Assembly: GCA_016841445.1 (NCBI GenBank)
Contig: JAENZD010000001.1
Location: 1,550,001 to 1,614,000, forward strand
Length of the DNA: 64,000 nt
Direction of reading: 5' to 3'
Source: Anaerolineaceae bacterium
Lineage (GTDB): Bacteria; Chloroflexota; Anaerolineae; Anaerolineales; Anaerolineaceae
A model generated the notes under the pieces. That model saw only the letters and a list, made by a program, of their open reading frames with translations, made no database searches and was not told where the DNA came from. Both the position numbers and the translations under genes were made by a program. Position 1 is the first letter of the stretch, and each line of letters opens with the position of its first letter. Below are positions 1-64,000 of this stretch, one piece after another.

Positions 1-513
1 CTCTTGACCATGGGCAGCGTTTCCCAGGAGAAAGAAAAAGGGACAGCCTCTATGGTTCTGGTCAAGCCTTTACCGCGCGGCATGTTCTTGTTCTCAAAAT
101 TCATCGCTATCAGCCTGGTTTTTTTGGTCAGCATCCTGCTGGCTGGCTTGGGTGCTAATTATTACTCCAACCTGCTCTTCACGAGCTCCAGCCTGACCGC
201 TTGGTTGTGGATGTCCTTCCTCTTGTGGCTGATCATGATTGTTTATGTCGCCTTAACCTTGCTGTTCAGCACACTGTTCCGCTCCCAACCTGCAGCTGCC
301 GGTGTGTCCTTTGTGGCGATGATCATATTTTCATTGCTGGGCTCGTTGCCTAACATCGGGAAATTCTTACCCAACACGCTCACAAGTTGGTCGCTCAGCT
401 TGTTCACAAATGAAAAAACCACCCAATGGCCTGCATTACTGGTGAGCTTTGGAATCATCGCTGCGTCTTTATTCATCGCCTGGTTGGTGCTGCGTAAGCA
501 GGAATTGGATTAA
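1..513 (+). CDS. ABC-2 type transporter permease, C-terminal part (cut by window start)
   Basis: The reading frame is open to the first base, so the gene begins upstream of the window; only about the last 170 residues are seen. They contain at least four hydrophobic membrane segments (roughly residues 30-50, 65-90, 98-115 and 143-162) and end in a short charged tail. The segment 'MGSVSQEKEKGTASMVLVKPL' near the left edge is typical of ABC-2 permeases, which work with a separate ATPase to export drugs, lipids or polysaccharide. The ATPase must lie outside the window. The substrate cannot be told. The gene is followed by a separate promoter for the CBS gene. Confidence 0.75.
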   Translation, partial: LLTMGSVSQEKEKGTASMVLVKPLPRGMFLFSKFIAISLVFLVSILLAGLGANYYSNLLFTSSSLTAWLWMSFLLWLIMIVYVALTLLFSTLFRSQPAAAGVSFVAMIIFSLLGSLPNIGKFLPNTLTSWSLSLFTNEKTTQWPALLVSFGIIAASLFIAWLVLRKQELD

Positions 514-540
514 CTTTCGAAAAATTTCCAGACAAATTAT

Positions 541-570
541 TTGAAAAATGAGCACCATTAATTGTAAAAT
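541..570 (+). promoter_or_regulatory. Likely sigma-70-type promoter of the CBS gene
   Basis: TTGAAA at 541-546 and TAAAAT at 565-570 are separated by 18 bases, about 85 bases before the CBS gene start. The boxes match consensus well; activity is inferred. Confidence 0.5.
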
Positions 571-654
571 GGGATTAATTAAAGCTATCAATTTGCCAAA
601 AAATCAATCATTTTCGATGATAAACTCGCCCACCTTTTTTGAAAGGAGAGAACG

Positions 655-1101
655 ATGCTCACCACCGTCCAAGATCTATTGAAGGTCAAGGGGGATGCTG
701 TTTGGCATGTTTCACCTGATGCTACGGTTCTGGATGCCCTGAATTTAATGGCTGAAAAGGATATCGGGGCGTTGCTTGTTCTTGAAGAGGAAGAAATCGC
801 AGGGATTGTCTCAGAACGCGATTTTGTCCGCATGATCGCCCAAAAACAAACCTGTGAATTGCAATCCACCGTGAAAGACTACATGACCAGCACGGTATTC
901 ACCATCCATCCATCGCAGACCATCGAGGACTGTATGGAAATGATGACTGAAAAACACATCCGCCACCTGCCGGTGACAGATGGAGATGATATCCTTGGTC
1001 TGATCTCGATCGGGGATGTCATCAAAGGCATCATCTCCAGCCATGAGTTCACTATCGAACAGTTGAGTAAATATATCGACGGCGGCGGCTACAACCAGTA
1101 A
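655..1101 (+). CDS. Two-CBS-domain protein
   Basis: A 148-residue stand-alone protein with two CBS motifs, roughly residues 8-65 and 75-130. Hallmarks are 'DALNLMAEKDIGALLVL', 'GIVSERDF', 'RHLPVTD' and 'GLISIGDVIK'. Paired CBS motifs form a Bateman module that binds adenine nucleotides or similar ligands; stand-alone versions are usually cytosolic energy sensors or regulators of a partner. The ATG is preceded by a GAAAGGAG ribosome site, which fixes the start. It has its own promoter and a terminator hairpin downstream, so it is probably monocistronic. The partner is not evident from its neighbours. Confidence 0.85.
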   Translation: MLTTVQDLLKVKGDAVWHVSPDATVLDALNLMAEKDIGALLVLEEEEIAGIVSERDFVRMIAQKQTCELQSTVKDYMTSTVFTIHPSQTIEDCMEMMTEKHIRHLPVTDGDDILGLISIGDVIKGIISSHEFTIEQLSKYIDGGGYNQ

Positions 1102-1156
1102 TTTCCATATGATTGATGTTTGTTACCTGCCTATCAAAGCAAGGTATATTATGCTG

Positions 1157-1185
1157 CCAGGTGAAAGCTGGTTCACCGGGTTTTT
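1157..1185 (+). terminator. Rho-independent terminator after the CBS gene
   Basis: GGTGAA and TTCACC pair around a 6-base loop, extended by CC/GG across one mismatch, followed by a T-rich tract (GTTTTTCC). Confidence 0.55.
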
Positions 1186-1212
1186 CCAACATACTTTCGT
1201 CTCATAATCGGA

Positions 1213-1920
1213 TCAAGGAGAAAAAAAGATGGGCTCAACCGGTTTGGCAGGCCTTGTTTGAACATCCAGGACATCGCGCATCCGGATCGTGATACCCCAG
1301 GCCAGCCCCAAAGACAGCAAATACAACAACCCATAAATTGTCATAAAGACTGGGCCCATCCGGTAAACCAGGAATGTGAAGGTGATAAACAGCCCAATTT
1401 GAAGCAAGATCCAGTATCTAAGAAATATAACTGGTTCCGATACCGTCTTTACCTGCAGTCTTGCCAGCGACCAAAAGAAAAGCGCAAAAAACAGGAATTC
1501 GGCTGGCAGCAGCAATTTCTCAAACCACACAGCAGGGCTGACCCCGGTCCAAAAATCGACCCAAACCGGCAGCGGCCACAGTATTGCAACACCATCAAAC
1601 CAGATAATCAGGTCCAGCAAGATATGGAGCAGGATGCCTGCAGAAAATCCTATCCCAAATGTGATCCAGCGTGATTTTTTCGTGAGCTTGCCGACCAGGT
1701 AGAAAATCCCTAAGATTAAAAGGGTTGTGAAGATGCTGTGGGTGATTGTCCGGTGTAACCCCTCTGTGGGTAATTTCAAAACGGTTGCAGCCGCCACTGC
1801 CAGGTTGTCAGCATCCGGGAAGAGATTGCCCAATACCGGCCCAAACACCAACCACTCGCGCATGGGAGCAACCTTGCGGAGTGCAACCCCAACCAACCCA
1901 TGGATACCTGCTTGTGCCAT
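1213..1920 (-). CDS. DUF457/YdjM-like membrane-bound metal-dependent hydrolase
   Basis: A 235-residue integral membrane protein with five or so hydrophobic segments. The N-terminal half shows the family pattern: H near residue 7 ('GIHGLVG'), 'LFPDADN', 'HRTITHS', and 'LLHILLDLI'. The spaced His and Asp residues are the presumed metal ligands of the DUF457 group (LexA-regulated YdjM in E. coli), for which a phospholipase-like role has been suggested but not proven. The start is set by a perfect GGAGGTGA site just upstream. It lies about 150 bases downstream of the acyltransferase gene on the same strand and could be read from that promoter; a lipid-related role would fit. Confidence 0.75.
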   Translation of the reverse strand: MAQAGIHGLVGVALRKVAPMREWLVFGPVLGNLFPDADNLAVAAATVLKLPTEGLHRTITHSIFTTLLILGIFYLVGKLTKKSRWITFGIGFSAGILLHILLDLIIWFDGVAILWPLPVWVDFWTGVSPAVWFEKLLLPAEFLFFALFFWSLARLQVKTVSEPVIFLRYWILLQIGLFITFTFLVYRMGPVFMTIYGLLYLLSLGLAWGITIRMRDVLDVQTRPAKPVEPIFFSP

Positions 1921-2071
1921 CTCTCACCTCCAAAAGCAGCTATTTATCCATCATCGTTCAGTACAGTGTGGAATTTACTTTATTACAGATGTCCTACTTT
2001 TAATACTTAATATACAGCAGAATTGTTTTAATATCAATTATTTCAGCATTTTATTATGGGAAAAAGAAGCA

Positions 2072-2959
2072 TCATCCTACCCATTCGAGATGTTCCCCCA
2101 ACTGAGCTTTCACCCGCTCGATTACCGCAGGCATGATCCGCCGGTCCGGATTCTCTTCCGCAATCTCCGCAAGTGTGAAAGGTGTGCCAAAGCTGATCTG
2201 CGGGGAAGATTGAACAGACTTGGGGAAAACAAGCTGCTGGATGATCTGCATGAATTCCGCTAACCTGCGCCGGTCCATCGCTCCCTTGCGCAGGCGGACG
2301 AGGGGATGTTTTTCAAATTTCTCCAGCAGGACCCCGCTGGCGATCGTCGGCACGACCTGTGTCTCAGGCACTTTACGCAGCAGGATCTCCAGGCTGGGTG
2401 ACCACTTATCGAACACAGCATCATCAATCGGGTGGTTAGCCGGGTCGGGTTCGATCAGCCCCGAGCCGAACTGCAGCAGGAGCCCGCCCTGTCGCAAGTG
2501 ATCCACAGCACTCCTCATCGTTTGCATCCGCTCAGCCGGGTTTGCACTGACCGTGATCAGGTTCGGATAGATGTTCGGCAGCACCTGGTAGAAGCGTGTT
2601 GTTGAAACGATCACCTTTAAATCCTTCCGGGGGATGACGCTGATAATGGACATCCCATCATAAGCTCCCGGGTGGTTCGAGAGAATGATCACCGGCCCTT
2701 CCAAAGGGATGTGCTGTCTTTCCAGAGCAACAGGCTGGACCCCTAACCTATCCAAAAGTGTCTTTCCACCAGCAGGCGGCCCATTTTGAGCAACGGCATT
2801 ATCAGCCTGGGCAATAAACTTCGCAAATGGTCGTGCAGCGGGTGTGAACAACCAACCCAGACCGCGCCGTAAAACGCCCCTGCGCTTTTGTCCCAGGGCA
2901 TAAAAGATCTCATCTGTGATGGCAGCTTGAATTTCGGGAATGGATGCGGTTTCAGACAT
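2072..2959 (-). CDS. PlsC-like 1-acylglycerol-phosphate acyltransferase family protein
   Basis: A 295-residue protein with the acyltransferase block I motif NHPGAYD (His96 and Asp101, the HX4D pair) and downstream elements 'VIVSTTRFYQVLP' and 'GLLLQFGSGLIEPD' in the place of blocks II-III. Such enzymes move an acyl chain from acyl-ACP or acyl-CoA to a lysophospholipid at the inner face of the membrane. The acceptor is not certain; it is longer than a minimal PlsC (about 240 residues) because of an N-terminal region of about 85 residues. There is no ribosome site before the ATG; instead a TATAAT box ends 7 bases ahead, suggesting a leaderless message. Confidence 0.75.
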   Translation of the reverse strand: MSETASIPEIQAAITDEIFYALGQKRRGVLRRGLGWLFTPAARPFAKFIAQADNAVAQNGPPAGGKTLLDRLGVQPVALERQHIPLEGPVIILSNHPGAYDGMSIISVIPRKDLKVIVSTTRFYQVLPNIYPNLITVSANPAERMQTMRSAVDHLRQGGLLLQFGSGLIEPDPANHPIDDAVFDKWSPSLEILLRKVPETQVVPTIASGVLLEKFEKHPLVRLRKGAMDRRRLAEFMQIIQQLVFPKSVQSSPQISFGTPFTLAEIAEENPDRRIMPAVIERVKAQLGEHLEWVG

Positions 2960-2966
2960 AGTGTTG

Positions 2967-2972
2967 ATTATA
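2967..2972 (-). promoter_or_regulatory. -10 box immediately upstream of the acyltransferase start (leaderless transcript)
   Basis: On the minus strand TATAAT ends seven bases before the ATG at 2959, and no Shine-Dalgarno sequence is present. No convincing -35 box was seen. Transcription would begin at or next to the start codon. Confidence 0.4.
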
Positions 2973-3011
2973 ACTAAAAATTCAAATTAACGATTGAACG
3001 TCAAGCTCAGT

Positions 3012-3830
3012 TCATTGATCTGATTCGAGCAGGTCTAGGTGCTGTCGGACCTTTGTTTTGTGTAACACCTTTCGCCAGGTCTTCCGGGTAAACTTTACCA
3101 GGGCAGTATCCCAGACCTTATGCAAATAACGCGTCATGATTGGTAAACGCCAACCCATACCATCGCCAATCGATTGCTGGCAGGGCTGGCAGACCCCACA
3201 GGGGATCTTGCCGAAGATGGGGGTGTAGCAGAACCATGTCTTCTTCATGATTGGCAGCCAACCTTTTTCCTGAACTATTTTTTGGACATCTTTCTTGGTA
3301 AAGTCCATTAAGGGATAAGAAAAATACTTCAAGAAGACATATTCAGGTTTGTCCTTCAAAGCCAGGTTGTAGGTGAATATATGAGAGTTTCCAACTCGGC
3401 TGAGGAATTGGATGAATCTCGGCGTTACATTTGGATCACCCACCTTATGTAAGCCAATTTCCATGCCTTGAATATTGTTCTGCTTGCAGTACCTTGCCAT
3501 GAACTCATACTGCACCCCAATGGTCTGCGATTCGTACGCATCTTTATATGCCTGTTTAATTTCCTCATCAGGGGCGATCTGATCCATGCGGACATAAACC
3601 GTCGGGAGGAGTAAATCTCTTGTCCAGGGATATTTTGCTAACAGTGCTTTTGTGATTTTCTCCCTGGCCTCGCGTTCATTCCGGGTTGATTTTCGTTGGT
3701 GTGGGACGATGAAGTAATAAGGCTGAACAGGTTTCCTTTCATCCAGGAGGATGGTCAACAAGCGGAACGTTGAGTCCCAACCACCTGACCATAACAGCTT
3801 GATGGGTGAATTTGAGTGAGCGTCTGTCAT
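3012..3830 (-). CDS. QueC-like PP-loop ATPase (adenine-nucleotide alpha hydrolase family)
   Basis: The protein (272 residues from the chosen start) has the PP-loop SGGWDST at residues 15-21, which binds the pyrophosphate of ATP. Near the C-terminus four cysteines are spaced C-x9-C-x2-C-x2-C ('FCYTP...CGVCQPCQQS'), the zinc-binding layout of 7-cyano-7-deazaguanine synthase (QueC). The overall sequence is more divergent than a standard QueC, and no other queuosine gene is next to it, so a related adenylating/amidating reaction is also possible. The frame continues upstream to 3962, adding 44 residues with a hydrophobic stretch. I prefer the ATG at 3830 because the PP-loop of such enzymes lies near the N-terminus. 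Cytosolic. Confidence 0.65.
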   Translation of the reverse strand: MTDAHSNSPIKLLWSGGWDSTFRLLTILLDERKPVQPYYFIVPHQRKSTRNEREAREKITKALLAKYPWTRDLLLPTVYVRMDQIAPDEEIKQAYKDAYESQTIGVQYEFMARYCKQNNIQGMEIGLHKVGDPNVTPRFIQFLSRVGNSHIFTYNLALKDKPEYVFLKYFSYPLMDFTKKDVQKIVQEKGWLPIMKKTWFCYTPIFGKIPCGVCQPCQQSIGDGMGWRLPIMTRYLHKVWDTALVKFTRKTWRKVLHKTKVRQHLDLLESDQ

Positions 3831-4047
3831 GGTGCCTGCTTTCAATAAATGGGATGCTGATAAGAATAATATAATCGTATTGAAGAATGCGGTCAAGGTG
3901 ATAACCGGTAATAAGTCAAAGAATAGATCACGTCTCCAACCAGAAGCCCATATTCTCAACATTGACTTCCAGAGAAGTCTTAATTTAATGAAATTACCTG
4001 TAAAATCTATTCAATTCCTATTAATCTACCTTAAAATATGTAAAGTT

Positions 4048-4080
4048 AACTTGACTTACTGACAAGTTTATTGTACTATA
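4048..4080 (+). promoter_or_regulatory. Promoter with overlapping inverted repeat for the membrane protein-XRE pair
   Basis: TTGACT (4051-4056) and TACTAT (4074-4079) are separated by exactly 17 bases. AACTTG (4048-4053) and CAAGTT (4063-4068) form a 6-base inverted repeat with a 9-base spacer that straddles the -35 box. This is a likely operator, plausibly for the XRE regulator encoded in the operon. Confidence 0.65.
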
Positions 4081-4117
4081 TGTCGTATGATCTATACTTA
4101 ATCAAGGAGTTAAACAA

Positions 4118-4627
4118 ATGTCTTACCCACAAAAACGAACACTCGTCACAATTTCTGCCATGGCCCTCATTTATGCTGCTTACTGGATCTATACCTCCTC
4201 CAGGCTTCTCATAACGGATCCACTGCGCACATGGGCTATCACCATGTTGGTCTTCGGAGGCATCACAGTCGCTGTCATGATCGCCGTCCAGATCCTTTTC
4301 CACGTGCTTCTGTCTGTTGGTGCAGCTGTAAAAGAAGCTGTTAAAGAGGCTGTAAAAGATCCCAATAATATCGATGAGATAAAGATTGGCCAGTCCGTGG
4401 AAGCCGAATTTATTGAAGATGAACGTGACAAAATGCTGGCTCTCAAATCAAGGCAGGTCAGCTACGGCATCAGCGGCGCTGGATTTCTGGCCGGCTTGGT
4501 TTCCCTTGTACTGAACGCCCCACCTTCAGTGATGCTGAACATCCTGTTTGGTGCAGGTTTCCTGGGTGCCGTGGTTGAGGGGATCGTCACGCTGATCTTT
4601 TACCGGAAAGGGTTCTCAAATGCCTAA
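4118..4627 (+). CDS. Small integral membrane protein paired with an XRE regulator
   Basis: A 169-residue protein with two N-terminal membrane segments (about residues 8-28 and 38-65), a charged middle with the internal repeat '[12 protein letters not shown]', and two C-terminal membrane segments (about 112-130 and 135-162). I do not recognise the family with certainty. The ATG is preceded by AAGGAG. The gene overlaps the next one by 8 bases, so the two are translationally coupled. Pairs of a small membrane protein and a YozG-like XRE regulator are common in bacteria; the membrane protein may sense or modulate the regulator, but this is inference. Confidence 0.7.
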
Positions 4628-4859
4628 AGAGATCATCCTAAAAAACAACATCCGTGAGCTGCGGTTCTTTGCAGACGAGATGACCCAGAAGGAGCTGGCA
4701 CAGAAAGCCGGCGTCTCCCGGCAGACGGTTATCGCCATCGAGGGGGGAAACTACTCCCCGTCCCTCAAGCTGGCTTTCGCCATCGCCGATGTCTTCGGGG
4801 TGCCGATCACGGAAGCCTTTAGCTACGAGGTCAAGAAACTAAGAAATAACCTATCTTAA
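4620..4859 (+). CDS. XRE-family transcriptional regulator (YozG-like)
   Basis: A 79-residue protein that is essentially one helix-turn-helix domain: '[20 protein letters not shown]' followed by '[20 protein letters not shown]', the Cro/C1-type motif, at residues 20-60. It lacks a sensory domain. It overlaps the membrane protein gene by 8 bases and is followed 10 bases later by a strong terminator. It probably binds the inverted repeat at 4048-4068 and controls its own operon. Confidence 0.9.
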
Positions 4860-4869
4860 AATAAAACAA

Positions 4870-4900
4870 AAAACACGCCCGTACAGATCGGGCGTGTTTT
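4870..4900. terminator. Bidirectional intrinsic terminator
   Basis: A perfect 12-base stem, AAAACACGCCCG paired with CGGGCGTGTTTT around a 7-base loop, with A-rich and T-rich flanks. It sits between the ends of two convergent genes and can serve both. Confidence 0.9.
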
Positions 4901-4921
4901 CCATTCCAGACATGATTGTCA

Positions 4922-5602
4922 TTATAAATTGTTATAGAGTGATTTGTTCAGATACTCGCGCATGTTCTCCGGTTTATCCCCCTTTTGACTGTCTTCCAGG
5001 AAAATGACCCCGTCCCGCTGGCAGTAGAATAACTTCTCATATAAAGGCCTCAAACGTGTGAACTGCGCTAGATTTAAATCCTTCAGTGTTTGTCGCAGAT
5101 CTTTTTCGTTATTCTTTTTTTCTTCCCTAATGCCCATCTTCCGGAATGCGTACAGGATCAAACTACCGCCCAATGCAAGTGAGAATACAACCATTGCAGC
5201 CAGTCCAGAATCGATATTTGTGAAATCGATCAGGCCTAATCTGAAGAGTAAGAAGAGAATGACCACGGGCAGCCAAAGCCACCCGGCAGCCTTCTTTCGC
5301 TTGTCATCATCATCGTCGTCATCCTCATAATAATCATCATAATCATCGTCATCATAGGGGAGCGGGAAGTTATCCAATTCAAACCTCAGAACATCGTAAA
5401 GCGCATGCCCCCTGGGGATGGCAGATGTTTTTACAACCAGGTCATCACGCCCGCAAATAGGGCAGTTGGGCACATCATCCAGCAGGTCGTGGGCAAGGTA
5501 TGCACTGCCGCAGTAAGGACAGGTCATGGTCTCTGCCTTCGGGTCAAGCGTCAGCTGACCCCCGCAAGCATGGCAGGTTAGAAGTTGAATTTCGTTAGGC
5601 AT
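4922..5602 (-). CDS. Zinc-ribbon membrane protein with an acidic aspartate run
   Basis: A 226-residue protein of unknown function. An N-terminal zinc ribbon (CxxC at about residues 10-13 and 28-31) is followed by a third CxxC ('CPICGRD'), then an extreme acidic stretch of about 20 Asp/Glu/Tyr residues at about 80-98, two membrane segments (about 108-125 and 133-152) and a C-terminal cytosolic domain. The DNA for the acidic run is a GAT-rich microsatellite that may vary in length. Zinc-ribbon-plus-membrane proteins of this type are usually annotated as hypothetical. Confidence 0.65.
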   Translation of the reverse strand: MPNEIQLLTCHACGGQLTLDPKAETMTCPYCGSAYLAHDLLDDVPNCPICGRDDLVVKTSAIPRGHALYDVLRFELDNFPLPYDDDDYDDYYEDDDDDDDKRKKAAGWLWLPVVILFLLFRLGLIDFTNIDSGLAAMVVFSLALGGSLILYAFRKMGIREEKKNNEKDLRQTLKDLNLAQFTRLRPLYEKLFYCQRDGVIFLEDSQKGDKPENMREYLNKSLYNNL

Positions 5603-5827
5603 TGAAAACAGGCATACTCCATATCGTTTACTGGTAAGCGTAAAAATCCTTTTTTATGGACTAAATTATCTTATCACAGAAATTTGGAAATCCTATAGCC
5701 TTTAGTGAAGGGATGAAAAAATCATCTGCAGATGCCCGCTATCCTAAAGGAGCGAAAAAATTCAGCGCGCCAAAACCTTCCCTTTTTAATAAAAGGCAAG
5801 GAGCTTATATAATTTTATATTTTCTAT

Positions 5828-6208
5828 CTACTTCTTCTTAAAAACCAGCACTCCAAACAATACGGAGAAGATAGCATACAGTGCTATGCTCAGCCAGATC
5901 AGGGCATTCGGTCCGCCGCCAATCACATCCAGCACCGCTACAACCAGCCCTGACAGGCTCACCGCAAATCCGCCGTAATTGATGGCCATAACACCGATCG
6001 AACCGGTCTGTGCTTTTCGCCCCAGCCAGAGCATAAAAGCCAGCCCCACAAAGGCTGAACCCCAATAACGGGCAATCGTAACTGCCAGGTCAGCCGCACT
6101 GACATCGTATCCATAAATTCTCAATCCCGGCATCGGTGCCACCAGGTAAAGGAAACCGAAAACAAACAGGACAATCGCGGCAAGCGTATAAATCATCTTG
6201 TGCTTCAT
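5828..6208 (-). CDS. Small four-helix membrane protein of unknown function
   Basis: A 126-residue protein with four predicted membrane segments and no recognisable catalytic motif. I chose the ATG at 6208 because it is preceded by GAAGGAG at good spacing; a longer frame reaching 6244 adds 12 residues without a ribosome site. No operon partner: neighbours on either side are separated by more than 200 bases. Confidence 0.6.
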   Translation of the reverse strand: MKHKMIYTLAAIVLFVFGFLYLVAPMPGLRIYGYDVSAADLAVTIARYWGSAFVGLAFMLWLGRKAQTGSIGVMAINYGGFAVSLSGLVVAVLDVIGGGPNALIWLSIALYAIFSVLFGVLVFKKK

Positions 6209-6455
6209 GGAAAGACTCCTTCGGATCCCCAAATGGAGATCCAATAGATGAAAACCAGACGCCCAATCTTTTCAGGCGTTCAGCTTGATCAAGCTTCCTC
6301 CGATATTGAATATGTGCTTTTGCATTGAGAAAGTGTGGAAAAAGTGCAGTCTAAGAATTAATATAGCATAGATTAAGTAAAAATTCAAAATATTTTCCTT
6401 TGCCGAATGAGCCATCCCAAGGAATATTCTTTATCTCAATTAGAGCCCCTCACCC

Positions 6456-6483
6456 GTAGCGACGTTGCATGGAACGTCGCTAC
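6456..6483. repeat. Dispersed palindromic repeat, copy 1
   Basis: An 11-base perfect stem, GTAGCGACGTT paired with AACGTCGCTAC around GCATGG. It is a variant of the elements at 17601 and 19193, differing in the loop and at stem positions. Such 28-base palindromes are intergenic and can form stable hairpins on both strands. Confidence 0.85.
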
Positions 6484-6575
6484 GTTGGTAAATTGAAATC
6501 TCTCCTAACTCAGAAATGGTTCACAGCTTGCTGTAAGAAACCTATCTGACCATTCCCCTTTGTACTTTCTCCTAT

Positions 6576-6604
6576 TTAACAATCTGATAACATTGTGTTA
6601 TCAT
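6576..6604 (+). promoter_or_regulatory. Candidate promoter and operator of the Mo-hydroxylase operon
   Basis: A 19-base palindrome, TGATAACA-TTG-TGTTATCA (6585-6603), lies 100 bases before the first gene. A possible promoter (TTAACA at 6576-6581, TATCAT at 6599-6604, 17-base spacer) overlaps it, so a bound regulator would block RNA polymerase. A TGATAAC half-site also occurs at 17536-17542 upstream of the DUF2877 gene. The regulator is not in the window. Confidence 0.55.
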
Positions 6605-6703
6605 ACCTTAATGAAGTAAACCAGCAGCAAATCAGAAATATCCCAAATTTGTAGATTTTACCTGCTGATTGTTGAACCCTTTCAGAGGTCCTGGAGGTAA
6701 AAC

Positions 6704-7600
6704 ATGAACAACCCGCTCCCAAGATTGCCCGAATTTGAATATATCCGGCTGGAAACGATTGAGAAAGCCGCGCAGTTCCTGAAAGATCACCCCGGGGAGG
6801 CAGCACCTTACCTCGGTGGAACGGATCTTTTTGTTGGACTGAGAGATCGGAGAAAACAGCCTAAATACCTCGTTGACCTAAAGCATCTTGAAGGCCTGAA
6901 TTCGCTGACCTTTGACCCCGCCAAAGGTTTGACGATCGGTGCAAGAGTGACCCTAAATCAGCTGATCGATCACAGGGACGTTCAGAAGAACTATCCCATC
7001 TTATGCCAGGCAGCAAAGCAGGTTGGCGGCTACCAACTGCGCAATCGTGCCACCCTGTGCGGTAACATCTGCAATGCCTCCCCCTGCGGCGACACGATCG
7101 GCCCTTCCATGGTCTACCAGGGCAGCGTGAACATTTTCGGACCCGATGGAACGCGATCACTCCCCCTTGAAGATTTTTTCCTTGGTCCTGGAAAGGTGGC
7201 GCTGGTGGACGGTGAAATAGTCCATTCGATCACCCTACCCCTCCCACCTGAAGGCAGTCAGGGGATGTATCTCTGCCATGGGCGGAATAAGCTTTCCGAC
7301 CTGGCAATCGCTGCGGTTAGCGTACTGGCTTATCCTGATCTGACGTCAGCTTCTGGTTTTCGCTTCCGGATTGCATTGTCCGCTGTCGCACCAACGGTGG
7401 TGATTGTCGAAGAAGCCCAGGTTTTGCTTTCGGAAAACCCGATCGAACCATCCCACTTCGAAAAGGCTGCTCATATCGCCAGGCAGTCCTGCAAGCCAAT
7501 AGATGACATTCGATCCAGTGCTGAATACCGTCGTGAATTGGTTTACACCCTGACATCTCGAGCGCTGAACCAGGTTTGGGATTCACTACAATCGGTATGA
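6704..7600 (+). CDS. Molybdenum hydroxylase, FAD-binding subunit
   Basis: A 298-residue protein of the CoxM/XdhB type. It begins with the usual 'FEYIRLETIEKAAQFL', then shows the FAD-pyrophosphate loop 'PYLGGTDLFVGLRD' (about residues 35-48) and the second FAD motif 'GGYQLRNRATLCGNICNASP' (about 109-128). It passes electrons from the iron-sulfur subunit to an acceptor. The ATG follows GGAGGT. It is the first gene of a tightly packed operon continuing to 16581; the order medium-small-large is normal for xanthine-dehydrogenase-family enzymes. Confidence 0.93.
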   Translation: MNNPLPRLPEFEYIRLETIEKAAQFLKDHPGEAAPYLGGTDLFVGLRDRRKQPKYLVDLKHLEGLNSLTFDPAKGLTIGARVTLNQLIDHRDVQKNYPILCQAAKQVGGYQLRNRATLCGNICNASPCGDTIGPSMVYQGSVNIFGPDGTRSLPLEDFFLGPGKVALVDGEIVHSITLPLPPEGSQGMYLCHGRNKLSDLAIAAVSVLAYPDLTSASGFRFRIALSAVAPTVVIVEEAQVLLSENPIEPSHFEKAAHIARQSCKPIDDIRSSAEYRRELVYTLTSRALNQVWDSLQSV

Positions 7601-7621
7601 CTGGGACCCCAGGAGATTAAT

Positions 7622-8086
7622 ATGAAAATGCATACGATAAACTTCACAATCAACGGTCGTAAAGAAAGCCTGAAAGTATCATCGAACCTGACACTGCTCC
7701 ACATGATCCGGGAAAACCTGGCATTGACCGGGACGAAAAACGGCTGTGAAGCTGGCGAGTGCGGTGCCTGTACCGTCCTGCTCAACGGTGAACCCGTCAA
7801 CAGCTGCATGGTGCTTGCGGTCGAATGTGACAGAGCAGAGATCATGACGGTTGAAGGGTTGACCGAAAACGGTGAACTGGCGCGTCTCCAGGAATCATTC
7901 AAAAACCTCAACGCCGTCCAATGCGGGTTCTGTACCCCGGGCATGTTGATCACCGCCTATGAACTCCTCCAGCGCAACCCGCATCCCACCCCGTCCGAGA
8001 TCAAAGAAGCGCTGGTCGGCAATCTTTGCCGCTGTACAGGCTACGAACGCATCATCCAGGCTGTTGAACAAGCTTCGGGTGAATAA
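7622..8086 (+). CDS. Molybdenum hydroxylase, [2Fe-2S] subunit
   Basis: A 154-residue two-cluster ferredoxin. The plant-type cluster ligands are in 'NGCEAGECGACTVLLNG' plus a later Cys ('NSCMV'); the second cluster ligands are in 'VQCGFCTPGM' and 'GNLCRCTGYERI'. It relays electrons from the molybdenum site to FAD. Length and motif order match the small subunit of xanthine, nicotinate and CO-dehydrogenase-type enzymes. It lies 21 bases after the FAD subunit and 12 bases before the large subunit. Confidence 0.95.
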   Translation: MKMHTINFTINGRKESLKVSSNLTLLHMIRENLALTGTKNGCEAGECGACTVLLNGEPVNSCMVLAVECDRAEIMTVEGLTENGELARLQESFKNLNAVQCGFCTPGMLITAYELLQRNPHPTPSEIKEALVGNLCRCTGYERIIQAVEQASGE

Positions 8087-8098
8087 GAGGAGCGTATT

Positions 8099-10450
8099 AT
8101 GAAAAAGTCACAGAAAATTCTAGCACTGATCGGTACAAACATCCCCCGGGTCGATATCCAGGAGAAAATGACGGGTGAAGCCCTCTTTACGGATGACATC
8201 CAGTTTGGGGTTAAACTGCTGTATGCACGCATCAAACGCAGCCCTCACGCGCATGCCCTGATCAAATCCATTGATACCAGCCGTGCTGAAAAACTTCCGG
8301 GTGTCAGGGCTGTGGTCACCGGCGCTGATTTTTCCGGCCGGATCGGTCTTTACCTGAAAGATCGCCATATCATCGCACGGAACCGCGTCCGCTATATCGG
8401 GGAGCCAGTCGCTGGTGTAGCAGCCGTCTCAGAAGCGGTCGCTGAAAAGGCATTGGATCTCATCCAGGTTGAATACGAACCCCTGCCAGCGCTCTTCCTC
8501 CCCCAGGATGCGATCAAACCGGATGCCCCGCTGATCCACCCTGACCTGGGTGAATACGAGGTCGTCAATTTCATTTTTCCCAAACCCGGCACCAATATCT
8601 CGAACCATTTCAAGATTCGGAAAGGGGATATGAAAAACGCGTGGAAAAACTGCGCGGCTATCGTTGAAAATGAATACTATATTCCGCATATTCAGCATGT
8701 CCCGCTTGAAACGCATGTTGCCGTGGCGAAAGTTGACCTGTCCGGCAAGATCACCCTCTGGACCAGCTCACAATCACCCTTTGCGCAGAGGGACTTGATT
8801 GCAAAAACCTGGGGGATGTCTCCTGCCGATATTAAGGTCATCTCCCCATATGTCGGCGGCGGCTTTGGCTGCAAAGCCGGGGTCACCATGGAAGCCCTGC
8901 CAGTCTTGCTCGCCATGAAGGTTAAAGGCTGCCCGGTCAAACTGCGCCTGACCCGCGAAGAAGAGTTTTATACCAATTTTGTCAGGCAAGCCCTGCTGAT
9001 CCGCCTGAAAATGGGCTGTGATGCTGAGGGTAACATCCTCGCCATGGAAAACACCATGTACTGGGACGGCGGCGCATCCACCGAATACGGCGTGAACATC
9101 ACCCGTGCTGGGGGGTACAGTTCAACAGGTCCTTATGACATCCCTAATGTGAAAACAGACAGCTACTGCGTTTATACCAACAACACCATTGGCGGTCCTT
9201 ACCGCGGCTTCGGCATGTCTGAGCTGCATACCGGCATTGAGCAGTGTGTTGATGAACTGGCTAATAAAATAAAGATGGACAAGGTCGCCTTCAGAATGCG
9301 CAACGTTGTCGAATCCGGGGATATCCTGGCAACTGGCATGGTCATGCATCCCACGGGGATCAAAGCCTGCATTGAAAAGGTTGCTGAAGCGATCGAATGG
9401 GGTAAACCCAGCGAACCGAGTGCACCCCATAAGAAGCGCGGCAAAGGTATTGCCCTGATGTGGAAAGCACCCGCCATGCCGCCCAATCCGGGATCCAGTG
9501 CAACGCTTAAATTCAACTCGGATGGCACGGTTTTCCTGAGCATTGGTGGGCAGGAAATCGGCCAGGGTGCGTTCACGGTCGCAGCTCAAATCGCCGCCGC
9601 AGGGTTAGGTGTCCCCATGGATTGGATCCGGATCTCGAAGCCCCTCGATACAGACTATTCCTCCTATGAGTGGCAGACCGTCGCCAGCCGCATCACCTGG
9701 ACGATGGGGAATGCCATCCTGGATGCGGCAAAAGATGCCCGAAAACAAATCTTTAAAATTGTTGCTAAAGCCTGGAAAGAAAATAAGAAGGATCTGGAGA
9801 TTAAGGACGGCATCGTTTATTCCACAAACACGGATAAAAAGATCTCACTTAAGGACTTTGTGATCACCGGTATCCCTAAAAAGAAGGATCAGGGATGGAT
9901 CGGCGGCCCCATTATCGGCAGGGGCAAATTCATGCCCACGTATGTCACCGGCTTGGATAAAGATACCGGGCAGGGAAAACGCGCCGTGGTGCATTACACA
10001 ACCGGAGCCCAGGGTTTTATCGTAGAAGTTGACACCTTAACCGGGAAACTGGAGATCATCAAAGCAGTCAGCGCTTTTGATGTCGGCAAAGCCATCAATC
10101 CGGACCTAGTGAAAGCGCAAATTGAAGGTGGGATGGTCCAGGGCATCAGTTCAGCCCTGTTTGAACAACTGGTTTTCAAGGAAGGCGTCCTGCAAAATCC
10201 GAATTTTGTGGATTACCGGATTGCCACTACGATGGACCTGCCTGACAAAATGGAATCCTATTATATTGAGGTTCCACAGGATGATGGGCCATTTGGGGCA
10301 CGCGGCATCGGGGAGCATCCCATGGTACCAACCATCGCTGCCATCGCCAATGCAATCAATGATGCGGTTGGCATCCGCCTTGAAGGACCACCTTTCACAG
10401 CAGAAAAATTATTCATGGCAATCAAAGCACAAAACAAAAGCGTAGACTAA
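8099..10450 (+). CDS. Molybdenum hydroxylase, molybdopterin-binding large subunit (xanthine dehydrogenase-like)
   Basis: A 783-residue catalytic subunit. Recognisable elements are 'TGEALFTDDI' near the N-terminus, 'SQSPFAQRDL', the cofactor loop 'GGGFGCKAG', 'GGPYRGFGMSELHTGIEQ' (xanthine-dehydrogenase style rather than the CO-dehydrogenase 'AYRCS' loop), 'GGQEIGQGAFT', and the C-terminal 'GARGIGEHP' carrying the catalytic Glu. The enzyme should hydroxylate an N-heterocycle or aldehyde using water. Its exact substrate cannot be read from the sequence; a purine is possible given the FdrA trio downstream. It ends four bases into the ribosome site of fdrA. Confidence 0.9.
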   Translation: MKKSQKILALIGTNIPRVDIQEKMTGEALFTDDIQFGVKLLYARIKRSPHAHALIKSIDTSRAEKLPGVRAVVTGADFSGRIGLYLKDRHIIARNRVRYIGEPVAGVAAVSEAVAEKALDLIQVEYEPLPALFLPQDAIKPDAPLIHPDLGEYEVVNFIFPKPGTNISNHFKIRKGDMKNAWKNCAAIVENEYYIPHIQHVPLETHVAVAKVDLSGKITLWTSSQSPFAQRDLIAKTWGMSPADIKVISPYVGGGFGCKAGVTMEALPVLLAMKVKGCPVKLRLTREEEFYTNFVRQALLIRLKMGCDAEGNILAMENTMYWDGGASTEYGVNITRAGGYSSTGPYDIPNVKTDSYCVYTNNTIGGPYRGFGMSELHTGIEQCVDELANKIKMDKVAFRMRNVVESGDILATGMVMHPTGIKACIEKVAEAIEWGKPSEPSAPHKKRGKGIALMWKAPAMPPNPGSSATLKFNSDGTVFLSIGGQEIGQGAFTVAAQIAAAGLGVPMDWIRISKPLDTDYSSYEWQTVASRITWTMGNAILDAAKDARKQIFKIVAKAWKENKKDLEIKDGIVYSTNTDKKISLKDFVITGIPKKKDQGWIGGPIIGRGKFMPTYVTGLDKDTGQGKRAVVHYTTGAQGFIVEVDTLTGKLEIIKAVSAFDVGKAINPDLVKAQIEGGMVQGISSALFEQLVFKEGVLQNPNFVDYRIATTMDLPDKMESYYIEVPQDDGPFGARGIGEHPMVPTIAAIANAINDAVGIRLEGPPFTAEKLFMAIKAQNKSVD

Positions 10451-10459
10451 GGAGCTGCA

Positions 10460-11998
10460 TTGACTCTATACACCAGGGTATTACGCAACCAATACCACGA
10501 TTCCGTCGTTTTGATGCTCGCAGCGAAAGAATTGAAAGGGCAAGCAGGGGTGATTGATGCTGCCTACATGATGGGCACCGAGGTCAACAAGGACCTGCTC
10601 CAAAATGCCGGATTAATGGACACTATCGGCCAATCCGCGCATGCGAATGACCTGATCATTGCCGTCAAAAAAGATGGCGATTCCCAAGCTATCCTTGATC
10701 TTGCGGAAAGCCTCCTCTCTGCGCATCGATCAGGGGAAAAAACATCATCTCAAGAATCTGACACCTTACGCCGTGTCATTCAAGCAAACCCCAATGCAAA
10801 TATCGTCCTGATCTCCGTCGCTGGCGCTTATGCTGCCAGGGAAGCACGCGAGGCTTTGGCCAGCGGTTTACATGTCTTTCTTTTCAGTGACAATGTCTCG
10901 TTGGACGATGAAATAGCGTTAAAGAAATTAGCCGTTCAGCGCGGCTTGCTCCTGATGGGACCGGGTGCCGGCACCGCCATTATCAACGGCGTGGGTTTGG
11001 GATTTGCCAACCAGGTGCCAAAGGGCAGTATCGGGATCGTCTCTGCCGCTGGGACTGGCCTGCAAGAAGTCAGCACCCTGCTGGCAAAACAGGGTTTGGG
11101 CGTATCCCAGGCGATTGGCACAGGTGGACGCGATCTAAGTAAAGACGTCGGTGGCTTGATGTTCTTCGCCGCAATCGATGCCCTGCAAGCGGACCCAGAA
11201 ACCGAGACAATCGTGCTGATCAGCAAACCACCCGATAAACAGCTTGTTGAAATAATCACCGCAAAGGTGAAAGACAGCCAGAAGCCCATTATTCTGTGTT
11301 TGCTGGGTGCCGAAGGACCAAAGGATGTAAGCAAGCCATTACATTTCACCCGCACCCTGGAAGAATGCGCCCTGGTTGCCAGGCAGGTTTCCACCGATTC
11401 AATACGAGATATCCCGGGGTTGATTGCTGAAGAAGATCAAAAGCTCTTTGAGAAATACCAGGGATTAAAAGGGTCTTTCTCACCTGACCAGAAATTTATC
11501 CGGGGGTTGTATTCTGGCGGCACGCTGTGTTATGAAGCCCAGGTCATCTGGCGTGATGCGCTTTCAGACCCTGTTTATTCAAACGCACCGCTCACCAAGG
11601 CCCTTTCGCTTCAAGATTCATCAACATGCAAGAAGCATTGCGCGCTCGACCTGGGGGAAGAAGAGTTCACCGTTGGCCGTCCGCATCCGATGATCGATAA
11701 CGAACTGCGCATCCAGCGCATGGTCAAAGAAGCGGATGACCCCCAAACAGCCATCATCCTGTTCGATATGGTGATTGGCTACGGCGCGCATCCCGATCCG
11801 GCTGAAGAGATCGGGAACGCCATCAAAAAAATAAAACATGACCACCCCGGTATCCTCTGGATTTCTTCGGTCACCGGAACTGAGGGCGATCCACAGAGCC
11901 TTTCAAAGACCAGAGCGAAATTAGAAGCAGCCGGTGTGATCGTCTGCGGCAGCAATGCCCAGGCAGCCCGGCTGGCAGCCCATCTACTCAAAAATTAA
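10460..11998 (+). CDS. fdrA: FdrA-like acyl-CoA synthetase-fold protein
   Basis: A 512-residue protein of the FdrA family, built like the alpha subunit of succinyl-CoA synthetase: a CoA-binding Rossmann part ('IGIVSAAGTGLQEVSTLLAKQ') and a C-terminal ligase-like part with the family signature 'FDMVIGYGAHPDPAEE'. In E. coli FdrA acts with DUF1116 and DUF2877 proteins as oxamate carbamoyltransferase in allantoin use. The start is TTG, supported by AAGGAG five bases before it; the site overlaps the stop of the large Mo subunit. All three partners are present in this window, but no carbamate kinase gene is. Confidence 0.85.
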   Translation: MTLYTRVLRNQYHDSVVLMLAAKELKGQAGVIDAAYMMGTEVNKDLLQNAGLMDTIGQSAHANDLIIAVKKDGDSQAILDLAESLLSAHRSGEKTSSQESDTLRRVIQANPNANIVLISVAGAYAAREAREALASGLHVFLFSDNVSLDDEIALKKLAVQRGLLLMGPGAGTAIINGVGLGFANQVPKGSIGIVSAAGTGLQEVSTLLAKQGLGVSQAIGTGGRDLSKDVGGLMFFAAIDALQADPETETIVLISKPPDKQLVEIITAKVKDSQKPIILCLLGAEGPKDVSKPLHFTRTLEECALVARQVSTDSIRDIPGLIAEEDQKLFEKYQGLKGSFSPDQKFIRGLYSGGTLCYEAQVIWRDALSDPVYSNAPLTKALSLQDSSTCKKHCALDLGEEEFTVGRPHPMIDNELRIQRMVKEADDPQTAIILFDMVIGYGAHPDPAEEIGNAIKKIKHDHPGILWISSVTGTEGDPQSLSKTRAKLEAAGVIVCGSNAQAARLAAHLLKN

Positions 11999-12009
11999 AA
12001 GGAAGTTCA

Positions 12010-13422
12010 ATGGACAAAGAACCACTCCAGGGTCTGTTCGGGAAACAACTGAAAGCAATCAATTTGGGTTTGGAGGGCATGGCAGAAGGCATTGAAGAAC
12101 AAAATGCCGAGGTCACCCGTGTAAACTGGAGCCCGCCAGCTGAAATCCTGCCCAACATGGTATTCACAAAATCCGGAGCCAGCATCGACCAGGCTAACGA
12201 CGAAGCTTGTCAGCGGATCATCCAATCGGGGGCAAAATTGGTTGGGATGGGCATTGCCAAAGATGTCATCCCCGGGATGCGGGAGGATATGATCCTGCAC
12301 GCCGGACCGCCGATCACCTGGGATAGGATGTGCGGCCCGACCCGCGGTGCGATCATGGGCGCATTGGTCTACGAAGGGATCGCCAATGATGAGGCTGAAG
12401 CAGAAAAGATCGCTGCCTCGGGGGATCTCACTTTTGAACCCTGCCACCACCATCAAACCGTCGGTCCGATGGCGGGGATCGTCTCGCCGAGTATGCCAGT
12501 TTTCATCCTAGAAAATCCAGTCCACAACGTTCAGGCGTATGCCACCCAAAATGAGGGCTTGGGCAAAGTCCTCCGCTACGGCGCGATGGGTGAAGAAGTC
12601 TACCAGCGGCTGCGCTGGATGGAAGAGGTGCTCTATCCCACCCTTGCGCGTGCGATTGAAAGCATGCCGGAAGGGATTGATATCAAGGGCATCATTTCGC
12701 AAGCCCTGTACATGGGAGACGAATGCCATAACCGTAACCGGGCAGGCACCTCCCTGTTCCTGAGGGCTATTGCCCCGGCGCTGATCCGCACACAGACTGA
12801 CAGCGAAGATACCGCAAAGGTCTTTGAGTTCATCTCCAACAACGACCACTTTTTCCTGAACCTCAGCATGGCAGCCGGAAAAGCGTGCTTGCTGCCGGCA
12901 GAAAATATCCCAGGCAGCACCATCGTGACAGTCATGGCGCGCAATGGAACCGATTTTGGAATTCGCATCTCCAGCCAGCCTGACCAATGGTTCACGGCGC
13001 AAGCAGGCGAAGTTGAAGGTTTATACCTGCCCGGTTTCAGCGAAGCAGATGCCAACAGGGATATCGGGGACAGCACCGTCACGGAAACCGCGGGTTATGG
13101 CGGGTTTGCGATGGCGGCAGCACCTGCTATAACGCAGTTCGTGGGCGGCAGCCCGGAAATGGCGCTCAGGATCACCCGGGAAATGTACGAGATCACCCAT
13201 ACGGAACACCCTGACTTCAAAATACCAGCCATGGACTTCCGCGGCACACCCCTGGGGATCGATATCCGCCGTGTGATGGAAACAGGCATCCTGCCCCGGA
13301 TAAATACAGGCATTGCCCATAAAAAACCAGGTATCGGCATGGTCGGTGCCGGGATATTACGTGCACCGCATGCATGCTTTGAAGATGCTTTCAACACTTT
13401 TCAAAAGAATTATTGTGCCTAA
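12010..13422 (+). CDS. DUF1116 protein (YlbE/AllG-like)
   Basis: A 470-residue protein. Its features match DUF1116: 'GPPITWDRMCGPTRGAIMGALVYEG', 'EPCHHHQTVGPMAGI', 'MGDECHNRN', and 'FRGTPLGIDIRRV'. Conserved His and Cys residues in these blocks suggest a catalytic or metal site. In E. coli the homologue is a component of the oxamate carbamoyltransferase complex with FdrA. It starts 12 bases after fdrA with an AAAAGGAAG site. Cytosolic, no membrane segments. Confidence 0.88.
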   Translation: MDKEPLQGLFGKQLKAINLGLEGMAEGIEEQNAEVTRVNWSPPAEILPNMVFTKSGASIDQANDEACQRIIQSGAKLVGMGIAKDVIPGMREDMILHAGPPITWDRMCGPTRGAIMGALVYEGIANDEAEAEKIAASGDLTFEPCHHHQTVGPMAGIVSPSMPVFILENPVHNVQAYATQNEGLGKVLRYGAMGEEVYQRLRWMEEVLYPTLARAIESMPEGIDIKGIISQALYMGDECHNRNRAGTSLFLRAIAPALIRTQTDSEDTAKVFEFISNNDHFFLNLSMAAGKACLLPAENIPGSTIVTVMARNGTDFGIRISSQPDQWFTAQAGEVEGLYLPGFSEADANRDIGDSTVTETAGYGGFAMAAAPAITQFVGGSPEMALRITREMYEITHTEHPDFKIPAMDFRGTPLGIDIRRVMETGILPRINTGIAHKKPGIGMVGAGILRAPHACFEDAFNTFQKNYCA

Positions 13423-13434
13423 AAGGAGAAAAAC

Positions 13435-14316
13435 ATGAAATTTATTGACCTCACCATCCCCCTGGGGATTGCCACGCCCCCCTGGCCGACCTATGAAGCT
13501 CTGCAGGTGAAATACTTCAAACGCCTGGCACCCAACGGGGCAAACGGGCAGCTCCTCACCCATTCCAACCACCTCGGGACACACCTGGACGGTGAAATTC
13601 ACTTTTTTACCGCTGGGAAAGATATTGCATCCCTGGAAATGGACTACCTTGTCCATGAAGCCGCTGTGGTCGACCTCAGCGATATCTGCGGTGATTACGA
13701 TGTTTACACCAGCCAGATGGTCGAAGACAGGGTCGAAGTCCGCGAAGGCGATATCCTGATCATCCATACCGGCTACCATCATTTCGGATGGGATATGCCC
13801 AATGCCGACGAGATCCGCTATATGGTCAAACATCCCGGCCCTGACCGGGAGTTTGCAGAATGGGCAAAGAAAAAGAAGCTGCGCTGGATCGGCGTGGACT
13901 GCGGCAGCGCAGACCACCCCATGAACACCATCATCCGGGACTGGATGCCGCGCCAGGCAAAAGAAGCGGAGCTGCTCTTCCAGAAGAAGTTCAACCAGAG
14001 CCTGGCAGAATTCTTTGATGACAGCAAGTACCAGTTGATGCACCTCGAAATGTTCCCTCACGGCATCATCCATGCAGAGTGCCTCGGCGGTGAGATCGAC
14101 CTGCTCCTGAACCGCCGTGTTCAAATCGGGTTCTTCCCCTGGCGCTTCGTGGATGGCGAATCCTGCATCGGGCGGTGTGTGGCGATGGTTGAAGATGACG
14201 AATACAACCGGCTGATGGCAGAAAAAACGAATCTGCCCAAAACAAAATTTGGGGATGCCTTTAACCCGCAGCATGTTAAAACGCTTGATCAACTCACAAT
14301 GAAAAATATGGAATAA
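13435..14316 (+). CDS. Cyclase-family hydrolase (kynurenine formamidase/isatin hydrolase superfamily)
   Basis: A 293-residue protein with the superfamily metal motif HLGTHLDG (residues 46-53), preceded by 'FIDLTIPL' at the N-terminus and followed by 'IHF'. Members are Mn- or Zn-dependent enzymes that hydrolyse cyclic or N-formyl amides. In this operon it could open the ring of the hydroxylated product, for example an imide or lactam; that is inference. It is longer than bacterial KynB (about 210 residues), closer to isatin-hydrolase-type or plant cyclase-like proteins. Thirteen bases follow the DUF1116 gene, with AAAAGGAG before the ATG. Confidence 0.8.
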   Translation: MKFIDLTIPLGIATPPWPTYEALQVKYFKRLAPNGANGQLLTHSNHLGTHLDGEIHFFTAGKDIASLEMDYLVHEAAVVDLSDICGDYDVYTSQMVEDRVEVREGDILIIHTGYHHFGWDMPNADEIRYMVKHPGPDREFAEWAKKKKLRWIGVDCGSADHPMNTIIRDWMPRQAKEAELLFQKKFNQSLAEFFDDSKYQLMHLEMFPHGIIHAECLGGEIDLLLNRRVQIGFFPWRFVDGESCIGRCVAMVEDDEYNRLMAEKTNLPKTKFGDAFNPQHVKTLDQLTMKNME

Positions 14317-14345
14317 ATCTTCTCCACAAAAGAAAGGAGGACGCT

Positions 14346-15044
14346 GTGTCATTGGACATGGAACTTGAAAGTGTACTTCGGGCACCCGCATTGGAAATGC
14401 CGCCCTATCCTGCCAAAGTGATCACGCTCGCCAACAGCAAGCAGATGGTTGTCCGGCAGGTCAGACGGTTCGAGGTGCCTGTGCTCCTGGATGCTGTCCG
14501 GCCAACGATGAAGATCGAAAAGGATTTCTACGATATTGTTGGGGCACGTTTATACGCTGAACTGCTCGGATGGTACCGACATCGTGTTCGCAATGAATAC
14601 TGCTTGGTCGGACAAATTGATGGGTACGTGGTCGGGATCGTCAACGGCCGTATGGTCGATCAAGAGATCGGCATGAGCTACCACACCATGGCAATCGACC
14701 GGGGGTTGAAAGTCGGTGCGCACCTGTTCGCTGCTAAAATGGAACACCACATCGAATTCCTTGGGCAGCAGGAAGTCTGGATCACCGCTGAAAGCCCGAT
14801 TGGATTCCGACGCTGGATGATCGAGTACGACCTGATCCAGCAGGTAGGGGTCCAGCATGAACTGGGCGGTGCAACCTCCTACAAGCTGACCCGGGATCTG
14901 TATTTTGACTCGAAGTCTCGCCTTGTGGCTGGTCAACGTCCCGTGCCAAAAGCCCAGCTCGATTACGCTTTGGAGAATTTATTCATCGCAGATGAAAAAG
15001 CGATCCGGGAGAAGATCTGCGGCACGTTAGGAGGTCAGCCATGA
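14346..15044 (+). CDS. GNAT-like protein of unknown substrate
   Basis: A 232-residue protein. The central part ('YCLVGQIDGYVVGIVNGRMV' then 'HTMAIDRGLKVGAHLFAAKM') resembles the beta4-beta5 core and the acyl-CoA loop of GCN5-type acetyltransferases, but the match is weak and I do not recognise a named family. The start is GTG with a very strong AAAGGAGG site. Its last four bases overlap the thiolase start (ATGA), so it is coupled to the thiolase/DUF35 pair and may act on the same CoA-linked intermediate. Confidence 0.5.
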   Translation: MSLDMELESVLRAPALEMPPYPAKVITLANSKQMVVRQVRRFEVPVLLDAVRPTMKIEKDFYDIVGARLYAELLGWYRHRVRNEYCLVGQIDGYVVGIVNGRMVDQEIGMSYHTMAIDRGLKVGAHLFAAKMEHHIEFLGQQEVWITAESPIGFRRWMIEYDLIQQVGVQHELGGATSYKLTRDLYFDSKSRLVAGQRPVPKAQLDYALENLFIADEKAIREKICGTLGGQP

Positions 15045-16231
15045 GAGACGTTGCAATTATTGGCGTCGGGATGATACCCTTTGGCCGGCGGGATGAAGAT
15101 TCCCTGCTGGATATGCTCGCCTATGCTTCCCTGGATGCCCTGGATGATGCCGGGATGTCAGAGAAAGGCGTGGACGCGGTTTATGTCGCCAACATGGGGG
15201 CTGGTATCTTGCAGCACCAAACATCGGTTGCCAGCGCTCTGGTGGACCGCCTGAGCTTGCAGCCAGCGGCCGCAGACACAATTGAAAACGGTCCGGCCTC
15301 CGGTGCATCCGCCATCAAGAACGGCGTGCTGGCGGTCGCATCAGGCTATTACGACACAGTTCTGGTCGCTGGGGGGGAAAAGATGCGGGAGGTGGTCGGC
15401 TGGAAGGCAACGGACTTCGTCGCCACCATGACCCACCCCGAAGTGGAATACCCCTACGGCATCACCCTGCCCGGGATGGCAGGCATGTTCACCAGGCTTT
15501 ATATGGAAAAATACGGCCTGACCCAGGAACAGTTGATCGCTGTCGCCATCAAGAACCAGAAAATGGGTGCACTCAACCCCTATGCGCACGTGAATATGGT
15601 CATCACCCGTGAAGGTATCTATGAAAGCCCGGATGCGGCCGTCAACAACCCGGTCGCTGCGGACCCGCTGCGCTTTTATGATATGTGCCCGGTCAGCGAC
15701 GGTGCTGCAGCCGTTATCCTCTGCCCATTGGAGAAAGCCAGGGAAATCAGCCGTAAGATACCCGTGCTGATTGCAGGCTTTGGTCAGGCGACCGATACCC
15801 ACACCCTGCAGGAACGGGAGGACCCCACCGACCTTAAAGCCGTTACCTTGGCTGCTGAACAGGCTTTCAGGATGGCAAACCTCAAGCCGAAGGATGTGGA
15901 TGTGGCGGAACTGCATGATGCCTTCACGATCCTGGAAGTGGCTGAGAGCGAACATGTGGGCTTCTTCAAGAAAGGCGAGGGCGGCAAAGCAGCCGAAAAG
16001 GGCGAGACCAGTATCAATGGCAAGATCCCGATCAACGTCTCCGGCGGGCTCAAATCTCGCGGTCACCCGGTCGGCGCAACGGGGGTCGCCCAGGTGGTCG
16101 AGATCGTCTTCCAGCTCAGGCATGAGCTGGTCCCGAAGCGCCAGGTCAAGGATGCGAAAGTCGGTTTCACGCTCAATTTTGGCGGGTTTGGCAATAATGT
16201 CGTCGCGTTTGTGCTCAGGAGGTCAGAATGA
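15041..16231 (+). CDS. Thiolase-fold protein lacking the nucleophilic cysteine (SCP-x/Ltp2-like)
   Basis: A 396-residue protein with the thiolase fold throughout: 'IENGPASGASAIKNG' (residues 81-95), 'ELHDAF' (His292) and 'GGLKSRGHPVGATG' (His342). In true thiolases the first motif is ENxCASG; here the Cys position is Pro85, so the classic acyl-transfer nucleophile is absent while both histidines remain. Thiolase-fold proteins that pair with DUF35 proteins and lack this Cys include the Ltp2 retro-aldolases of steroid breakdown. An aldolase-like carbon-carbon cleavage is therefore possible. It overlaps both neighbours by 4 bases (ATGA). Confidence 0.82.
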   Translation: MRDVAIIGVGMIPFGRRDEDSLLDMLAYASLDALDDAGMSEKGVDAVYVANMGAGILQHQTSVASALVDRLSLQPAAADTIENGPASGASAIKNGVLAVASGYYDTVLVAGGEKMREVVGWKATDFVATMTHPEVEYPYGITLPGMAGMFTRLYMEKYGLTQEQLIAVAIKNQKMGALNPYAHVNMVITREGIYESPDAAVNNPVAADPLRFYDMCPVSDGAAAVILCPLEKAREISRKIPVLIAGFGQATDTHTLQEREDPTDLKAVTLAAEQAFRMANLKPKDVDVAELHDAFTILEVAESEHVGFFKKGEGGKAAEKGETSINGKIPINVSGGLKSRGHPVGATGVAQVVEIVFQLRHELVPKRQVKDAKVGFTLNFGGFGNNVVAFVLRRSE

Positions 16232-16581
16232 AACAGGAAATTAGGATCACAGCATATAAATGTAAAGCCTGCGGTCAGATCCATTACCCCTATCACGACC
16301 GCTGCCTGGCATGCAAAAAACGCGACTTTGAACAAATCAAACCGGAAGGCGATGCGCACCTGCTGGCTTATACGCAGATCTTCAACCTGCCCTGGGGCTT
16401 TGACGTTCGCTTTTTGGTGATTGGCGTGGTCGAATTTGCCAACGGCATCAAGTCCATGGGGCAAATCCAGGTCGATTCCCTTGAAAAATTGAAAACGGGG
16501 ATGTCACTCAAGCCCTATTGGGGACCGGTGCGGGTCGAAGCTGAGGAACCGGTTTACGGCCTGGTGCTGAGACCGAGCTAG
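16228..16581 (+). CDS. DUF35 OB-fold protein with zinc ribbon, thiolase partner
   Basis: A 117-residue protein: rubredoxin-like zinc ribbon with CxxC at residues 12-15 and 26-29, then an OB-fold with 'HLLAYTQIFNLPWGF' and 'GQIQVD'. DUF35 proteins bind thiolase-fold enzymes and channel acyl-CoA substrates in HMG-CoA, phloroglucinol and steroid systems. The 4-base overlap with the thiolase gene supports a stable complex. It is the last gene of the plus-strand operon; only 13 bases separate it from the convergent DUF2877 gene. Confidence 0.87.
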   Translation: MKQEIRITAYKCKACGQIHYPYHDRCLACKKRDFEQIKPEGDAHLLAYTQIFNLPWGFDVRFLVIGVVEFANGIKSMGQIQVDSLEKLKTGMSLKPYWGPVRVEAEEPVYGLVLRPS

Positions 16582-16594
16582 ATAGATTTAATTC

Positions 16595-17485
16595 TTATAG
16601 CATCAGCAGGGCGACTAACATCCCTGCAAACGTATCGATGCCGGAAGAGCTGCCGTAAGAAAGCAGCTCTTCTTTGATTTTAAGCAGTTCCCCGTTTCCG
16701 CTCGCAATCCAGTCCAGGGTGTGCATGATGCGCTCGTCCGCCTTGCCCAGGGAGGCGCATGCGATCAAGGTTGCACTCAAGGCTGTTGTTTTTTGTGCGG
16801 CCAGGGTTTTTAATTCATCCACATAGGCATCATATTCAACCGTCACGGGCAAAAAGGGGTTAAGATAATGCTTTGCTAACAGAAATCCGCAGATAAAATC
16901 ATCCCCGGAAGGCGTCAGCCCACGACCGTAACCTAATAAACCGGTTAACCATTCAAACCGTTTAAATCCATCACCCATGTTGGGAATCAATGCCAGCAAT
17001 TCTTCCTTTTCGACCTGTGGATAATCTGCCACAATTTTTCTCAGGAATGGAGAGAAGACACCATCTTCATATTCCCCGATCAGCGTTGTCACAAAATCAA
17101 CACTGCGCTCAATGGCAGGGGAGATGTCTTCCATGTTGAACTGGATGGGTGGTGGTGAAAAGATCGAGGATCGCTGGTGGATCACAAATTGGAAATCAGT
17201 GAACACAATCCGGTCTTTAAGAATAACACACAGATCCCCCACTTCGGTGAGTGCTTTGAAATTCACCTTGTCGTGCAAATTGATCGTGATCGGCCCGTTG
17301 AAAACATCCTGTGATACAAAGCAGACTTGCTGTGATTGATTCTGCAGAAATAATCCTTTGCTGGTAACACCTAAGACAACAGCATCGCCTTCCTCCTTCA
17401 GGACCGATAATACGCAATCTCCCAAGCATTTCACCTTGAAAGATACAATTTCAGTTTTGCCGTTCGGATAATTCACTTTTGTCAT
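16595..17485 (-). CDS. DUF2877 protein (YlbF/AllH-like)
   Basis: A 296-residue protein with the DUF2877 signature GYGRGLTPSGDDFICG (residues 185-200). In E. coli the homologue is the third component of oxamate carbamoyltransferase, beside FdrA and DUF1116. Here it is on the opposite strand, convergent with the operon that carries the other two. It may be controlled separately, although a TGATAAC half-site upstream (17536-17542) resembles the operator before the operon. The C-terminal part is small-residue rich ('GSSSGIDTFAGMLVALLML'). Confidence 0.85.
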   Translation of the reverse strand: MTKVNYPNGKTEIVSFKVKCLGDCVLSVLKEEGDAVVLGVTSKGLFLQNQSQQVCFVSQDVFNGPITINLHDKVNFKALTEVGDLCVILKDRIVFTDFQFVIHQRSSIFSPPPIQFNMEDISPAIERSVDFVTTLIGEYEDGVFSPFLRKIVADYPQVEKEELLALIPNMGDGFKRFEWLTGLLGYGRGLTPSGDDFICGFLLAKHYLNPFLPVTVEYDAYVDELKTLAAQKTTALSATLIACASLGKADERIMHTLDWIASGNGELLKIKEELLSYGSSSGIDTFAGMLVALLML

Positions 17486-17600
17486 TTTCTCCGTTTTCAG
17501 ATGACGGTCACCTTTACTATAATATCACGCTCAATTGATAACGTACCAATATGAACCCAGAATATACATCATTGAAAATGAGGTAGTGCCAATTGTTCCC

Positions 17601-17628
17601 GTAGAGACGTTGCATGCAACGTCTGTAC
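17601..17628. repeat. Dispersed palindromic repeat, copy 2
   Basis: 28 bases: GTAGAGACGTTGCA followed by its near-perfect reverse complement TGCAACGTCTGTAC (one mismatch). It shares its sequence with copy 3 at 19193 and the core with copy 1 at 6456. It is intergenic, in the 450-base gap before the DEAD-box gene. Confidence 0.9.
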
Positions 17629-17798
17629 GCCTAATAACAAACCATTCCTTCTTATTCAGGTTTGTTTCAGTCTGTTCACACCGTTTGTTCCCTCCCCTCA
17701 GCTATCATTAACACAACGATAACCTGATTTCCCCCTTTTATTTTATTATGTAGTATAGTCAACCAGTCTAAGTTTAATAACATAAAACAGTTAAACGG

Positions 17799-17823
17799 AC
17801 CAGGGATTCCCCTGGTTTTATTT
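17799..17823 (+). terminator. Intrinsic terminator-like hairpin in the leader of the helicase gene (possible attenuator)
   Basis: ACCAGGG and CCCTGGT pair around ATTC and are followed by TTTTATTTT. It reads on the plus strand and stands 113 bases before the helicase start. No plus-strand gene ends nearby, so it may be a conditional terminator in the 5' leader. Confidence 0.55.
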
Positions 17824-17935
17824 TGTAAAATGCCGCTCACAATCATTTATTGGTGTAACCGCAATGCGGGGTGAGAGAGCGGACACGGCAGAAAACAACC
17901 GCCGTGAAATTATCAACACCAAAAAGGATGATTTT

Positions 17936-19120
17936 GTGAAATTTAATACGTTTTCTTTCCACCCGCAGATCAACGCGGGTATTGAACGGGCTGGCTTCGA
18001 CAGCCCAACGCCCATCCAGGCGAAATCCATTCTCCCCATTCTTGAAGGACGGGATGTCATCGGTTTGGCGCAGACAGGCACCGGGAAAACCGCCGCCTTC
18101 GTCCTGCCAATCCTCCAAAGGCTGATCCGCGGATCCCGCGGGAAACCGCGCGCGCTTGTGTTAGCGCCCACCCGCGAACTGGCGGAGCAGACCCACACGG
18201 TCTTTAAACAGCTCGGGGCAAATACCGGCTTGCGCTTTGTGACCGTTTACGGCGGTGTCAGCACAAAATCCCAGATCAGCCGGCTTCGCCAGGGTGTCGA
18301 TGTGATCATCGCCTGCCCCGGCCGCCTGCTGGACCTGAACAACCAGCGTGCCGTCAACCTGAAAGAGATCCAGACCCTCGTGCTGGATGAAGCCGATCAT
18401 ATGGTGGATATGGGGTTCCTGCCGGATGTTACATCGATCATCGAGCTGCTTCCGGCAAAACACCAGTCGCTCCTTTTTTCAGCGACCATGTCAAAAGAGA
18501 TCAATAACCTGGTTCGGAAAATGCTGTATAACCCTGTCACCGTTGAGATCTCGATCGATGAACCACTCAAAACCATCAAGCATGCCATTTACCAAGTGGA
18601 ACAAAATAACAAGCTTGATCTCATGCTCCAGCTTTTACAGGATAAACAAAAGGGGCAGACGCTCGTTTTCACCCGTACTAAACGCCGCGCCAGCAAACTC
18701 GCTGACCAGCTGAAGGATGCGGGAATCAGCTCGACCTCACTGCAGGGGAACCTGTCACAATCCCGACGGCAACAAGCGATGAACGCTTTCCGAAAAGGCC
18801 ATGTAAAGGTGCTGGTAGCAACCGATATTGCCGCACGCGGGATCGACGTCATGCAGGTTTCGCATGTCATCAATTATGATATTCCCGATACGGCCATCGC
18901 CTATACCCACCGCACCGGGCGAACCGGGCGGATGGAAAACCTGGGCGCCGCGCTGACGCTGGTCACCCATCAGGATATGAAAATGCTGCGCTCGATTGAA
19001 CGCCTGGTTGGCTTGAAATTCGAGCAGAAGAAGGTGAACGGCTCAAAACCGGCCCCCACTACAAACCACCCGCAGCAGCATAACCATCAACGCTCTGCTG
19101 CCGTGAAAAGGGTTTCGTAA
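17936..19120 (+). CDS. DEAD-box RNA helicase
   Basis: A 394-residue protein with the full motif set in order: Q motif 'FDSPTPIQ', motif I 'AQTGTGKT', Ia 'PTRELAEQ', 'TPGR' region as 'CPGRLLDL', motif II 'DEAD', motif III 'SAT', IV-V 'LVFTRTK' and 'ATDIAARGIDV', motif VI 'HRTGRTGR'. It unwinds RNA duplexes with ATP and probably acts in RNA decay, ribosome assembly or cold adaptation. The C-terminal tail is short, basic and Gln/His rich. I chose the GTG at 17936 because AAAAAGGATG precedes it; an ATG at 17864 would add 24 residues without a ribosome site. Confidence 0.93.
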   Translation: MKFNTFSFHPQINAGIERAGFDSPTPIQAKSILPILEGRDVIGLAQTGTGKTAAFVLPILQRLIRGSRGKPRALVLAPTRELAEQTHTVFKQLGANTGLRFVTVYGGVSTKSQISRLRQGVDVIIACPGRLLDLNNQRAVNLKEIQTLVLDEADHMVDMGFLPDVTSIIELLPAKHQSLLFSATMSKEINNLVRKMLYNPVTVEISIDEPLKTIKHAIYQVEQNNKLDLMLQLLQDKQKGQTLVFTRTKRRASKLADQLKDAGISSTSLQGNLSQSRRQQAMNAFRKGHVKVLVATDIAARGIDVMQVSHVINYDIPDTAIAYTHRTGRTGRMENLGAALTLVTHQDMKMLRSIERLVGLKFEQKKVNGSKPAPTTNHPQQHNHQRSAAVKRVS

Positions 19121-19192
19121 CAGGAACTGGGCAGCATAGCGTGATACGATTTCGCTTATGGCGAAGCCAATAATCTTATAGAAAATTCATCA

Positions 19193-19220
19193 GTAGAGAC
19201 GTTGCATGCAACGTCTCTAT
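19193..19220. repeat. Dispersed palindromic repeat, copy 3
   Basis: 28 bases, GTAGAGACGTTGCA followed by TGCAACGTCTCTAT, differing from a perfect palindrome only in the last base. It lies about 70 bases after the helicase stop and is followed by TTTTG, so it may double as a terminator. Confidence 0.9.
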
Positions 19221-19472
19221 TTTGTTTGCGCAAAACGAGCCAATTAAAGGTTTTTTTTATGCCTGGACCTTTTGGGAATTCTGTTTCTCTCTTGCCCCTC
19301 AAGTTTTTCCAGGGTTACCTTTCACGTCAGGCCATGGGGATTTGCCTACCCGTTGCTGAGCTATTACGAATCTTAATCACGCACATCGTTATTTTTTATG
19401 ATTGACTGACAACGATTACCAAATGCTTAGTCTTTTTATTAATCGCACAAACCCTCATTCCCGGAAGAAAAA

Positions 19473-21308
19473 TCAGGGGATCGGAATTTTGTTTATCGCC
19501 CCGGATTCCGCTACATATACCCACTTCCCATCCGGGCTGATGATCAAGTCTGTGGGATCGCCGACAATCCTGGTTGCAAGAAGCTCAGCCTCGGATCCGG
19601 TAATCAGGCGATAGATGTTATTTGGAATATACGAAAGAATAATGATCCCTCTATTACCTGGGATCACATCAAAGGGCATTCCTGGCGCACCGGATGGTAG
19701 GGTATAGGTTTCGGTAAGAAAACCATTTCCGTTAAAATCCAAATAAAACACATTCGACAAATACAGGTCAGAATAAGACGGTGCAATGATATACAGGCCC
19801 TCTTCCCCTGCCGCAGCGATATCCAGCTCACCATCTCCCAATGGCATGCCAGCGATTTCAGTTGCCAGGATGGTATAGGTATCAACGCCAGTGATACGGG
19901 CGATCCGTTTTGGCTGGTTGTAATCCCCAATAACCGCGTAAAGAACACCATCGCCACCGACTGCCATCCGGCGGGTTAAAAGGTCAGCAAGATGGATTGC
20001 ATTCCCATCCTGGTCCACATATTTGATCTCTCCAGTCGGCAGCCCAATATAAACCCGGTCCATCTTGTCCACAGCCAACGCAGCGTGGCCCTCGAATCCA
20101 TAATGGTAGAAGACTTCCGCTGTTCCAGATGCTTTAAACTTTAATATTTGCTTCCCGATTGAATCAGAGGCGTACATTGCTCCAGAAGAATCAAACGCCA
20201 ATGCCCATGCCTCAAGCCCCGGGGAAATGATCCTGCTCTCAAAAGCCGGATCTGCCGTTCCCGGCTCCAATGGGGCAAAATACGTTAGTTTTGAGTTATA
20301 ACTGGCTAACCATAGTCCGCCCTGTCGATCAAAAGCAATCCCAGCAGATGTATACCAGCTAATAGGTCCGCCCGGATAGGTTTCACCATCAATGATGAAA
20401 TCCTTCTCATTGCCATCCGCAGAAAATTGATGCAGGGAACCAAGACCGCGCACCCAGATATCCCCTTCTGGATCAACCGCCAGGAAGCAAGGATCAACCG
20501 GACAAACACCAGTGGCGAATATTTCTCTATCCCCACCCACGATGGGGTCAATCTTCATGACATGGTTATATGACATCTGGGTAACATACAGGCTTCCATC
20601 TTGACCAAACACCAGGTTTTCCGCATTGGGCAAAATGGATGCAATAAGCACCGATTCGCCATCGTTCCACTGATAAACCATCCCGAGGTTCCGCAGCGTG
20701 AAATACAACTCATCCTCGGAAGAGAAAGCAATTCCGCCAATAAGACCCTCCGGTATACCCATCAATTCATCTATCTCACCAGACTGATCGATCCGGAACA
20801 ATGAGACCCCGTTATGAAAATATAAGTTGCCACCCGAATCAAAGGTTATCCCAACAGGCCCTTCTTCCTGCATTGACCGAAGTGTTTGCCACAACCCAAG
20901 ATCAACAATTTCCCCATCATGGGAGACAGTGCTGATTCGATGACCAGACATATCAGCGACATATAATAGATCATCAGGTCCCCATGCTAAACCAAGCGGA
21001 ATCTGTAAATCTGCCTGATAGAAATAATCAGCGCTTTCGCCTGAGGGCAAAAGGACATTCCCTGGCAGTTCACTCAGGGGTTCAGTCATTTCGGAAGGAG
21101 AGTAACCTTCGCTGTCTTTTATCTCTTCAGGCGTTTTTATCGCGGTAGGAGTTTCTTCTACGACATCTCCTAGCTCTTGAAGTGTTGGCGTTGCAGGAAC
21201 TTCAAGCGTACTTGTCTCCAAAATTTCAACACCTGGGCTGCAAGCAGATAGAACAGAAAAAATCAAAAGACAAATCAAGCAAACACTGATACTGGAAAAG
21301 TTTTTCAT
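19473..21308 (-). CDS. Secreted lipoprotein with NHL/SMP-30-like beta-propeller
   Basis: A 611-residue lipoprotein. The signal peptide ends in the lipobox LSAC, followed by a Thr/Pro/Glu-rich spacer of about 60 residues. The rest is a series of propeller-like blades with repeated patterns such as 'LGLAWGPDDLLYVADMSGHRI', 'VGITFDSGGNLYFHN', 'LVFGQDGSLYVTQM' and 'AWALAFDSSGAMYASD'. It should sit on the outside of the membrane, binding or processing a ligand; no catalytic residues are clear. I moved the start from a TTG at 21320 to the ATG at 21308 because GGAGGAAG lies directly before it. The gene seems monocistronic. Confidence 0.75.
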   Translation of the reverse strand: MKNFSSISVCLICLLIFSVLSACSPGVEILETSTLEVPATPTLQELGDVVEETPTAIKTPEEIKDSEGYSPSEMTEPLSELPGNVLLPSGESADYFYQADLQIPLGLAWGPDDLLYVADMSGHRISTVSHDGEIVDLGLWQTLRSMQEEGPVGITFDSGGNLYFHNGVSLFRIDQSGEIDELMGIPEGLIGGIAFSSEDELYFTLRNLGMVYQWNDGESVLIASILPNAENLVFGQDGSLYVTQMSYNHVMKIDPIVGGDREIFATGVCPVDPCFLAVDPEGDIWVRGLGSLHQFSADGNEKDFIIDGETYPGGPISWYTSAGIAFDRQGGLWLASYNSKLTYFAPLEPGTADPAFESRIISPGLEAWALAFDSSGAMYASDSIGKQILKFKASGTAEVFYHYGFEGHAALAVDKMDRVYIGLPTGEIKYVDQDGNAIHLADLLTRRMAVGGDGVLYAVIGDYNQPKRIARITGVDTYTILATEIAGMPLGDGELDIAAAGEEGLYIIAPSYSDLYLSNVFYLDFNGNGFLTETYTLPSGAPGMPFDVIPGNRGIIILSYIPNNIYRLITGSEAELLATRIVGDPTDLIISPDGKWVYVAESGAINKIPIP

Positions 21309-21510
21309 CGCTTCCTCCAACCATCATGTTCTTAGAAATCATTGATCGTTAGCAATCCTAATATCCCCCAAAAGTACTGGATCTCCACGTTGAAAATATT
21401 ATACACGTTAATTTCTTACTGTTCATAACCTCTTTTTCTTAGAGGTTTCTACCCATTTCCAGCGTTTTCAATAAGCCAAGTTGGAACCGAACCCACAAAA
21501 CAACCACTTA

Positions 21511-21539
21511 AAGAAAAACACTTCCCAAAATGAGAAGTG
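21511..21539 (-). terminator. Orphan minus-strand terminator hairpin
   Basis: On the minus strand GCACTTC... pairs with GAAGTG and is followed by TTTTTCTTT. It resembles the hairpins after the tRNA-Pro (30050) and the tRNA-like fragment (29139) but no tRNA or gene precedes it, only the repeat at 21560-21665. Confidence 0.45.
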
Positions 21540-21559
21540 CCTTCTTGTAATCGACCATC

Positions 21560-21665
21560 GGAAGTTCCGTTTCACTTCAGGCTGAGCGTTTTCTCCTGTT
21601 CACCGCAGGGGCATACCGCCGGTCGCACAGCATTCTGAGCGCACCAAAGAGCTCGCACAGCACTT
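21560..21665. repeat. Degenerate intergenic repeat family R, copy a
   Basis: About 100 bases aligning with 28953-29056: both share a block ending TTCAC/CCACCGCAGGGG, then CACTCTGAGCGC..., then AAGAGCTCGC. It sits in a 680-base gene-poor gap (21309-21986). No convincing gene is present in that gap; the minus-strand frame of about 90 codons is low-complexity repeat translation. Confidence 0.7.
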
Positions 21666-21986
21666 CTCAAGCAAAGTAGAAGTGGCAAGGGGTTTACACG
21701 GTAATGTGTGTCACGCTTCCATCGCAACTTTCCTAGCGCTGGGCATCTTTCCAAGAGACTTACGTTCACCCTCACCCGCCAGAAAATAGACCAGTAAGAC
21801 TTCTGAGGAAAATTTTCTTGTCTCTCCCGACCGTATGCTTTCCTGGCCATAAGCTCCTTTAGGTCAATACAAAGACCATCAAAAGTCTCTTTTTGTATCT
21901 ATAGCAGGGATCAAAGGATTGAATCTGCAAGATAATCCCTGTAAAATGATAGCAGTTATCCAATGTGAATTTTTAAGGAGAGAACC

Positions 21987-22781
21987 ATGAAAAAATTCCT
22001 TCCTTTACTGGCCCTATTCACGGCAATCATTTTCCTGTCTGGCTGCAGCCGATCCAATGAATTCACTCCGGATACCGAGCTCGATTTAACACAAAATAAT
22101 ATAACCTGTAACAAAATCTCTTTTTACCTCGATCCTTCCTTGGGAGATGGTTACGAATGTACGACCGTACCCGAAAGCAGTAGCCCGGACAGGCCAACCT
22201 ACTACCCCTTCATCTATCCAACCCATACTGAGGTCACCATTCAGAATTATCCATTGACACAAACCCAGTTCCCCCCTCAAATATGGATCTACCCGGTTGC
22301 TGAATTTAGCGAACAGCTCCCTGAGGTTATTCCACTTCTGGTCGCTGACCTAAAAAGCATCATCTCTGATGGCACCATTAGTGGGAAAAGAATGCCTTTT
22401 CTACCAGCAGTACTCGAACAACAGACCTTCTTTGCACATGAGAAAAATATTTCATTCACTGGTGGGCAGGGCATTCGGTTTATCACGGAATATTCTGAAG
22501 GGCCTAACCCGATCACCAACCAGAATATCATCTACACTTTCCAGGGTCTCTCCGATGATGGGATGTATTGGGTAGCAGTCACCCTTCCGATCAGCCACCC
22601 AACACTGCCGGATGAATACAGCACGCTGCCTGAAGGTTATACACAGGAAAGCCTGATCATGGATAATGCAGCTTACACAAACGATGTGGGAGGCAGGCTT
22701 TCAACTGTGGCGCCTGATTCATTCACACCAGACCTGAGTATTCTGGACGACCTCATCATGAGCATCACAATCGGGCAGTAA
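21987..22781 (+). CDS. Lipoprotein of unknown function
   Basis: A 264-residue protein with a clear lipoprotein signal: MKKFLPLLALFTAIIFLSGC, lipobox LSGC with Cys20. The mature part has two Cys residues near positions 42 and 59 that might form a disulfide. It has no family that I recognise, though the sequence around 'YTFQGLSDDGMYWVAVTLPI' suggests an extracellular beta domain. The ATG follows TAAGGAGAG at ideal spacing. No operon partner is evident; the LAL regulator begins 550 bases later. Confidence 0.75.
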   Translation: MKKFLPLLALFTAIIFLSGCSRSNEFTPDTELDLTQNNITCNKISFYLDPSLGDGYECTTVPESSSPDRPTYYPFIYPTHTEVTIQNYPLTQTQFPPQIWIYPVAEFSEQLPEVIPLLVADLKSIISDGTISGKRMPFLPAVLEQQTFFAHEKNISFTGGQGIRFITEYSEGPNPITNQNIIYTFQGLSDDGMYWVAVTLPISHPTLPDEYSTLPEGYTQESLIMDNAAYTNDVGGRLSTVAPDSFTPDLSILDDLIMSITIGQ

Positions 22782-23270
22782 AAATCGTTTGCACAGCATA
22801 TCATAGCTTCCTTTGTGGTCATGCCGGAACAACAGTGTTGGACCAGGAGAGACGGACGAAATTGATTAATGAATTTATTATCAATCTTGAGAGTATTATG
22901 AGACGACTTAATTTCAATGGAAATTGATACCCCTAATTTTGGCATTAGAAAATCGTTTTGATCATAGCCCGTTTTAATCTGATTGCCCCTGGTGTTAAAC
23001 AAACGCTGTTTTTCAACAATTCTGTGTCTGCAAGAGTTCTGAAAATTCAGGTGACCACAAAGAATTTCATGGAGAAGCATTAATCTAACCTAATCCTTTA
23101 AGAATGACTCGTTGAAATTTGATCTATAACCGCCATAATAATCCATAATTCATGATCAAAATTACCTTCGTTGCTTCTTCATTCCTTCTTAATATCCATA
23201 ATTAATTCCGACAGCAAATAATTATTCTTCAGCAGCCTGGTTTATGATAGCCTGGTTACATAACAATGCA
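22782..23270. other. Intergenic stretch without a supported gene
   Basis: AT-rich spacer between the lipoprotein and the LAL regulator. A 135-codon minus-strand frame (22673-23080) overlaps the lipoprotein, has no ribosome site and looks non-coding. No hairpin or repeat stands out. Confidence 0.5.
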
Positions 23271-23279
23271 TGCTATAAT
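23271..23279 (+). promoter_or_regulatory. Extended -10 promoter of the LAL regulator
   Basis: TGC-TATAAT, an extended -10 element, lies 55 bases before the start codon at 23334. The -35 region is weak, as expected for TGn promoters. Confidence 0.5.
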
Positions 23280-23333
23280 CTTATTGAGAAAACAAATTCG
23301 ATTTATATGCTTTAATCCCTCCACGGCGATGAA

Positions 23334-26039
23334 ATGGATAATCCATTAATTCTAACAAAATTTAATCACCCACCAAAAGGTGAGAAAATTGTTGCGCGTT
23401 CTCGTCTACTAAATAAACTGGATGAAAGCATCCGTGAGGATGTCTTGGTGACATTAATTTGCGGCCCGGCAGGGTATGGAAAGAGCACCGTAGCCAGTGA
23501 ATGGCTTCAAAACTCTAATAAAGTCCGATCCCATCGATTTGCCTGGTTAACATTGGATAGCAGTGATGATGATCTGAACCAGTTTCTCACCTATTTCGTC
23601 TCTGCGCTGAAACAAATTTTCCCCGGAGTTGGAGATAGGGTGCTGAGAATATTGGAGACCCATAAGCCCTCACCAACCCCGGTTCTTGCGACCATGCTCA
23701 TCAATGAGTTAAGCGAAATCCCCGAACGTTTTTTTCTGGTTCTGGATGATTTTCATCTGATGACGGCAGAATCCATCCATAGTTTTGTTGGATTTGTTGT
23801 CGATCACCAGCCTCAAAAAATGTGTATGGTATTGATCACTCGCGCCGACCCGCCTTTACCTCTGACCCGATTACGGGCTCGAGGTCAACTGGTTGAGTTG
23901 CGACAGCGAGATCTCAGTTTTACGTGTGATGAGACCGTGGAATTTATCAACAAAACCATGGGTCTGGCTCTGACCACTGATCAGGTGGCTGCGTTGGCCC
24001 ACAAAACTGAGGGCTGGATCGCAGGATTGCAGCTGGTGGCACTTTCTTTACAGGCTGAAAGTGATCGTACTGCATTTTTCAGATCCTTTACCGGAGAACA
24101 TGAATTCATCGCAGATTACCTGACTGATGAAGTGTTAGCCCACTTGTCTGAACCAATGAGGAGTTTCCTGCTGCAAACCTCAATCCTAGAACAATTGACC
24201 GCGTCATTGTGTGAGGCAGTCACCGGTCAGCCGGGGGCACAGGCAATCCTGGACCATTTGGTGGAATCCAACCTGTTCATTATCCCAATGGATAGCCAGC
24301 ATCAATGGTATCGCTATCATGCTCTTTTTGCCGATCTGCTTCGCAAGCGTCTTCGTTCGTCCCGGGCTGAAGTAATCAACGAACTTCATTCACGGAGCAG
24401 CCGTTGGTATGAGGAAAATGCTCAAATTGATCTGGCGATTGATCATGCTACCTCCGCTCATGACTTCGAACGTGCCGCACACCTAATCGAACAAATTGCT
24501 GAAGACCTGCTGAAGCGTGGAAAGGCCAGGCTTGTTTTGCGATGGCTTGAAGTCATTCCGGAAACATGCATCCTGAACCATCCGTATTTGGTTTCGATTT
24601 ATGGGTTTGCCTTAATCCTGTGCGGCCGATCAACCCAGGTGGTAGCTTCCTTGTTGGAGAAAATTGAGGGTATCGGTCACCAAGGTGAGTTTGAAGGGGA
24701 GTTGAGCATGCTTCATGCATTTTTAGCGGTTATGCTTGGCGATGCCAGGAGCACCATCCAGCTTTCTGAAAAAGCGATCGACCAGCTCGGGGATAGTCGC
24801 CCCTTTTTCCGCAGTCTTGCAGCAGATACATTGGGCATGGGGTATACGCTCGCGGGAGATATCCCTGCAGCAACACGCGCTTTCGAACAAGTTGTGGAAA
24901 TTTCCAGGCAATCTGATAATACAATGATGACAATCATGGCGCTTACGAACCTGGCTGGTTTGCAGTATTTCCATGGAAAATTTCAGGTCGCTAAAGCAAC
25001 CTGCCAGCAAGTACTGTCACTTGCGGAAAATGAATTCGGCCCGGGATCTCCTATGATCGGAAAAACATTACTCAATCTGGCTGAGATTTCCCGCGAGCAG
25101 GGAGATCTGGAAACAGCCAATCAATATTTCCTGGAAACCATCAAGTTGATGGAAAATTTCGTTGAGATTGGCCTGCCGATCGCGTACATCTCCCTTGCCA
25201 GGCTAAGGATGGATCAGCAAGACTGGGACTCGGCTCAAAAATATATTGATCTGGCCTATGAACTTGCCCGAAACACCAAGTCCACAAAAATGGATGACCA
25301 ACTGGTTGAGGTTGCCCAGGTGAGATTATGGATCATGCAAGGAGAGTTGGGTCAAGCCACTGAATGGGCCAATCAGCGAGGGTTATTAACGCGCTCACCT
25401 TCAGAATTATGCTCTGCTGTAGGCCGGGATCTGACCCTGAACGAGATGTTTGAAGTTGAAATACTGCTCATAATTCGCCTTAAAATGGCACTACACGAAC
25501 CTGCTGTTGCATTGAAACTGATTGATGAGCTTGCGCAGATAAATGAAAAGCAGGGTTATCAACGCCGGCAGATCGAGCTCTTAGTCCTAAAGGCGCTTAC
25601 CTTATCCCAGTTAGATAGAAACGATCAAGCGTTGGACGTTTTAGCTCAATCACTCCAGCTTGGTCAGTTGGAAGGATATGAGCGGACGTTTGTTGAACAC
25701 GGAGAACTGATGGCGCAGTTGCTCTACCGAGCTGTTGACCAGAACATCTCGCCGGATTATGCTGGACGATTGCTCACAGTAATCACAGAAACAGTTGAAA
25801 AATCGTCACTAAAAGATGAATCGTATCCAAATCTAATTGAACCACTCAGCGATCGTGAACTGGAAGTGCTGAGTTTAATTGCTGAAGGATTGTCCAATAA
25901 CGAAATTGCCAGGCGTTTATACATCTCCCTTAGTACCGTCAAGGGTCATGCATCCAATATCTTCGGAAAACTCAGCGTCAGGAATCGCACCGAGGCAGTT
26001 GTGCGAGGGCGCAGCCTGGCTCTGATACAGGGTAAATGA
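23334..26039 (+). CDS. LAL/MalT-type LuxR-family transcriptional regulator
   Basis: A 901-residue regulator. Near the N-terminus is an NTPase with Walker [10 protein letters not shown] (residues 44-52) and Walker B-like '[11 protein letters not shown]'. A long helical TPR-like middle region follows (about 400-800), and a C-terminal LuxR helix-turn-helix with '[20 protein letters not shown]' and '[20 protein letters not shown]'. These STAND-type ATPases bind a small inducer and ATP, then oligomerise and activate transcription. It stands directly upstream of a small gene and an ABC exporter, which it probably controls. Confidence 0.92.
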
Positions 26040-26138
26040 TCCCTTAATAATTCCAAAACAGTACTGTAACCATACTTTTGGCTGGTCAAGATAGTACCAA
26101 TAATCCTGTATGCTGATGTCAAGCCACAGGAGTTTTTT

Positions 26139-26408
26139 ATGTACACCAAGAAGAGATCACCCTCTCATCAGAAAAAATACTACCGGATCATCGTTGAAGG
26201 AAGGATCGATCCAAGTTGGTCAGAATGGCTGGATGATTTTCAGATCGATTCGAAAAAAGAAGGCGGCAGTATGTATCTAACAATCATTTCTGGTTTTGTG
26301 ACCGATCAGGCTGCTCTGCGTGGTTTATTGAACCGCTTATGGGATCTCAATCTGGTTCTGCGTTCCATCCAACAGGTTGGCCCAATGGAATTATTAGACA
26401 AGAAATGA
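26139..26408 (+). CDS. Small conserved-looking protein between the LAL regulator and ABC exporter
   Basis: An 89-residue soluble protein with a basic N-terminus, then 'YYRIIVEGRIDPSWSEWLDD' and 'LTIISGFVTDQAALRGLLNRLWDLN'. The pattern (two short beta strands, one or two helices) suggests a compact alpha/beta fold. I know no assigned function. It has a ribosome-site-like AGGAG seven bases before the ATG and is followed 12 bases later by the ABC ATPase, so it is part of the operon. It may be an accessory or sensor protein of the exporter. Confidence 0.7.
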   Translation: MYTKKRSPSHQKKYYRIIVEGRIDPSWSEWLDDFQIDSKKEGGSMYLTIISGFVTDQAALRGLLNRLWDLNLVLRSIQQVGPMELLDKK

Positions 26409-26420
26409 GGAGGCATTACG

Positions 26421-27347
26421 ATGCGTTCGACAAATTATAACAAACCATCCCAGGAACTAGCGATCAAAATTCGCGGGCTGACCAAATCCTATGGTAAAGT
26501 ACGTGCCCTTCGAGGCATTGACCTTGATGTTGGTCGTGGTGAGATCTTCGGTTTCCTGGGACCGAACGGGGCAGGCAAAACCACAACGATCCGCTGCTTG
26601 CTCGATATCATCCGCCCAGATGGAGGGAAATCTAGTCTGCTGGGTATCGATCCACAAGCTGACCCGGTTTCAATCCAGGCACTTACAGGCTACCTGCCGG
26701 GGGAGATGCAATTCTATGACAACCTGACCGTTGAGCGGCAGCTGCGGTTCTTCAGCGATATGCGCAATCTACGAACCGAGTGGGGCTACGTACGGCAGTT
26801 AGCTGAGCGGCTGGATTTGGATATGAAACCACAGATCAAAAACCTTTCCAAGGGCAATAAGCAAAAGATCGGTGTTATCCAAGCGCTGATGCATCGCCCG
26901 GAGCTACTGCTGCTTGATGAGCCGACCAGTGGCCTTGATCCATTAATGCAGCAAGAGGTAGTCAGCCTGTTGCGTGACGCCAATACCACCGGCGCAACCA
27001 TCTTTTTCAGTTCGCACATCATGAGCGAGGTGGAAAACATCGCTAAACGTGTGGGCATTATCCGAAAGGGTGAGATCGTTGAAGTAGCTGAAACCAGTAT
27101 CCTTACCAAGCGTACGCTGAATCGCTTAACGATCCGGTTTAAACAGGCAGTTGAGGTTCGTGAGCTTGGGAACCTGCCAGAGGTCGAGATTCTTTCACAG
27201 ATTGATGGAAATAGCATCAACTTGCAGGTTTCCGGGGACATGGAGAATTTGATCCATGCCTTGGGTCGGCTGCCGGTTCTGGATCTCGTGTCTGAGCGAC
27301 CCAGTCTGGAAGAAGTCTTTATGACCTACTACAAAAATAAGGAGTAA
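26421..27347 (+). CDS. ABC transporter ATP-binding protein (CcmA/DRA subfamily)
   Basis: A 308-residue ATPase. Walker A GPNGAGKTT (residues 48-56), Q-loop region 'GYLPGEMQFYDNLTV', a variant signature 'NLSKGNKQKIGV' in place of LSGGQ, Walker B 'LLLLDEPTSGLDP', and the switch His in 'ATIFFSSHIMSEVE'. A C-terminal extension of about 80 residues follows, typical of drug/lipid exporters. It powers the permease encoded 4 bases downstream. Confidence 0.95.
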   Translation: MRSTNYNKPSQELAIKIRGLTKSYGKVRALRGIDLDVGRGEIFGFLGPNGAGKTTTIRCLLDIIRPDGGKSSLLGIDPQADPVSIQALTGYLPGEMQFYDNLTVERQLRFFSDMRNLRTEWGYVRQLAERLDLDMKPQIKNLSKGNKQKIGVIQALMHRPELLLLDEPTSGLDPLMQQEVVSLLRDANTTGATIFFSSHIMSEVENIAKRVGIIRKGEIVEVAETSILTKRTLNRLTIRFKQAVEVRELGNLPEVEILSQIDGNSINLQVSGDMENLIHALGRLPVLDLVSERPSLEEVFMTYYKNKE

Positions 27348-27351
27348 TTCG

Positions 27352-28209
27352 ATGAAACGTTTACTTACAACATTGCGACATACCTATATTGGCAAAAAAG
27401 CCCAGATATTGGGCTGGGGGTTGGGCCTAGCGCTTTATGGACTTCTGATCGTACCAATGTACGACACGTTTGTAGCGCAAGGAGAACAGTTCCAACAAAT
27501 GATTTCCAGTTACCCGCCTGAGTTCCTGGCATTTTTCGGTGCCACTGTGAACAGCATGCTGACCCCGGCCGGTTTCCTGGGGATGTATGCCTTTTCAATG
27601 TTGCCAATAATCATTGGAATCTTTTCTGTGATTGCAGGCAGTGCATTGATCCTCGATGATGAGGAACGCGGTCGCCTGGACCTGATCATCGCCCATCCGA
27701 TTGGACGCTCCTCCTTTTTCTTTGGGAGAACATTGGGAATCCTGGCAACCACCCTAACAATTCACATATTAGGTTGGTTGGGATTTAGCATGTTGTTGGG
27801 CGGATCCAGCCTGGCGGTGAGTTGGGGCCAGATGGCTGTTCCCTTCCTATCTCTTCTGGTTCAAACCTTGTTCTATATTGCCTTATCTTTGATGTTGAGC
27901 ATGCTGATGCCTTCGCGGAATCTGGCAGCTGTCGTCAGTGGAGCGATTATGGTTACCAGTTATTTTGTATCCTCTCTTGCGTCCATCAATGACAGTATGG
28001 GAGCCTTGGCGAAGCTAATGCCTTACCATTATTTCCAAACAGTGCTATCTTTTCAAGAATTAAATCTGGGATGGGTGGCCGCATTGCTTGGGATTAGTGC
28101 AATTATGATAGTAATAGGATGGCTTCGTTTCATTCGGCGGGATATTCGCTTGCGTGGTGAGGGAAGTTGGCGGTTGTCGTTCCTCTCAAAACGCAGGAAA
28201 ACAATTTAA
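27352..28209 (+). CDS. ABC-2 type exporter permease
   Basis: A 285-residue protein with six membrane segments (about residues 18-38, 70-95, 115-140, 148-175, 182-205, 235-255). The cytosolic 'LILDDEERGRLDLIIAHPIGRSSFF' between segments 2 and 3 is the usual coupling loop of ABC-2 exporters and resembles the loop in the truncated permease at the left window edge. Forms a homodimer or works with another subunit; the substrate is unknown. ATG at 27352 lies 4 bases after the ATPase stop, so translation is coupled. Confidence 0.9.
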   Translation: MKRLLTTLRHTYIGKKAQILGWGLGLALYGLLIVPMYDTFVAQGEQFQQMISSYPPEFLAFFGATVNSMLTPAGFLGMYAFSMLPIIIGIFSVIAGSALILDDEERGRLDLIIAHPIGRSSFFFGRTLGILATTLTIHILGWLGFSMLLGGSSLAVSWGQMAVPFLSLLVQTLFYIALSLMLSMLMPSRNLAAVVSGAIMVTSYFVSSLASINDSMGALAKLMPYHYFQTVLSFQELNLGWVAALLGISAIMIVIGWLRFIRRDIRLRGEGSWRLSFLSKRRKTI

Positions 28210-28225
28210 TTCAATGATTGATTTT

Positions 28226-28254
28226 CGTACCCGGTTGACTAGCTGCCGGGTGCG
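28226..28254 (+). terminator. Likely terminator of the LAL-ABC operon
   Basis: CGTACCCGG and CCGGGTGCG form a 9-base stem (one G-U pair) around an 11-base loop, 17 bases after the permease stop. The tail is only moderately T-rich. Confidence 0.5.
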
Positions 28255-28395
28255 ATTTCGATTCCTGGAATTGAATTAAATATTTCTCTTGCCATCCTTT
28301 AAGTTCGAATATAGCGTGCTACTTGGATAATGCCCTGCAAAGGTCTGATATATTGCGCACATGATGATCCCTGTTAGGAATTGATGATAGCAGTC

Positions 28396-28455
28396 GCAGT
28401 GAAAAACCGCCAACCTTCTCGGAGCACTCTGAGCGAAGCAAAGAGCTTGCACAGC
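28396..28455. repeat. Degenerate repeat family R, copy b (partial)
   Basis: Matches the second half of the family: AAACCGC, then TCTCGGAGCACTCTGAGCG, then AAGAGCTTGCACAGCA. It lies in the gene-poor region 28210-29262. Confidence 0.7.
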
Positions 28456-28647
28456 ATATCCCTTTTCCCTTCTCCCATATTTTTGGCCATTTTTCTCCAC
28501 TTGGCTATTTTCATTTACATTTTAGTTTTTGGATACCCTCTTAATCCTGATTCCTGAAAACTATTTACGGCAATTATTCACCACTCTCAATTCTCTTCCT
28601 TCAATTAAAAAACCCCCCTTTCCAGGAGAGTTTCTGGCAGCTCCCTT

Positions 28648-28722
28648 CGGGAGTTCCGCTCATTCCAGGTCAGGTGGATTCGCCTGTCCGCCGCAGGGGG
28701 AAAACGCCAGCCTCACGAACTT
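28648..28722. repeat. Degenerate repeat family R, copy c (first half)
   Basis: Contains TTCCAGG...GTGGATTCGCCTGTCCGCC and GCAGGGGGAAAACGCCAGCC, matching the first half of copy d but lacking the CTCTGAGCG block. Confidence 0.7.
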
Positions 28723-28818
28723 GGAAAATAATCCTAAGTCATATACAACAACATAATTAAGAATCGGGTATAATCCTGTTTAGTTCGTTGATCTCATATC
28801 GGTTGATGAATTAGCAGG

Positions 28819-28842
28819 CGATCAGAGTTGCAACTCTGGTCG
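28819..28842. repeat. 24-base quasi-palindrome
   Basis: CGATCAGAGTTG is followed directly by CAACTCTGGTCG, a palindrome with one mismatch. It resembles the 28-base palindromes in shape but not in sequence. Confidence 0.5.
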
Positions 28843-28952
28843 TTTGCGCTTATATAGCAACCCTGATAAAATCTCACAGCAATGCCCCCCTAAAATCCAC
28901 ATAATTATATGACTTCCCTTCTGAGAAGCATTTAATTGCCCACTCCCATCGG

Positions 28953-29056
28953 GAATTCAGTTTCGATTCAGGGCGAGCGGATTCGCCTGTCCACCGCAGG
29001 GGGAAACCGCTGGCTCTCGGAGCACTCTGAGCGCAGCGAAGAGCTCGCGAAGCACC
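28953..29056. repeat. Degenerate repeat family R, copy d (most complete)
   Basis: About 104 bases with GATTCGCCTGTCCACCGCAG, GGGGAAACCGCTGGCTC, TCGGAGCACTCTGAGCGCAG and CGAAGAGCTCGC. Aligns over its length with copy a at 21560 and in halves with copies b and c. The frames across it give look-alike peptides on both strands, which explains several false short ORFs. Confidence 0.75.
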
Positions 29057-29074
29057 CATTTAGCACCCTCCAGT

Positions 29075-29110
29075 TCCTTTCGGGTGTTCCACTTTGCTCC
29101 AGGCAGGCCC
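29075..29110. repeat. Repeat family R, short partial copy e
   Basis: The stretch CTTTCGGGTGTTCCACTTTG followed by CTCCAGGCAGG resembles 28645-28672 (CCTTCGGGAGTTCCGCTCAT then TCCAGGTCAGG). Confidence 0.4.
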
Positions 29111-29138
29111 AAACCATTAGTATACGTTCTAAAATAAA

Positions 29139-29163
29139 AACACCTCCCAAAGTGAGAGGTGTT
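29139..29163 (-). terminator. Intrinsic terminator after the tRNA-like fragment
   Basis: AACACCTC and GAGGTGTT form a perfect 8-base stem. On the minus strand the hairpin is followed by TTTATTTTAG, and it lies just downstream of the tRNA-like fragment. Confidence 0.65.
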
Positions 29164-29165
29164 CA

Positions 29166-29211
29166 TTGTCGGGCCGTCGTATTTGAACCGTCGACCTAAC
29201 GGACTGTGAAT
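29166..29211 (-). pseudogene. Degenerate 3' half of a tRNA (Val CAC-like anticodon loop)
   Basis: On the minus strand the segment reads TTCACAG (an anticodon loop with CAC), TCCGT, a variable loop, GACGGTTCAAATACGAC (T arm with two mismatches) and GGCCCGA. The expected 5' half is missing: upstream sequence is AT-rich and does not pair. It resembles the 3' half of the tRNA-Pro at 30080 at roughly three quarters of positions (by eye) and has the same orientation. It could be a decayed tRNA or a remnant of an integration site. Confidence 0.5.
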
Positions 29212-29262
29212 TATATCCTATAGTTTCAATGTTTAATACTAAATATAATTACTAGAATAAGG

Positions 29263-29965
29263 TTAAGAATATAATTTTGGACTAGTTTGTCTAAAAGGTT
29301 TCATTGGCTCGCCTTTTTCACTCATAACTTGATATAAAATATCAAATGATTGGTTTAAGAATTCCATTAATTTATCATAATTTTCTTTTTTCAGCGACCA
29401 TATTTTTGTTGAAGTCGATCGAAAACCTATTGAATCTCTCCAAATAACAACATCAACCGATGGTCTATCAAGCCTAAATGATAATGTTACTGAAGGACTT
29501 TCATTATACAAATATCTTGCACCAATTTTTGTATTAATTTGAGGGTTAAATTTTTTTTATTTCTTCAAGTAATGCAAATGGAGAAATTATATTAATTGTT
29601 GAATAATCCTCTCCACCACTATTTTTATATTTTGTAACCAAAGAAGAAATCTCCTTGAATATGTCTTGGATTTCGCTTTCGTGTTGGTTTAACTCGAAAA
29701 ACATTTCCGGTTTCTTCGCGTTGTTTACACCAATTACCATCACTGTTTCTGTAATTCTATTAACTTCAGAATACAACGCATCAATTTGTCGAATATAGAT
29801 TTCTTGCTCACTATATTTTTCAGTAGGGGATTCAATACTTCTTGTTTTATCTGATCTATTGATTAAATATTGTGTCCGGCAAAAATCACAAATAAAAACA
29901 TCAAACTCTTTTGATATTTCAAGACGTCCTCCACAACAATCGCAATTTAGAATTGTTTTTTCCAA
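29263..29965 (-). pseudogene. Zinc-ribbon protein gene broken by a frameshift in an A8 run
   Basis: Two consecutive frames read as one protein of about 233 residues if one A is removed from the run of eight at 29551-29558 (T8 on the plus strand). The first part (29546-29965, TTG start after GGAGGT) has a zinc ribbon 'CDCCGGRLEI...CDFCRTQYL' and a helical region. The second part (29263-29511 plus the open frame between) continues without a stop, 'FNPQINTKIGARYLYNESPS' and onward. Total length 703 bases is 3n+1. It may be a sequencing error, a true pseudogene or a phase-variable gene. The DNA is much more AT-rich than neighbours, suggesting acquisition. Function unknown. Confidence 0.7.
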
Positions 29966-30049
29966 GTTACCTCCAATGAATAAGAACTGTCGACCTTCGC
30001 GATGTACCCTTTGGGCAGGACCCGAACCCCTTTAATCAATTTACTAAAC

Positions 30050-30077
30050 AAGACACTCCTATTTCTAGAAGTGTCTT
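30050..30077 (-). terminator. Terminator of tRNA-Pro
   Basis: AAGACACT and AGTGTCTT pair, with further pairing of TCTA/TAG near the loop; on the minus strand it is followed by GTTTAGT. It begins three bases after the tRNA end. Confidence 0.8.
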
Positions 30078-30079
30078 TG

Positions 30080-30154
30080 TCGGGGCGAGCGGATTCGAAC
30101 CGCTGGCCTCACGGACCCGAACCGTGCGCTCTATCCGGGCTGAGCTACGCCCCG
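30080..30154 (-). tRNA. tRNA-Pro (anticodon CGG)
   Basis: All arms fold: 7-base acceptor CGGGGCG/CGCCCCG with discriminator A, D arm GCTC/GAGC, anticodon stem CACGG/CCGTG with loop TTCGGGT (anticodon CGG, reading CCG), T arm AGCGG/CCGCT with loop TTCGAAT. 75 bases; CCA is not encoded. It is followed by its own terminator. Confidence 0.96.
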
Positions 30155-30309
30155 ATTTGCCAATGCTCTACTGCATCTTTATAGCAGACGATATTATACC
30201 TTAAAAATGGTGATTGACCAGAAACCCGGAACCATCGCACAGGCTGAATATCACTTATGTTGATCTCTTTTCAATGGTTCAAAACTAATTGAAGGACGTC
30301 CTGGTTTTC

Positions 30310-32478
30310 CTAATTCTTGATGAATAATGGAATGTAAAAATAGACGTTACACGTTCCCACACCATAAGGTGAAGAAAAAGGTGATGTATCCAGCGTGCTG
30401 TTATCGCGGGCGGTTGCGGTTAAATAAGGCCCGGCCACACCTCCCGGCCAGCTCCAAATCCCGGAACCATTTGCCTGGGTCGTCCCCTCCCACGTCCTGC
30501 CCTCATCGACGTTATCCGAAAAGATCTGCACCCAGGCAGAAGCGGCAGATGTACCGCTGATGACACCCTCACAGGAACCCGACACAATAACCGACGCAGG
30601 CATATTATTGTTCCCGCTGTTCACCAATTTAATCCCCGGGCCGTCATTATCATGGATGCTGTTACGGCTGATCATATTGCCATCCGACCGGTTGATATAA
30701 ACCCCTGCTTCGACATTATCCAGGCCACCATGATATCCGTTGTAAGCAATCTCATTGAAATTAATGAAGTTATCCTGCCCGATGCCGCCTTCGGTGTGCT
30801 CCACAACAACCCCGTAATAGGCATTGCCCCAGTCAATGCTGCCCCCATTGGTGCCGATGAAGTTTCCCTCAACCGTGTTCCCGGTCCCGTTCTGGATCAC
30901 CAGGCCGCTCCACCCACTGGCGAGGATGATATTACCTGACGCACCAATATCATCACCAATAATGTTATGATGCGCGCCTGAATAAATGCCGATCCCATGC
31001 TTCCCGTTACCGGCTTCCCAGCCCCAATTCAGCGGCGCACCGATAATATTCCCATAAACTTCGTTATCGTGTGTTGTGGCTCCGGTTATCAAAATACCAT
31101 ATTCATCATTGTAGGCGATCAAATTGCCATCACCTCGGCTGGTCCCACCGATCAGGTTATTATGTGCGCCATTCGAAATCAGGATGCCGTGGCCACCGTT
31201 GCCTTTATCAAACACGCCTTGATCCTGCAGCCCGATATAGTTATTTGAAACGGTCGCTGAAACAGCGCCATCCAGGCTGATGCCATCACCCGTATTATCA
31301 CCAATCACATTTCGGTCTTCTGCTAAATCGCCCCCGATCAGGCTGTTATCTCCTGAGAGATGGATACCATCACCCCCATTGTCAGCAATCAGGTTCCCCT
31401 GGATGGTAGCATCAAAAAAATCCAACCACAGCCCGTTTCCATCGTTGTGGCATAACCAGTTATCCTCAATCAGGGTATCCCCGCTGACAGCATGCAGATA
31501 GACCCCATCCCCCCCATTCCCAACCGCATACAAGTAATGGCCGATTTCATTGGTCGTGATTGTTGTATTGGATGCCTGGTAGAGTACAACCCCGTGGCTG
31601 GTATTTCCTTCGATCACATTGTCCGGACCAATCGTATTCCCATCTGACCAGTAAACGAGGATCCCAACCTCGTTGCCTAGGGCTGACGTTTCATACACAT
31701 CGACGCCGATCACATTATCCGTGACGGTGTTATCATCCGAGTAATACAGCCAAATGCCAGCCGGTGGGTCGTAGATGGTCTCAGGAAGGCCGGTATAACC
31801 CACGATCAGGTTATCTGAAATGGTGTTGCCATCAGCAGCTGTCCAAATACCCACATCCCCTGCGACACTTCCCGGTACTGTATCACCCGTGATGGTTCCA
31901 ATGTAGTTGTTGACGACAGAATTATTCAGCCCGGATTCTAATCTAATACCAAATTGTCCTGTGATAAAGACGTTCCTTTCACCAGTGCCATTGCCACCGA
32001 TCACATTATTGTTCCCGTTGATCAGTTTGATGCCGGAAAATCCACCGCCGAACATAATGCCTTTGATGACATTGCCGCTGGAATTGATGCGAATGATATC
32101 GTCACAAATGGTGCATTCAACTTCAACCCCCGGGCGGTTATTTGCTGTATCCCAACGATCGCTGGCATCGATGGTGGTATTATTCTCCGTCAGGATGGGA
32201 AGCGCATCATCATTGATGGCATTCGTGTTCTGGAATTTTGAGGCAAATTGGATAATCGAAGCCTGTCCATCCTGGTTAGCATTCTCGATCGCTGCGTGTA
32301 AAGTGCAGTTCCCCCCTGCGGCCGCACAAATACTATCACCTAGGTTGGCATCCGGGAATGCTGTATTGGAGTTGACGGTATAGGTTATTGTTCTTGGTTC
32401 AGCATTGATAGGGCTTTGGGGGAGGAAAAGCAATAACGAAAACAGCAAGAAATAAATGATCCAATAACGAGTCTTCAT
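30310..32478 (-). CDS. Secreted CSLREA-type right-handed beta-helix protein
   Basis: A 722-residue secreted protein. A signal peptide (about residues 1-26, ending NAEP) is followed by a CSLREA-like region, 'ICAAAGGNCTLHAAIENANQ'. Then come about 15 right-handed parallel beta-helix turns of roughly 22-25 residues with Asn/Gly-rich motifs (for example 'GNTISDNLIVGY', 'GNLIADNGGDGIHLSG', 'HNLIGG'). These folds usually bind or cut polysaccharides, but no catalytic residues are clear. The last residues are CNVYFYIPLFIKN; a short hydrophobic ...PL..K ending also closes the protein at 48424. It is probably displayed on or released from the surface. No operon partner. Confidence 0.85.
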   Translation of the reverse strand: MKTRYWIIYFLLFSLLLFLPQSPINAEPRTITYTVNSNTAFPDANLGDSICAAAGGNCTLHAAIENANQDGQASIIQFASKFQNTNAINDDALPILTENNTTIDASDRWDTANNRPGVEVECTICDDIIRINSSGNVIKGIMFGGGFSGIKLINGNNNVIGGNGTGERNVFITGQFGIRLESGLNNSVVNNYIGTITGDTVPGSVAGDVGIWTAADGNTISDNLIVGYTGLPETIYDPPAGIWLYYSDDNTVTDNVIGVDVYETSALGNEVGILVYWSDGNTIGPDNVIEGNTSHGVVLYQASNTTITTNEIGHYLYAVGNGGDGVYLHAVSGDTLIEDNWLCHNDGNGLWLDFFDATIQGNLIADNGGDGIHLSGDNSLIGGDLAEDRNVIGDNTGDGISLDGAVSATVSNNYIGLQDQGVFDKGNGGHGILISNGAHNNLIGGTSRGDGNLIAYNDEYGILITGATTHDNEVYGNIIGAPLNWGWEAGNGKHGIGIYSGAHHNIIGDDIGASGNIILASGWSGLVIQNGTGNTVEGNFIGTNGGSIDWGNAYYGVVVEHTEGGIGQDNFINFNEIAYNGYHGGLDNVEAGVYINRSDGNMISRNSIHDNDGPGIKLVNSGNNNMPASVIVSGSCEGVISGTSAASAWVQIFSDNVDEGRTWEGTTQANGSGIWSWPGGVAGPYLTATARDNSTLDTSPFSSPYGVGTCNVYFYIPLFIKN

Positions 32479-32735
32479 CTCAAATCGGCCTTTCTTATTT
32501 GTTAAGTTTCGTCTGTATTGAATAATTAATTGCGTAAGGAATTAGGAACGATGAGGGTAAGATTCATTCTATGTTTCATTACCCTTATGCTACATTTTCC
32601 ATTTTACAATAGAGATAATACGAAATCAATAAGATGAAGAAGCGAATATGGGTTTGGTCATTCTCCTTCAATCTTGATTCTCCCCAAGATTGACGCAGAG
32701 AAGTAATACTCGTTGATAAATTTATTAATAAAATA

Positions 32736-32778
32736 GTGCGATCCGAATCATTCACTTAAAAATAATTTCGGATCGCAC
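32736..32778 (-). terminator. Intrinsic terminator of the lectin-like gene
   Basis: A perfect 12-base stem, GTGCGATCCGAA with TTCGGATCGCAC, 19-base loop. On the minus strand it is followed by TATTTTATTAA, 30 bases after the stop at 32810. Confidence 0.8.
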
Positions 32779-32809
32779 AAGGAATTACTTGCGAATGTCT
32801 ACTTGCAGA

Positions 32810-33205
32810 TTACAAGCCTTCAAATAGGACAGTAAATCCGCCCAGGTTATCATCATAGGTACCCAGGAAATCATTCACTGCCAGGTACAGCCGTCCCGAA
32901 GCCCCGGCGACAAACGAGCTTGAGTCTCCGATTAAGAACGCCGCGCCGCCATTCATCTTACCTATCAGTGCCCCAAATGCGGCACCATCCAGCGCACAGA
33001 CCATCCCGGGTAATGCACCATCATTGCAGGTCGTAATCTGGCCGCCTGCGCCGCTGATAGCATCCGGATATTCAGATAGAGGCCCAGTGATCGCCATGCC
33101 GTGCGCACGCAGAGAGAGCACATCACCGGCCACAACATCACTCCCCAATAATTTAGTCAGCGAATGTCCAATGACCACTTTCGAGCATCTTGCCCCCAAT
33201 GACAT
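32810..33205 (-). CDS. PA-IL/LecA-like lectin domain, probably 5'-truncated
   Basis: A 131-residue protein from the chosen ATG. The pattern 'VVAGDVLSLRAHG', then 'AAFGALIGKMNGGAAFLIGD', then 'SGRLYLAVNDF...DNLGGFTV' follows LecA/PA-I galactophilic lectin domains, in which the late Asp/Asn residues hold calcium and sugar. There is no signal peptide, although such domains in related bacteria are usually carried by secreted proteins. The frame stays open to 33334 but this part overlaps the divergent gene and looks non-coding. A promoter-like TATAC lies just before 33205. Either a small cytosolic protein or the surviving C-terminus of a longer one. Confidence 0.55.
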   Translation of the reverse strand: MSLGARCSKVVIGHSLTKLLGSDVVAGDVLSLRAHGMAITGPLSEYPDAISGAGGQITTCNDGALPGMVCALDGAAFGALIGKMNGGAAFLIGDSSSFVAGASGRLYLAVNDFLGTYDDNLGGFTVLFEGL

Positions 33206-33242
33206 GATGAGATCATGTATAATGGTCAGAACGAACACATGG

Positions 33243-34610
33243 ATGGCACTAATGACCTGGCTTGAAATTCTCTTAACCATCACTCTTGCGATATTTTTCG
33301 CTGGTTTTATTTTGATGGGATTCTTTTCTTTCAAAGAGAAGTATCTCAGGGCAGCCAGGTTGGGCGTCTTATTCTCACTCCTGACGGTCCTGGTTTGGGC
33401 TACGGTTTTATGGATGCCTCAATGGGCACAGACCCTCTTTACAGGTGTTTTAGGGACAACTTTATTGCTTGGTTTCATCCTGTTCTTTTGGCCGTTGAAG
33501 CAGGAAATTCAAACCTCTCCACCCCCAAACAAACAGGTAGACGAGCGAATTATCATGTTTGCCCGGGCAAGGCTGGTCCCCGGCACGGATCGATATTCCA
33601 GCTACTACCAGGCACATTCCGAACATCAATTCCCGGACGACCGCTTCCGACGGAACCCGGGACTGCTCCAACCAGGTTCGGCTTTTTATGACCCGAGGCT
33701 GGCGTCGTCCGCAGAAGCAGATTTTTTCCTGACCGAAAGCCTGCGTGATGCTGTGGATGGACCGGTCATGTCCCAGCCGGTCAGCGCATCCCCCGAGCAT
33801 TTTACACAATGGGTTAAAAGCCTGGCACACTACTACGGCGCAGTGGATGCAGGGATTTGTCAGCTCCAGTCCCACCATATTTATTCCCACATTGGCCGCG
33901 GCTCGGGAACATTCGGTGCGCCTGTTGACCTCGATCACCGTTTTGCGTTTGCGTACGCAGTCGAGATGTCCCACGAGATGATCAACACCGCCCCAAAGAT
34001 GCCGGCTGTGATGGAATCCGCCCGCCAGTACGTGGAAGCCACTAAAATTGCCATTGCCCTGGCTGCCGCTATCCGCCAGATGGGCTACCCTGCTCGGGCA
34101 CACATCGACGGAAACTATCGTGTGATCGCACCTCTGGTCGCCAGGGACGCCGGCCTGGGTGAGATCGGGCGGATGGGAATCCTGATGACTCCCAAATTGG
34201 GGCCCCGCGTCCGGTTGGGCGTCGTCACTACAGACCTGCCTCTAGAGATTGATGCACCCACCTGGGATCCAGCTGTGATCGATTTTTGCAATCACTGCCA
34301 AAAATGTGCGGAGGTCTGCCCCTCACAAGCCATCCCCTTCGGTGACCGCACCCAATATGAAGACGGTACCCTGCGCTGGAAGATCGACGCGGAACGCTGC
34401 TACACCTACTGGACCAAAGTGGGTACCGACTGCGGCCGGTGTATGGCAGTCTGCCCGTATGCTCATGCGGATAACTTCTTCCACAATATCATCCGGTACG
34501 GCGTCGCCCATTCAGCCACCTTCCGCCGGGCGGCTTATGCCTTGGATAACTTTTTTTACGGCAGAAAGCCCGCGCCCCATCCTGTCCCGGACTGGCTGCA
34601 GAAGGAATAA
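33243..34610 (+). CDS. Reductive-dehalogenase-like membrane iron-sulfur protein
   Basis: A 455-residue protein. Three membrane segments come first (about residues 4-26, 36-58, 63-85), taking the place of a separate anchor. The rest follows the RdhA pattern: 'HIDGNYRVIAPLVARDAGLG', 'VRLGVVTTDLPLEID', then two [4Fe-4S] sites, CNHCQKCAEVCP and C-x10-CGRCMAVCPY. RdhA proteins carry a corrinoid and cleave carbon-halogen bonds; QueG is a relative. There is no twin-arginine signal, so the catalytic part should face the cytosol. The natural substrate is unknown and may not be halogenated. The start is uncertain: ATG at 33243 (or 33252) directly precedes the first membrane segment, with no strong ribosome site. 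Confidence 0.75.
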   Translation: MALMTWLEILLTITLAIFFAGFILMGFFSFKEKYLRAARLGVLFSLLTVLVWATVLWMPQWAQTLFTGVLGTTLLLGFILFFWPLKQEIQTSPPPNKQVDERIIMFARARLVPGTDRYSSYYQAHSEHQFPDDRFRRNPGLLQPGSAFYDPRLASSAEADFFLTESLRDAVDGPVMSQPVSASPEHFTQWVKSLAHYYGAVDAGICQLQSHHIYSHIGRGSGTFGAPVDLDHRFAFAYAVEMSHEMINTAPKMPAVMESARQYVEATKIAIALAAAIRQMGYPARAHIDGNYRVIAPLVARDAGLGEIGRMGILMTPKLGPRVRLGVVTTDLPLEIDAPTWDPAVIDFCNHCQKCAEVCPSQAIPFGDRTQYEDGTLRWKIDAERCYTYWTKVGTDCGRCMAVCPYAHADNFFHNIIRYGVAHSATFRRAAYALDNFFYGRKPAPHPVPDWLQKE

Positions 34611-34743
34611 GCAATTCTATTGTATGAAATTAACTGAAGGTCGCTAAAGGTTCACAAAGCTCTTGTCGCGTCTTGGTATAATGGCTATACGAAGTATTGA
34701 GAGCCTGATGGGATCAAGATTCTTTCCCCCCACAATTCATTTT

Positions 34744-35667
34744 TTACTGGTGTGGAAACTGGTCAGCCGTTTTTTGCACCCATCTATCCAATTCTTCCCC
34801 CGTCAGGAAGCCATCTGCGGCTCCCTTTTCCCCAATTTTATAGGACGCAAACACCATCGCTGCCCTTAATGCCCGGTAAGGATCCCTGGTGCGCAGGTAG
34901 CGGTCTAAAAAGGACGAGAACAGGGCATCCCCAGCCCCAATTGAATTGACAACCTCACGCGTTCGGACCGCCGGGAAGCGCCCCATAAACTCATCTTCCC
35001 TGACGCTCAACAGCGCTCCTTTTGCACCCAGCCCGATCACAATGATCAACGGATGGTAGCGCGCCATCAAGTCGCGGGCAATCGCTTCTGGCGAGTCCGG
35101 CAGGGATTCATCGCTCAGAAACAGGATATCTGCGTGACGCATATAATCCCGGTTATAGTCATCATCCAGATTAAAGATGGCATGCACGTCTGTTGCAATC
35201 AGCTTCCCCATGTCTTTCGTAATGCTTAATAGCGGCCGGGAAAAGTTGATGTTGCAGATCACCGCCAGGTCACACGCCGAAAGCGCTGGTTCAGCCAGTT
35301 CAACCGGGTAGCTTTGACCCTGGATATCCTTCAGGTCGGTGTAAATTTGGCGCCGGCCGGATGGGTCATACAAGATAACTGACTGGGCTGTCTCATCCAT
35401 CTGGCAGATCACTCCGTCAATAGGAATTCCATTCTTTTGTAAATTCATGCGCACCAGCTCAGCATTCTCATCACCCCCGATGATGGAAGCAAAATCCAGC
35501 TCATTTCCAAGAACCGTCAGGGCTTTGGCGATGTTCAATCCCACACCTGAAACCGTTGTTTGAACGCCAAAAAAAGGATAATTGCAAGGATTGTATTCAA
35601 TCGGGAAGCCGCCCACGGCCAGCGTGGTTTCGACGTTGATCAGACCAGCAACAAAAAAGCGGCTCAT
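34744..35667 (-). CDS. PfkB-family carbohydrate kinase
   Basis: A 307-residue kinase. The N-terminal 'TTVSGVGLNIAKALTVLG' matches PfkB signature 1, and 'VVNSIGAGDALFSSFLDRYL' is signature 2 with the catalytic Asp in GAGD. It phosphorylates a sugar or nucleoside with ATP in the cytosol; the substrate cannot be told. It lies 5 bases after mutL on the same strand, with a GAGGT ribosome site inside that gap, so the two are co-transcribed, though they have no evident functional link. Confidence 0.85.
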   Translation of the reverse strand: MSRFFVAGLINVETTLAVGGFPIEYNPCNYPFFGVQTTVSGVGLNIAKALTVLGNELDFASIIGGDENAELVRMNLQKNGIPIDGVICQMDETAQSVILYDPSGRRQIYTDLKDIQGQSYPVELAEPALSACDLAVICNINFSRPLLSITKDMGKLIATDVHAIFNLDDDYNRDYMRHADILFLSDESLPDSPEAIARDLMARYHPLIIVIGLGAKGALLSVREDEFMGRFPAVRTREVVNSIGAGDALFSSFLDRYLRTRDPYRALRAAMVFASYKIGEKGAADGFLTGEELDRWVQKTADQFPHQ

Positions 35668-35672
35668 TTTGC

Positions 35673-37418
35673 TTACCTCGCACCCCTTCGCCCAAACTGG
35701 CGTTCCAGCAGGTCAGCTGAGAGGTGGATCATGGTCGGCCTGCCGTGCGGGCAGGTGCGCGGCGATTGGCAGCGCTCCAGGTCCTGCAGCAAGGCACGCT
35801 GCTCTTCAGGCGAGAGGACCTGCCCACCTTTGACAGCCATCCGCTTGCAGATCCGGGCTGTGAGCCTGGCTTCTATCTGCGCCCCCAGCGGTGTTTCATC
35901 TTCCTCAAAATCTTCCACCAGCACATTCAATGCTGCTTCCGGATCACCCCCCACGATCAGGGCAGGGATTGCCCGCACGGTGAAGGCGTTGGGTCCAAAG
36001 GGATCCACATCGAAGCCTAAGTGCTCCAAAACAGGAAGCTGTTCTGTTAAAAGGCGGGTCTTTTCCGGGGGAAGCGTGATATTCACCGGTTCAAGGAGGG
36101 TTTGAGCCGGCACCTGTTGCTGATCATGCTGCGCCATCAGTTTTTCAAATAAAACCCGCTCATGGGCAGCGTGCTGGTCGATCAGGTACAGCCCATCAGG
36201 ACCTTCTGCTACCAGGTAGGTTGCAGCTACCTGCCCAACCAACCTCAGCAAAGGCAAGTTGTCTGATTCCAGCGCTCCGGTATGGATGTGGATGTTCGCC
36301 TGACCATGCTGTTCAGGTTTCACCGATTCCGTCTGGATGTCTGCTGATGAAAACGGTAATTCGTTCCTGCTGGAACTGTCAGACGCAGGGTCCCCACCCC
36401 AAAACTGCTTCGGCCTCAGGTCCGGTACCGGCGAATATGCCAGCAGTGCACGTCGTACCGCACGTTGTGTGCGTGTAAAAACCAGGCTGGCCTCTCTAAA
36501 CCGCACCTCCGCCTTCGCCGGATGGACGTTGACATCCACCGCTTCCGGGGGCATTTCCAAAAACAAAACTACGATCGGGTAGCGCCCCACCATTAGCAGG
36601 GTGTGATAGGCTTTGATGATCGCGGCCGCAACTGAGGTATCCTTCACCCAGCGTCCGTTTACAAAAATCGTGATCTCCTTGCGGTTGGAGCGTGTCAGCG
36701 AAATCGGGCTGATAAATCCGTGAATGTGATAATCCTCTTCCTTAAAATCGAGGCTCAACATCTGCTTGGCGACATCCACCCCGTACAGGCTGGCAAGCAC
36801 CTCCCGGCGGTCACCGTTGCCGCTGGTGAGCAATGACGGCCTATCATCCACCCTGAGCTGCAAGCGCACATCCGGGTAAGCCAGGGCATAGCGTGTTACC
36901 AGCGCTTCAATATGCCGTCGCTCTGTATTATCTGATTTCAGGAACTTTAAACGGGCCGGGACGTTATAAAACAGGTCCTGCACGGTGATCCGGGTGCCGG
37001 TAGGCATGCCTTCCTGATGCAGCTCCCCCAGTTTTCCACCGTCAACCGCTAATTCTGCACCCATATCCTTCCCAGTTATCCGGGATTCAACACGCATACG
37101 TGAAACGGACCCTATCGATGCCAAGGCCTCACCCCTGAATCCCAGCGTTTCGATATGGAAAAGGTCTTCCGCCCGGGCGAGCTTGCTGGTCGCATGCCGC
37201 GAAACTGCCAGCCCCAGTTCGTCTTCCGGGATGCCCACACCGTTGTCAGTGATCGCGATCAGCGTTTTGCCAGCCCCTCCCACCTCAATCGTGATCGCAT
37301 CACCTCCCGCATCCAGGGCGTTTTCAACCAGCTCTTTAACCACCGATGCAGGGCGTTCAATCACCTCGCCGGCAGCAATTTGGGATGCAATATGATCAGG
37401 CAGGATTCGAATCGGCAT
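35673..37418 (-). CDS. mutL: DNA mismatch repair protein MutL
   Basis: A 581-residue protein. The GHKL ATPase is clear: 'IAAGEVIERPASVVKELVEN' with the catalytic Glu and Asn, 'ITDNGVGI' and 'TLGFRGEALASIGSV'. The C-terminal part holds the endonuclease motif DQHAAHERVLFE and the zinc-site CPHGRP, so it is the nicking-competent MutL used by bacteria without MutH. It couples MutS mismatch recognition to strand incision. The ATG follows GGAGGT. Slightly shorter than typical (about 620 residues) in the linker. Confidence 0.97.
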   Translation of the reverse strand: MPIRILPDHIASQIAAGEVIERPASVVKELVENALDAGGDAITIEVGGAGKTLIAITDNGVGIPEDELGLAVSRHATSKLARAEDLFHIETLGFRGEALASIGSVSRMRVESRITGKDMGAELAVDGGKLGELHQEGMPTGTRITVQDLFYNVPARLKFLKSDNTERRHIEALVTRYALAYPDVRLQLRVDDRPSLLTSGNGDRREVLASLYGVDVAKQMLSLDFKEEDYHIHGFISPISLTRSNRKEITIFVNGRWVKDTSVAAAIIKAYHTLLMVGRYPIVVLFLEMPPEAVDVNVHPAKAEVRFREASLVFTRTQRAVRRALLAYSPVPDLRPKQFWGGDPASDSSSRNELPFSSADIQTESVKPEQHGQANIHIHTGALESDNLPLLRLVGQVAATYLVAEGPDGLYLIDQHAAHERVLFEKLMAQHDQQQVPAQTLLEPVNITLPPEKTRLLTEQLPVLEHLGFDVDPFGPNAFTVRAIPALIVGGDPEAALNVLVEDFEEDETPLGAQIEARLTARICKRMAVKGGQVLSPEEQRALLQDLERCQSPRTCPHGRPTMIHLSADLLERQFGRRGAR

Positions 37419-37498
37419 AAGACCTCCGCTTGAATTATAACCTAATGAGAAAGCGAAGGTATTAAATTATTCTGATCTTTTTAATTCGAAAACGGTTA

Positions 37499-38542
37499 TT
37501 ACGGTGTTACATCCACCACGCACCGGAAGCCTAAAAAGTCTCCCGTGTATTCTGGTATATGATCAAAACGGCTCGTGACCCTTAAGCGCCAATCCGTGTT
37601 GCCGTGCCCGCCGCCGCGTAAAACGCGTGACGTACCATCGGATGGACCCTGTGGATTTGAGGAGGGTGAAGCGTTGTAATAATCCAGATCATGCCAGTCC
37701 TGCACCCACTCCCAAACGTTCCCGGCCATATCCATCACATCAAACGGGCTGGCACCAGCCGGGTAACTGCCAACAGACACAGTATCCTCCGAATCGTAAT
37801 TCGCCAGGCTGCTGTTGGGGGCTGAATCTCCCCAGGGATAGATGCGTTCGTCCGTGCCCCTCCCGGCCTTCTCCCATTCAGCTTCCGTTGGTAACCGTCC
37901 ACCAACCCACTCGCAGTAAGCCTGGGCATCATACCAACTGACATGCACAACCGGGTGGTCCTGTTTCGCTTCCACACTGCTGCCCACCCCCTCAGGTGCG
38001 CCCCAGTAAGCACCATAGGAGTCCTCAAATGAACCATCGACCCTAACTCGGCTGTAACCCTCTTCTTCAGCCGTTGTCGTGTAACCCGTTGTTTCCACAA
38101 ATTCTGCAAACTGGCTGTTGGTCACTTCAAATTGATAGACCCAAAATGCATCCAGGAAGACGTTGTGCTCCGGTCCCTCTTCATCATCTGCATCTTCGGC
38201 CTCACTGCCCATCAGGAAATCCCCCACCGGGATATAGATCATTTCAGCGCCATCCAATACGTTTTCCATAGTTGAACCTATTCCCAAGGTTGGTGTAACG
38301 GTTGGGGTCGGTGTGAAAGTTGCTGTCGGCGTGAAGGTTGGGGTTGGTGTATCCTCTTTGAAGATATTCTCCACCTCCGCGACGATCTCCGGGACATTGC
38401 CCGTATCGCTGGATGTTTGCCTGAAATAGGCTAACCCGCCAAGCGCTAGGCATAAAACACTGGCGATCAAACAAAGGGCAACGGCACCGATGATTACCCA
38501 TAATAACCATTTCGGGAATTTTCTGCTTTCTTGATTATTCAT
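37499..38542 (-). CDS. SUMF1/FGE-sulfatase domain protein with membrane anchor
   Basis: A 347-residue protein: one N-terminal membrane segment (about residues 13-37), a Thr/Pro-rich linker with TPTxTFTPT repeats (about 62-86), then a formylglycine-generating-enzyme-like domain from 'MIYIPVGDFLMGSEAED' through 'GGRLPTEAEWEKAGRG', 'NVWEWVQDWHD' and 'RVLRGGGHGNTDWRLRVTSR' to 'GFRCVVD'. True FGE needs a Cys pair near the C-terminus; here only the Cys in GFRCV is seen, so it is more likely a non-catalytic or differently acting relative (for example EgtB-like or ligand-binding). It acts outside the membrane. AAGGAT precedes the ATG. Confidence 0.85.
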   Translation of the reverse strand: MNNQESRKFPKWLLWVIIGAVALCLIASVLCLALGGLAYFRQTSSDTGNVPEIVAEVENIFKEDTPTPTFTPTATFTPTPTVTPTLGIGSTMENVLDGAEMIYIPVGDFLMGSEAEDADDEEGPEHNVFLDAFWVYQFEVTNSQFAEFVETTGYTTTAEEEGYSRVRVDGSFEDSYGAYWGAPEGVGSSVEAKQDHPVVHVSWYDAQAYCEWVGGRLPTEAEWEKAGRGTDERIYPWGDSAPNSSLANYDSEDTVSVGSYPAGASPFDVMDMAGNVWEWVQDWHDLDYYNASPSSNPQGPSDGTSRVLRGGGHGNTDWRLRVTSRFDHIPEYTGDFLGFRCVVDVTP

Positions 38543-38933
38543 AATAAATCCTTCTACTCCAGAGGCAAGTTCAATTAATCTTAAATATTATACATTAATC
38601 TCCCAATTTTTCTCTATGAAAATGAAACAATAATGAATTTAAACCAAAAACTGTGAACAGATCTTAGTAGACCGGCCCACAGGTTCTATAGAATTTTTCT
38701 CAGGAGATTCGTCTTTATTCGAAATTTCAAACACTGTATGGATTCATCTGACAGGCATAAATCCATAACGTATAGGTTTATTGCCAATCATTTGCTATAT
38801 TTTCACCTTTTTCTGCCATGAAAGACCAGATTCAAATGCGTTCCTTAACAAACTGTATTTCCATGCAGGCGCGAAGAAACACTTCCCTAAAGAAGCAATA
38901 AGATACCATTCTTTCTAGTAGAAATAGCTGCGA
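38543..38933. other. Intergenic spacer without a supported gene
   Basis: About 390 bases, AT-rich, between two minus-strand genes. No long hairpin, repeat or coding frame with a ribosome site was seen. Confidence 0.5.
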
Positions 38934-39377
38934 TTATGCGAGTGCTTTCTGCCTGAGATTTAAAACCCGGTCATTCAACCTTTGGATGATATACTCCTGC
39001 ATCGAAAGACCAATCTGGGGGTCTTTTTCGATCAGGTACCGTAAAGCCTCTGTTTCAATTTCCAGAACCTCAACTTCCGAAAGGCATTTTTGGGTTGCAG
39101 TATAGGTATACGGGGGTACCAATGCTGCACAGCCAACTAAATCCTCACAGGAGACGGTATCCACCTGGTGCTGACCTGAAGCAGATTCCTGGAAAAGAAC
39201 TTCTACATCGCCATCAACCAGCAGGTACAGGTACTTGCCTGTTTCGCCCTGGCTGAACAAAACATGGCCTGGTGAGTAACACACTGAATTGCTGATCTCA
39301 GCAACCGCCTCAATTTGGCTCTTGGAAAGGTTTTCAAAACACTTGAACGATCGTATCATACGTGAGTCAGTAGCCAT
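38934..39377 (-). CDS. Cyclic-nucleotide-binding-domain protein
   Basis: A 147-residue protein made up of one CRP-type cNMP-binding fold: 'CYSPGHVLFSQGETGKYLYLLVDGDVEVL' then 'LVGCAALVPPYTYTATQKCL' and the C-helix. It lacks a DNA-binding domain, so it is a stand-alone sensor. The phosphate-binding cassette is altered ('DLVGCAAL' in place of GE(L/I)AL), and binding of cAMP or cGMP is therefore doubtful. GGAGG precedes the ATG. Its partner is unknown. Confidence 0.85.
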   Translation of the reverse strand: MATDSRMIRSFKCFENLSKSQIEAVAEISNSVCYSPGHVLFSQGETGKYLYLLVDGDVEVLFQESASGQHQVDTVSCEDLVGCAALVPPYTYTATQKCLSEVEVLEIETEALRYLIEKDPQIGLSMQEYIIQRLNDRVLNLRQKALA

Positions 39378-39584
39378 TTTTCCTCCAATAGAGAGTAACT
39401 ATTACTGGATGTATTTGGTCGTATTTATTATATTAATACCTGACTCTACTTCATCTTCTTCAGAATATCAAATATCGATCTCGGTTCTATGAATAGCTGG
39501 TTATTAAATAATATTTGCTATAAACTTTTGTCGTTTCGATTGATGGATTCTATGTTTTCTTTAAAAATAATGATAGGAGTGAGA

Positions 39585-40535
39585 TCAACTGCTGCCATAA
39601 TAAGCTTCTGCGGGGCACCAAAAGCGAACCCCTTGCCTTGTGACAATTTGAACACGTCCGCTGTTCTTTAATGCCTCAATCGTGCTTTCTACTGCTGTTG
39701 CATCCCATCCAGCTAAGGCGTTAATTAGTTCAGTTTCTGTCATCGGGTGCCTGTTTATGATCCCAACAACGCCGTCGACCAGGTTTTCTTCACAACCAAA
39801 GTCGAATTTGCCCTCTCTGGGGCTGAGCACAGAAGCGTTAGCGCTCAGGATCTTTTTAGCTCGTTCAATGCCTTCCTTATCCGCTGGCCTGACCCAAGGT
39901 TCTGCAGGTGGACGGGAAGGGAGTGAAATATGGACTTCGTCCGGTTGAATCTTGCTGAGCAGCGCGGCGATATCCTCAAGTGCACGCTCCGAATCATTCA
40001 CATCCTTCATCAGCATCACATCAACCCATAATTGATGTTGGTACAACTTCCTGAAAGCGACCAAACCTGAGAAAAACTGATCAAATACAAGGGATTGATA
40101 TGGCCTGTTGATCCGCCGGTACAAAGCCGGGCTGCCTGCATCCAGTTTCGTCAGCACAGCATCTGCTGCGGCAAGCTCCTGCCGGACCTCAGCCATGTAA
40201 AACAGCGATCCATTGGTAATCACTGCAACCGGGATGTCTGTCATTTCCTTGACGCCCCTGACCAATTCCCCTATGCCGGCATGCAAGGTTGTCTCTCCTG
40301 AACCCACAAAAGTGATCCAATCAATCTCACCAGTGTGATGAGCTGATAGGACATCACGTACCTGGTCAAGGATATCTTCTACTTTGAAGTTGTGCCTTCT
40401 CTCGGTACGATATGGTCGAGTTCGTCCAATCTGGCAGTAAACACAGTTGAAATTACAGGTTTTCATTGGGACAGGATCAATCCCTAAAGATTGACCCAGG
40501 CGCCTGGACGGTACCGGACCAAAAACTTGTTTCAT
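39585..40535 (-). CDS. Radical SAM protein (COG0731-like)
   Basis: A 316-residue protein opening with 'MKQVFGPVPSRRLGQSLGID' and the radical SAM cluster motif CNFNCVYC (ligands CxxxCxxC). A C-terminal region of about 80 residues resembles a small winged-helix ('MTETELINALAGWDATAVES'). This COG0731-type family includes relatives of wyosine-forming Fe-S oxidoreductases; the substrate of the stand-alone bacterial members is not known. Runs in the same direction as the ZIP gene upstream (60 bases apart), so the two may be co-transcribed. Confidence 0.85.
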   Translation of the reverse strand: MKQVFGPVPSRRLGQSLGIDPVPMKTCNFNCVYCQIGRTRPYRTERRHNFKVEDILDQVRDVLSAHHTGEIDWITFVGSGETTLHAGIGELVRGVKEMTDIPVAVITNGSLFYMAEVRQELAAADAVLTKLDAGSPALYRRINRPYQSLVFDQFFSGLVAFRKLYQHQLWVDVMLMKDVNDSERALEDIAALLSKIQPDEVHISLPSRPPAEPWVRPADKEGIERAKKILSANASVLSPREGKFDFGCEENLVDGVVGIINRHPMTETELINALAGWDATAVESTIEALKNSGRVQIVTRQGVRFWCPAEAYYGSS

Positions 40536-40595
40536 ATTCTTATATCCTCTCGGTTATAACTTTCATCTTTACTATACTCATTCTTAAGCTCAAAG

Positions 40596-41333
40596 TTATT
40601 CTCCGGTTAATATGATGATGACAGCAACAAGGATCCCCATTGCTAAAGAGATCAGCGTATATTTTCGATCTTCCTCTTCCATCGCTGGGATCAAGTGTGT
40701 GGCACCAACATACAACAGCGCTCCCGCTGAAAAAGCAAGCATCAACCCCAGCAGAGCCTGATCGATTGTGTGGATGAAAGGGTATGAAATTAATGTCCCT
40801 AAAGGTGTAGAAAATGCAGCAGCAATCAGCGACCAGATCACTGCTTTCTTGCGAGAAAATCCACCTCGCTTTAGTAATAGATAAGTCACAATCCCTTCCG
40901 GAAATTCGTGTAATACCATTCCGATCGCAGCCAGGGTACCCGTGAAAATGCTAATGTTAAAGGTCACAGAGTAAATAATGCCGTCAATGAAAGAATGGAT
41001 CCCAATCCCAATCATCGGGACCAACCCGATAGATATTGACACCCCCTCCTTTTCCATAACTTTATAATGATGCAGAAAATGGTTGAGGAGATGCAAACTC
41101 CAGTATCCAACCAGGACAAATAGCGGGGCTTTGGGATTAATCTCGTAGGCTTCCGGGAGGATGTGCATGATCGATACGGTGATCAAAACGCCTGCAGCAA
41201 AACTCATGAAATGAGCCGCATTCTTCTGTCCCCAGGTGGCAAACCGGTTGATGACATATACCCCAAAAGATGTAACGGCACACGCAATACTGCTGGCTAG
41301 AACAACTGCTAAAAAGATATTATCAAAAAGCAT
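40596..41333 (-). CDS. ZIP-family metal transporter
   Basis: A 245-residue membrane protein with eight predicted segments. The metal-binding signatures of ZIP helices IV and V are present: 'GIHSFIDGI' and 'VLHEFPEG', plus a His-rich cytosolic loop 'HLLNHFLHHYK'. It should carry zinc or another divalent metal into the cytosol. I prefer the ATG at 41333, preceded by CGAGGTGAAG, over an ATG at 41357 without a ribosome site. Confidence 0.88.
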   Translation of the reverse strand: MLFDNIFLAVVLASSIACAVTSFGVYVINRFATWGQKNAAHFMSFAAGVLITVSIMHILPEAYEINPKAPLFVLVGYWSLHLLNHFLHHYKVMEKEGVSISIGLVPMIGIGIHSFIDGIIYSVTFNISIFTGTLAAIGMVLHEFPEGIVTYLLLKRGGFSRKKAVIWSLIAAAFSTPLGTLISYPFIHTIDQALLGLMLAFSAGALLYVGATHLIPAMEEEDRKYTLISLAMGILVAVIIILTGE

Positions 41334-41502
41334 CTTCACCTCGTTCACCCTTAACATATATTACTCTACCATCAAATACCTACAAACAAGGATTTACTGA
41401 CTAATTCTTTTCAGCCTTCACCATTCACCAATCCCCAACATATGATAAACTTATTCCCAATATACATCAAGTCTAATAGAAAATAACTTAAGAGGAACTT
41501 TT

Positions 41503-43293
41503 ATGTGCGGGATTTTTGGCATCGTAGCAGAAAAAGAACAAACCTTAGGACCTATCTTGATCGAAGCAGCTAAAAGGCTGACCTATCGCGGCTATGACTC
41601 CGTCGGAAGTGCCACTATCAGCGGTTCCAAGATTGATTTACGCAAGGATGCCGGGAAAGTGGACGAGGTTGCTGAGAAATATCATTTTTCAGAGATGCAG
41701 GGCTCACGCGGCATCACCCAGCTTCGTTGGGCAACGTTTGGAATACCCTCCCAGGTCAATGCGCAACCCCACCTCGATTCTGATGGCGATTTGGTCGGTG
41801 CACATAACGGGAATGTGGTCAATAATGTCGAACTTCGGCAGCAGTTCATGGCTGAGGGGATGACGGTGCGATCAGAGAACGACGGTGAATCCTGCGTGCA
41901 TGCTGTGGAGCGCTATATCAACCAGGGTTTTGATTTTGTCACCGCCATCCGGAAAGCGTACAATGACCTTGAGGGCGACTATGCCTTTGTGATCGGAAAA
42001 ATCGATGACAACCGCTTATACGCCATCAAGAAGGGGTCAGGTTTGGTGGTCGGGATTGGTGAAGGATTCAACTGTGTCTCTTCCGACTTGCCTTCCATTC
42101 TTCCACTGACCCGCGAGGTCATCCGCCTTGAAGATGGCGAAGTCATCACCTTATGGGCAGATCGGGTTGAACTACACAACGTGAAAGACGGTTCGCTGAT
42201 TGAACGTGAACCTGAAATCGTCCAGGAGTCAATGAGTGCTGTTCAAAAAGAAGGCTATGAGCACTTCATGCTCAAGGAGATCCACGAACAGCCTACCGTG
42301 GCTCGCGAGCTGCTGCATCGCCTTGCTGGGAGCGATAACGAAATCAGTAAAATGATGGATAAGATCAAAAATGCCCGCAGCGTGTACTTCATTGGGTGCG
42401 GTACAAGCTACCATGCCTGCCTGGCTGGTGCAATCTATTTCTCGCAGCTGGCCGGGCGGTCAGTGATGCCAGTCCTTGCTCCCCAGTTCAAACCCCAGTA
42501 TGGCAATTCGATTGATGAGCGGGATGTGGGTGTTTTCGTCAGCCAATCCGGAGAGACGAAAGATGTCCTCAACGCACTGGAAGTCGGTCAGTCAAAAGGG
42601 ATGACCTGCTTCAGCCTGGCTAATGTGATTGGTTCAACCCTGACCCGTAAGACTGAGGGTTGGGTGCCCCTGGTATGCGGTTATGAGATCAGTGTGCCTG
42701 CGACCAAGACCTTCACCAACCAGGTCATCTCATTCCTGTACCTGGCAGCAAAACTTGGCGGCAGAGATATGACAGATTTTGAGAATCTGCCCGACTTAAT
42801 GGCGGAAACCATCCATCAAACAGACGCACAGATGCAGGCGCTTGTTCCGATGATCAACCCCTGGGATGATTTGTACTGCCTGGGATTTGGAACCACCTAC
42901 CCTATGGCCCTTGAAGGTGCCCTCAAATTTAAAGAGATCACTTATGCACACTGCGAAGGAATTCTGTCTACGGAATTCAAACACGGTCCCCTCTCAGCCG
43001 TCACGGCTGGGTTTCCTGTGATCTTTTTGGCGGGACCCGAGGATATCCCCCTGATCATCAGCGGGATCAACGAAGTCACATGCCGCGGTGGAAATGCTAT
43101 CGCAATCGGTCGGGCAGATGGACGTCTGGCAGCAAATGCAACCCATACGGTGACCATTCCAAAATCTAACAATGCATTTTCTGCACTTTTGGGGGTGCTC
43201 CCCATGCAGCTTTTATCGTATTATATTGCAATAGCTCGCGGTTTTGACCCGGACTTCCCCCGCAACCTCAGCAAAACCCTGACCGTGGATTGA
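41503..43293 (+). CDS. glmS: Glutamine-fructose-6-phosphate aminotransferase
   Basis: A 596-residue enzyme. Cys2 directly after Met ('MCGIFGIV') is the nucleophile of the glutaminase domain; 'LTYRGYDSVG' and 'NGNVVNN' follow. Two SIS sugar-isomerase domains fill the C-terminal 340 residues ('YFIGCGTSYHACLAG', 'SQSGETKDV', 'FKHGPLSAV'), and it ends '...NLSKTLTVD' with a Lys near the end as usual. It makes glucosamine-6-phosphate, the first step to UDP-GlcNAc for cell wall and polysaccharide. Monocistronic, with AGAGGAAC before the ATG and a strong terminator after it. No glmS ribozyme is recognisable. Confidence 0.93.
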   Translation: MCGIFGIVAEKEQTLGPILIEAAKRLTYRGYDSVGSATISGSKIDLRKDAGKVDEVAEKYHFSEMQGSRGITQLRWATFGIPSQVNAQPHLDSDGDLVGAHNGNVVNNVELRQQFMAEGMTVRSENDGESCVHAVERYINQGFDFVTAIRKAYNDLEGDYAFVIGKIDDNRLYAIKKGSGLVVGIGEGFNCVSSDLPSILPLTREVIRLEDGEVITLWADRVELHNVKDGSLIEREPEIVQESMSAVQKEGYEHFMLKEIHEQPTVARELLHRLAGSDNEISKMMDKIKNARSVYFIGCGTSYHACLAGAIYFSQLAGRSVMPVLAPQFKPQYGNSIDERDVGVFVSQSGETKDVLNALEVGQSKGMTCFSLANVIGSTLTRKTEGWVPLVCGYEISVPATKTFTNQVISFLYLAAKLGGRDMTDFENLPDLMAETIHQTDAQMQALVPMINPWDDLYCLGFGTTYPMALEGALKFKEITYAHCEGILSTEFKHGPLSAVTAGFPVIFLAGPEDIPLIISGINEVTCRGGNAIAIGRADGRLAANATHTVTIPKSNNAFSALLGVLPMQLLSYYIAIARGFDPDFPRNLSKTLTVD

Positions 43294-43316
43294 TCATACG
43301 GGCCATTAATCAAACT

Positions 43317-43352
43317 CATCTCCTGGCTGATATTAAAACCAGGAGATGTTTT
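43317..43352 (+). terminator. Intrinsic terminator of glmS
   Basis: CATCTCCTGG and CCAGGAGATG form a perfect 10-base stem around a 12-base loop, followed by TTTTATT. Confidence 0.9.
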
Positions 43353-43388
43353 ATTAAAGCAAAAATAGGGGGACGCAAAGCAAAGTAA

Positions 43389-43877
43389 TTATTCGCTTGG
43401 GCGGTTTTCACTCATTTGAAATACCAGGTCAACAATGCTTTCAAATCCCTGATCCAGCAATTTAAAGATCTCTTTCGCAATTCGTTCAGGGGGTTCAGGG
43501 GTTGAATAGGGATCGGGAATATCAAAGGCGACCCCAATTGTTGCGTTCGAGAGCAGCCGAATCCGACCTGCAACTGCGGGGAATTCGGAGGAAATGGCTT
43601 CTTTATGCCCGGACTCCATCACAAGGATCAGGTTAGATTCCATTAAAATTGATTCTGTCACCTCTCGCGATTGGTGCCCAGCAAGTAAAAACCCGGTTTC
43701 CTTAGCTATTTGCTCCGCTTCTCGCGTTGCCGGTTGGCGATCTTTGGTCCATGTCCCGGCACTCGAAATCGTTAACGAGAATAGCCTATCAATACCATTG
43801 ATCTTATTTTGGAAATAATGTGCTGCGAGCGGAGATCGAAATCGGTTTGCTGTGCAGACAAAAAGCAGTTTTGGCAT
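43389..43877 (-). CDS. Low-molecular-weight protein-tyrosine phosphatase
   Basis: A 162-residue enzyme. The P-loop CTANRFR (Cys8, Arg14, followed by Ser) is the CX5R active site at the N-terminus, and 'FDIPDPY' supplies the general-acid Asp. In capsule loci such enzymes remove phosphate from the BY-kinase tail to reset chain-length control. It lies 26 bases after the LysM gene and in line with the Wzz/BY-kinase gene, so that role fits here. Confidence 0.9.
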   Translation of the reverse strand: MPKLLFVCTANRFRSPLAAHYFQNKINGIDRLFSLTISSAGTWTKDRQPATREAEQIAKETGFLLAGHQSREVTESILMESNLILVMESGHKEAISSEFPAVAGRIRLLSNATIGVAFDIPDPYSTPEPPERIAKEIFKLLDQGFESIVDLVFQMSENRPSE

Positions 43878-43902
43878 AAAAATTCAAAAATTTCCGTTGG
43901 AT

Positions 43903-44835
43903 CTATGGGTTGGTCGTTTGGAATGGAACAATGATCCAGTCACCTGAATGTAATGTTTGATTTTCATCAATATTATTATAAAAACACAAGTCTGAAACAG
44001 ATACATCTATCTGGTCCGCCAGTTCCTGTACCGAAATACCCTCATCCAGTACCTGATAGGGTTCAAATTGGGGCAGGGCAGTTACATCGGTTATCCCAAT
44101 CGGGATGATCACAAGGTCGTCGACCTGGATCGGATAGGACAAATCAGGATTAAGGGCCTGGATGGCTTCAGGGCTTGTCCTGTACCAATTCGCATAAAGC
44201 AGGAGCGACTCGCCTTCGATGACTCGGTGAATCACGAATTGATTTTCCAATCCGATAGGCGTTTCCAAAGCCAGGGGTGGTGTCGTAGGGGTTATGGTCG
44301 CCGTTGGTGTTGGGTTTGGCAGTGTTGCTGTCGGTGTGTTCTGAATTTCTGCTGTAGGCGTATATATTGGTAAAATTTCCAGTGCTTCGTTTTGAACAAT
44401 CACATGATCTGTGACCAAAACTGATAGTTCATCCGTCGGTGTTGAAACTTCAGGTTCCATGATAAATGGATTGGAAAACCAACGACTGCCGAATACCACA
44501 GCCAAAACGGTCAGCAGGATGATCGCACACCAAATAAGAATCCTTAAGTTTGACTTTGCCATACGGGATAAACCGCTGGATTTAATTTGCATCTCTTTGG
44601 GCATTTTGATTTCTTTGGATGTTAGATAGAGCAAACAGCTCACATGATTTTCATCCAAACAAAAATCTCTTTGATGCCTGAGTTTAGGGATGCTAACAGG
44701 TTTTGAATGGTAACAAGCGTTCCACTTGGATGGATAGGCAGAAAAAGTTTCAGGGTCATCAAAGAGCGCTAGATGGGGACAGCTTTCCTCCAAAGGCTCA
44801 CTGATTTTGGGCTTTCCATTTTCAATCATATGCAA
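43903..44835 (-). CDS. Membrane-anchored LysM protein with N-terminal Cys-rich segment
   Basis: A 310-residue protein. An N-terminal cytosolic part carries spaced Cys/His residues ('CPHLALFDDPE', 'NACYHSKP', 'RDFCLDENHVSCL') that could bind metal. One membrane segment follows (about residues 99-118), then a Pro/Thr-rich linker, then two LysM-like repeats: 'VIHRVIEGESLLLYANWYRT' onward and 'YQVLDEGISVQELADQIDVS' onward. LysM binds N-acetylglucosamine polymers such as peptidoglycan. The start is TTG with GGTGGT before it; the ATG two codons on (44829) is an alternative. It lies 44 bases after the BY-kinase gene. Confidence 0.8.
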   Translation of the reverse strand: MHMIENGKPKISEPLEESCPHLALFDDPETFSAYPSKWNACYHSKPVSIPKLRHQRDFCLDENHVSCLLYLTSKEIKMPKEMQIKSSGLSRMAKSNLRILIWCAIILLTVLAVVFGSRWFSNPFIMEPEVSTPTDELSVLVTDHVIVQNEALEILPIYTPTAEIQNTPTATLPNPTPTATITPTTPPLALETPIGLENQFVIHRVIEGESLLLYANWYRTSPEAIQALNPDLSYPIQVDDLVIIPIGITDVTALPQFEPYQVLDEGISVQELADQIDVSVSDLCFYNNIDENQTLHSGDWIIVPFQTTNP

Positions 44836-44879
44836 TCTCGACCACCATGATCAGAACATTGACAACCAAGAAGAACAAC

Positions 44880-46751
44880 TTAATCTGAATTGTGATTCCC
44901 GCTGTTTGTTTTTTCGTCCTCTTCGATTTTTTCAGTTTGCGTTGAGCGGTAATATTTATCTTTGTTTTGTGAACTGGGCGCGTAATAATAAAATCCCCCG
45001 TAATAGTAATCACGATTTTTAGGAATTTTATTCATCACAACGCCAATGATCTGTGCACCGACGCGGGCAAACTCCTCAAGTGGTTTTTGGGCCATCAAAC
45101 TGCGTGTCTTTCCTGCTTTCAATACATAAATCACGCCATCTGATTTTGTCGCCAGGATTTGTGGATCGGTCACAATTGATGGGGGCGTATCAATCACAAT
45201 AATATCAAACGCTTGTTTAAGTTGGTCAATTAACTCAGTCATTTTATTGCTGGCAAGTAGTTCTGCTGGGTTCGGTGGAAGGCTGCCAGATGTGATCACG
45301 CTTAAATTGCCAAACTGCTCTGAAACCTGCAGAACATCACTCACCGATAACCTGCCGCGGATCAAATCCGACAGCCCAACCCGGTTTGAAATATCAAACT
45401 TATTATGGACATTTGGGCGGCGAAGGTCAGCATCCAGCAAAAGCACCTTTTTATTACTCTTTGCGAGGATCACTGCCAGGTTGACAGCAATGGTCGTCTT
45501 CCCCTCTTCAGGCCCAGGGCTTGTCACCACAACCAGCTTCAGGGGTTCATCGATACTATAAAAATCAAGGCTCGTCCTGAGTGAACGAAAAGCTTCTGTA
45601 ATGGGTGACCGGGGCTGCTCCGCCACAAAAATGGTGTTTTTGTGGTCGCCCTTCTCGATAAAACTGCCTTTCATATCTGCGATCAGGCCCAGCACCGGCA
45701 GGTTCAACACGGCTTTTACATCTTCTGGTGTTTTAATCGTATCATCCAAATATTCGACAAGAAAAACCAAACCTGCCATACTCAAAAGTCCAATACTGCT
45801 GTACAAGATCGTTGTCTGTACCGGCCGGGGTGCATATGGCTGGCTGGGCGCTTTGGCTGGCTCAACCTGAACAACATTAGGCGCGCTTTGGACTCGCGTC
45901 AGGTTCAGCTCCTCCAGGCTGCTGATTGAATTAAAATAGATCTGCTCATATAAATCCAGCGTTCGTTGAACCCGGTAAATCTGCGTAGAAGAAATATATT
46001 CATTTTGCATGGGTTCTCGCATAACGACGAGCTGTGTATAAATCTCCTGGTACAGATCAAGCGTGGGTTGTACCTGGTCAAATTCAGCCTGGTATCGTAT
46101 CAACTGTGATGTTTCTGCCTCAGATGCAGTCAACGGGTCAATCCCGGAAATCTTTATCTCTAAATCTGTAACCTGGCTCTGCAGCGAGTCAATCTGTGCA
46201 ATAACTTCTGTAAGTTGCTGATCAAGCGTATCACTTGAAATTTGATCAATTTCATTCTGTAATATATCAATTTGCGTCAGCGCGTCATTCGCGCGCTGCT
46301 GTAAATTTTGTTCTGTCGTTTCGTAGCGAACGGATTGAAGCTGCTCGTTTTGGTCGATCAATACACTGATCAATGTGTTTGCGACGATCGCAGCTTTTTG
46401 CGCGTTATCCATCGTTACAGTGAGTAACACAAACTGTGTTTCACCAATCTGCTCAGCACTTGCCTGACCTTCATTAACTTCAAACCCGACCTCCTGCGAG
46501 ACCTGAGCGAGCAACGCATCGGTTGTGAGCAATTGGGTATAGGTTGAGATAAGCTGCTGATAATCGATATAAGAGTAATAGTCATAATAACCAGTCGATG
46601 CGGCTCGCAAAACAACAAAACGAGTATTTGCCTGGTACATGGGAGTTTGACGGCTGCTGAGCAAAAATCCAGCGGCTCCGGCAATCACAGCCCCCAGGAC
46701 CAACAACCACAGCCAGCGAACAAAAATAGCAAATATTTTATGAATATCCAT
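44880..46751 (-). CDS. Wzz/BY-kinase: polysaccharide co-polymerase fused to tyrosine autokinase
   Basis: A 623-residue protein. An N-terminal Wzz domain with a membrane segment (about 14-32) and a long coiled-coil periplasmic region leads to a second membrane segment (about 317-338) and a cytosolic P-loop kinase: Walker A SPGPEEGKTT, Walker A' 'VLLLDADLRRP' and Walker B-like 'IIVIDTPP'. The C-terminus has a Tyr-rich tail ('RDYYYGGFYYYAP...KYYRS'), the autophosphorylation cluster. It controls chain length and export of exopolysaccharide. I chose the ATG at 46751 over TTG at 46763 because GGAGAG precedes it. Confidence 0.93.
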   Translation of the reverse strand: MDIHKIFAIFVRWLWLLVLGAVIAGAAGFLLSSRQTPMYQANTRFVVLRAASTGYYDYYSYIDYQQLISTYTQLLTTDALLAQVSQEVGFEVNEGQASAEQIGETQFVLLTVTMDNAQKAAIVANTLISVLIDQNEQLQSVRYETTEQNLQQRANDALTQIDILQNEIDQISSDTLDQQLTEVIAQIDSLQSQVTDLEIKISGIDPLTASEAETSQLIRYQAEFDQVQPTLDLYQEIYTQLVVMREPMQNEYISSTQIYRVQRTLDLYEQIYFNSISSLEELNLTRVQSAPNVVQVEPAKAPSQPYAPRPVQTTILYSSIGLLSMAGLVFLVEYLDDTIKTPEDVKAVLNLPVLGLIADMKGSFIEKGDHKNTIFVAEQPRSPITEAFRSLRTSLDFYSIDEPLKLVVVTSPGPEEGKTTIAVNLAVILAKSNKKVLLLDADLRRPNVHNKFDISNRVGLSDLIRGRLSVSDVLQVSEQFGNLSVITSGSLPPNPAELLASNKMTELIDQLKQAFDIIVIDTPPSIVTDPQILATKSDGVIYVLKAGKTRSLMAQKPLEEFARVGAQIIGVVMNKIPKNRDYYYGGFYYYAPSSQNKDKYYRSTQTEKIEEDEKTNSGNHNSD

Positions 46752-47012
46752 CAATCTCTCCAATAATAGAAATCAGCCTTGATAATTGCCACCTGGTTTA
46801 AGAATATTGTGTAAGTTTTTGTTATCAGTAATCTAGTTATCCACATAATAAATAATCGAAGATTAAGGATACCACAGGCTTTAAAAAGAATACAGGTTAA
46901 TTTAATCTTATATTTAGAAAATTAAATTTACTGCTTTGTCCAACAAAGTCACACAATCTGATGGATGCCTTCAACCTGTCATTCATCGGTAATATCTTGT
47001 ATTCGCCAACCA

Positions 47013-48275
47013 TTAAAATGTAATGGTGTCATCGGTACCCAAAGTCAGCCAATCCCGTAGTCGGGATTTAGCCAGGGTTTGTGCAACCCCATCAAGCATG
47101 CCCTCATCCTCACTCACCATTTTCTTAACAGAATCTTTGTAATGCCGCCACAAATCCCACAACCGGACTGGGTAAAAAAGGTAAATTCTTAATGATTTTG
47201 GATTGACATTATAAATCCGGGCAATGACCAATTTTGGAAGAAAAACCCTGTTAAAAATGAGCCCTAATTTTCCAAACAAACCCGTACTGGCTGACAGATT
47301 TGCGAGATCAGGTGTTACAACATGCCCAATTTGTTCGTCAAGGCGGATTTGCTTTCTGGCTTGATCGAGCAACGTTAGTGGAATTGGATCCACACGCAGA
47401 TTCTCAGTCATTTCACCTGGGACCGGAAAATCAAAAAATTCTTCCAGTAAATGAAATGTGAGGGTAACCACCTTTTGAGCCTGCCATGCCGCAGCCCGTT
47501 TACAAATGACATCCCAATCAATCCCATTTTGATATTTTTTTATGATCATGGCAATATCATACAAGCCGCGTAATCCAAGTTGCAAATTGTGCTGATAGGT
47601 CAGGTGAATGCAAAGATGGAGGAACAAATCTTCTATGCAAAGGCTCTTCGCAGCAACTCCGGCTATTTTTGCCGGGATGGCTCGCGTCCAAATACCTGCG
47701 GTATCAATGCTGAAAGGTTCATTCTCCTCAAGAAGTGTCCAATGAATTTCTACATAGCACGTCTCGCCTTTGATAAATGGTGGAACGTGCTTAATATCAA
47801 AATTCTCATCATTAATGTCAAAATAAGTCGTTGGTTGATAACCAAGCTCCCCAATGATAAGCAGTGCCTGTGGAATATCTGCTTTCCTGAGGAGAATATC
47901 CATATCAGACATTGTCCGCATACCGATATCCGGATATATATTCTCAATCAGAAATAAACCTTTTAAACCGGCAGCCTCAATCGCTGCCTGGGAAAACCGA
48001 TCAAAAATTGATCCTGTTTCATGAAATAGAAACGTGTTCCGGACGACATTGGAAAGGTAGACTTGTTTCATTTGCTCAAGGACAGACTCCGGAACGGAAT
48101 ACAGCGCTTCATTTGAATAGATATGTTGATAAATGATCGCTGTGACATGATGCGGCCCGGAAATCGCCAGCACTTCATCCCAATCCTCAATCGTCAATGG
48201 ATTGATAATATTTTCTGAGCCATTCCCTTGGATGGAATCAGATAGGATCTGGGTAATCAGTTGCGTTTTATCCAT
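47013..48275 (-). CDS. NTP_transf_5-type nucleotidyltransferase family protein
   Basis: A 420-residue protein of the uncharacterised nucleotidyltransferase family usually assigned to PF14907. Key elements: 'MRTMSDMDILLRKADIPQAL' with the catalytic Asp pair, 'YVEIHWTLLEE', and 'LFLHLCIHLTYQHNLQLGLR'. Members often occur in clusters for lasso and other modified peptides with PqqD-like and HPr-kinase-like genes, as here about 9-11 kb upstream, and in polysaccharide loci. It may transfer a nucleotidyl group to a peptide or carrier; this is unproven. A strong terminator separates it from the secreted-protein genes. Confidence 0.8.
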   Translation of the reverse strand: MDKTQLITQILSDSIQGNGSENIINPLTIEDWDEVLAISGPHHVTAIIYQHIYSNEALYSVPESVLEQMKQVYLSNVVRNTFLFHETGSIFDRFSQAAIEAAGLKGLFLIENIYPDIGMRTMSDMDILLRKADIPQALLIIGELGYQPTTYFDINDENFDIKHVPPFIKGETCYVEIHWTLLEENEPFSIDTAGIWTRAIPAKIAGVAAKSLCIEDLFLHLCIHLTYQHNLQLGLRGLYDIAMIIKKYQNGIDWDVICKRAAAWQAQKVVTLTFHLLEEFFDFPVPGEMTENLRVDPIPLTLLDQARKQIRLDEQIGHVVTPDLANLSASTGLFGKLGLIFNRVFLPKLVIARIYNVNPKSLRIYLFYPVRLWDLWRHYKDSVKKMVSEDEGMLDGVAQTLAKSRLRDWLTLGTDDTITF

Positions 48276-48365
48276 AGGTATCCAGGGCCGTTTGCCACAT
48301 CATAACAATAACCCTATTATATTGCAAGTTAAATAACTAATAGATAGTTCTCCGATTTTGATTTA

Positions 48366-48398
48366 AAAACCCGACTGCCTGGATCCAGGCAGTCGGGT
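48366..48398 (-). terminator. Intrinsic terminator ending the secreted-protein operon
   Basis: ACCCGACTGCCTG and CAGGCAGTCGGGT form a perfect 13-base stem around GATC. On the minus strand it is followed by TTTTTAAAT. It lies 26 bases after the stop at 48424. Confidence 0.92.
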
Positions 48399-48423
48399 AA
48401 TATATTTTAGACTGTTGTTTGAT

Positions 48424-48870
48424 TTATTTAACAACCAGCGGGACAAAAGTCAGAAAATATTCACCAGTAAAAATCGATAGGTTTAAATTTTCATTCGTTC
48501 CACTTTGCCAGCTACCGCTTTGTTTAGCCCGTTCTCCACCGATGTAGAAATCAATGGGATCCCCTTCCATGCTCTCATCACCTGGAACACTAATGACATA
48601 AACAGTATCCCCATCATCAAATTCTACAACTGTAGAAGCAACCAACTCACCTTCAATCTCAGCCGTGATGATTGTTCCGGATTCAACATTTTCGCCATCC
48701 ACCTTCACTGTTCCCCAAAAGTAGGAGGGTGGGATTGGCGGTGATTCTGCAGCAACCCGACTTAAGTCCAGAGGCAGAATGATGAAGAATAAAATCAGAA
48801 AAAGTAATAGCTTCTTAAACAAAGGTATCATTTCCTTTATTTCATAATTTATAATAATACGATTTTTCAT
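48424..48870 (-). CDS. Small secreted protein, paralogue 3 of the PP-SSF domain family
   Basis: A 148-residue protein from the ATG at 48870, which overlaps the stop of the previous gene as ATGA; an inner ATG at 48831 starts closer to the signal peptide. After the signal (…LSRVAAES) comes one domain of about 90 residues beginning 'PPIPPSYFWGTVKVDGENVE' and containing 'VYVISVPGD' and 'SGSWQSGTNENLNLSI'. The same domain opens the two proteins encoded upstream. It ends FLTFVPLVVK, a hydrophobic PL..K tail also seen at the end of the beta-helix protein at 30310. I do not recognise a named family. Confidence 0.75.
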   Translation of the reverse strand: MKNRIIINYEIKEMIPLFKKLLLFLILFFIILPLDLSRVAAESPPIPPSYFWGTVKVDGENVESGTIITAEIEGELVASTVVEFDDGDTVYVISVPGDESMEGDPIDFYIGGERAKQSGSWQSGTNENLNLSIFTGEYFLTFVPLVVK

Positions 48871-49685
48871 AATAAATCTTGATCTGGTTTTGATCGCTTT
48901 CTCAAATACCAGGCTCCTAATCCAATACACCCCAATCCAATTACTGCAAACCCAATCACAGTCCAGATTCCGGACTTACCTTGTGTTAACCTTGAGAAAA
49001 AATCATCCCGGTCACCTGATGAAGATTTTGAATTATCAGTGAGTTTTTCACCAGCCCCAACCTGGGTCTGGATTAGCTTTGATTTTTCAAATGACTCCGA
49101 TAATAAATCTTCCGTAGCTGAGGCATGGGTATCTTCCTTGCTTATTTGCTGGGTTTCTACGGGCAGTGGTGTGTTTGTTGCAGCAGGCTGATTGGTTTCA
49201 ACAGGTTCCTGGGAAATCTTTGCTGTCACTGTCAAGGCAGGCACTGTTCCCGTTTGAGTTTTTTGAGGAGCGCTGGTTGGGGTAGCGGTGTTAGGGGTTG
49301 TATTCGTTGTTATCGTCAGGTCAAGCGCTACACTCGTCCCGGATTGCCAGGTCGCCGTTTGGTCTGCTAGCTGCCCATTGACTTGGAATGAAATAACGCT
49401 CCCCTGCTGCGCACCTTCAACCACTGCCGTGCCTGGGTCATCCCCAGGCACGATTAATGAGTAAACAGAGTCACCTTGGTAGAGTTCGATCGTTGACGTC
49501 GCGTACACCTGGTCGCTAATCAGTGCCTGGATGGTCGTTCCTGCCGGCAGATTCGCCCCATTGAGCCTGATACGCCCATGAAAACTGGACGGGAGCGGTG
49601 GGAAAGCCTGCACAACGCCACCAGGCACCAAGGTAACCGCAACGATCACGATCATAATAATGGTAATGTACTGATAGACTTTCAT
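48867..49685 (-). CDS. Secreted, C-terminally membrane-anchored protein, paralogue 2
   Basis: A 272-residue protein: signal peptide (about 1-28), the shared domain (about 29-125; 'PPLPSSFHGRIRLNGANLPA', 'VYSLIVPGD', 'ATWQSGTSVALDLTI'), a long Thr/Pro/Gln-rich linker and a C-terminal membrane segment (about 237-260) with a basic tail (RKRSKPDQ). This is a type I surface-anchored layout. It is homologous to the genes on each side. No LPxTG-like sorting motif is visible. The stop overlaps the next start by 4 bases. Confidence 0.78.
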   Translation of the reverse strand: MKVYQYITIIMIVIVAVTLVPGGVVQAFPPLPSSFHGRIRLNGANLPAGTTIQALISDQVYATSTIELYQGDSVYSLIVPGDDPGTAVVEGAQQGSVISFQVNGQLADQTATWQSGTSVALDLTITTNTTPNTATPTSAPQKTQTGTVPALTVTAKISQEPVETNQPAATNTPLPVETQQISKEDTHASATEDLLSESFEKSKLIQTQVGAGEKLTDNSKSSSGDRDDFFSRLTQGKSGIWTVIGFAVIGLGCIGLGAWYLRKRSKPDQDLL

Positions 49686-49735
49686 CCAATAAAATCCAAG
49701 CGTTTATTCATCCTAATCCTTAGAATGGCAGATGG

Positions 49736-51343
49736 TTAGTATGCCACGCTCCACGTTGTATCTGCCGTGACATAGACCCAGTAGCCTAAGCCGAACTCAA
49801 TCGACGTCAGGTCGCTGACATAAACAGGGGCGTCTGGATCATACAGTTTCCATAGGTTGGTCACATCCGAAGCATCATAACCATAGACCAGTGAAAGTTC
49901 TGTCATACCGGTAAACGCTGTTGAAGATGAGACGTTCGTTGATGACGGGAAGCCGACCAGGTTCCAACCGCTGGCAGCAGTCAGCAGGTCAATATCGGTG
50001 TTGGAAGGCATGAAACCTTCCACGCTCAATACCTGGTTTTCTACTGCCGTCAGGTGGATCCAGAGGCCCATATTTTCATCAATGGCTGTTAGCGTATCGG
50101 TGGTTGCCGACACGTTATCATAGATCATCCAGTTCCCGGAACCGCTGTGAGCGCCAGTGGCATCCCACCCATAAACCAGGTCAAAATCACCATCAATGGA
50201 TGCCAGCACATCAGCCGGATCCGTACCGGGATAGGGCTGCAGGTTGAATGAAACCAGGTTCCAGCCGGGTACCAGCGTAATGTTATGCGTTGTATAGATC
50301 ACAAGGGTGCCGCTGTTGGATCCAACGTAATTGTTGTCTGTGATTGTCGCCACAACGGCGTAGGTGCCGGTTTCCGAAGGCTCTACCGCAGAGCCGTCAT
50401 ACGTAACCGTGTAGGATAAGCTTGAGGGGACTGTCGTTACAGACACACCCTTCGGGTTACCATCATAGACCTGCTCCAGGTTGCTGAGGGTCACGCTGGC
50501 GGCTGCCGGTGAAATCACCAGTGTTCCGCTGTCTGAACCCGAATATAACGGATCGTTAACGGTGGCAACAACCGCGTAGCTGCCCGCATTGGTTGGTACT
50601 GTGGCTGAGCCATCATAGGTCACATTGACGGTCAGCCCTGGTGGATCCGTGGTCACTGTAACAGGTTTTGGATCACCATCATAAGTTTGTGCCAGGTTGC
50701 TGAGGGTCACAGTTGCACTTTGTTTTGAAACATTAACGGTAGCGCTTGCAAATCCCACACCACCCTGGCTGTCCGTTACCATCAAGCCAACGGTGTATGT
50801 GTCAGTCGATGAGAATGCGTACGTTGGCTCCTGCGCGGTGGAATCATCGTATTGACCGTCATTATCCAGATCCCAGGCATAGTCAAACGTATCTGACCCC
50901 AACCAATCTGTTGCAGAACCGTATAAAGTGAAGGTTTCACTGACCGCCACATCATAAGGCCCGCCGGCATCCGCTTTGGGGGGATGGATATTCAGGCTGA
51001 CATTCGAACCCGAAACCCAGTTTGCAATGGCAACAACCCTGCCGCCGATCTCAAATGTGACTGTCGCTGGGTCAGTGCCGTTAGCATATTCCGGTACCTT
51101 GATCGAATAAACCAGGGTGCCAGAATAATCAATGATCGTCGCGCTGACAACCGCCGACGTCTCAGCGTCAAGAAACGCGTCAATCGTATCACCAGCCGAT
51201 GGGCCGCCATCACCAGCCATAAAGTGGATTTCACCATAGAAGCTGGACGGTGGGTCAGGGGGTAATGCATTAGCAATTGATGTACTTCCTAATAATAGAA
51301 CAAAAATAAATACGAGCATCGTGATGGGTCTAAATTTCTTCAT
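49736..51343 (-). CDS. Secreted PKD/MBG multi-domain protein, paralogue 1
   Basis: A 535-residue secreted protein. Signal peptide; shared family domain ('PPDPPSSFYGEIHFMAGDGG' onward); a PKD-like Ig fold ('ADAGGPYDVAV...DLDNDGQYDD'); two MBG-type domains of about 75 residues ('VTLSNLAQTYDGDPKPVTVT' and 'VTLSNLEQVYDGNPKGVSVT'); and at the C-terminus a pair of GWNLV modules ('PGWNLVSFNLQPYPGTDP', 'SGWNLVGFPSST'). The same GWNLV pair ends the C25 peptidase upstream. Probably a surface adhesin or scaffold. I chose the ATG at 51343 because TGAGGAGA precedes it. Confidence 0.85.
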   Translation of the reverse strand: MKKFRPITMLVFIFVLLLGSTSIANALPPDPPSSFYGEIHFMAGDGGPSAGDTIDAFLDAETSAVVSATIIDYSGTLVYSIKVPEYANGTDPATVTFEIGGRVVAIANWVSGSNVSLNIHPPKADAGGPYDVAVSETFTLYGSATDWLGSDTFDYAWDLDNDGQYDDSTAQEPTYAFSSTDTYTVGLMVTDSQGGVGFASATVNVSKQSATVTLSNLAQTYDGDPKPVTVTTDPPGLTVNVTYDGSATVPTNAGSYAVVATVNDPLYSGSDSGTLVISPAAASVTLSNLEQVYDGNPKGVSVTTVPSSLSYTVTYDGSAVEPSETGTYAVVATITDNNYVGSNSGTLVIYTTHNITLVPGWNLVSFNLQPYPGTDPADVLASIDGDFDLVYGWDATGAHSGSGNWMIYDNVSATTDTLTAIDENMGLWIHLTAVENQVLSVEGFMPSNTDIDLLTAASGWNLVGFPSSTNVSSSTAFTGMTELSLVYGYDASDVTNLWKLYDPDAPVYVSDLTSIEFGLGYWVYVTADTTWSVAY

Positions 51344-51403
51344 TGGTGTCTCCTCATAGAACAATTTGATTGGGGTAGCGATGGGTAAATAATTCTCATT
51401 TCA

Positions 51404-54400
51404 TTAAGGTTGATCATAGGCTATCGTCCAGGTGCTGTCAGACGATACATTGATCCAATAGCCCCAGTTGGGGGTAATTTCTATTAGGTTGTTTGCATAG
51501 GAAGGCGCAACAGGATCATATGTTTTCCAGGGCTCAGTTTCATTCGCATGAAATGCCATCACCATGCTGTAATCGGTCACACCGTTGTCACTCAGCGCGC
51601 CCGGCAACGTTACCGGATCCATCGAGGGATAGCCCACAAGGTTCCAACCAGTACGCAAATTGATGTTGGTCGTTGTGGGGGGCATGCCTGAGACCACAAA
51701 CGTATCCGGTGCTGACATAAAAACCCAGAAGCCCATCGTGTGATCAAGGGCGTTCAGGTCACTTACATAGGAAGGCGCAGCAGGATCATACAGCAGCCAC
51801 GTTTCAGTTGTGGCATCCCAGGCATTGACCAACGTGTAATTCCCCTCGATCGAACTCAACACATCCGAAATCGCAGTACTGCTGGGTTGGAGGTTGAAAG
51901 AAACCAGGTTCCAACCGGTGTACAGTGGGATTGAGACTTGAGGAACAGAAGCCAGAACCGTGATGTTAACTGTTGCCTCGTTGCTGTAATTCACGCCGTC
52001 ATAAGCCATATATGTGAATGATGTCGTTCCAACGAAGTTATTCTTGGGTGTATAGATGAACGCTCCATTTTCTCCCAGAGATAAAGTGCCTTTATCCGGG
52101 TTGGTTACAAGGTATGTCGTAATTGGGGTGCCATTTGGATCATGGTCATTGCCAAGCACCCCTGGTGCAGAAACGGTCAGCACCTGGTTCTTTGCAGTCA
52201 CATACGCATCATCAACTGCAATAGGCGGAGTGTTGATAAAATTAACCGTCACGGTGACATGTCCGGTAGCTGTCAATGCCCCATCACTGAGGGTGTAATC
52301 ATAACCAGCCATACCTGTAAAATCAGTCGTGGGCGTGAATGTAACCGTTCCGGAATTCATGACAACAGTCCCATTGATTGGGTTACTCACACCTGTGATG
52401 GATAATTCTGCACTGGTATTATCAACATCTGTGTCATTAAACATCAGATCGTTTGCCGTCCGAGACACAGGTGTGTTTATTTCCGTACTTATTGCATCAT
52501 CTACAGCCACCGGTGGATCATTAACAGCTTGTAACGTAACATTGACTGTAATTTCATCCGTATAAGAACCATCTGAGACCCGGATGATAAATGAGTCAGA
52601 CCCATTGTAATTGGCGGCAGGTGAATATCCAATTACTTTGGAAGTTCCCGTACCTGATGCTGTTGCCGAACCATGCTGAGCCTGAGAGCTGACACTCCAG
52701 GTGATTGTATCCCCATCAGGATCTGTTGCATTCAGCGTCAGTGAGAAAGGAATCGGTGAGCCATCTTCTGACATGGTGACACTCACTGACGACCCCTCAG
52801 TGATCGCTGGTGGAGAATTGGTGCCATCAGGACGCACAATCTCAAGTGCCGGATCGCCAAAAAGAATATAGGTATCAAGCAAATCCAGTGCGCCGCCAGT
52901 GGACCATAACTCAAATTTTCCACGCATGGTTGCATCACCTAATGCCACTAACCCATCCTGGAAGAATGCCTCGAAAAAGCCGCCATCTAAATAAACATGC
53001 CCACTCGCCACACCTTCACCAGTGGAGGCCCAATTTGCGATGGTTCCTTTCCCTGAAGCACGTGGAGCTACTTCTGCAATGGCATCGATATCTGGGTTAT
53101 GAAATGACCCCGAGTAGCAGGTCATCTCCAGCATAACCGGCAGTTTGCCACCATTTGTCAGACCTGAAACATTTGATGCAGTAAAAAGCGCTGGATTACC
53201 CCAAACAGTATATCCCCCATGACCCATATAATTGACAATCAGCTTACCCGAATTAATGCCACTGAGAATAGCCTGGTTGGCTGCTGTCGAGGTGCTATGT
53301 GTCACAAGATAATAAACCTTTTCGGAGGTATAAGGAGCAGAAATATAGGAGTCAAGCAGATTATCTGACATTCCTGGAAAATCACCTGCATAATCCGGGT
53401 CATCAGCAACAGCCAGGATCTGCTGCTGCCAATCCCCTGGAATAGGATTCGTTTCATAATCAATGATCTTGTTGACTATGATATTTGCTTCCGTGGCATT
53501 ATTAACAGCCAGGCGTCCGATCATCATATCCGGTAGGGTATCCCCACCGACAATCGTGACATACCTGTTATCCGCTGCGGTTTCACCCATCCATGGGTCC
53601 ACCGGGAGGAGATAAGGTGGAATAAAGCTTGTTTTCCCAAACCCATAATACTGCTTAGGGTCATAGTGCCCATCACCCACCAGAACCACATAAGATGGGG
53701 CAGGTGTCCCCCACGTATTATAAGCATAAGACAGGAAATCATGGATGGGTTTGGCCCCAACAATACCATAATTGAATTCATCATAAATATCCTGAACATC
53801 AATCGTAATGGTGCGCATTGTGTCTGAGCGATAACTGCTCAAGGCGACGGACTGGGTCCAAAAGGTCTCATGTGTAATCACAATGAAATCTGCCCCATTT
53901 GAGGCGGAGAACAGGTCGGATGTCGAATCCAGTTTAATTTCCACAACGGATAGGTGGGTTGTATCTGTCAATGCCCAATATCGTGTTAGCTCTGACACTG
54001 TATCCTGGAAATTTACATAATAATCACCGCCTGATGGCGTGGTGCTAATATTTGCAATCGAAACCACACCCGCCGGGTCGGTAATGTCGTAAACTTTGAC
54101 CTGGTCTGATGAAAATCCATCCACTGAAAACTGCCAAGTTCCTGATGCTTCATATGCAAAATCCAATTCGTTGGTGTTCGCAGAATAGCGATTGGGATAA
54201 TCTAGATGGATGTAATCGATCAAGAACCAGTCAGAAGTTGCGCCTGTGTCGGCAATGCTCCGAACCTCGACACTATTGCTGCCATTTTGAAGCACGCCTT
54301 GTGGGATTTGTAAGGTGGATACGGACCACTCCTGCCCATCAAACAGCATATCCCCAATCGCAGTAGAGTTAATGAATATCCGAGCATGATGATCAGGGTT

Positions 54401-55876
54401 AATGGCATAAGTATTGTTCCAACCAATCAATGAGACGGAAATTTCCGCAGGGACATCGCCTGGATCAAGCGCACCGGTGAAAGGGTCTATTAATGTGAAT
54501 GTGTGGTTCCAACTTGAGTTATAGGTCGGTGCAAAAACGTAATCCCACCACCAGCGTTCCTCATCATCGTCAAAAGGCATGGATGACCGGTAAGAGTTGT
54601 TCTCCTCCATGTGAAGTTGGGCAAAATAATACGCTGGGGTAGATGCGGTTCCAGGTGTACCATCCCTGGTTCCAACCCGAGCGCCCTGAACAACGCCTGC
54701 CTGTTCATACGTCAACCAATAAATATTATCTTCTGTATATTTGGATTTGATCCCTTCACCAAAAAACAGGATAGTGTCCCCGGGGTCAAAAGATCCATCT
54801 CCCTCGCCAACCACCTCAATTCCGATTTCATTTCCCAGGTAAAACATCTGAAATGTACGCGGGTCAAGGGTGTCCACAGGGATTCCCAACGCCCCTTCTG
54901 AAAGTTCAGCATAGGTGATTTTGTAAAAACCATCTTCTTTTACGGTGATGCGGTAGCCCGGATCCGGTGGCGCCCATGGGATCGGCGCACCTACAAAACT
55001 CTGGCTCAACCCTTCGGAATCTAACCGTTCAAACGCTGATTGGGTTAAGGATCTAAATGATTTGGCTGACTCATAATTTAATAGCGACCCAGCTAAGAGA
55101 TCCTCAAAAACAGGTGCATCCAGCGAAAATGTCTGCTGGGATTGAGTAAAACTCCCGGAAAATTCAACGCTGACCTGCATTGACTCGTAAATGATCAATT
55201 GGTTGTTTAAAGGATCATACTGAACAGGGTATGTAGAAACACCGACCACACGCTGCTGGCGTAAATAGCCATCACCTGTTATCTCTGCCATCACCCCGGG
55301 ATACAATGACTGCCCATAATAAACGTCTGAGTCTTCAATATACAACAATTTCGGTTCTTTATAAGAGGAATTTTCAAATAAATCTGTTGATGAGTTCCAA
55401 TCATCCATCTGGGTTGCAACAGGCAGAACAGGCACTTCCAAATGGATCATATGCTGCTTGCCAGGTATGACCTGCAATTCAACTTCAGCACCTAAAGGCA
55501 CACCAATCTGTTCGATTGCGATCGGTAGTTCCGGCATGCCCGGTGTTAATGACTCTGACCAACCTGTCAAGGAAGGTTTGATATACTGCTTGCCTTCAAC
55601 ATCCACAGATTCGAGGGTCAACTGTTCCCAGGGAAAACTGACTGTGAAAGAAAGACCTGAAGAATCCGCAGCCTGGAGCTCTGCAACCGACTCCATTTGT
55701 TCGCCTTCATTTTGGGTTTGAGCGAGCGGCAAATCAGAACCTGCAGAATTCTCCTTTGAATTGTTGGGAAACGCTTGAACAGCAGTTTCCAGTCCTGGAA
55801 TGCAATTCAGGAGGACTGTAAAAAGGAATAATATGGCGATAACGAATGATCTTGTTTCTGCGATTTTTGATTTCAT
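51404..55876 (-). CDS. Very large secreted C25 (gingipain-like) cysteine peptidase
   Basis: A 1490-residue protein. Signal peptide; an N-terminal propeptide-like region of about 300 residues; a C25-type catalytic region with 'YVVLVGDGHYDPKQYYGFGK', the His in 'NYMGHGGYTVWG' and the Cys in 'VMLEMTCYSGSF' (Cys codon 53117-53119). Three cadherin/Big-type repeats follow ('NDPPVAVDDAISTEINTPVS', 'NTPPIAVDDAYVTAKNQVLT'), then two GWNLV modules. Gingipains are exported by type IX secretion in Bacteroidota; here their C-terminal domain is replaced, so export and anchoring must differ. I chose ATG 55876, at the signal peptide, over a longer frame to 55945. Confidence 0.85.
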   Translation of the reverse strand: MKSKIAETRSFVIAILFLFTVLLNCIPGLETAVQAFPNNSKENSAGSDLPLAQTQNEGEQMESVAELQAADSSGLSFTVSFPWEQLTLESVDVEGKQYIKPSLTGWSESLTPGMPELPIAIEQIGVPLGAEVELQVIPGKQHMIHLEVPVLPVATQMDDWNSSTDLFENSSYKEPKLLYIEDSDVYYGQSLYPGVMAEITGDGYLRQQRVVGVSTYPVQYDPLNNQLIIYESMQVSVEFSGSFTQSQQTFSLDAPVFEDLLAGSLLNYESAKSFRSLTQSAFERLDSEGLSQSFVGAPIPWAPPDPGYRITVKEDGFYKITYAELSEGALGIPVDTLDPRTFQMFYLGNEIGIEVVGEGDGSFDPGDTILFFGEGIKSKYTEDNIYWLTYEQAGVVQGARVGTRDGTPGTASTPAYYFAQLHMEENNSYRSSMPFDDDEERWWWDYVFAPTYNSSWNHTFTLIDPFTGALDPGDVPAEISVSLIGWNNTYAINPDHHARIFINSTAIGDMLFDGQEWSVSTLQIPQGVLQNGSNSVEVRSIADTGATSDWFLIDYIHLDYPNRYSANTNELDFAYEASGTWQFSVDGFSSDQVKVYDITDPAGVVSIANISTTPSGGDYYVNFQDTVSELTRYWALTDTTHLSVVEIKLDSTSDLFSASNGADFIVITHETFWTQSVALSSYRSDTMRTITIDVQDIYDEFNYGIVGAKPIHDFLSYAYNTWGTPAPSYVVLVGDGHYDPKQYYGFGKTSFIPPYLLPVDPWMGETAADNRYVTIVGGDTLPDMMIGRLAVNNATEANIIVNKIIDYETNPIPGDWQQQILAVADDPDYAGDFPGMSDNLLDSYISAPYTSEKVYYLVTHSTSTAANQAILSGINSGKLIVNYMGHGGYTVWGNPALFTASNVSGLTNGGKLPVMLEMTCYSGSFHNPDIDAIAEVAPRASGKGTIANWASTGEGVASGHVYLDGGFFEAFFQDGLVALGDATMRGKFELWSTGGALDLLDTYILFGDPALEIVRPDGTNSPPAITEGSSVSVTMSEDGSPIPFSLTLNATDPDGDTITWSVSSQAQHGSATASGTGTSKVIGYSPAANYNGSDSFIIRVSDGSYTDEITVNVTLQAVNDPPVAVDDAISTEINTPVSRTANDLMFNDTDVDNTSAELSITGVSNPINGTVVMNSGTVTFTPTTDFTGMAGYDYTLSDGALTATGHVTVTVNFINTPPIAVDDAYVTAKNQVLTVSAPGVLGNDHDPNGTPITTYLVTNPDKGTLSLGENGAFIYTPKNNFVGTTSFTYMAYDGVNYSNEATVNITVLASVPQVSIPLYTGWNLVSFNLQPSSTAISDVLSSIEGNYTLVNAWDATTETWLLYDPAAPSYVSDLNALDHTMGFWVFMSAPDTFVVSGMPPTTTNINLRTGWNLVGYPSMDPVTLPGALSDNGVTDYSMVMAFHANETEPWKTYDPVAPSYANNLIEITPNWGYWINVSSDSTWTIAYDQP

Positions 55877-55979
55877 ATCTTTATTTCTGATCGTTCCACT
55901 AATTAATATTAATAAGACATCGAACAAAACATCACTTGGGCACACTTTGAATTAATCGGTTGCGATGAACTCAATCAAA

Positions 55980-55997
55980 CGATATTATATAACATCG
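55980..55997 (-). promoter_or_regulatory. Quasi-palindromic -10 region upstream of the C25 peptidase
   Basis: CGATATTATATAACATCG is an 18-base near-palindrome containing TATAAT on the minus strand (55984-55989), about 105 bases before the start. No strong -35 box was found, so activator dependence is possible. Confidence 0.4.
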
Positions 55998-56053
55998 AAT
56001 TCTCAAAGCAGGATATTATACCAAAAACACAGTCCTTTAATACACATTACTGA

Positions 56054-56986
56054 TCATGCCCTGATGATCAGCGGCCAGGGGTCAGAACCAATTTGATAGC
56101 TAAGTACAAAGCCTGGCACTTGTTTTGAAAGTTTCTCCAAACGATCAAGGATACCTGGCATCAAATCCTGGCGATAAAATGGAACAAATGCTGTTTGGAG
56201 TATTCGGGTTACGCTTTCAATGGGTTTTATCAAAGACACACCTTGCTTATCATCTCGATCCAGGAAAAACAATTTTTCCAGCGGTACGCCTTGGGGCGAG
56301 CACATCACAGGGTCCTCGTGCCACGGTGTTCCAAAAATCCAGAAACGACCATTCAGATAGCGAAGGATGACCTGGTCCTCACCTAAAACGGTGACTGCAT
56401 GATTTCGTAGCAATAATGATGCCAAAGTTGACTTTCCTGCGCCAGCTTTTCCAGCAAAGACATAGCCGTGACCATCGACGTTCACACCACTGGCATGTAA
56501 AATAACATCCCCCGATCGAGCCAGCCAATTAACAAACAACTTCATGTCCATGTTCAGCAAGGGATAGAAACCCGAATTTTCCCACTCAGAAAAATCCCCA
56601 ATGACCTCTCCGTGTGAAAAATCACCGTTGATGATCATCCGCCGTTTAGGTGGGATTTGCAGAGTATCCAGAATAAAATTCCCATGTCCGTCAAATTTAG
56701 CAGTCCAATTATCGGTTTGAAAAATCAGGTCGAGTCCTTCAGATTTGGGTTGGATTGAAAGGTTTTCATTCTTAACCTTTAGCGCCAACTGATCTCCTTC
56801 CCCTGATAAATTATTATCATTCTGATTAAACAATAAAAAAGCCTGTGGATTAGCCACAGGCTTGAGGAATTTCTCATAGCAGTTTGGTGTAATAATTTTT
56901 AAATTAGCACCTTTTGCATCAAGTTTCAATCCTAGCCCAGCGATTCCAAGAAATATTTGGTTAATTTCCTTCTCACCTACAATCAC
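56054..56986 (-). CDS. HPr-kinase-like protein of the peptide cassette
   Basis: A 310-residue protein with the Walker A GKAGAGKST (residues 179-187) in an HprK-type context: 'LHASGVNVDGHGYVFAGKAG' and 'VLGEDQVILRYLNGRFWIFG', 'TPWHED'. The N-terminal 150 residues are unlike HprK and may bind the peptide. In lasso-peptide clusters such kinases phosphorylate the peptide tail; in other radical SAM cassettes their role is unknown. The start is GTG with GGAGA upstream. Inside the gene (residues 42-50) lies a terminator-like hairpin. It follows the precursor-peptide gene by 114 bases. Confidence 0.8.
   Translation of the reverse strand: MIVGEKEINQIFLGIAGLGLKLDAKGANLKIITPNCYEKFLKPVANPQAFLLFNQNDNNLSGEGDQLALKVKNENLSIQPKSEGLDLIFQTDNWTAKFDGHGNFILDTLQIPPKRRMIINGDFSHGEVIGDFSEWENSGFYPLLNMDMKLFVNWLARSGDVILHASGVNVDGHGYVFAGKAGAGKSTLASLLLRNHAVTVLGEDQVILRYLNGRFWIFGTPWHEDPVMCSPQGVPLEKLFFLDRDDKQGVSLIKPIESVTRILQTAFVPFYRQDLMPGILDRLEKLSKQVPGFVLSYQIGSDPWPLIIRA
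56835..56863 (-). terminator. Intragenic terminator-like hairpin near the 5' end of the HprK-like gene
   Basis: AAGCCTGTGG and CCACAGGCTT form a perfect 10-base stem with a 5-base loop; on the coding (minus) strand the stem is followed directly by TTTTATTG. It lies 123-147 bases into the gene. Confidence 0.6.
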
Positions 56987-57064
56987 AAATTAAGATCTCC
57001 AATATAGATTTTAATTTTTCATAGCTATACAATTCCAAATTGTCCTCACCACAAACTAGGTTGG

Positions 57065-57122
57065 GGATCCAAACCTGCAGATCAACGATGGGTGAAGCAA
57101 TTAATCCCTGCAGTTTGGATCC
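57065..57122 (-). other. Long hairpin over the 3' end of the precursor-peptide gene
   Basis: GGATCCAAACCTGCAG (57065-57080) and CTGCAGTTTGGATCC (57108-57122) pair over 15 bases with one bulge; the loop of 27 bases holds the stop codon. No T-run follows, so it looks like an mRNA-stabilising or processing structure rather than a terminator. Confidence 0.6.
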
Positions 57123-57259
57123 AAATAACATGGTACGGGAGAACCAACGGATCTCGGCGTGGCATCATAGCTGGTATGGCAAGTCGCAAGCACAGCGTTC
57201 TTGATCTCTAATCGAACCCTTTTGACAACTGGTGCTTCATAGGTTTTATTGTTCTTCAT
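57101..57259 (-). CDS. Putative RiPP precursor peptide (52 residues, Cys-containing)
   Basis: Translated by hand between the radical SAM and HprK-like genes. It begins MKNNKTYEAPVVKRVRLEIK and continues NAVLATCHTSYDATPRSVGS then PVPCYLDPNCRD before TAA. The ATG has an excellent GTGAGGAG site 8 bases upstream. The first part is basic with YxxPxxxxxxL, the kind of motif that PqqD-like domains bind in leader peptides. The second part (from about residue 26) holds all three Cys (27, 44, 50) plus Pro/Ser/Thr, as in a modified core. It lies 11 bases after the radical SAM gene. The boundaries of leader and core, and any cross-links, are inferred. Confidence 0.75.
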   Translation of the reverse strand: MKNNKTYEAPVVKRVRLEIKNAVLATCHTSYDATPRSVGSPVPCYLDPNCRD

Positions 57260-57270
57260 AATACATCTCC

Positions 57271-58356
57271 TCACAAAATCTCATATTGCTTCTCGTAATT
57301 GTCAGCAAACGTATGCGCTAAATTACAAATAAATTCAAACGGGGTCTCATTACTGTTATGCACAAGCTGAGACCACCCCGGGCATTGTTCACAATAACCT
57401 TTGATTGTACAAGTATAACATGCATTGACTTCCGTGCGTTTAAGTTTGCGTAATAGACCAATTTGGTCCCAAGCATCCTTGAATCCATATTCCAGGACAT
57501 CAAACGCAGTCCGTCTTGCCATCATACAAATACTTAACTTCCCTGCACTATTGATATGAAAGGAAGTTAATCCTGCCCCGCAGCGATAAACAAAATCATT
57601 CCTTGAAGTTCTTCCCCTAGCCATTTCTGCCAGTCTCATTCTTTCATCTCGCCGCTCAGGTTCCTCTTCATCAAGGCCAATTAAATCCTTGATTGGAATC
57701 TGGTAATCCAATGGTGATAGATCGCCATCTAATCTAGGCCAAAGTATACCATCATATCGATATTTTAATCCAAGTCCTTCAGTAAAAGAGCGCATCGCAT
57801 CCAACTCTTGATAATTCTCGATGTTCAGCGTGGTTTTTAGGTACATCGGGATGTTTCGTTCCAAAAGCAGCTCAATCCCTTTCCTAAGCCTGGCATAGGA
57901 GCCGGGTAATTGGGTTACCCGTTCATATGATTCCTGGGTGCCACCGTGGAGGGAAATTTCCACGGATAAAGGACGCCATTCTGCAAATAAATCGGCAATC
58001 TCAGGTGTCAGCAGTGTCCCATTTGTAAAAACCGTGACGATGATCCCGCGTTGGATCGCATGCCGGTAAATTTCCGAAAAATCCGGGCGCAGCAGCACCT
58101 CACCACCTGTCAGGTTCAGGAACAAGGTCCCTGCATCGGCAACCTGGTCCAGGATTTCTATCACCTGGGCTTTGGTTATCTCTTTTTCCCGGGCGTTTTG
58201 GCTTCCTGCTGGCTGGTTGATATAGCAATGTACACAGTCCAGGTTGCAACGGTCAGTAAGCTCAAATGAACCGCTGAATGGATGGCGCGATTCTTTCCGT
58301 GAGATTAAAACATCCCACTGGGAAAGATCGATCTCAGGGAGACCCGGACACGTCAT
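57271..58356 (-). CDS. Radical SAM/SPASM peptide-modifying enzyme
   Basis: A 361-residue enzyme. The radical SAM motif CNLDCVHC (Cys37, 41, 44) lies in 'FELTDRCNLDCVHCYINQPA'; the C-terminal third has SPASM-like auxiliary cluster Cys residues in 'YRCGAGLTSFHINSAGKLSI', 'CMMARR' and 'CYTCTIKGYCEQC'. SPASM enzymes act on peptides or proteins (sactionine, ranthipeptide, PQQ, mycofactocin types). The neighbours, a PqqD-like protein 3 bases upstream and a Cys-rich small peptide 11 bases downstream, point to a peptide substrate. GAGAGG precedes the ATG. Cytosolic. Confidence 0.9.
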   Translation of the reverse strand: MTCPGLPEIDLSQWDVLISRKESRHPFSGSFELTDRCNLDCVHCYINQPAGSQNAREKEITKAQVIEILDQVADAGTLFLNLTGGEVLLRPDFSEIYRHAIQRGIIVTVFTNGTLLTPEIADLFAEWRPLSVEISLHGGTQESYERVTQLPGSYARLRKGIELLLERNIPMYLKTTLNIENYQELDAMRSFTEGLGLKYRYDGILWPRLDGDLSPLDYQIPIKDLIGLDEEEPERRDERMRLAEMARGRTSRNDFVYRCGAGLTSFHINSAGKLSICMMARRTAFDVLEYGFKDAWDQIGLLRKLKRTEVNACYTCTIKGYCEQCPGWSQLVHNSNETPFEFICNLAHTFADNYEKQYEIL

Positions 58357-58359
58357 TGA

Positions 58360-58647
58360 TCAAACCTCTCTAAGTGCGCCAATAGATGTCATTTCATCCA
58401 GGAAGCGTTCAATATCTTTCGCCAGAATTTCGGGATCCACATCATATTCCTTGAAAATCGTCACCTGAAGGTCTGTTTGCGTGGCTGGTTTCGCCAATCG
58501 CTCCCAGATATCTGCCCCAACGCTGTTTAAAGTATAAATACTTTCCATATTGGCAACATCCTGACGGATCGGAACCAGGACAGATTCATCCACAATTTTG
58601 CGGTAGATAAAATCCGGATTCCGTTGATAATGTATCTCTTTTTTCAT
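58360..58647 (-). CDS. PqqD-like RiPP recognition protein
   Basis: A 95-residue protein of the PqqD family. The winged-helix pattern is 'YTLNSVGADIWERLAKPATQ' followed by 'VTIFKEYDVDPEILAKDIER' and 'FLDEMTSIGAL'. PqqD-like domains (RREs) hold the leader of a precursor peptide and present it to the radical SAM enzyme. Its gene precedes the radical SAM gene by 3 bases, and GAGGAA lies ahead of the ATG. No fusion to a larger enzyme. Confidence 0.9.
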   Translation of the reverse strand: MKKEIHYQRNPDFIYRKIVDESVLVPIRQDVANMESIYTLNSVGADIWERLAKPATQTDLQVTIFKEYDVDPEILAKDIERFLDEMTSIGALREV

Positions 58648-58659
58648 TTAGCCAGTTCC

Positions 58660-59163
58660 TCAGGTCAGAAATTTTCTGAAAACCGGAATCTTTTTAACCA
58701 ATCGAACGAACAGAGCTGAGAAGCCGTTCCGGCTAAAGTTTGATTTGGATCGCATTACAGCAAACCGGTTTAAGATCTTGACACTCAACAAGTCCATCTC
58801 AAAGCGATTTCTATCACGTTCAACCACTGACAAGCGCCCGAGAATCTTTTCTCGTGGAATCCAGCCATCGGGTTGTGCTGCCTGGTCTCCCTGTATCTTG
58901 TACTGCATTCCGTTTGCGGTATTTCTCCTGCGGATCACTCGATGGACAACCACATCTCCGGTCTGGGAATTGAATAGCACCACATCACCAACTCGGATCT
59001 TTCCATCTTGAAAAGGTTCTAACAGGAGGATATCGTCGTTCCGAACCAGGGGATACATACTGGTGCCCTGCGCCCGGAAGCGCAGGGACTTACCCTGTTG
59101 CAGCAATTCTTGGCTCAGTGCAGCAAAGGCATCTGAGGTGCAAGAAAGGCTGGTTTTTTTCAT
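58660..59163 (-). CDS. ER/archaeal-type signal peptidase I (S26B, SipW-like)
   Basis: A 167-residue peptidase-like protein. The nucleophile Ser35 is in 'GTSMYPLVRNDD' and the base is His74 in 'GDVVVHRVIRR', the Ser-His arrangement of ER and archaeal signal peptidases and SipW, not the Ser-Lys of bacterial LepB. The usual N-terminal membrane anchor is not seen; the C-terminus is weakly hydrophobic, so it may be cytosolic-facing or use another anchor. Many PqqD/HprK peptide cassettes include this S24/S26-type protein; it may cut the peptide leader or the secreted protein encoded upstream. Start overlaps the previous stop (TAATG). Confidence 0.82.
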   Translation of the reverse strand: MKKTSLSCTSDAFAALSQELLQQGKSLRFRAQGTSMYPLVRNDDILLLEPFQDGKIRVGDVVLFNSQTGDVVVHRVIRRRNTANGMQYKIQGDQAAQPDGWIPREKILGRLSVVERDRNRFEMDLLSVKILNRFAVMRSKSNFSRNGFSALFVRLVKKIPVFRKFLT

Positions 59164-60848
59164 TATTTATATTTAAAAGGTGTTACCGTCACCTCAATCG
59201 GGCCAGCTAAAATCTCATTGCCGGAGGTACTCACACCCTCAAGCCAGTAGAAATAGGTGTGATTGGGCAGCAAGCCACGCTTGGGGCCCAGATCCATGAA
59301 TTCATAATCTCCAAGGGGACTAAACCCGACAACCTCATCGTTGACCTTAATTCGTGGTCCGTCTTCAGAAGTTGCACGCCAGAGATTATATCCTTCGATG
59401 CCTGTTTGATCTATTGCGGTCCACTCGAGCTGTGCAGATTTGAATTTCGGGATTGCTGTGAACCCGTCAATTTGAACTGAAGTTGGATAAATGATATCCT
59501 TGGGTTCTTCATCCCAGTTATCTGCCAGATCCAAATCGCCGCTTACCGTGGTCAAATCAACCCGGTTCATCACATCATAACCGGTTGGTGAAAGGTAAGT
59601 TGGGAGGCATTCAGTGGCAACAGACGTTGCGGGCAGTACTTCATGAATACCTTCACATACCGAGCCAATGGGTACACCAGACACTGCCTTTACAAGATAT
59701 GTAATCGTAATGGTATCCAATTCAGCCATCTGAAGCAGATCACACGTTATTGTCCCACCAAGTCCATCCGTATCGTCATCAACCCAGGTACATGTCCGAA
59801 GACCGCCCAGGTCATCGGAGAGGGTAAGTGAGTCCATATACATAACCCATGGATCCAGTGTATCTACAACAACGACCTCATTGGCAACGTAATCGATTAA
59901 ACTGTCACCTTCAGTCGCTGCTGTTACAACAATGGTGTTCATCCACGTTGGCGTATACAAACCATCCACATATTTATACAGCGGCATGCGTACATCGTTA
60001 TCATACTTGTACACGTTCAAGTTAACCGGTGCTGGTTGAAAATCGCCCGCGCTTGTGATGGGGTTGGTTTGATTGCCGGTGCTGATCGTATCCGGAACGC
60101 CTGGAGGCGCAGGATTCGTATATGCTTCCTCTAAAGCAACCTGGATGTTACCTGTCACTTTAGGATTGCCGTCAGTTGGTGCACAATCCAAAACCGTCCA
60201 GACTTCCAACACAACCTCATCGCCATTATCGAGTCCGTCAACCTGGAAGATTGCTTCAAATGCTACATCATCACCTGGAGCGGGACTTGGATCTCCACCA
60301 CTGTCGACCCAATATTCATCCAATAATGTGGCCGTCGCATCGGTGCCCGTTACTTCAATTGTTGCAGGGTCCGTGTAATCAACAAACGCAGAATAGATCA
60401 TGACGTCTTTATTGAAGCCAAATTCAGAACCGCTGGTTGTCTCGGTCCCCCAGGAAGCTCGCATAACGATCGAACCATTCTCCGGGGTGGTGACGCCATT
60501 CACCGTGATATAGAAGAAATATGGCACGATCTGGCACCTCGCCATATCGGAAGGTTGTAGGGATGGGTCACCCTGGTAGTCGGCATCATTGTCCATGCCA
60601 ACGGCATTCCCATTTGCACGTCCAACCAAAACTGGCGGAACGGTATTGGTTATACCTCCCGTACCCGGATAAGGAATATCGGGGATATAGTCATCCGTGT
60701 CACCAGCTCTAAATACAATGGAGTATGATCCGGCAACGGCTTGAACGTCCTTCACCTTCCCTACTAAACCGAATACCAGACTTAATAATAAAATACTAAT
60801 AAGCAGACCAAAAAACATGGCCCATTTCTTACCAATCTTTTCAAACAT
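59163..60848 (-). CDS. Large secreted protein preceding the signal peptidase gene
   Basis: A 561-residue protein. An N-terminal membrane segment/signal (about 10-35) with a cleavage-like 'VQAVAGS' is followed by beta-rich, Asp/Thr-rich domains and a C-terminal fibronectin-III-like module ('IDGFTAIPKFKSAQLEWTAI', 'YNLWRATSEDGP', 'NHTYFYWLEGVSTSG'). The middle has 'DTLDPWVMYMDSLTLSDDLGG', which resembles DUF11-like repeats. It is a probable cell-surface protein and a candidate substrate of the SipW-like peptidase next to it. The ATG at 60848 has AGGAGG; the GTG just before it is less likely. Codon stop overlaps the next start by 1 base. Confidence 0.78.
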   Translation of the reverse strand: MFEKIGKKWAMFFGLLISILLLSLVFGLVGKVKDVQAVAGSYSIVFRAGDTDDYIPDIPYPGTGGITNTVPPVLVGRANGNAVGMDNDADYQGDPSLQPSDMARCQIVPYFFYITVNGVTTPENGSIVMRASWGTETTSGSEFGFNKDVMIYSAFVDYTDPATIEVTGTDATATLLDEYWVDSGGDPSPAPGDDVAFEAIFQVDGLDNGDEVVLEVWTVLDCAPTDGNPKVTGNIQVALEEAYTNPAPPGVPDTISTGNQTNPITSAGDFQPAPVNLNVYKYDNDVRMPLYKYVDGLYTPTWMNTIVVTAATEGDSLIDYVANEVVVVDTLDPWVMYMDSLTLSDDLGGLRTCTWVDDDTDGLGGTITCDLLQMAELDTITITYLVKAVSGVPIGSVCEGIHEVLPATSVATECLPTYLSPTGYDVMNRVDLTTVSGDLDLADNWDEEPKDIIYPTSVQIDGFTAIPKFKSAQLEWTAIDQTGIEGYNLWRATSEDGPRIKVNDEVVGFSPLGDYEFMDLGPKRGLLPNHTYFYWLEGVSTSGNEILAGPIEVTVTPFKYK

Positions 60849-61258
60849 CACTTCCTCCTTTTGCCCAATGGAAAACGACCGAAATTCCCGTAAAATTCTA
60901 CTGACTCCGCAAGTTAATTAAATTTAATATTTGGGTAAGAAATTTTACTTAATTCTATTTTAGCTGTTTTTTTTCTAATGTCAAATTTAAATTCAAACAA
61001 AATCGTACATTAATTGGATTTTTAAGTTTCTTATAAAGCAAGCACCATACAAGAAACAGAAAAAAATACCACCCAACCTTCACAAACCCCTAATTTTATT
61101 TTGATAACTCCTGGTTGGCTGTCCTGCTTGTGAAAATTCACTGCAATTCAAAGTTATCCTTACCTTCAGATCCAGGTTAGCACATAGGTCAGAAAAGTTA
61201 ACTCAATATCCTCCAAGAATCCATGTTCTATGGCATCAAGGAAAATATCAACAGTAAT
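60849..61258. other. AT-rich intergenic region between nucleotide-sugar genes and the peptide cassette
   Basis: About 410 bases, AT-rich. It should hold the promoter of the secreted-protein/RiPP cassette (several TAGAAT/TAAAAT-like -10 boxes on the minus strand), but no single promoter stands out. No peptide-coding frame of more than 15 residues was found on the minus strand. Confidence 0.5.
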
Positions 61259-62398
61259 TCAGTTTAGAAGTTTATCCATTGCATCAACAACCCAATGGAC
61301 TTGTTCCTCTGACATCGCCGGATAGAGTGGCAAAGTTATTTCTCTCTGCGCAGTTTCCTCTGTTAACGGAAGCTGGTTATTCCTTGCGCGCCAATCATCT
61401 TCATAAATCCTGAAATGATGCACAGGTGGGTAATGCCAGCTCGTTTGAATGCCGCCCTCGCGCATGCCTGCCATAAAGGCCAGTTTATCTGTGCCTTTTG
61501 GAAGCAATACGGGAAAGATATAGTGGCTGCTTTCACCAGGATGTTCCTTGAAGGGCACACTGATTTGCGGGACCTGGTGAGAAATGCGCTGACGATAAAG
61601 CGATACAAGCGCTTCTCGCCGCTGATTTGCATCCCTGACTTTATTAAGCTGCACCCGACCCAAAGCTGAACGGATTTCATCAATTCGATAGTTATAGCCG
61701 AGATCAACCACATCATAGGTGTAAGCATGCCCCTTATGACGGTCCCACGTCAGGGTGGTCATACCGTGCGAACGGAGAATTTGGATTTTCTCAGCGACTG
61801 TATCATCGTCCGTGAGAAGCATCCCTCCCTCGCCCGTTGTCATATTCTTGTTGGCAAAGAAGCTGTAGCACCCGACACCGCCCCATGTACCCAATGCCCG
61901 TCCATCCAGTGACGCCCCCACCCCATGGGCAGCATCTTCGATAACGCTTAGCCCATGAGTTTCTGCGATTTGATTGATCAATGGCATATAGCACGCAAAA
62001 CCGCCGTAATGCATCACCATGATCGCTTTTGTTTTATTGGTGATCAATGATTGAATTGAATTTGGTGAAATATTCAGATCATCCAAACTTGCAATATCAG
62101 CGAAAATTGGATCTGCCCCGGTATAGCGGACGGCGTTCGCAGTCGCCACAAATGTCAGTGAGGGCAGGATCACCTCATCACCCGGACCAATCCCCATCGC
62201 CAAACAAGCCAAATGCAAGGCGGCTGTCGCATTGGTGACCGCGAATGCGTGCTTTGCACCGGTGAATGCTCGAAAATCGGCTTCAAACGCCTGTGTGACT
62301 GCGCCCATCGAAAGCCAACCGGAATGCACAACCTCGCGTACAGCCTCTTCCTCGTCAGAGGTAAAATTCACATCCGATAAAGGAACACGCCATTCCAC
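61259..62398 (-). CDS. DegT/DnrJ/EryC1/StrS aminotransferase
   Basis: A 379-residue PLP enzyme. Lys184 in 'GCYSFFANKNMTTGEGGML' is the cofactor lysine, 'VIEDAAHGVGA' supplies the Asp that holds the pyridine nitrogen, and 'NATAALHLA' binds phosphate. It transfers an amino group to a keto-sugar nucleotide, making an amino-deoxysugar for surface polysaccharide. It follows the nucleotidyltransferase gene by 3 bases and belongs to the same operon. Confidence 0.93.
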   Translation of the reverse strand: MEWRVPLSDVNFTSDEEEAVREVVHSGWLSMGAVTQAFEADFRAFTGAKHAFAVTNATAALHLACLAMGIGPGDEVILPSLTFVATANAVRYTGADPIFADIASLDDLNISPNSIQSLITNKTKAIMVMHYGGFACYMPLINQIAETHGLSVIEDAAHGVGASLDGRALGTWGGVGCYSFFANKNMTTGEGGMLLTDDDTVAEKIQILRSHGMTTLTWDRHKGHAYTYDVVDLGYNYRIDEIRSALGRVQLNKVRDANQRREALVSLYRQRISHQVPQISVPFKEHPGESSHYIFPVLLPKGTDKLAFMAGMREGGIQTSWHYPPVHHFRIYEDDWRARNNQLPLTEETAQREITLPLYPAMSEEQVHWVVDAMDKLLN

Positions 62399-62401
62399 AG
62401 G

Positions 62402-63115
62402 TTAGATCTCCGGTAAGAATTGTGAACGCATACTGTCAAAGTCCTTATTTGCCTGGGTATAATCTTCATGGTTTCCCAGGTCCATCCAGTATTCACTATA
62501 CGGATAACCAACCACCTTTTCTCCTGCTGCCAGTAATTTGCAAACGAGATCGGGAAAATCCAGGTATTCACCACTTTTGATATAATCCAGAACTCGGGGT
62601 TCAAAAATATACATCCCCATGCTGACCTTATAATCCAACACAGGTTTTTCGTGATAATCTGTGACCTGGTAATTGCTTGGGTCCAGATCGATCACACCCA
62701 GGTTGACTTTGTGCTGTCGTTCATGCATGGCGATCGTGCAAATACCACCCTGCTCATGGTGGAATTTAAAGAAATCATTGATGTCCAGCAGGGTCAACAC
62801 ATCGCCATTGCTGACCAGGAAAGTGCGATCCAGGTCCGGTACCAGTACCAGCGGACCCGCCGTTCCCAGGGGTTTCGGTTCAAAGGAATAGGTGATATCC
62901 AGATCAAACTGGGCACCATCCTGGAAAAATGCCTGCATCAACCCGGCCAGGTGACCGACAGTCAACACGATATGGTTGACCCCTCCCCGTTTTAATTGAC
63001 GCAGCAGGATTTCAAGGATGGTATATTCCCCGATCGGCATCATCGGTTTTGGTAAAACATAAGTGTAGGGTGCCAAACGTGTTCCACGTCCGCCGGCAAG
63101 AATAACTGCTTTCAC
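62402..63115 (-). CDS. Sugar-phosphate nucleotidyltransferase
   Basis: A 237-residue enzyme with the signature 'MKAVILAGGRGTRLAPYTYVLPKPMMPI': GGxGTRL plus the PKP lysine. The metal-binding Asp is in 'VSNGDVLTLLDI'. It joins a sugar-1-phosphate to NTP to give NDP-sugar; thymidylyl, cytidylyl or mannose-1-phosphate guanylyl type cannot be separated by eye. It overlaps the epimerase gene by 4 bases, so the three sugar genes are one operon. Confidence 0.9.
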   Translation of the reverse strand: MKAVILAGGRGTRLAPYTYVLPKPMMPIGEYTILEILLRQLKRGGVNHIVLTVGHLAGLMQAFFQDGAQFDLDITYSFEPKPLGTAGPLVLVPDLDRTFLVSNGDVLTLLDINDFFKFHHEQGGICTIAMHERQHKVNLGVIDLDPSNYQVTDYHEKPVLDYKVSMGMYIFEPRVLDYIKSGEYLDFPDLVCKLLAAGEKVVGYPYSEYWMDLGNHEDYTQANKDFDSMRSQFLPEI

Positions 63116-64000
63116 CTCTCGTACTCTCCAATTCTATACAAATCCAAATGCTCGCTGATCCAATCAATTGTTCGCGCAAGGCCCTCCCGGAAATCAATCC
63201 TGGGTTCCCAGCCCAACAGCTCCTGCGCTTTGCTGTTGTCAGACTGCAGCCGCATCACCTCAGATTTTTCAGGGCGCAATCGCGCTTCATCGACCACTAT
63301 TTTCACCGGTCTTCCAACCAGCTCAATCACCAGGTCCGCAAGCTCCTCAATCGTGATCTCTTCACCGTACCCCAGGTTGATCGTTTCTCCCGTCACTCCC
63401 GTGGACGCCGCAGCCCTAAGGAAACCATCGACTGTATCGCTCACGAATGTAAAGTCCCGTTTAGCATCAAGGTTACCCAGGTGGATCTCATCCTGCATCA
63501 GTGCCTGGGTGATGATCGTCGGGATCACCGCCCGCGCGGACTGCCCTGGACCGTAGGTATTGAAAGGCCGTACCGTCACCGCCTGCACATCAAATGCACG
63601 CCAGTAGCTTTCCACCAGCTTATCCGCCCCAATTTTGCTAGCTGAATACGGCGACTGCCCCTGCAGCGGATGCCTCTCATCAATCGGGACATACTGCGCT
63701 GTCCCGTACACCTCGCTTGTCGATGTGTGCACCAGCTGGCAGCCGTGTTCTCTGCATGCCTGCAGGACATTCAGCGTTCCAATCACATTGCTCTGTACAA
63801 CTTCAACCGGATGGATATACGAATACGGGATCGAGATCAGCGCACCCAGATGGAAAATGAGATCAACATCCTGGGCAGCATGATCCACAGCATCAGGATC
63901 CCGCAAATCACCAAAGACGAGTTCCAACTGCTCCTGAGACTCTCGGGGTAGAAACTTAAGCAGTCCCATTTCAGCATTGGATGTGTAACGTAAAAATGGG
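63112..64000 (-). CDS. NAD-dependent sugar epimerase/dehydratase (cut by window end)
   Basis: The frame is open to the last base, so the N-terminus with the GxxGxxG NAD site lies beyond the window; about 295 residues are seen. 'GDLRDPDAV', 'VDLIFHLGALISIPYSY', 'VHTSTSEVYG', and the YxxxK pair in 'QSPYSASKIGADKL' mark an extended short-chain dehydrogenase acting on NDP-sugars; 'TVRPFNTYGPGQ' follows. It is likely a 4,6-dehydratase or 4-epimerase feeding the aminotransferase. A start at 63969 would remove the visible upstream frame and is unlikely. Confidence 0.9.
   Translation of the reverse strand, partial: PFLRYTSNAEMGLLKFLPRESQEQLELVFGDLRDPDAVDHAAQDVDLIFHLGALISIPYSYIHPVEVVQSNVIGTLNVLQACREHGCQLVHTSTSEVYGTAQYVPIDERHPLQGQSPYSASKIGADKLVESYWRAFDVQAVTVRPFNTYGPGQSARAVIPTIITQALMQDEIHLGNLDAKRDFTFVSDTVDGFLRAAASTGVTGETINLGYGEEITIEELADLVIELVGRPVKIVVDEARLRPEKSEVMRLQSDNSKAQELLGWEPRIDFREGLARTIDWISEHLDLYRIGEYER

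Follow-up and report, generated by a model that had tools for sequence, protein, structure and literature searches.

A candidate RiPP cassette of an undescribed radical SAM family, with a lasso-type kinase and a neighbouring C25 peptidase, in an Anaerolineaceae genome

Introduction

What is made by a compact run of minus-strand genes in which a radical SAM enzyme, a PqqD-like protein, a kinase-like protein and a 52-residue peptide stand together next to a large secreted peptidase? An earlier note, made from the window alone (the whole stretch of DNA that was analysed, 64,000 nucleotides), had proposed an undescribed RiPP cassette and held that the lack of a conserved neighbourhood in related genomes would refute it. 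A comparison of gene order has since been run, and the proposal is supported: the neighbourhood is kept well beyond the genus, and 52 loci have a recognisable precursor gene next to the enzyme. The explanation that we regard as likely is RiPP biosynthesis by an undescribed radical SAM family whose peptides receive lasso-type kinase tailoring and which is linked to C25 peptidases. The gene set probably cross-links a small Cys-rich peptide and then phosphorylates it, a chemistry that is inferred, and similar sets in several distant phyla, often with a secreted protease next to them, appear to form a family of peptide products not described so far. No matching report of the cassette was found in the open-licence literature, as far as its texts were accessible, subscription papers lying outside the scope.

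The Cassette and Its Neighbours

The cassette spans 60848-56054 on the minus strand. Every gene previously named is present at its place, but the genes number six rather than five; the spacing given for them, -1 to 114 bases, was confirmed. The cassette and the genes next to it are as follows.

47013..48275, minus: PF14907 nucleotidyltransferase, a candidate tailoring enzyme that belongs to the neighbourhood
48424..49685, minus: two small proteins (48867-49685 and 48424-48930), secreted as judged by eye; context
49736..51364, minus: secreted MBG/PKD-repeat protein, which also adjoins C25 in both same-genus genomes sampled; context
51404..55945, minus: C25 peptidase of gingipain/PorU type, secreted, which also carries a C25 propeptide and Ig/cadherin-like repeats; conserved residues His909 and Cys943
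56054..56986, minus: kinase of HprK/PEPCK fold; conserved H164, K185 (P-loop) and D204, with Glu203 in place of the Asp of most relatives
57101..57259, minus: precursor peptide, 52 aa; Y7-x-x-P10 leader motif, Cys27, Cys44, Cys50, and the C27-H-T-S30 motif of its clade
57271..58356, minus: radical SAM/SPASM maturase, 361 aa; PF04055, Cys motifs
58360..58647, minus: PqqD-like RRE, 95 aa, as leader-binding protein; lasso_PqqD_Bac is the closest curated model (36.8 bits, 80 needed)
58660..59163, minus: S24/S26-type peptidase without membrane segment; Ser35, His74 and Asp93 conserved; candidate leader peptidase
59163..60848, minus: secreted protein with a hydrophobic segment (residues 11-29) and a C-terminal domain that looks FN3-like by eye

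Among the cassette proteins, the peptidase alone passes a curated equivalog cut-off. The C-terminal domain of the secreted protein is common to proteins beside other cassettes; the structure model of this protein is poor (pLDDT 44, five sequences). Three other candidates were rejected: an RNA hairpin within the gap of 114 bases (z-score -0.03), an alternative 52-aa frame at 57131-56973, which fits no family and is missed by the precursor profile even at E up to 10, and a defence system, PADLOC having matched just the radical SAM core to viperins (59 bits).

A Conserved Precursor Family

The gene for the 52-residue peptide carries GGAG upstream of its ATG. It is more than a chance frame because a conserved precursor family, of which it is a member, adjoins the same enzyme in other genomes. 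The family follows one plan, a YxxP motif, a spacer usually of 16 residues and a core with at least two Cys: YxxP, WxxP or FxxP is present in all 52 precursors (YxxP in 48), the first Cys lies 21 residues from the Y in 33 of 52, and at least two Cys, counted from the first onward, are found in 51 of 52. Weak rows were kept in the 52 (precursor match at E >0.01 for L049, L072, L085 and L108, and at E 0.0055 for L149). Behind the conserved leader the core sequence is highly variable. Ser is the last residue in 35 of the 43 precursors outside the window's clade; the window precursor ends in Asp and does not meet the C-terminal Ser criterion of the kinase-tailored lasso type. No curated model for the family was found in NCBIfam or Pfam, nor any good family match. 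The general RiPP criterion is fulfilled in that a precursor with leader and core is encoded next to a modifying enzyme.

Within the class, the precursor profile matched 28 of 298 genomes, all of them among the 48 that have the enzyme, including all nine of the 28 that had given no row to the profile. The 52 loci represent at least eight phyla, and on the same strand within 2.5 kb a PqqD gene is present in 48 and an HprK-like gene in 44; 14 of the 52 stretches have less than 2.5 kb on a side. One locus (L074, same record as L038) was left out of these counts, of the tree and of the kinase test.

The Leader-Binding Protein, the Radical SAM Enzyme and the Peptidase

A check of the PqqD-like and HprK-like proteins against Pfam and NCBIfam, which the earlier note had recommended, gave a divided result: the former passes PF05402 (51.5 bits, cut-off 23.4), whereas the HprK label falls below every sequence-model cut-off. 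One report describes the RREs FusE, McjB, PqqD and StsC as binding W/Y/LxxP/L/I (PMC12710340).

The enzyme passes PF04055 (92.3 bits). The SPASM model PF13186 stays under its cut-off (15.9 against 21.5), but the CxxxCxxC and the Cys residues of the C-terminal set are fully or almost fully conserved across 19 aligned sequences. It is about equally near to mycofactocin MftC, its best NCBIfam match (107 bits; stretch 26-323, spanning most of the enzyme), and to the heme proteins AhbD/NirJ2, for which the best-scoring stretch is the radical SAM core, all far under cut-offs; because these are about equally close, the family scores leave the substrate unsettled. The solved structures nearest by profile are SkfB, a sactipeptide maturase, and then PqqE. 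Among the best 25 of 73 matches, no curated sactipeptide or ranthipeptide maturase model reached its cut-off (StsB 91 of 625, AlbA 70 of 850, PapB 64 of 340, SkfB 61 of 300). The precursor and the PqqD protein speak for a peptide substrate, a reading drawn from sequence; in one locus (L047) PqqD is fused to the enzyme, as judged by eye.

The peptidase had been described as a SipW-like Ser-His enzyme. Ser35 and His74 are there, and the protein passes TIGR02228 (57.2 against 51.85), but the SipW part is doubtful: the SipW model gives 27.4 of 190, and no hydrophobic segment was found (best 19-residue Kyte-Doolittle mean 0.97), so the protein looks soluble and the membrane-segment criterion of a signal peptidase I of SipW type is not met. 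An S24/S26 peptidase lies within 2.5 kb in 30 of the 52 loci, and in 4 of 9 of the window's clade.

The Kinase and Its Target

What the sequence models do not support, the structure model does. It is confident (pLDDT 89): residues 159-310 align with HprK/P (Z about 11, rmsd 2.7 Å), and PEPCK is matched along most of the protein (Z 13, 238 residues). With this fold, its P-loop and its conserved His, the protein meets the criterion of the HprK/PEPCK superfamily. H164 and K185 are present in all 47 kinase rows. Of the reported His, Lys, Asp, Asp motif, His164, Lys185 and Asp204 are present, with Glu203 for Asp; the motif's Asp residues were not matched to positions.

Kinases of the window's clade read E-D at this site and most others D-D, and the kinase motif is associated with the precursor end (Fisher p 0.00018; 46 rows, that is, the 47 less L074), a value that is uncorrected for descent and reflects about one event within the window's clade. 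The terminal-Ser label was not clustered on the tree beyond shuffles (119 of 500 as low; 11 rows ending in neither Ser nor Thr omitted). Lasso kinases phosphorylate a conserved C-terminal Ser, to which PsmN then adds hexoses (PMC9266682). The terminal Ser is lost in the window's clade, and the kinase step is least sure in the window because the precursor there has no terminal Ser/Thr and the kinase has E203. Because precursor end and kinase motif change together in one clade, the target of the kinase is open to direct experiment.

The C25 Peptidase and Other Neighbours

The protein at 51404-55945 is the only C25 match in this genome and meets the criterion for peptidase family C25 (PF01364, 281.3 bits, cut-off 23); His909 and Cys943, which we take to be the catalytic pair, are present in all 33 C25 sequences. 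The earlier note had treated it as mere setting. It does adjoin the cassette, but it looks like a part of the system, judging by the 32 of 52 loci with a C25 gene on the same strand within 2.5 kb, to either side of the enzyme; these loci belong to Chloroflexota, Thermodesulfobacteriota, Aminicenantota, Verrucomicrobiota and Kiritimatiellota. In some phyla the domain is located toward the end of proteins about 1,700-3,200 aa long. C25 occurs widely in the class, in 203 of 298 genomes, and it is not required everywhere, because none was found in the stretches of 19 of the 52 loci. These counts use the catalytic domain alone, an earlier profile having also held repeat domains; in L059, whose neighbouring C25 sits at the edge of the stretch, only the earlier scans showed it.

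The PF14907 gene, a partner that the earlier note did not include, is also downstream of C25 in both same-genus genomes sampled. It is 9 kb from the window cassette, a PF14907 gene lies within 2.5 kb in only 9 of the 52 loci, and in the loci L079, L080 and L081 it is fused to the peptidase beside the kinase. A second locus of this genome (L161) has PqqD, HprK-like and PF14907 genes among glycosyltransferase-looking genes, but neither the enzyme profile nor the precursor profile has a match there. The window cassette showed no exporter; when unlabelled genes were grouped by similarity, an ABC-exporter-like group appeared in only 8 of 50 loci.

A Proposed Pathway and Its Alternatives

The gene set, the precursor family, the kept gene order and strand, the conserved residues of the active sites and the fold of the kinase are shown. 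In the pathway that we propose, of which every chemical step is inferred, the PqqD protein would bind the YxxP leader of the 52-residue precursor and hand the precursor to the radical SAM/SPASM enzyme, which would cross-link the Cys-containing core, most likely by thioether bonds. The HprK-fold kinase would next phosphorylate the peptide on a Ser/Thr. In most relatives this would be the C-terminal Ser; in the window's clade, which has lost that residue, it is perhaps the Ser of C27-x-x-S30. Like PsmN in pseudomycoidin, the PF14907 enzyme may attach a sugar or a nucleotide to this phosphate. For removal of the leader the soluble Ser-His-Asp peptidase is a candidate, with a cut near A25/T26, a site that is a weak inference because a small residue (A, G, S, T) stands two before the first Cys in only 33 of 51 precursors. 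Export and the role of C25 are likewise inferred: the product would act outside the cell alongside the secreted C25 peptidase, which the same run of genes encodes. That it belongs to the cell envelope, as the earlier note suggested, is a conjecture.

How else might these genes be read? A secreted antimicrobial or signal, with C25 as its extracellular processing protease, is a possibility that we hold only tentatively. The variable core after a conserved leader would suit it, and all nine precursors of the window's clade have Lys/Arg three residues past a conserved Leu (by eye), where a gingipain-like enzyme could cut, gingipain specificity being for Lys/Arg; but the other C25 loci mostly have Asp, Glu or another residue there (Lys in L043; by eye), nothing among the unlabelled neighbours reads as immunity, and the exporter-like group is rare. 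An intracellular redox or structural cofactor like PQQ or mycofactocin, with the secreted proteins as mere neighbours, is distinctly improbable: the MftC and PqqE matches and the lack of an exporter point toward it, and against it stand the recurrence of C25 on the same strand in five named phyla and a precursor core that varies strongly, unlike those of PqqA and MftA.

That the genes are a plain member of a known sactipeptide or ranthipeptide family is also improbable. The SPASM-type Cys set, the Cys-containing core and the nearness of SkfB are what one would expect of such a cluster, but the curated models remain far under cut-off among the best 25 of 73 matches, the precursors have no good curated family match, and the kinase, PF14907 and C25 are, to our knowledge, foreign to those classes. 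Hardly any credence is left for the idea that HprK and PqqD serve polysaccharide or envelope regulation and that the peptide is incidental; nucleotide-sugar genes do adjoin the cassette, and L161 has its partial gene set without enzyme or precursor, but precursor and enzyme co-occur across genomes and remain adjacent with PqqD and HprK.

The RiPP reading with kinase tailoring yields a compact, testable family definition: YxxP, a near-fixed spacer, a Cys core, PqqD, a SPASM enzyme and an HprK-like kinase. The recurrent C25 suggests that such peptides are used with surface proteases, a use that we do not know from other RiPPs. A bolder version, which we consider unlikely as it stands, is a radical SAM-cross-linked peptide of at least eight phyla that would be phosphorylated and glycosylated by lasso-type enzymes and would be dedicated, once finished, to a secreted C25 peptidase of caspase fold, whether as its inhibitor, as its covalent adduct or as the group that this peptidase attaches to surface proteins by PorU-like transpeptidase action.

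Comparison with Known Systems

The SynChlorMet, GeoRSP and HPr-rel-A radical SAM cassettes of NCBIfam combine PqqD, a SPASM enzyme and/or an HprK-related protein. Membership, that is, components above the NCBIfam cut-offs, is not met for any of them: SynChlorMet gives ScmC 25.8 of 125, ScmD 20.6 of 100 and ScmE/F 75-78 of 400; the GeoRSP radical SAM model gives the enzyme 69 of 400; and HprK_rel_A gives 21.8 of 200, HprK_rel_B 31 of 200 and PqqD_rel_X 15.4 of 35. With sactipeptides and ranthipeptides (SkfB, AlbA, StsB, PapB) the cassette shares a radical SAM/SPASM maturase, a Cys-containing core and an RRE, but it scores far under the family cut-offs and has a separate PqqD and a kinase and C25 partner. 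The C25 peptidases of type IX secretion (gingipains, PorU) share the catalytic domain with conserved His and Cys and the C25 propeptide; the window C25 differs in being below the cut-off of the PorU model (267 of 420) and in adjoining a RiPP cassette.

The lasso peptides differ in that the cassette has a radical SAM/SPASM enzyme and the window's clade has no terminal Ser. No Asn-synthetase-like lasso cyclase was present among the window proteins scanned with Pfam, as the earlier note had said, and neither the lasso B2 protease PF13471 nor the C39 peptidase PF03412 had a match in the genome at E 0.001. With the kinase-tailored lasso peptides paeninodin and pseudomycoidin, the cassette nonetheless shares a PqqD-type RRE (lasso_PqqD_Bac nearest, below cut-off), a YxxP-type leader, an HprK-like kinase and, in most relatives, a C-terminal Ser. 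Phospho-glyco-lasso clusters are known to carry nucleotidyltransferases of PF14907 type, and a nucleotidyltransferase is shared with pseudomycoidin as well, PsmN itself not having been compared with PF14907.

A Precursor Family Accompanying the Radical SAM Enzyme

All six genes that the earlier note had named (a secreted protein, a Ser-His peptidase of the S24/S26 type, a PqqD-like RRE, a radical SAM/SPASM enzyme, a 52-residue peptide and an HprK-like kinase) were found on the minus strand. Of the labels it had given them, PqqD (PF05402) scored above the cut-off of the curated model and HprK remained below it by sequence, as did the SPASM label of the enzyme; cut-off was also passed by the enzyme's radical SAM domain (PF04055) and by the peptidase, with both TIGR02228 and PF00717. 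The peptide is indeed unannotated, having no family match in NCBIfam or Pfam, and its 31 aligned relatives returned single weak matches only (best E 0.012).

When the enzyme was used as a query against a sample of 298 genomes of the same class, it was matched at E 1e-30 or better in at least 48, a lower bound because no more than six candidates per genome were scored. Forty stretches, including the window's own region, were fetched and read, and in many of them a short frame of the form K-x-Y-x-x-P ... V-x-L ... [AV]-[VI]-[LM]-x-x-C lies 3′ of the enzyme gene, with M1, Y7, P10, L17 and Cys44 invariant among 18 such peptides. A profile rebuilt stepwise gave 50 matches at E <0.01 among 17,922 short frames from 120 loci, of which 48 share a strand with an enzyme gene no more than 1.5 kb away, a figure biased towards proximity because the rebuilding drew on matches near the enzyme. 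Genome-wide co-occurrence is the stronger test: a 32-row profile, run in six frames over the 298 genomes with no more than 21 candidates scored per genome, matched in 28, and all 28 are among the 48 that carry the enzyme (chance ~1e-26). The nine of these 28 that have no row in the profile likewise all fall within the 48 (chance 4e-10); both chance figures assume independent genomes, which these are not. On this evidence, the 52-residue peptide is taken to be a precursor.

The nearest solved structures to the enzyme are SkfB and PqqE. Since heme-pathway enzymes score as high as MftC, its substrate and the type of bond formed are not settled by sequence alone; the preferred guess, resting on cysteines in the core (at least two in 51 of 52 precursors), would be thioether bonds.

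Conserved Neighbours and Spread

The expectation of a conserved gene neighbourhood was borne out in the 52 enzyme loci with a recognisable precursor. In the 2.5 kb on either side of the enzyme, PqqD is present in at least 48 and HprK in at least 44, always on the enzyme's strand (48/48 and 44/44), followed by the secreted C25 peptidase (at least 32; 32/32 on that strand), the S24/S26 peptidase (at least 30; 26/30) and the nucleotidyltransferase PF14907 (at least nine; 5/9). These counts are lower bounds because 14 of the stretches extend less than 2.5 kb on a side. At one locus, L047, the PqqD domain and the enzyme form one fused protein, as judged by eye.

In a scan of named genomes the best 80 loci were taken, so the spread is that among the matches listed. 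Among these, cassettes with a precursor match at E 2e-9 or better occur in Chloroflexota, Thermodesulfobacteriota, Myxococcota, Omnitrophota, Nitrospinota, Aminicenantota, Verrucomicrobiota and Kiritimatiellota, and Bacillota has one (1e-6). The former figure comes from a profile to which these cassettes had themselves contributed, and nearly all the loci are from metagenome bins, so single phylum placements may be wrong. Phyla are intermixed in the tree of the 52 enzymes, which suggests that the cassette may have been transferred between them.

Candidates for Leader Removal

No C39 peptidase or lasso B2 protease turned up in the window's genome, which leaves the S24/S26 and C25 peptidases as the candidates in view for cutting off the leader. 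The S24/S26 peptidase has no hydrophobic segment, and its Ser35 (38 of 39 aligned), His74 and Asp93 (39 of 39 each) are kept; against this role, it is close by in only four of the nine loci of the window's clade. In L079:3892-5973 (Pfam) and L100:4547-5578 (by eye) this peptidase carries a fused GNAT acetyltransferase domain, a hint that acetylation may be a further step.

C25 genes occur widely in the class (203 of 298 genomes); their mere presence therefore says little, and adjacency to the cassette is the informative point. A single match was found in the window's genome and in each of the two same-genus genomes sampled, and in all three it adjoins the cassette. A probe of the catalytic domain alone found C25 in 33 of the 52 stretches, with His909 and Cys943 kept in all 33. 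It lies downstream of the kinase in eight of the nine loci in the window's clade; the remaining one, L035, is a contig of 3.5 kb. In a 10-row clade spanning at least five phyla, it immediately precedes PqqD (in L047, the fused enzyme) and is at most 465 bases away in 10/10. In L082, L083, L084, L087, L088 and L095, the domain occupies the C-terminal end, or a position close to it, in frames of 1,686-3,212 aa just upstream of PqqD, some of them truncated at the stretch boundary. By eye, the window's C25 protein (51404-55945) and MBG-repeat protein (49736-51364) have in common a C-terminal 'GWNLVSFNL ... GWNLVG' module, possibly a surface-attachment domain.

Kinase and Proposed Tailoring

The predicted structure of the kinase (pLDDT 89) is PEPCK-like over most of its length and HprK/P-like in the C-terminal half, and His164 and Lys185 are present in all 47 rows. 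In PMC9266682, PadeK is reported to phosphorylate a conserved C-terminal Ser, to which, once phosphorylated, PsmN adds hexoses. Outside the window's clade, precursors end in Ser (35 of 43) or Thr (5 of 43); of the nine rows within it (support 99/94), one has a terminal Thr and none a terminal Ser. Kinase position 203 is Glu in 8/8 rows of this clade and Asp in 35 of the other 38, 29 of which read D-D, and C-x-x-S follows the first Cys in 9/9 of its precursors versus 7/43 elsewhere. Kinase function might also have been lost; from the missing terminal Ser, Glu203 and C-x-x-S together, we prefer the reading that the kinase target has shifted in this clade.

The window also carries a PF14907 gene:

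47013-48275, nucleotidyltransferase (PF14907)

Each of the two same-genus genomes sampled also has a PF14907 gene downstream of C25, and in three loci from two other phyla PF14907 and the S24/S26 peptidase form one protein. Elsewhere in the window's genome (L161:6005-11175; G000:C3 ~330-335 kb), PqqD-like, HprK-like and PF14907 genes surround three glycosyltransferase-like genes (by eye), and neither the radical SAM nor the precursor profile matched at this second locus.

Comparison with Known Systems

The precursors at L054, L056 and L091 are of a related type, with WxxP and leader ends resembling 'PQE/PEEAVLTxCK', and stand beside a peptidase and more than one radical SAM gene; C25 was not found at these three loci, which look like a sister RiPP family. 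The window's genome also has two tandem radical SAM genes (L162:5205-7763; G000:C3 ~1471-1474 kb), the first overlapping a PqqD match.

Term look-ups in PMC7470986, PMC10352776 and PMC4289311 returned no report of the present gene combination, nor did a wider literature search judged from its listings. On these grounds we regard the combination as unreported in the literature searched. The RREs of FusE, McjB, PqqD and StsC are reported to recognise the motif W/Y/LxxP/L/I (PMC12710340), an unexplained HPr kinase is remarked upon in lasso clusters (PMC4289311), and PadeB1 is described as binding the leader tightly and then presenting it to the next enzyme (PMC5067487).
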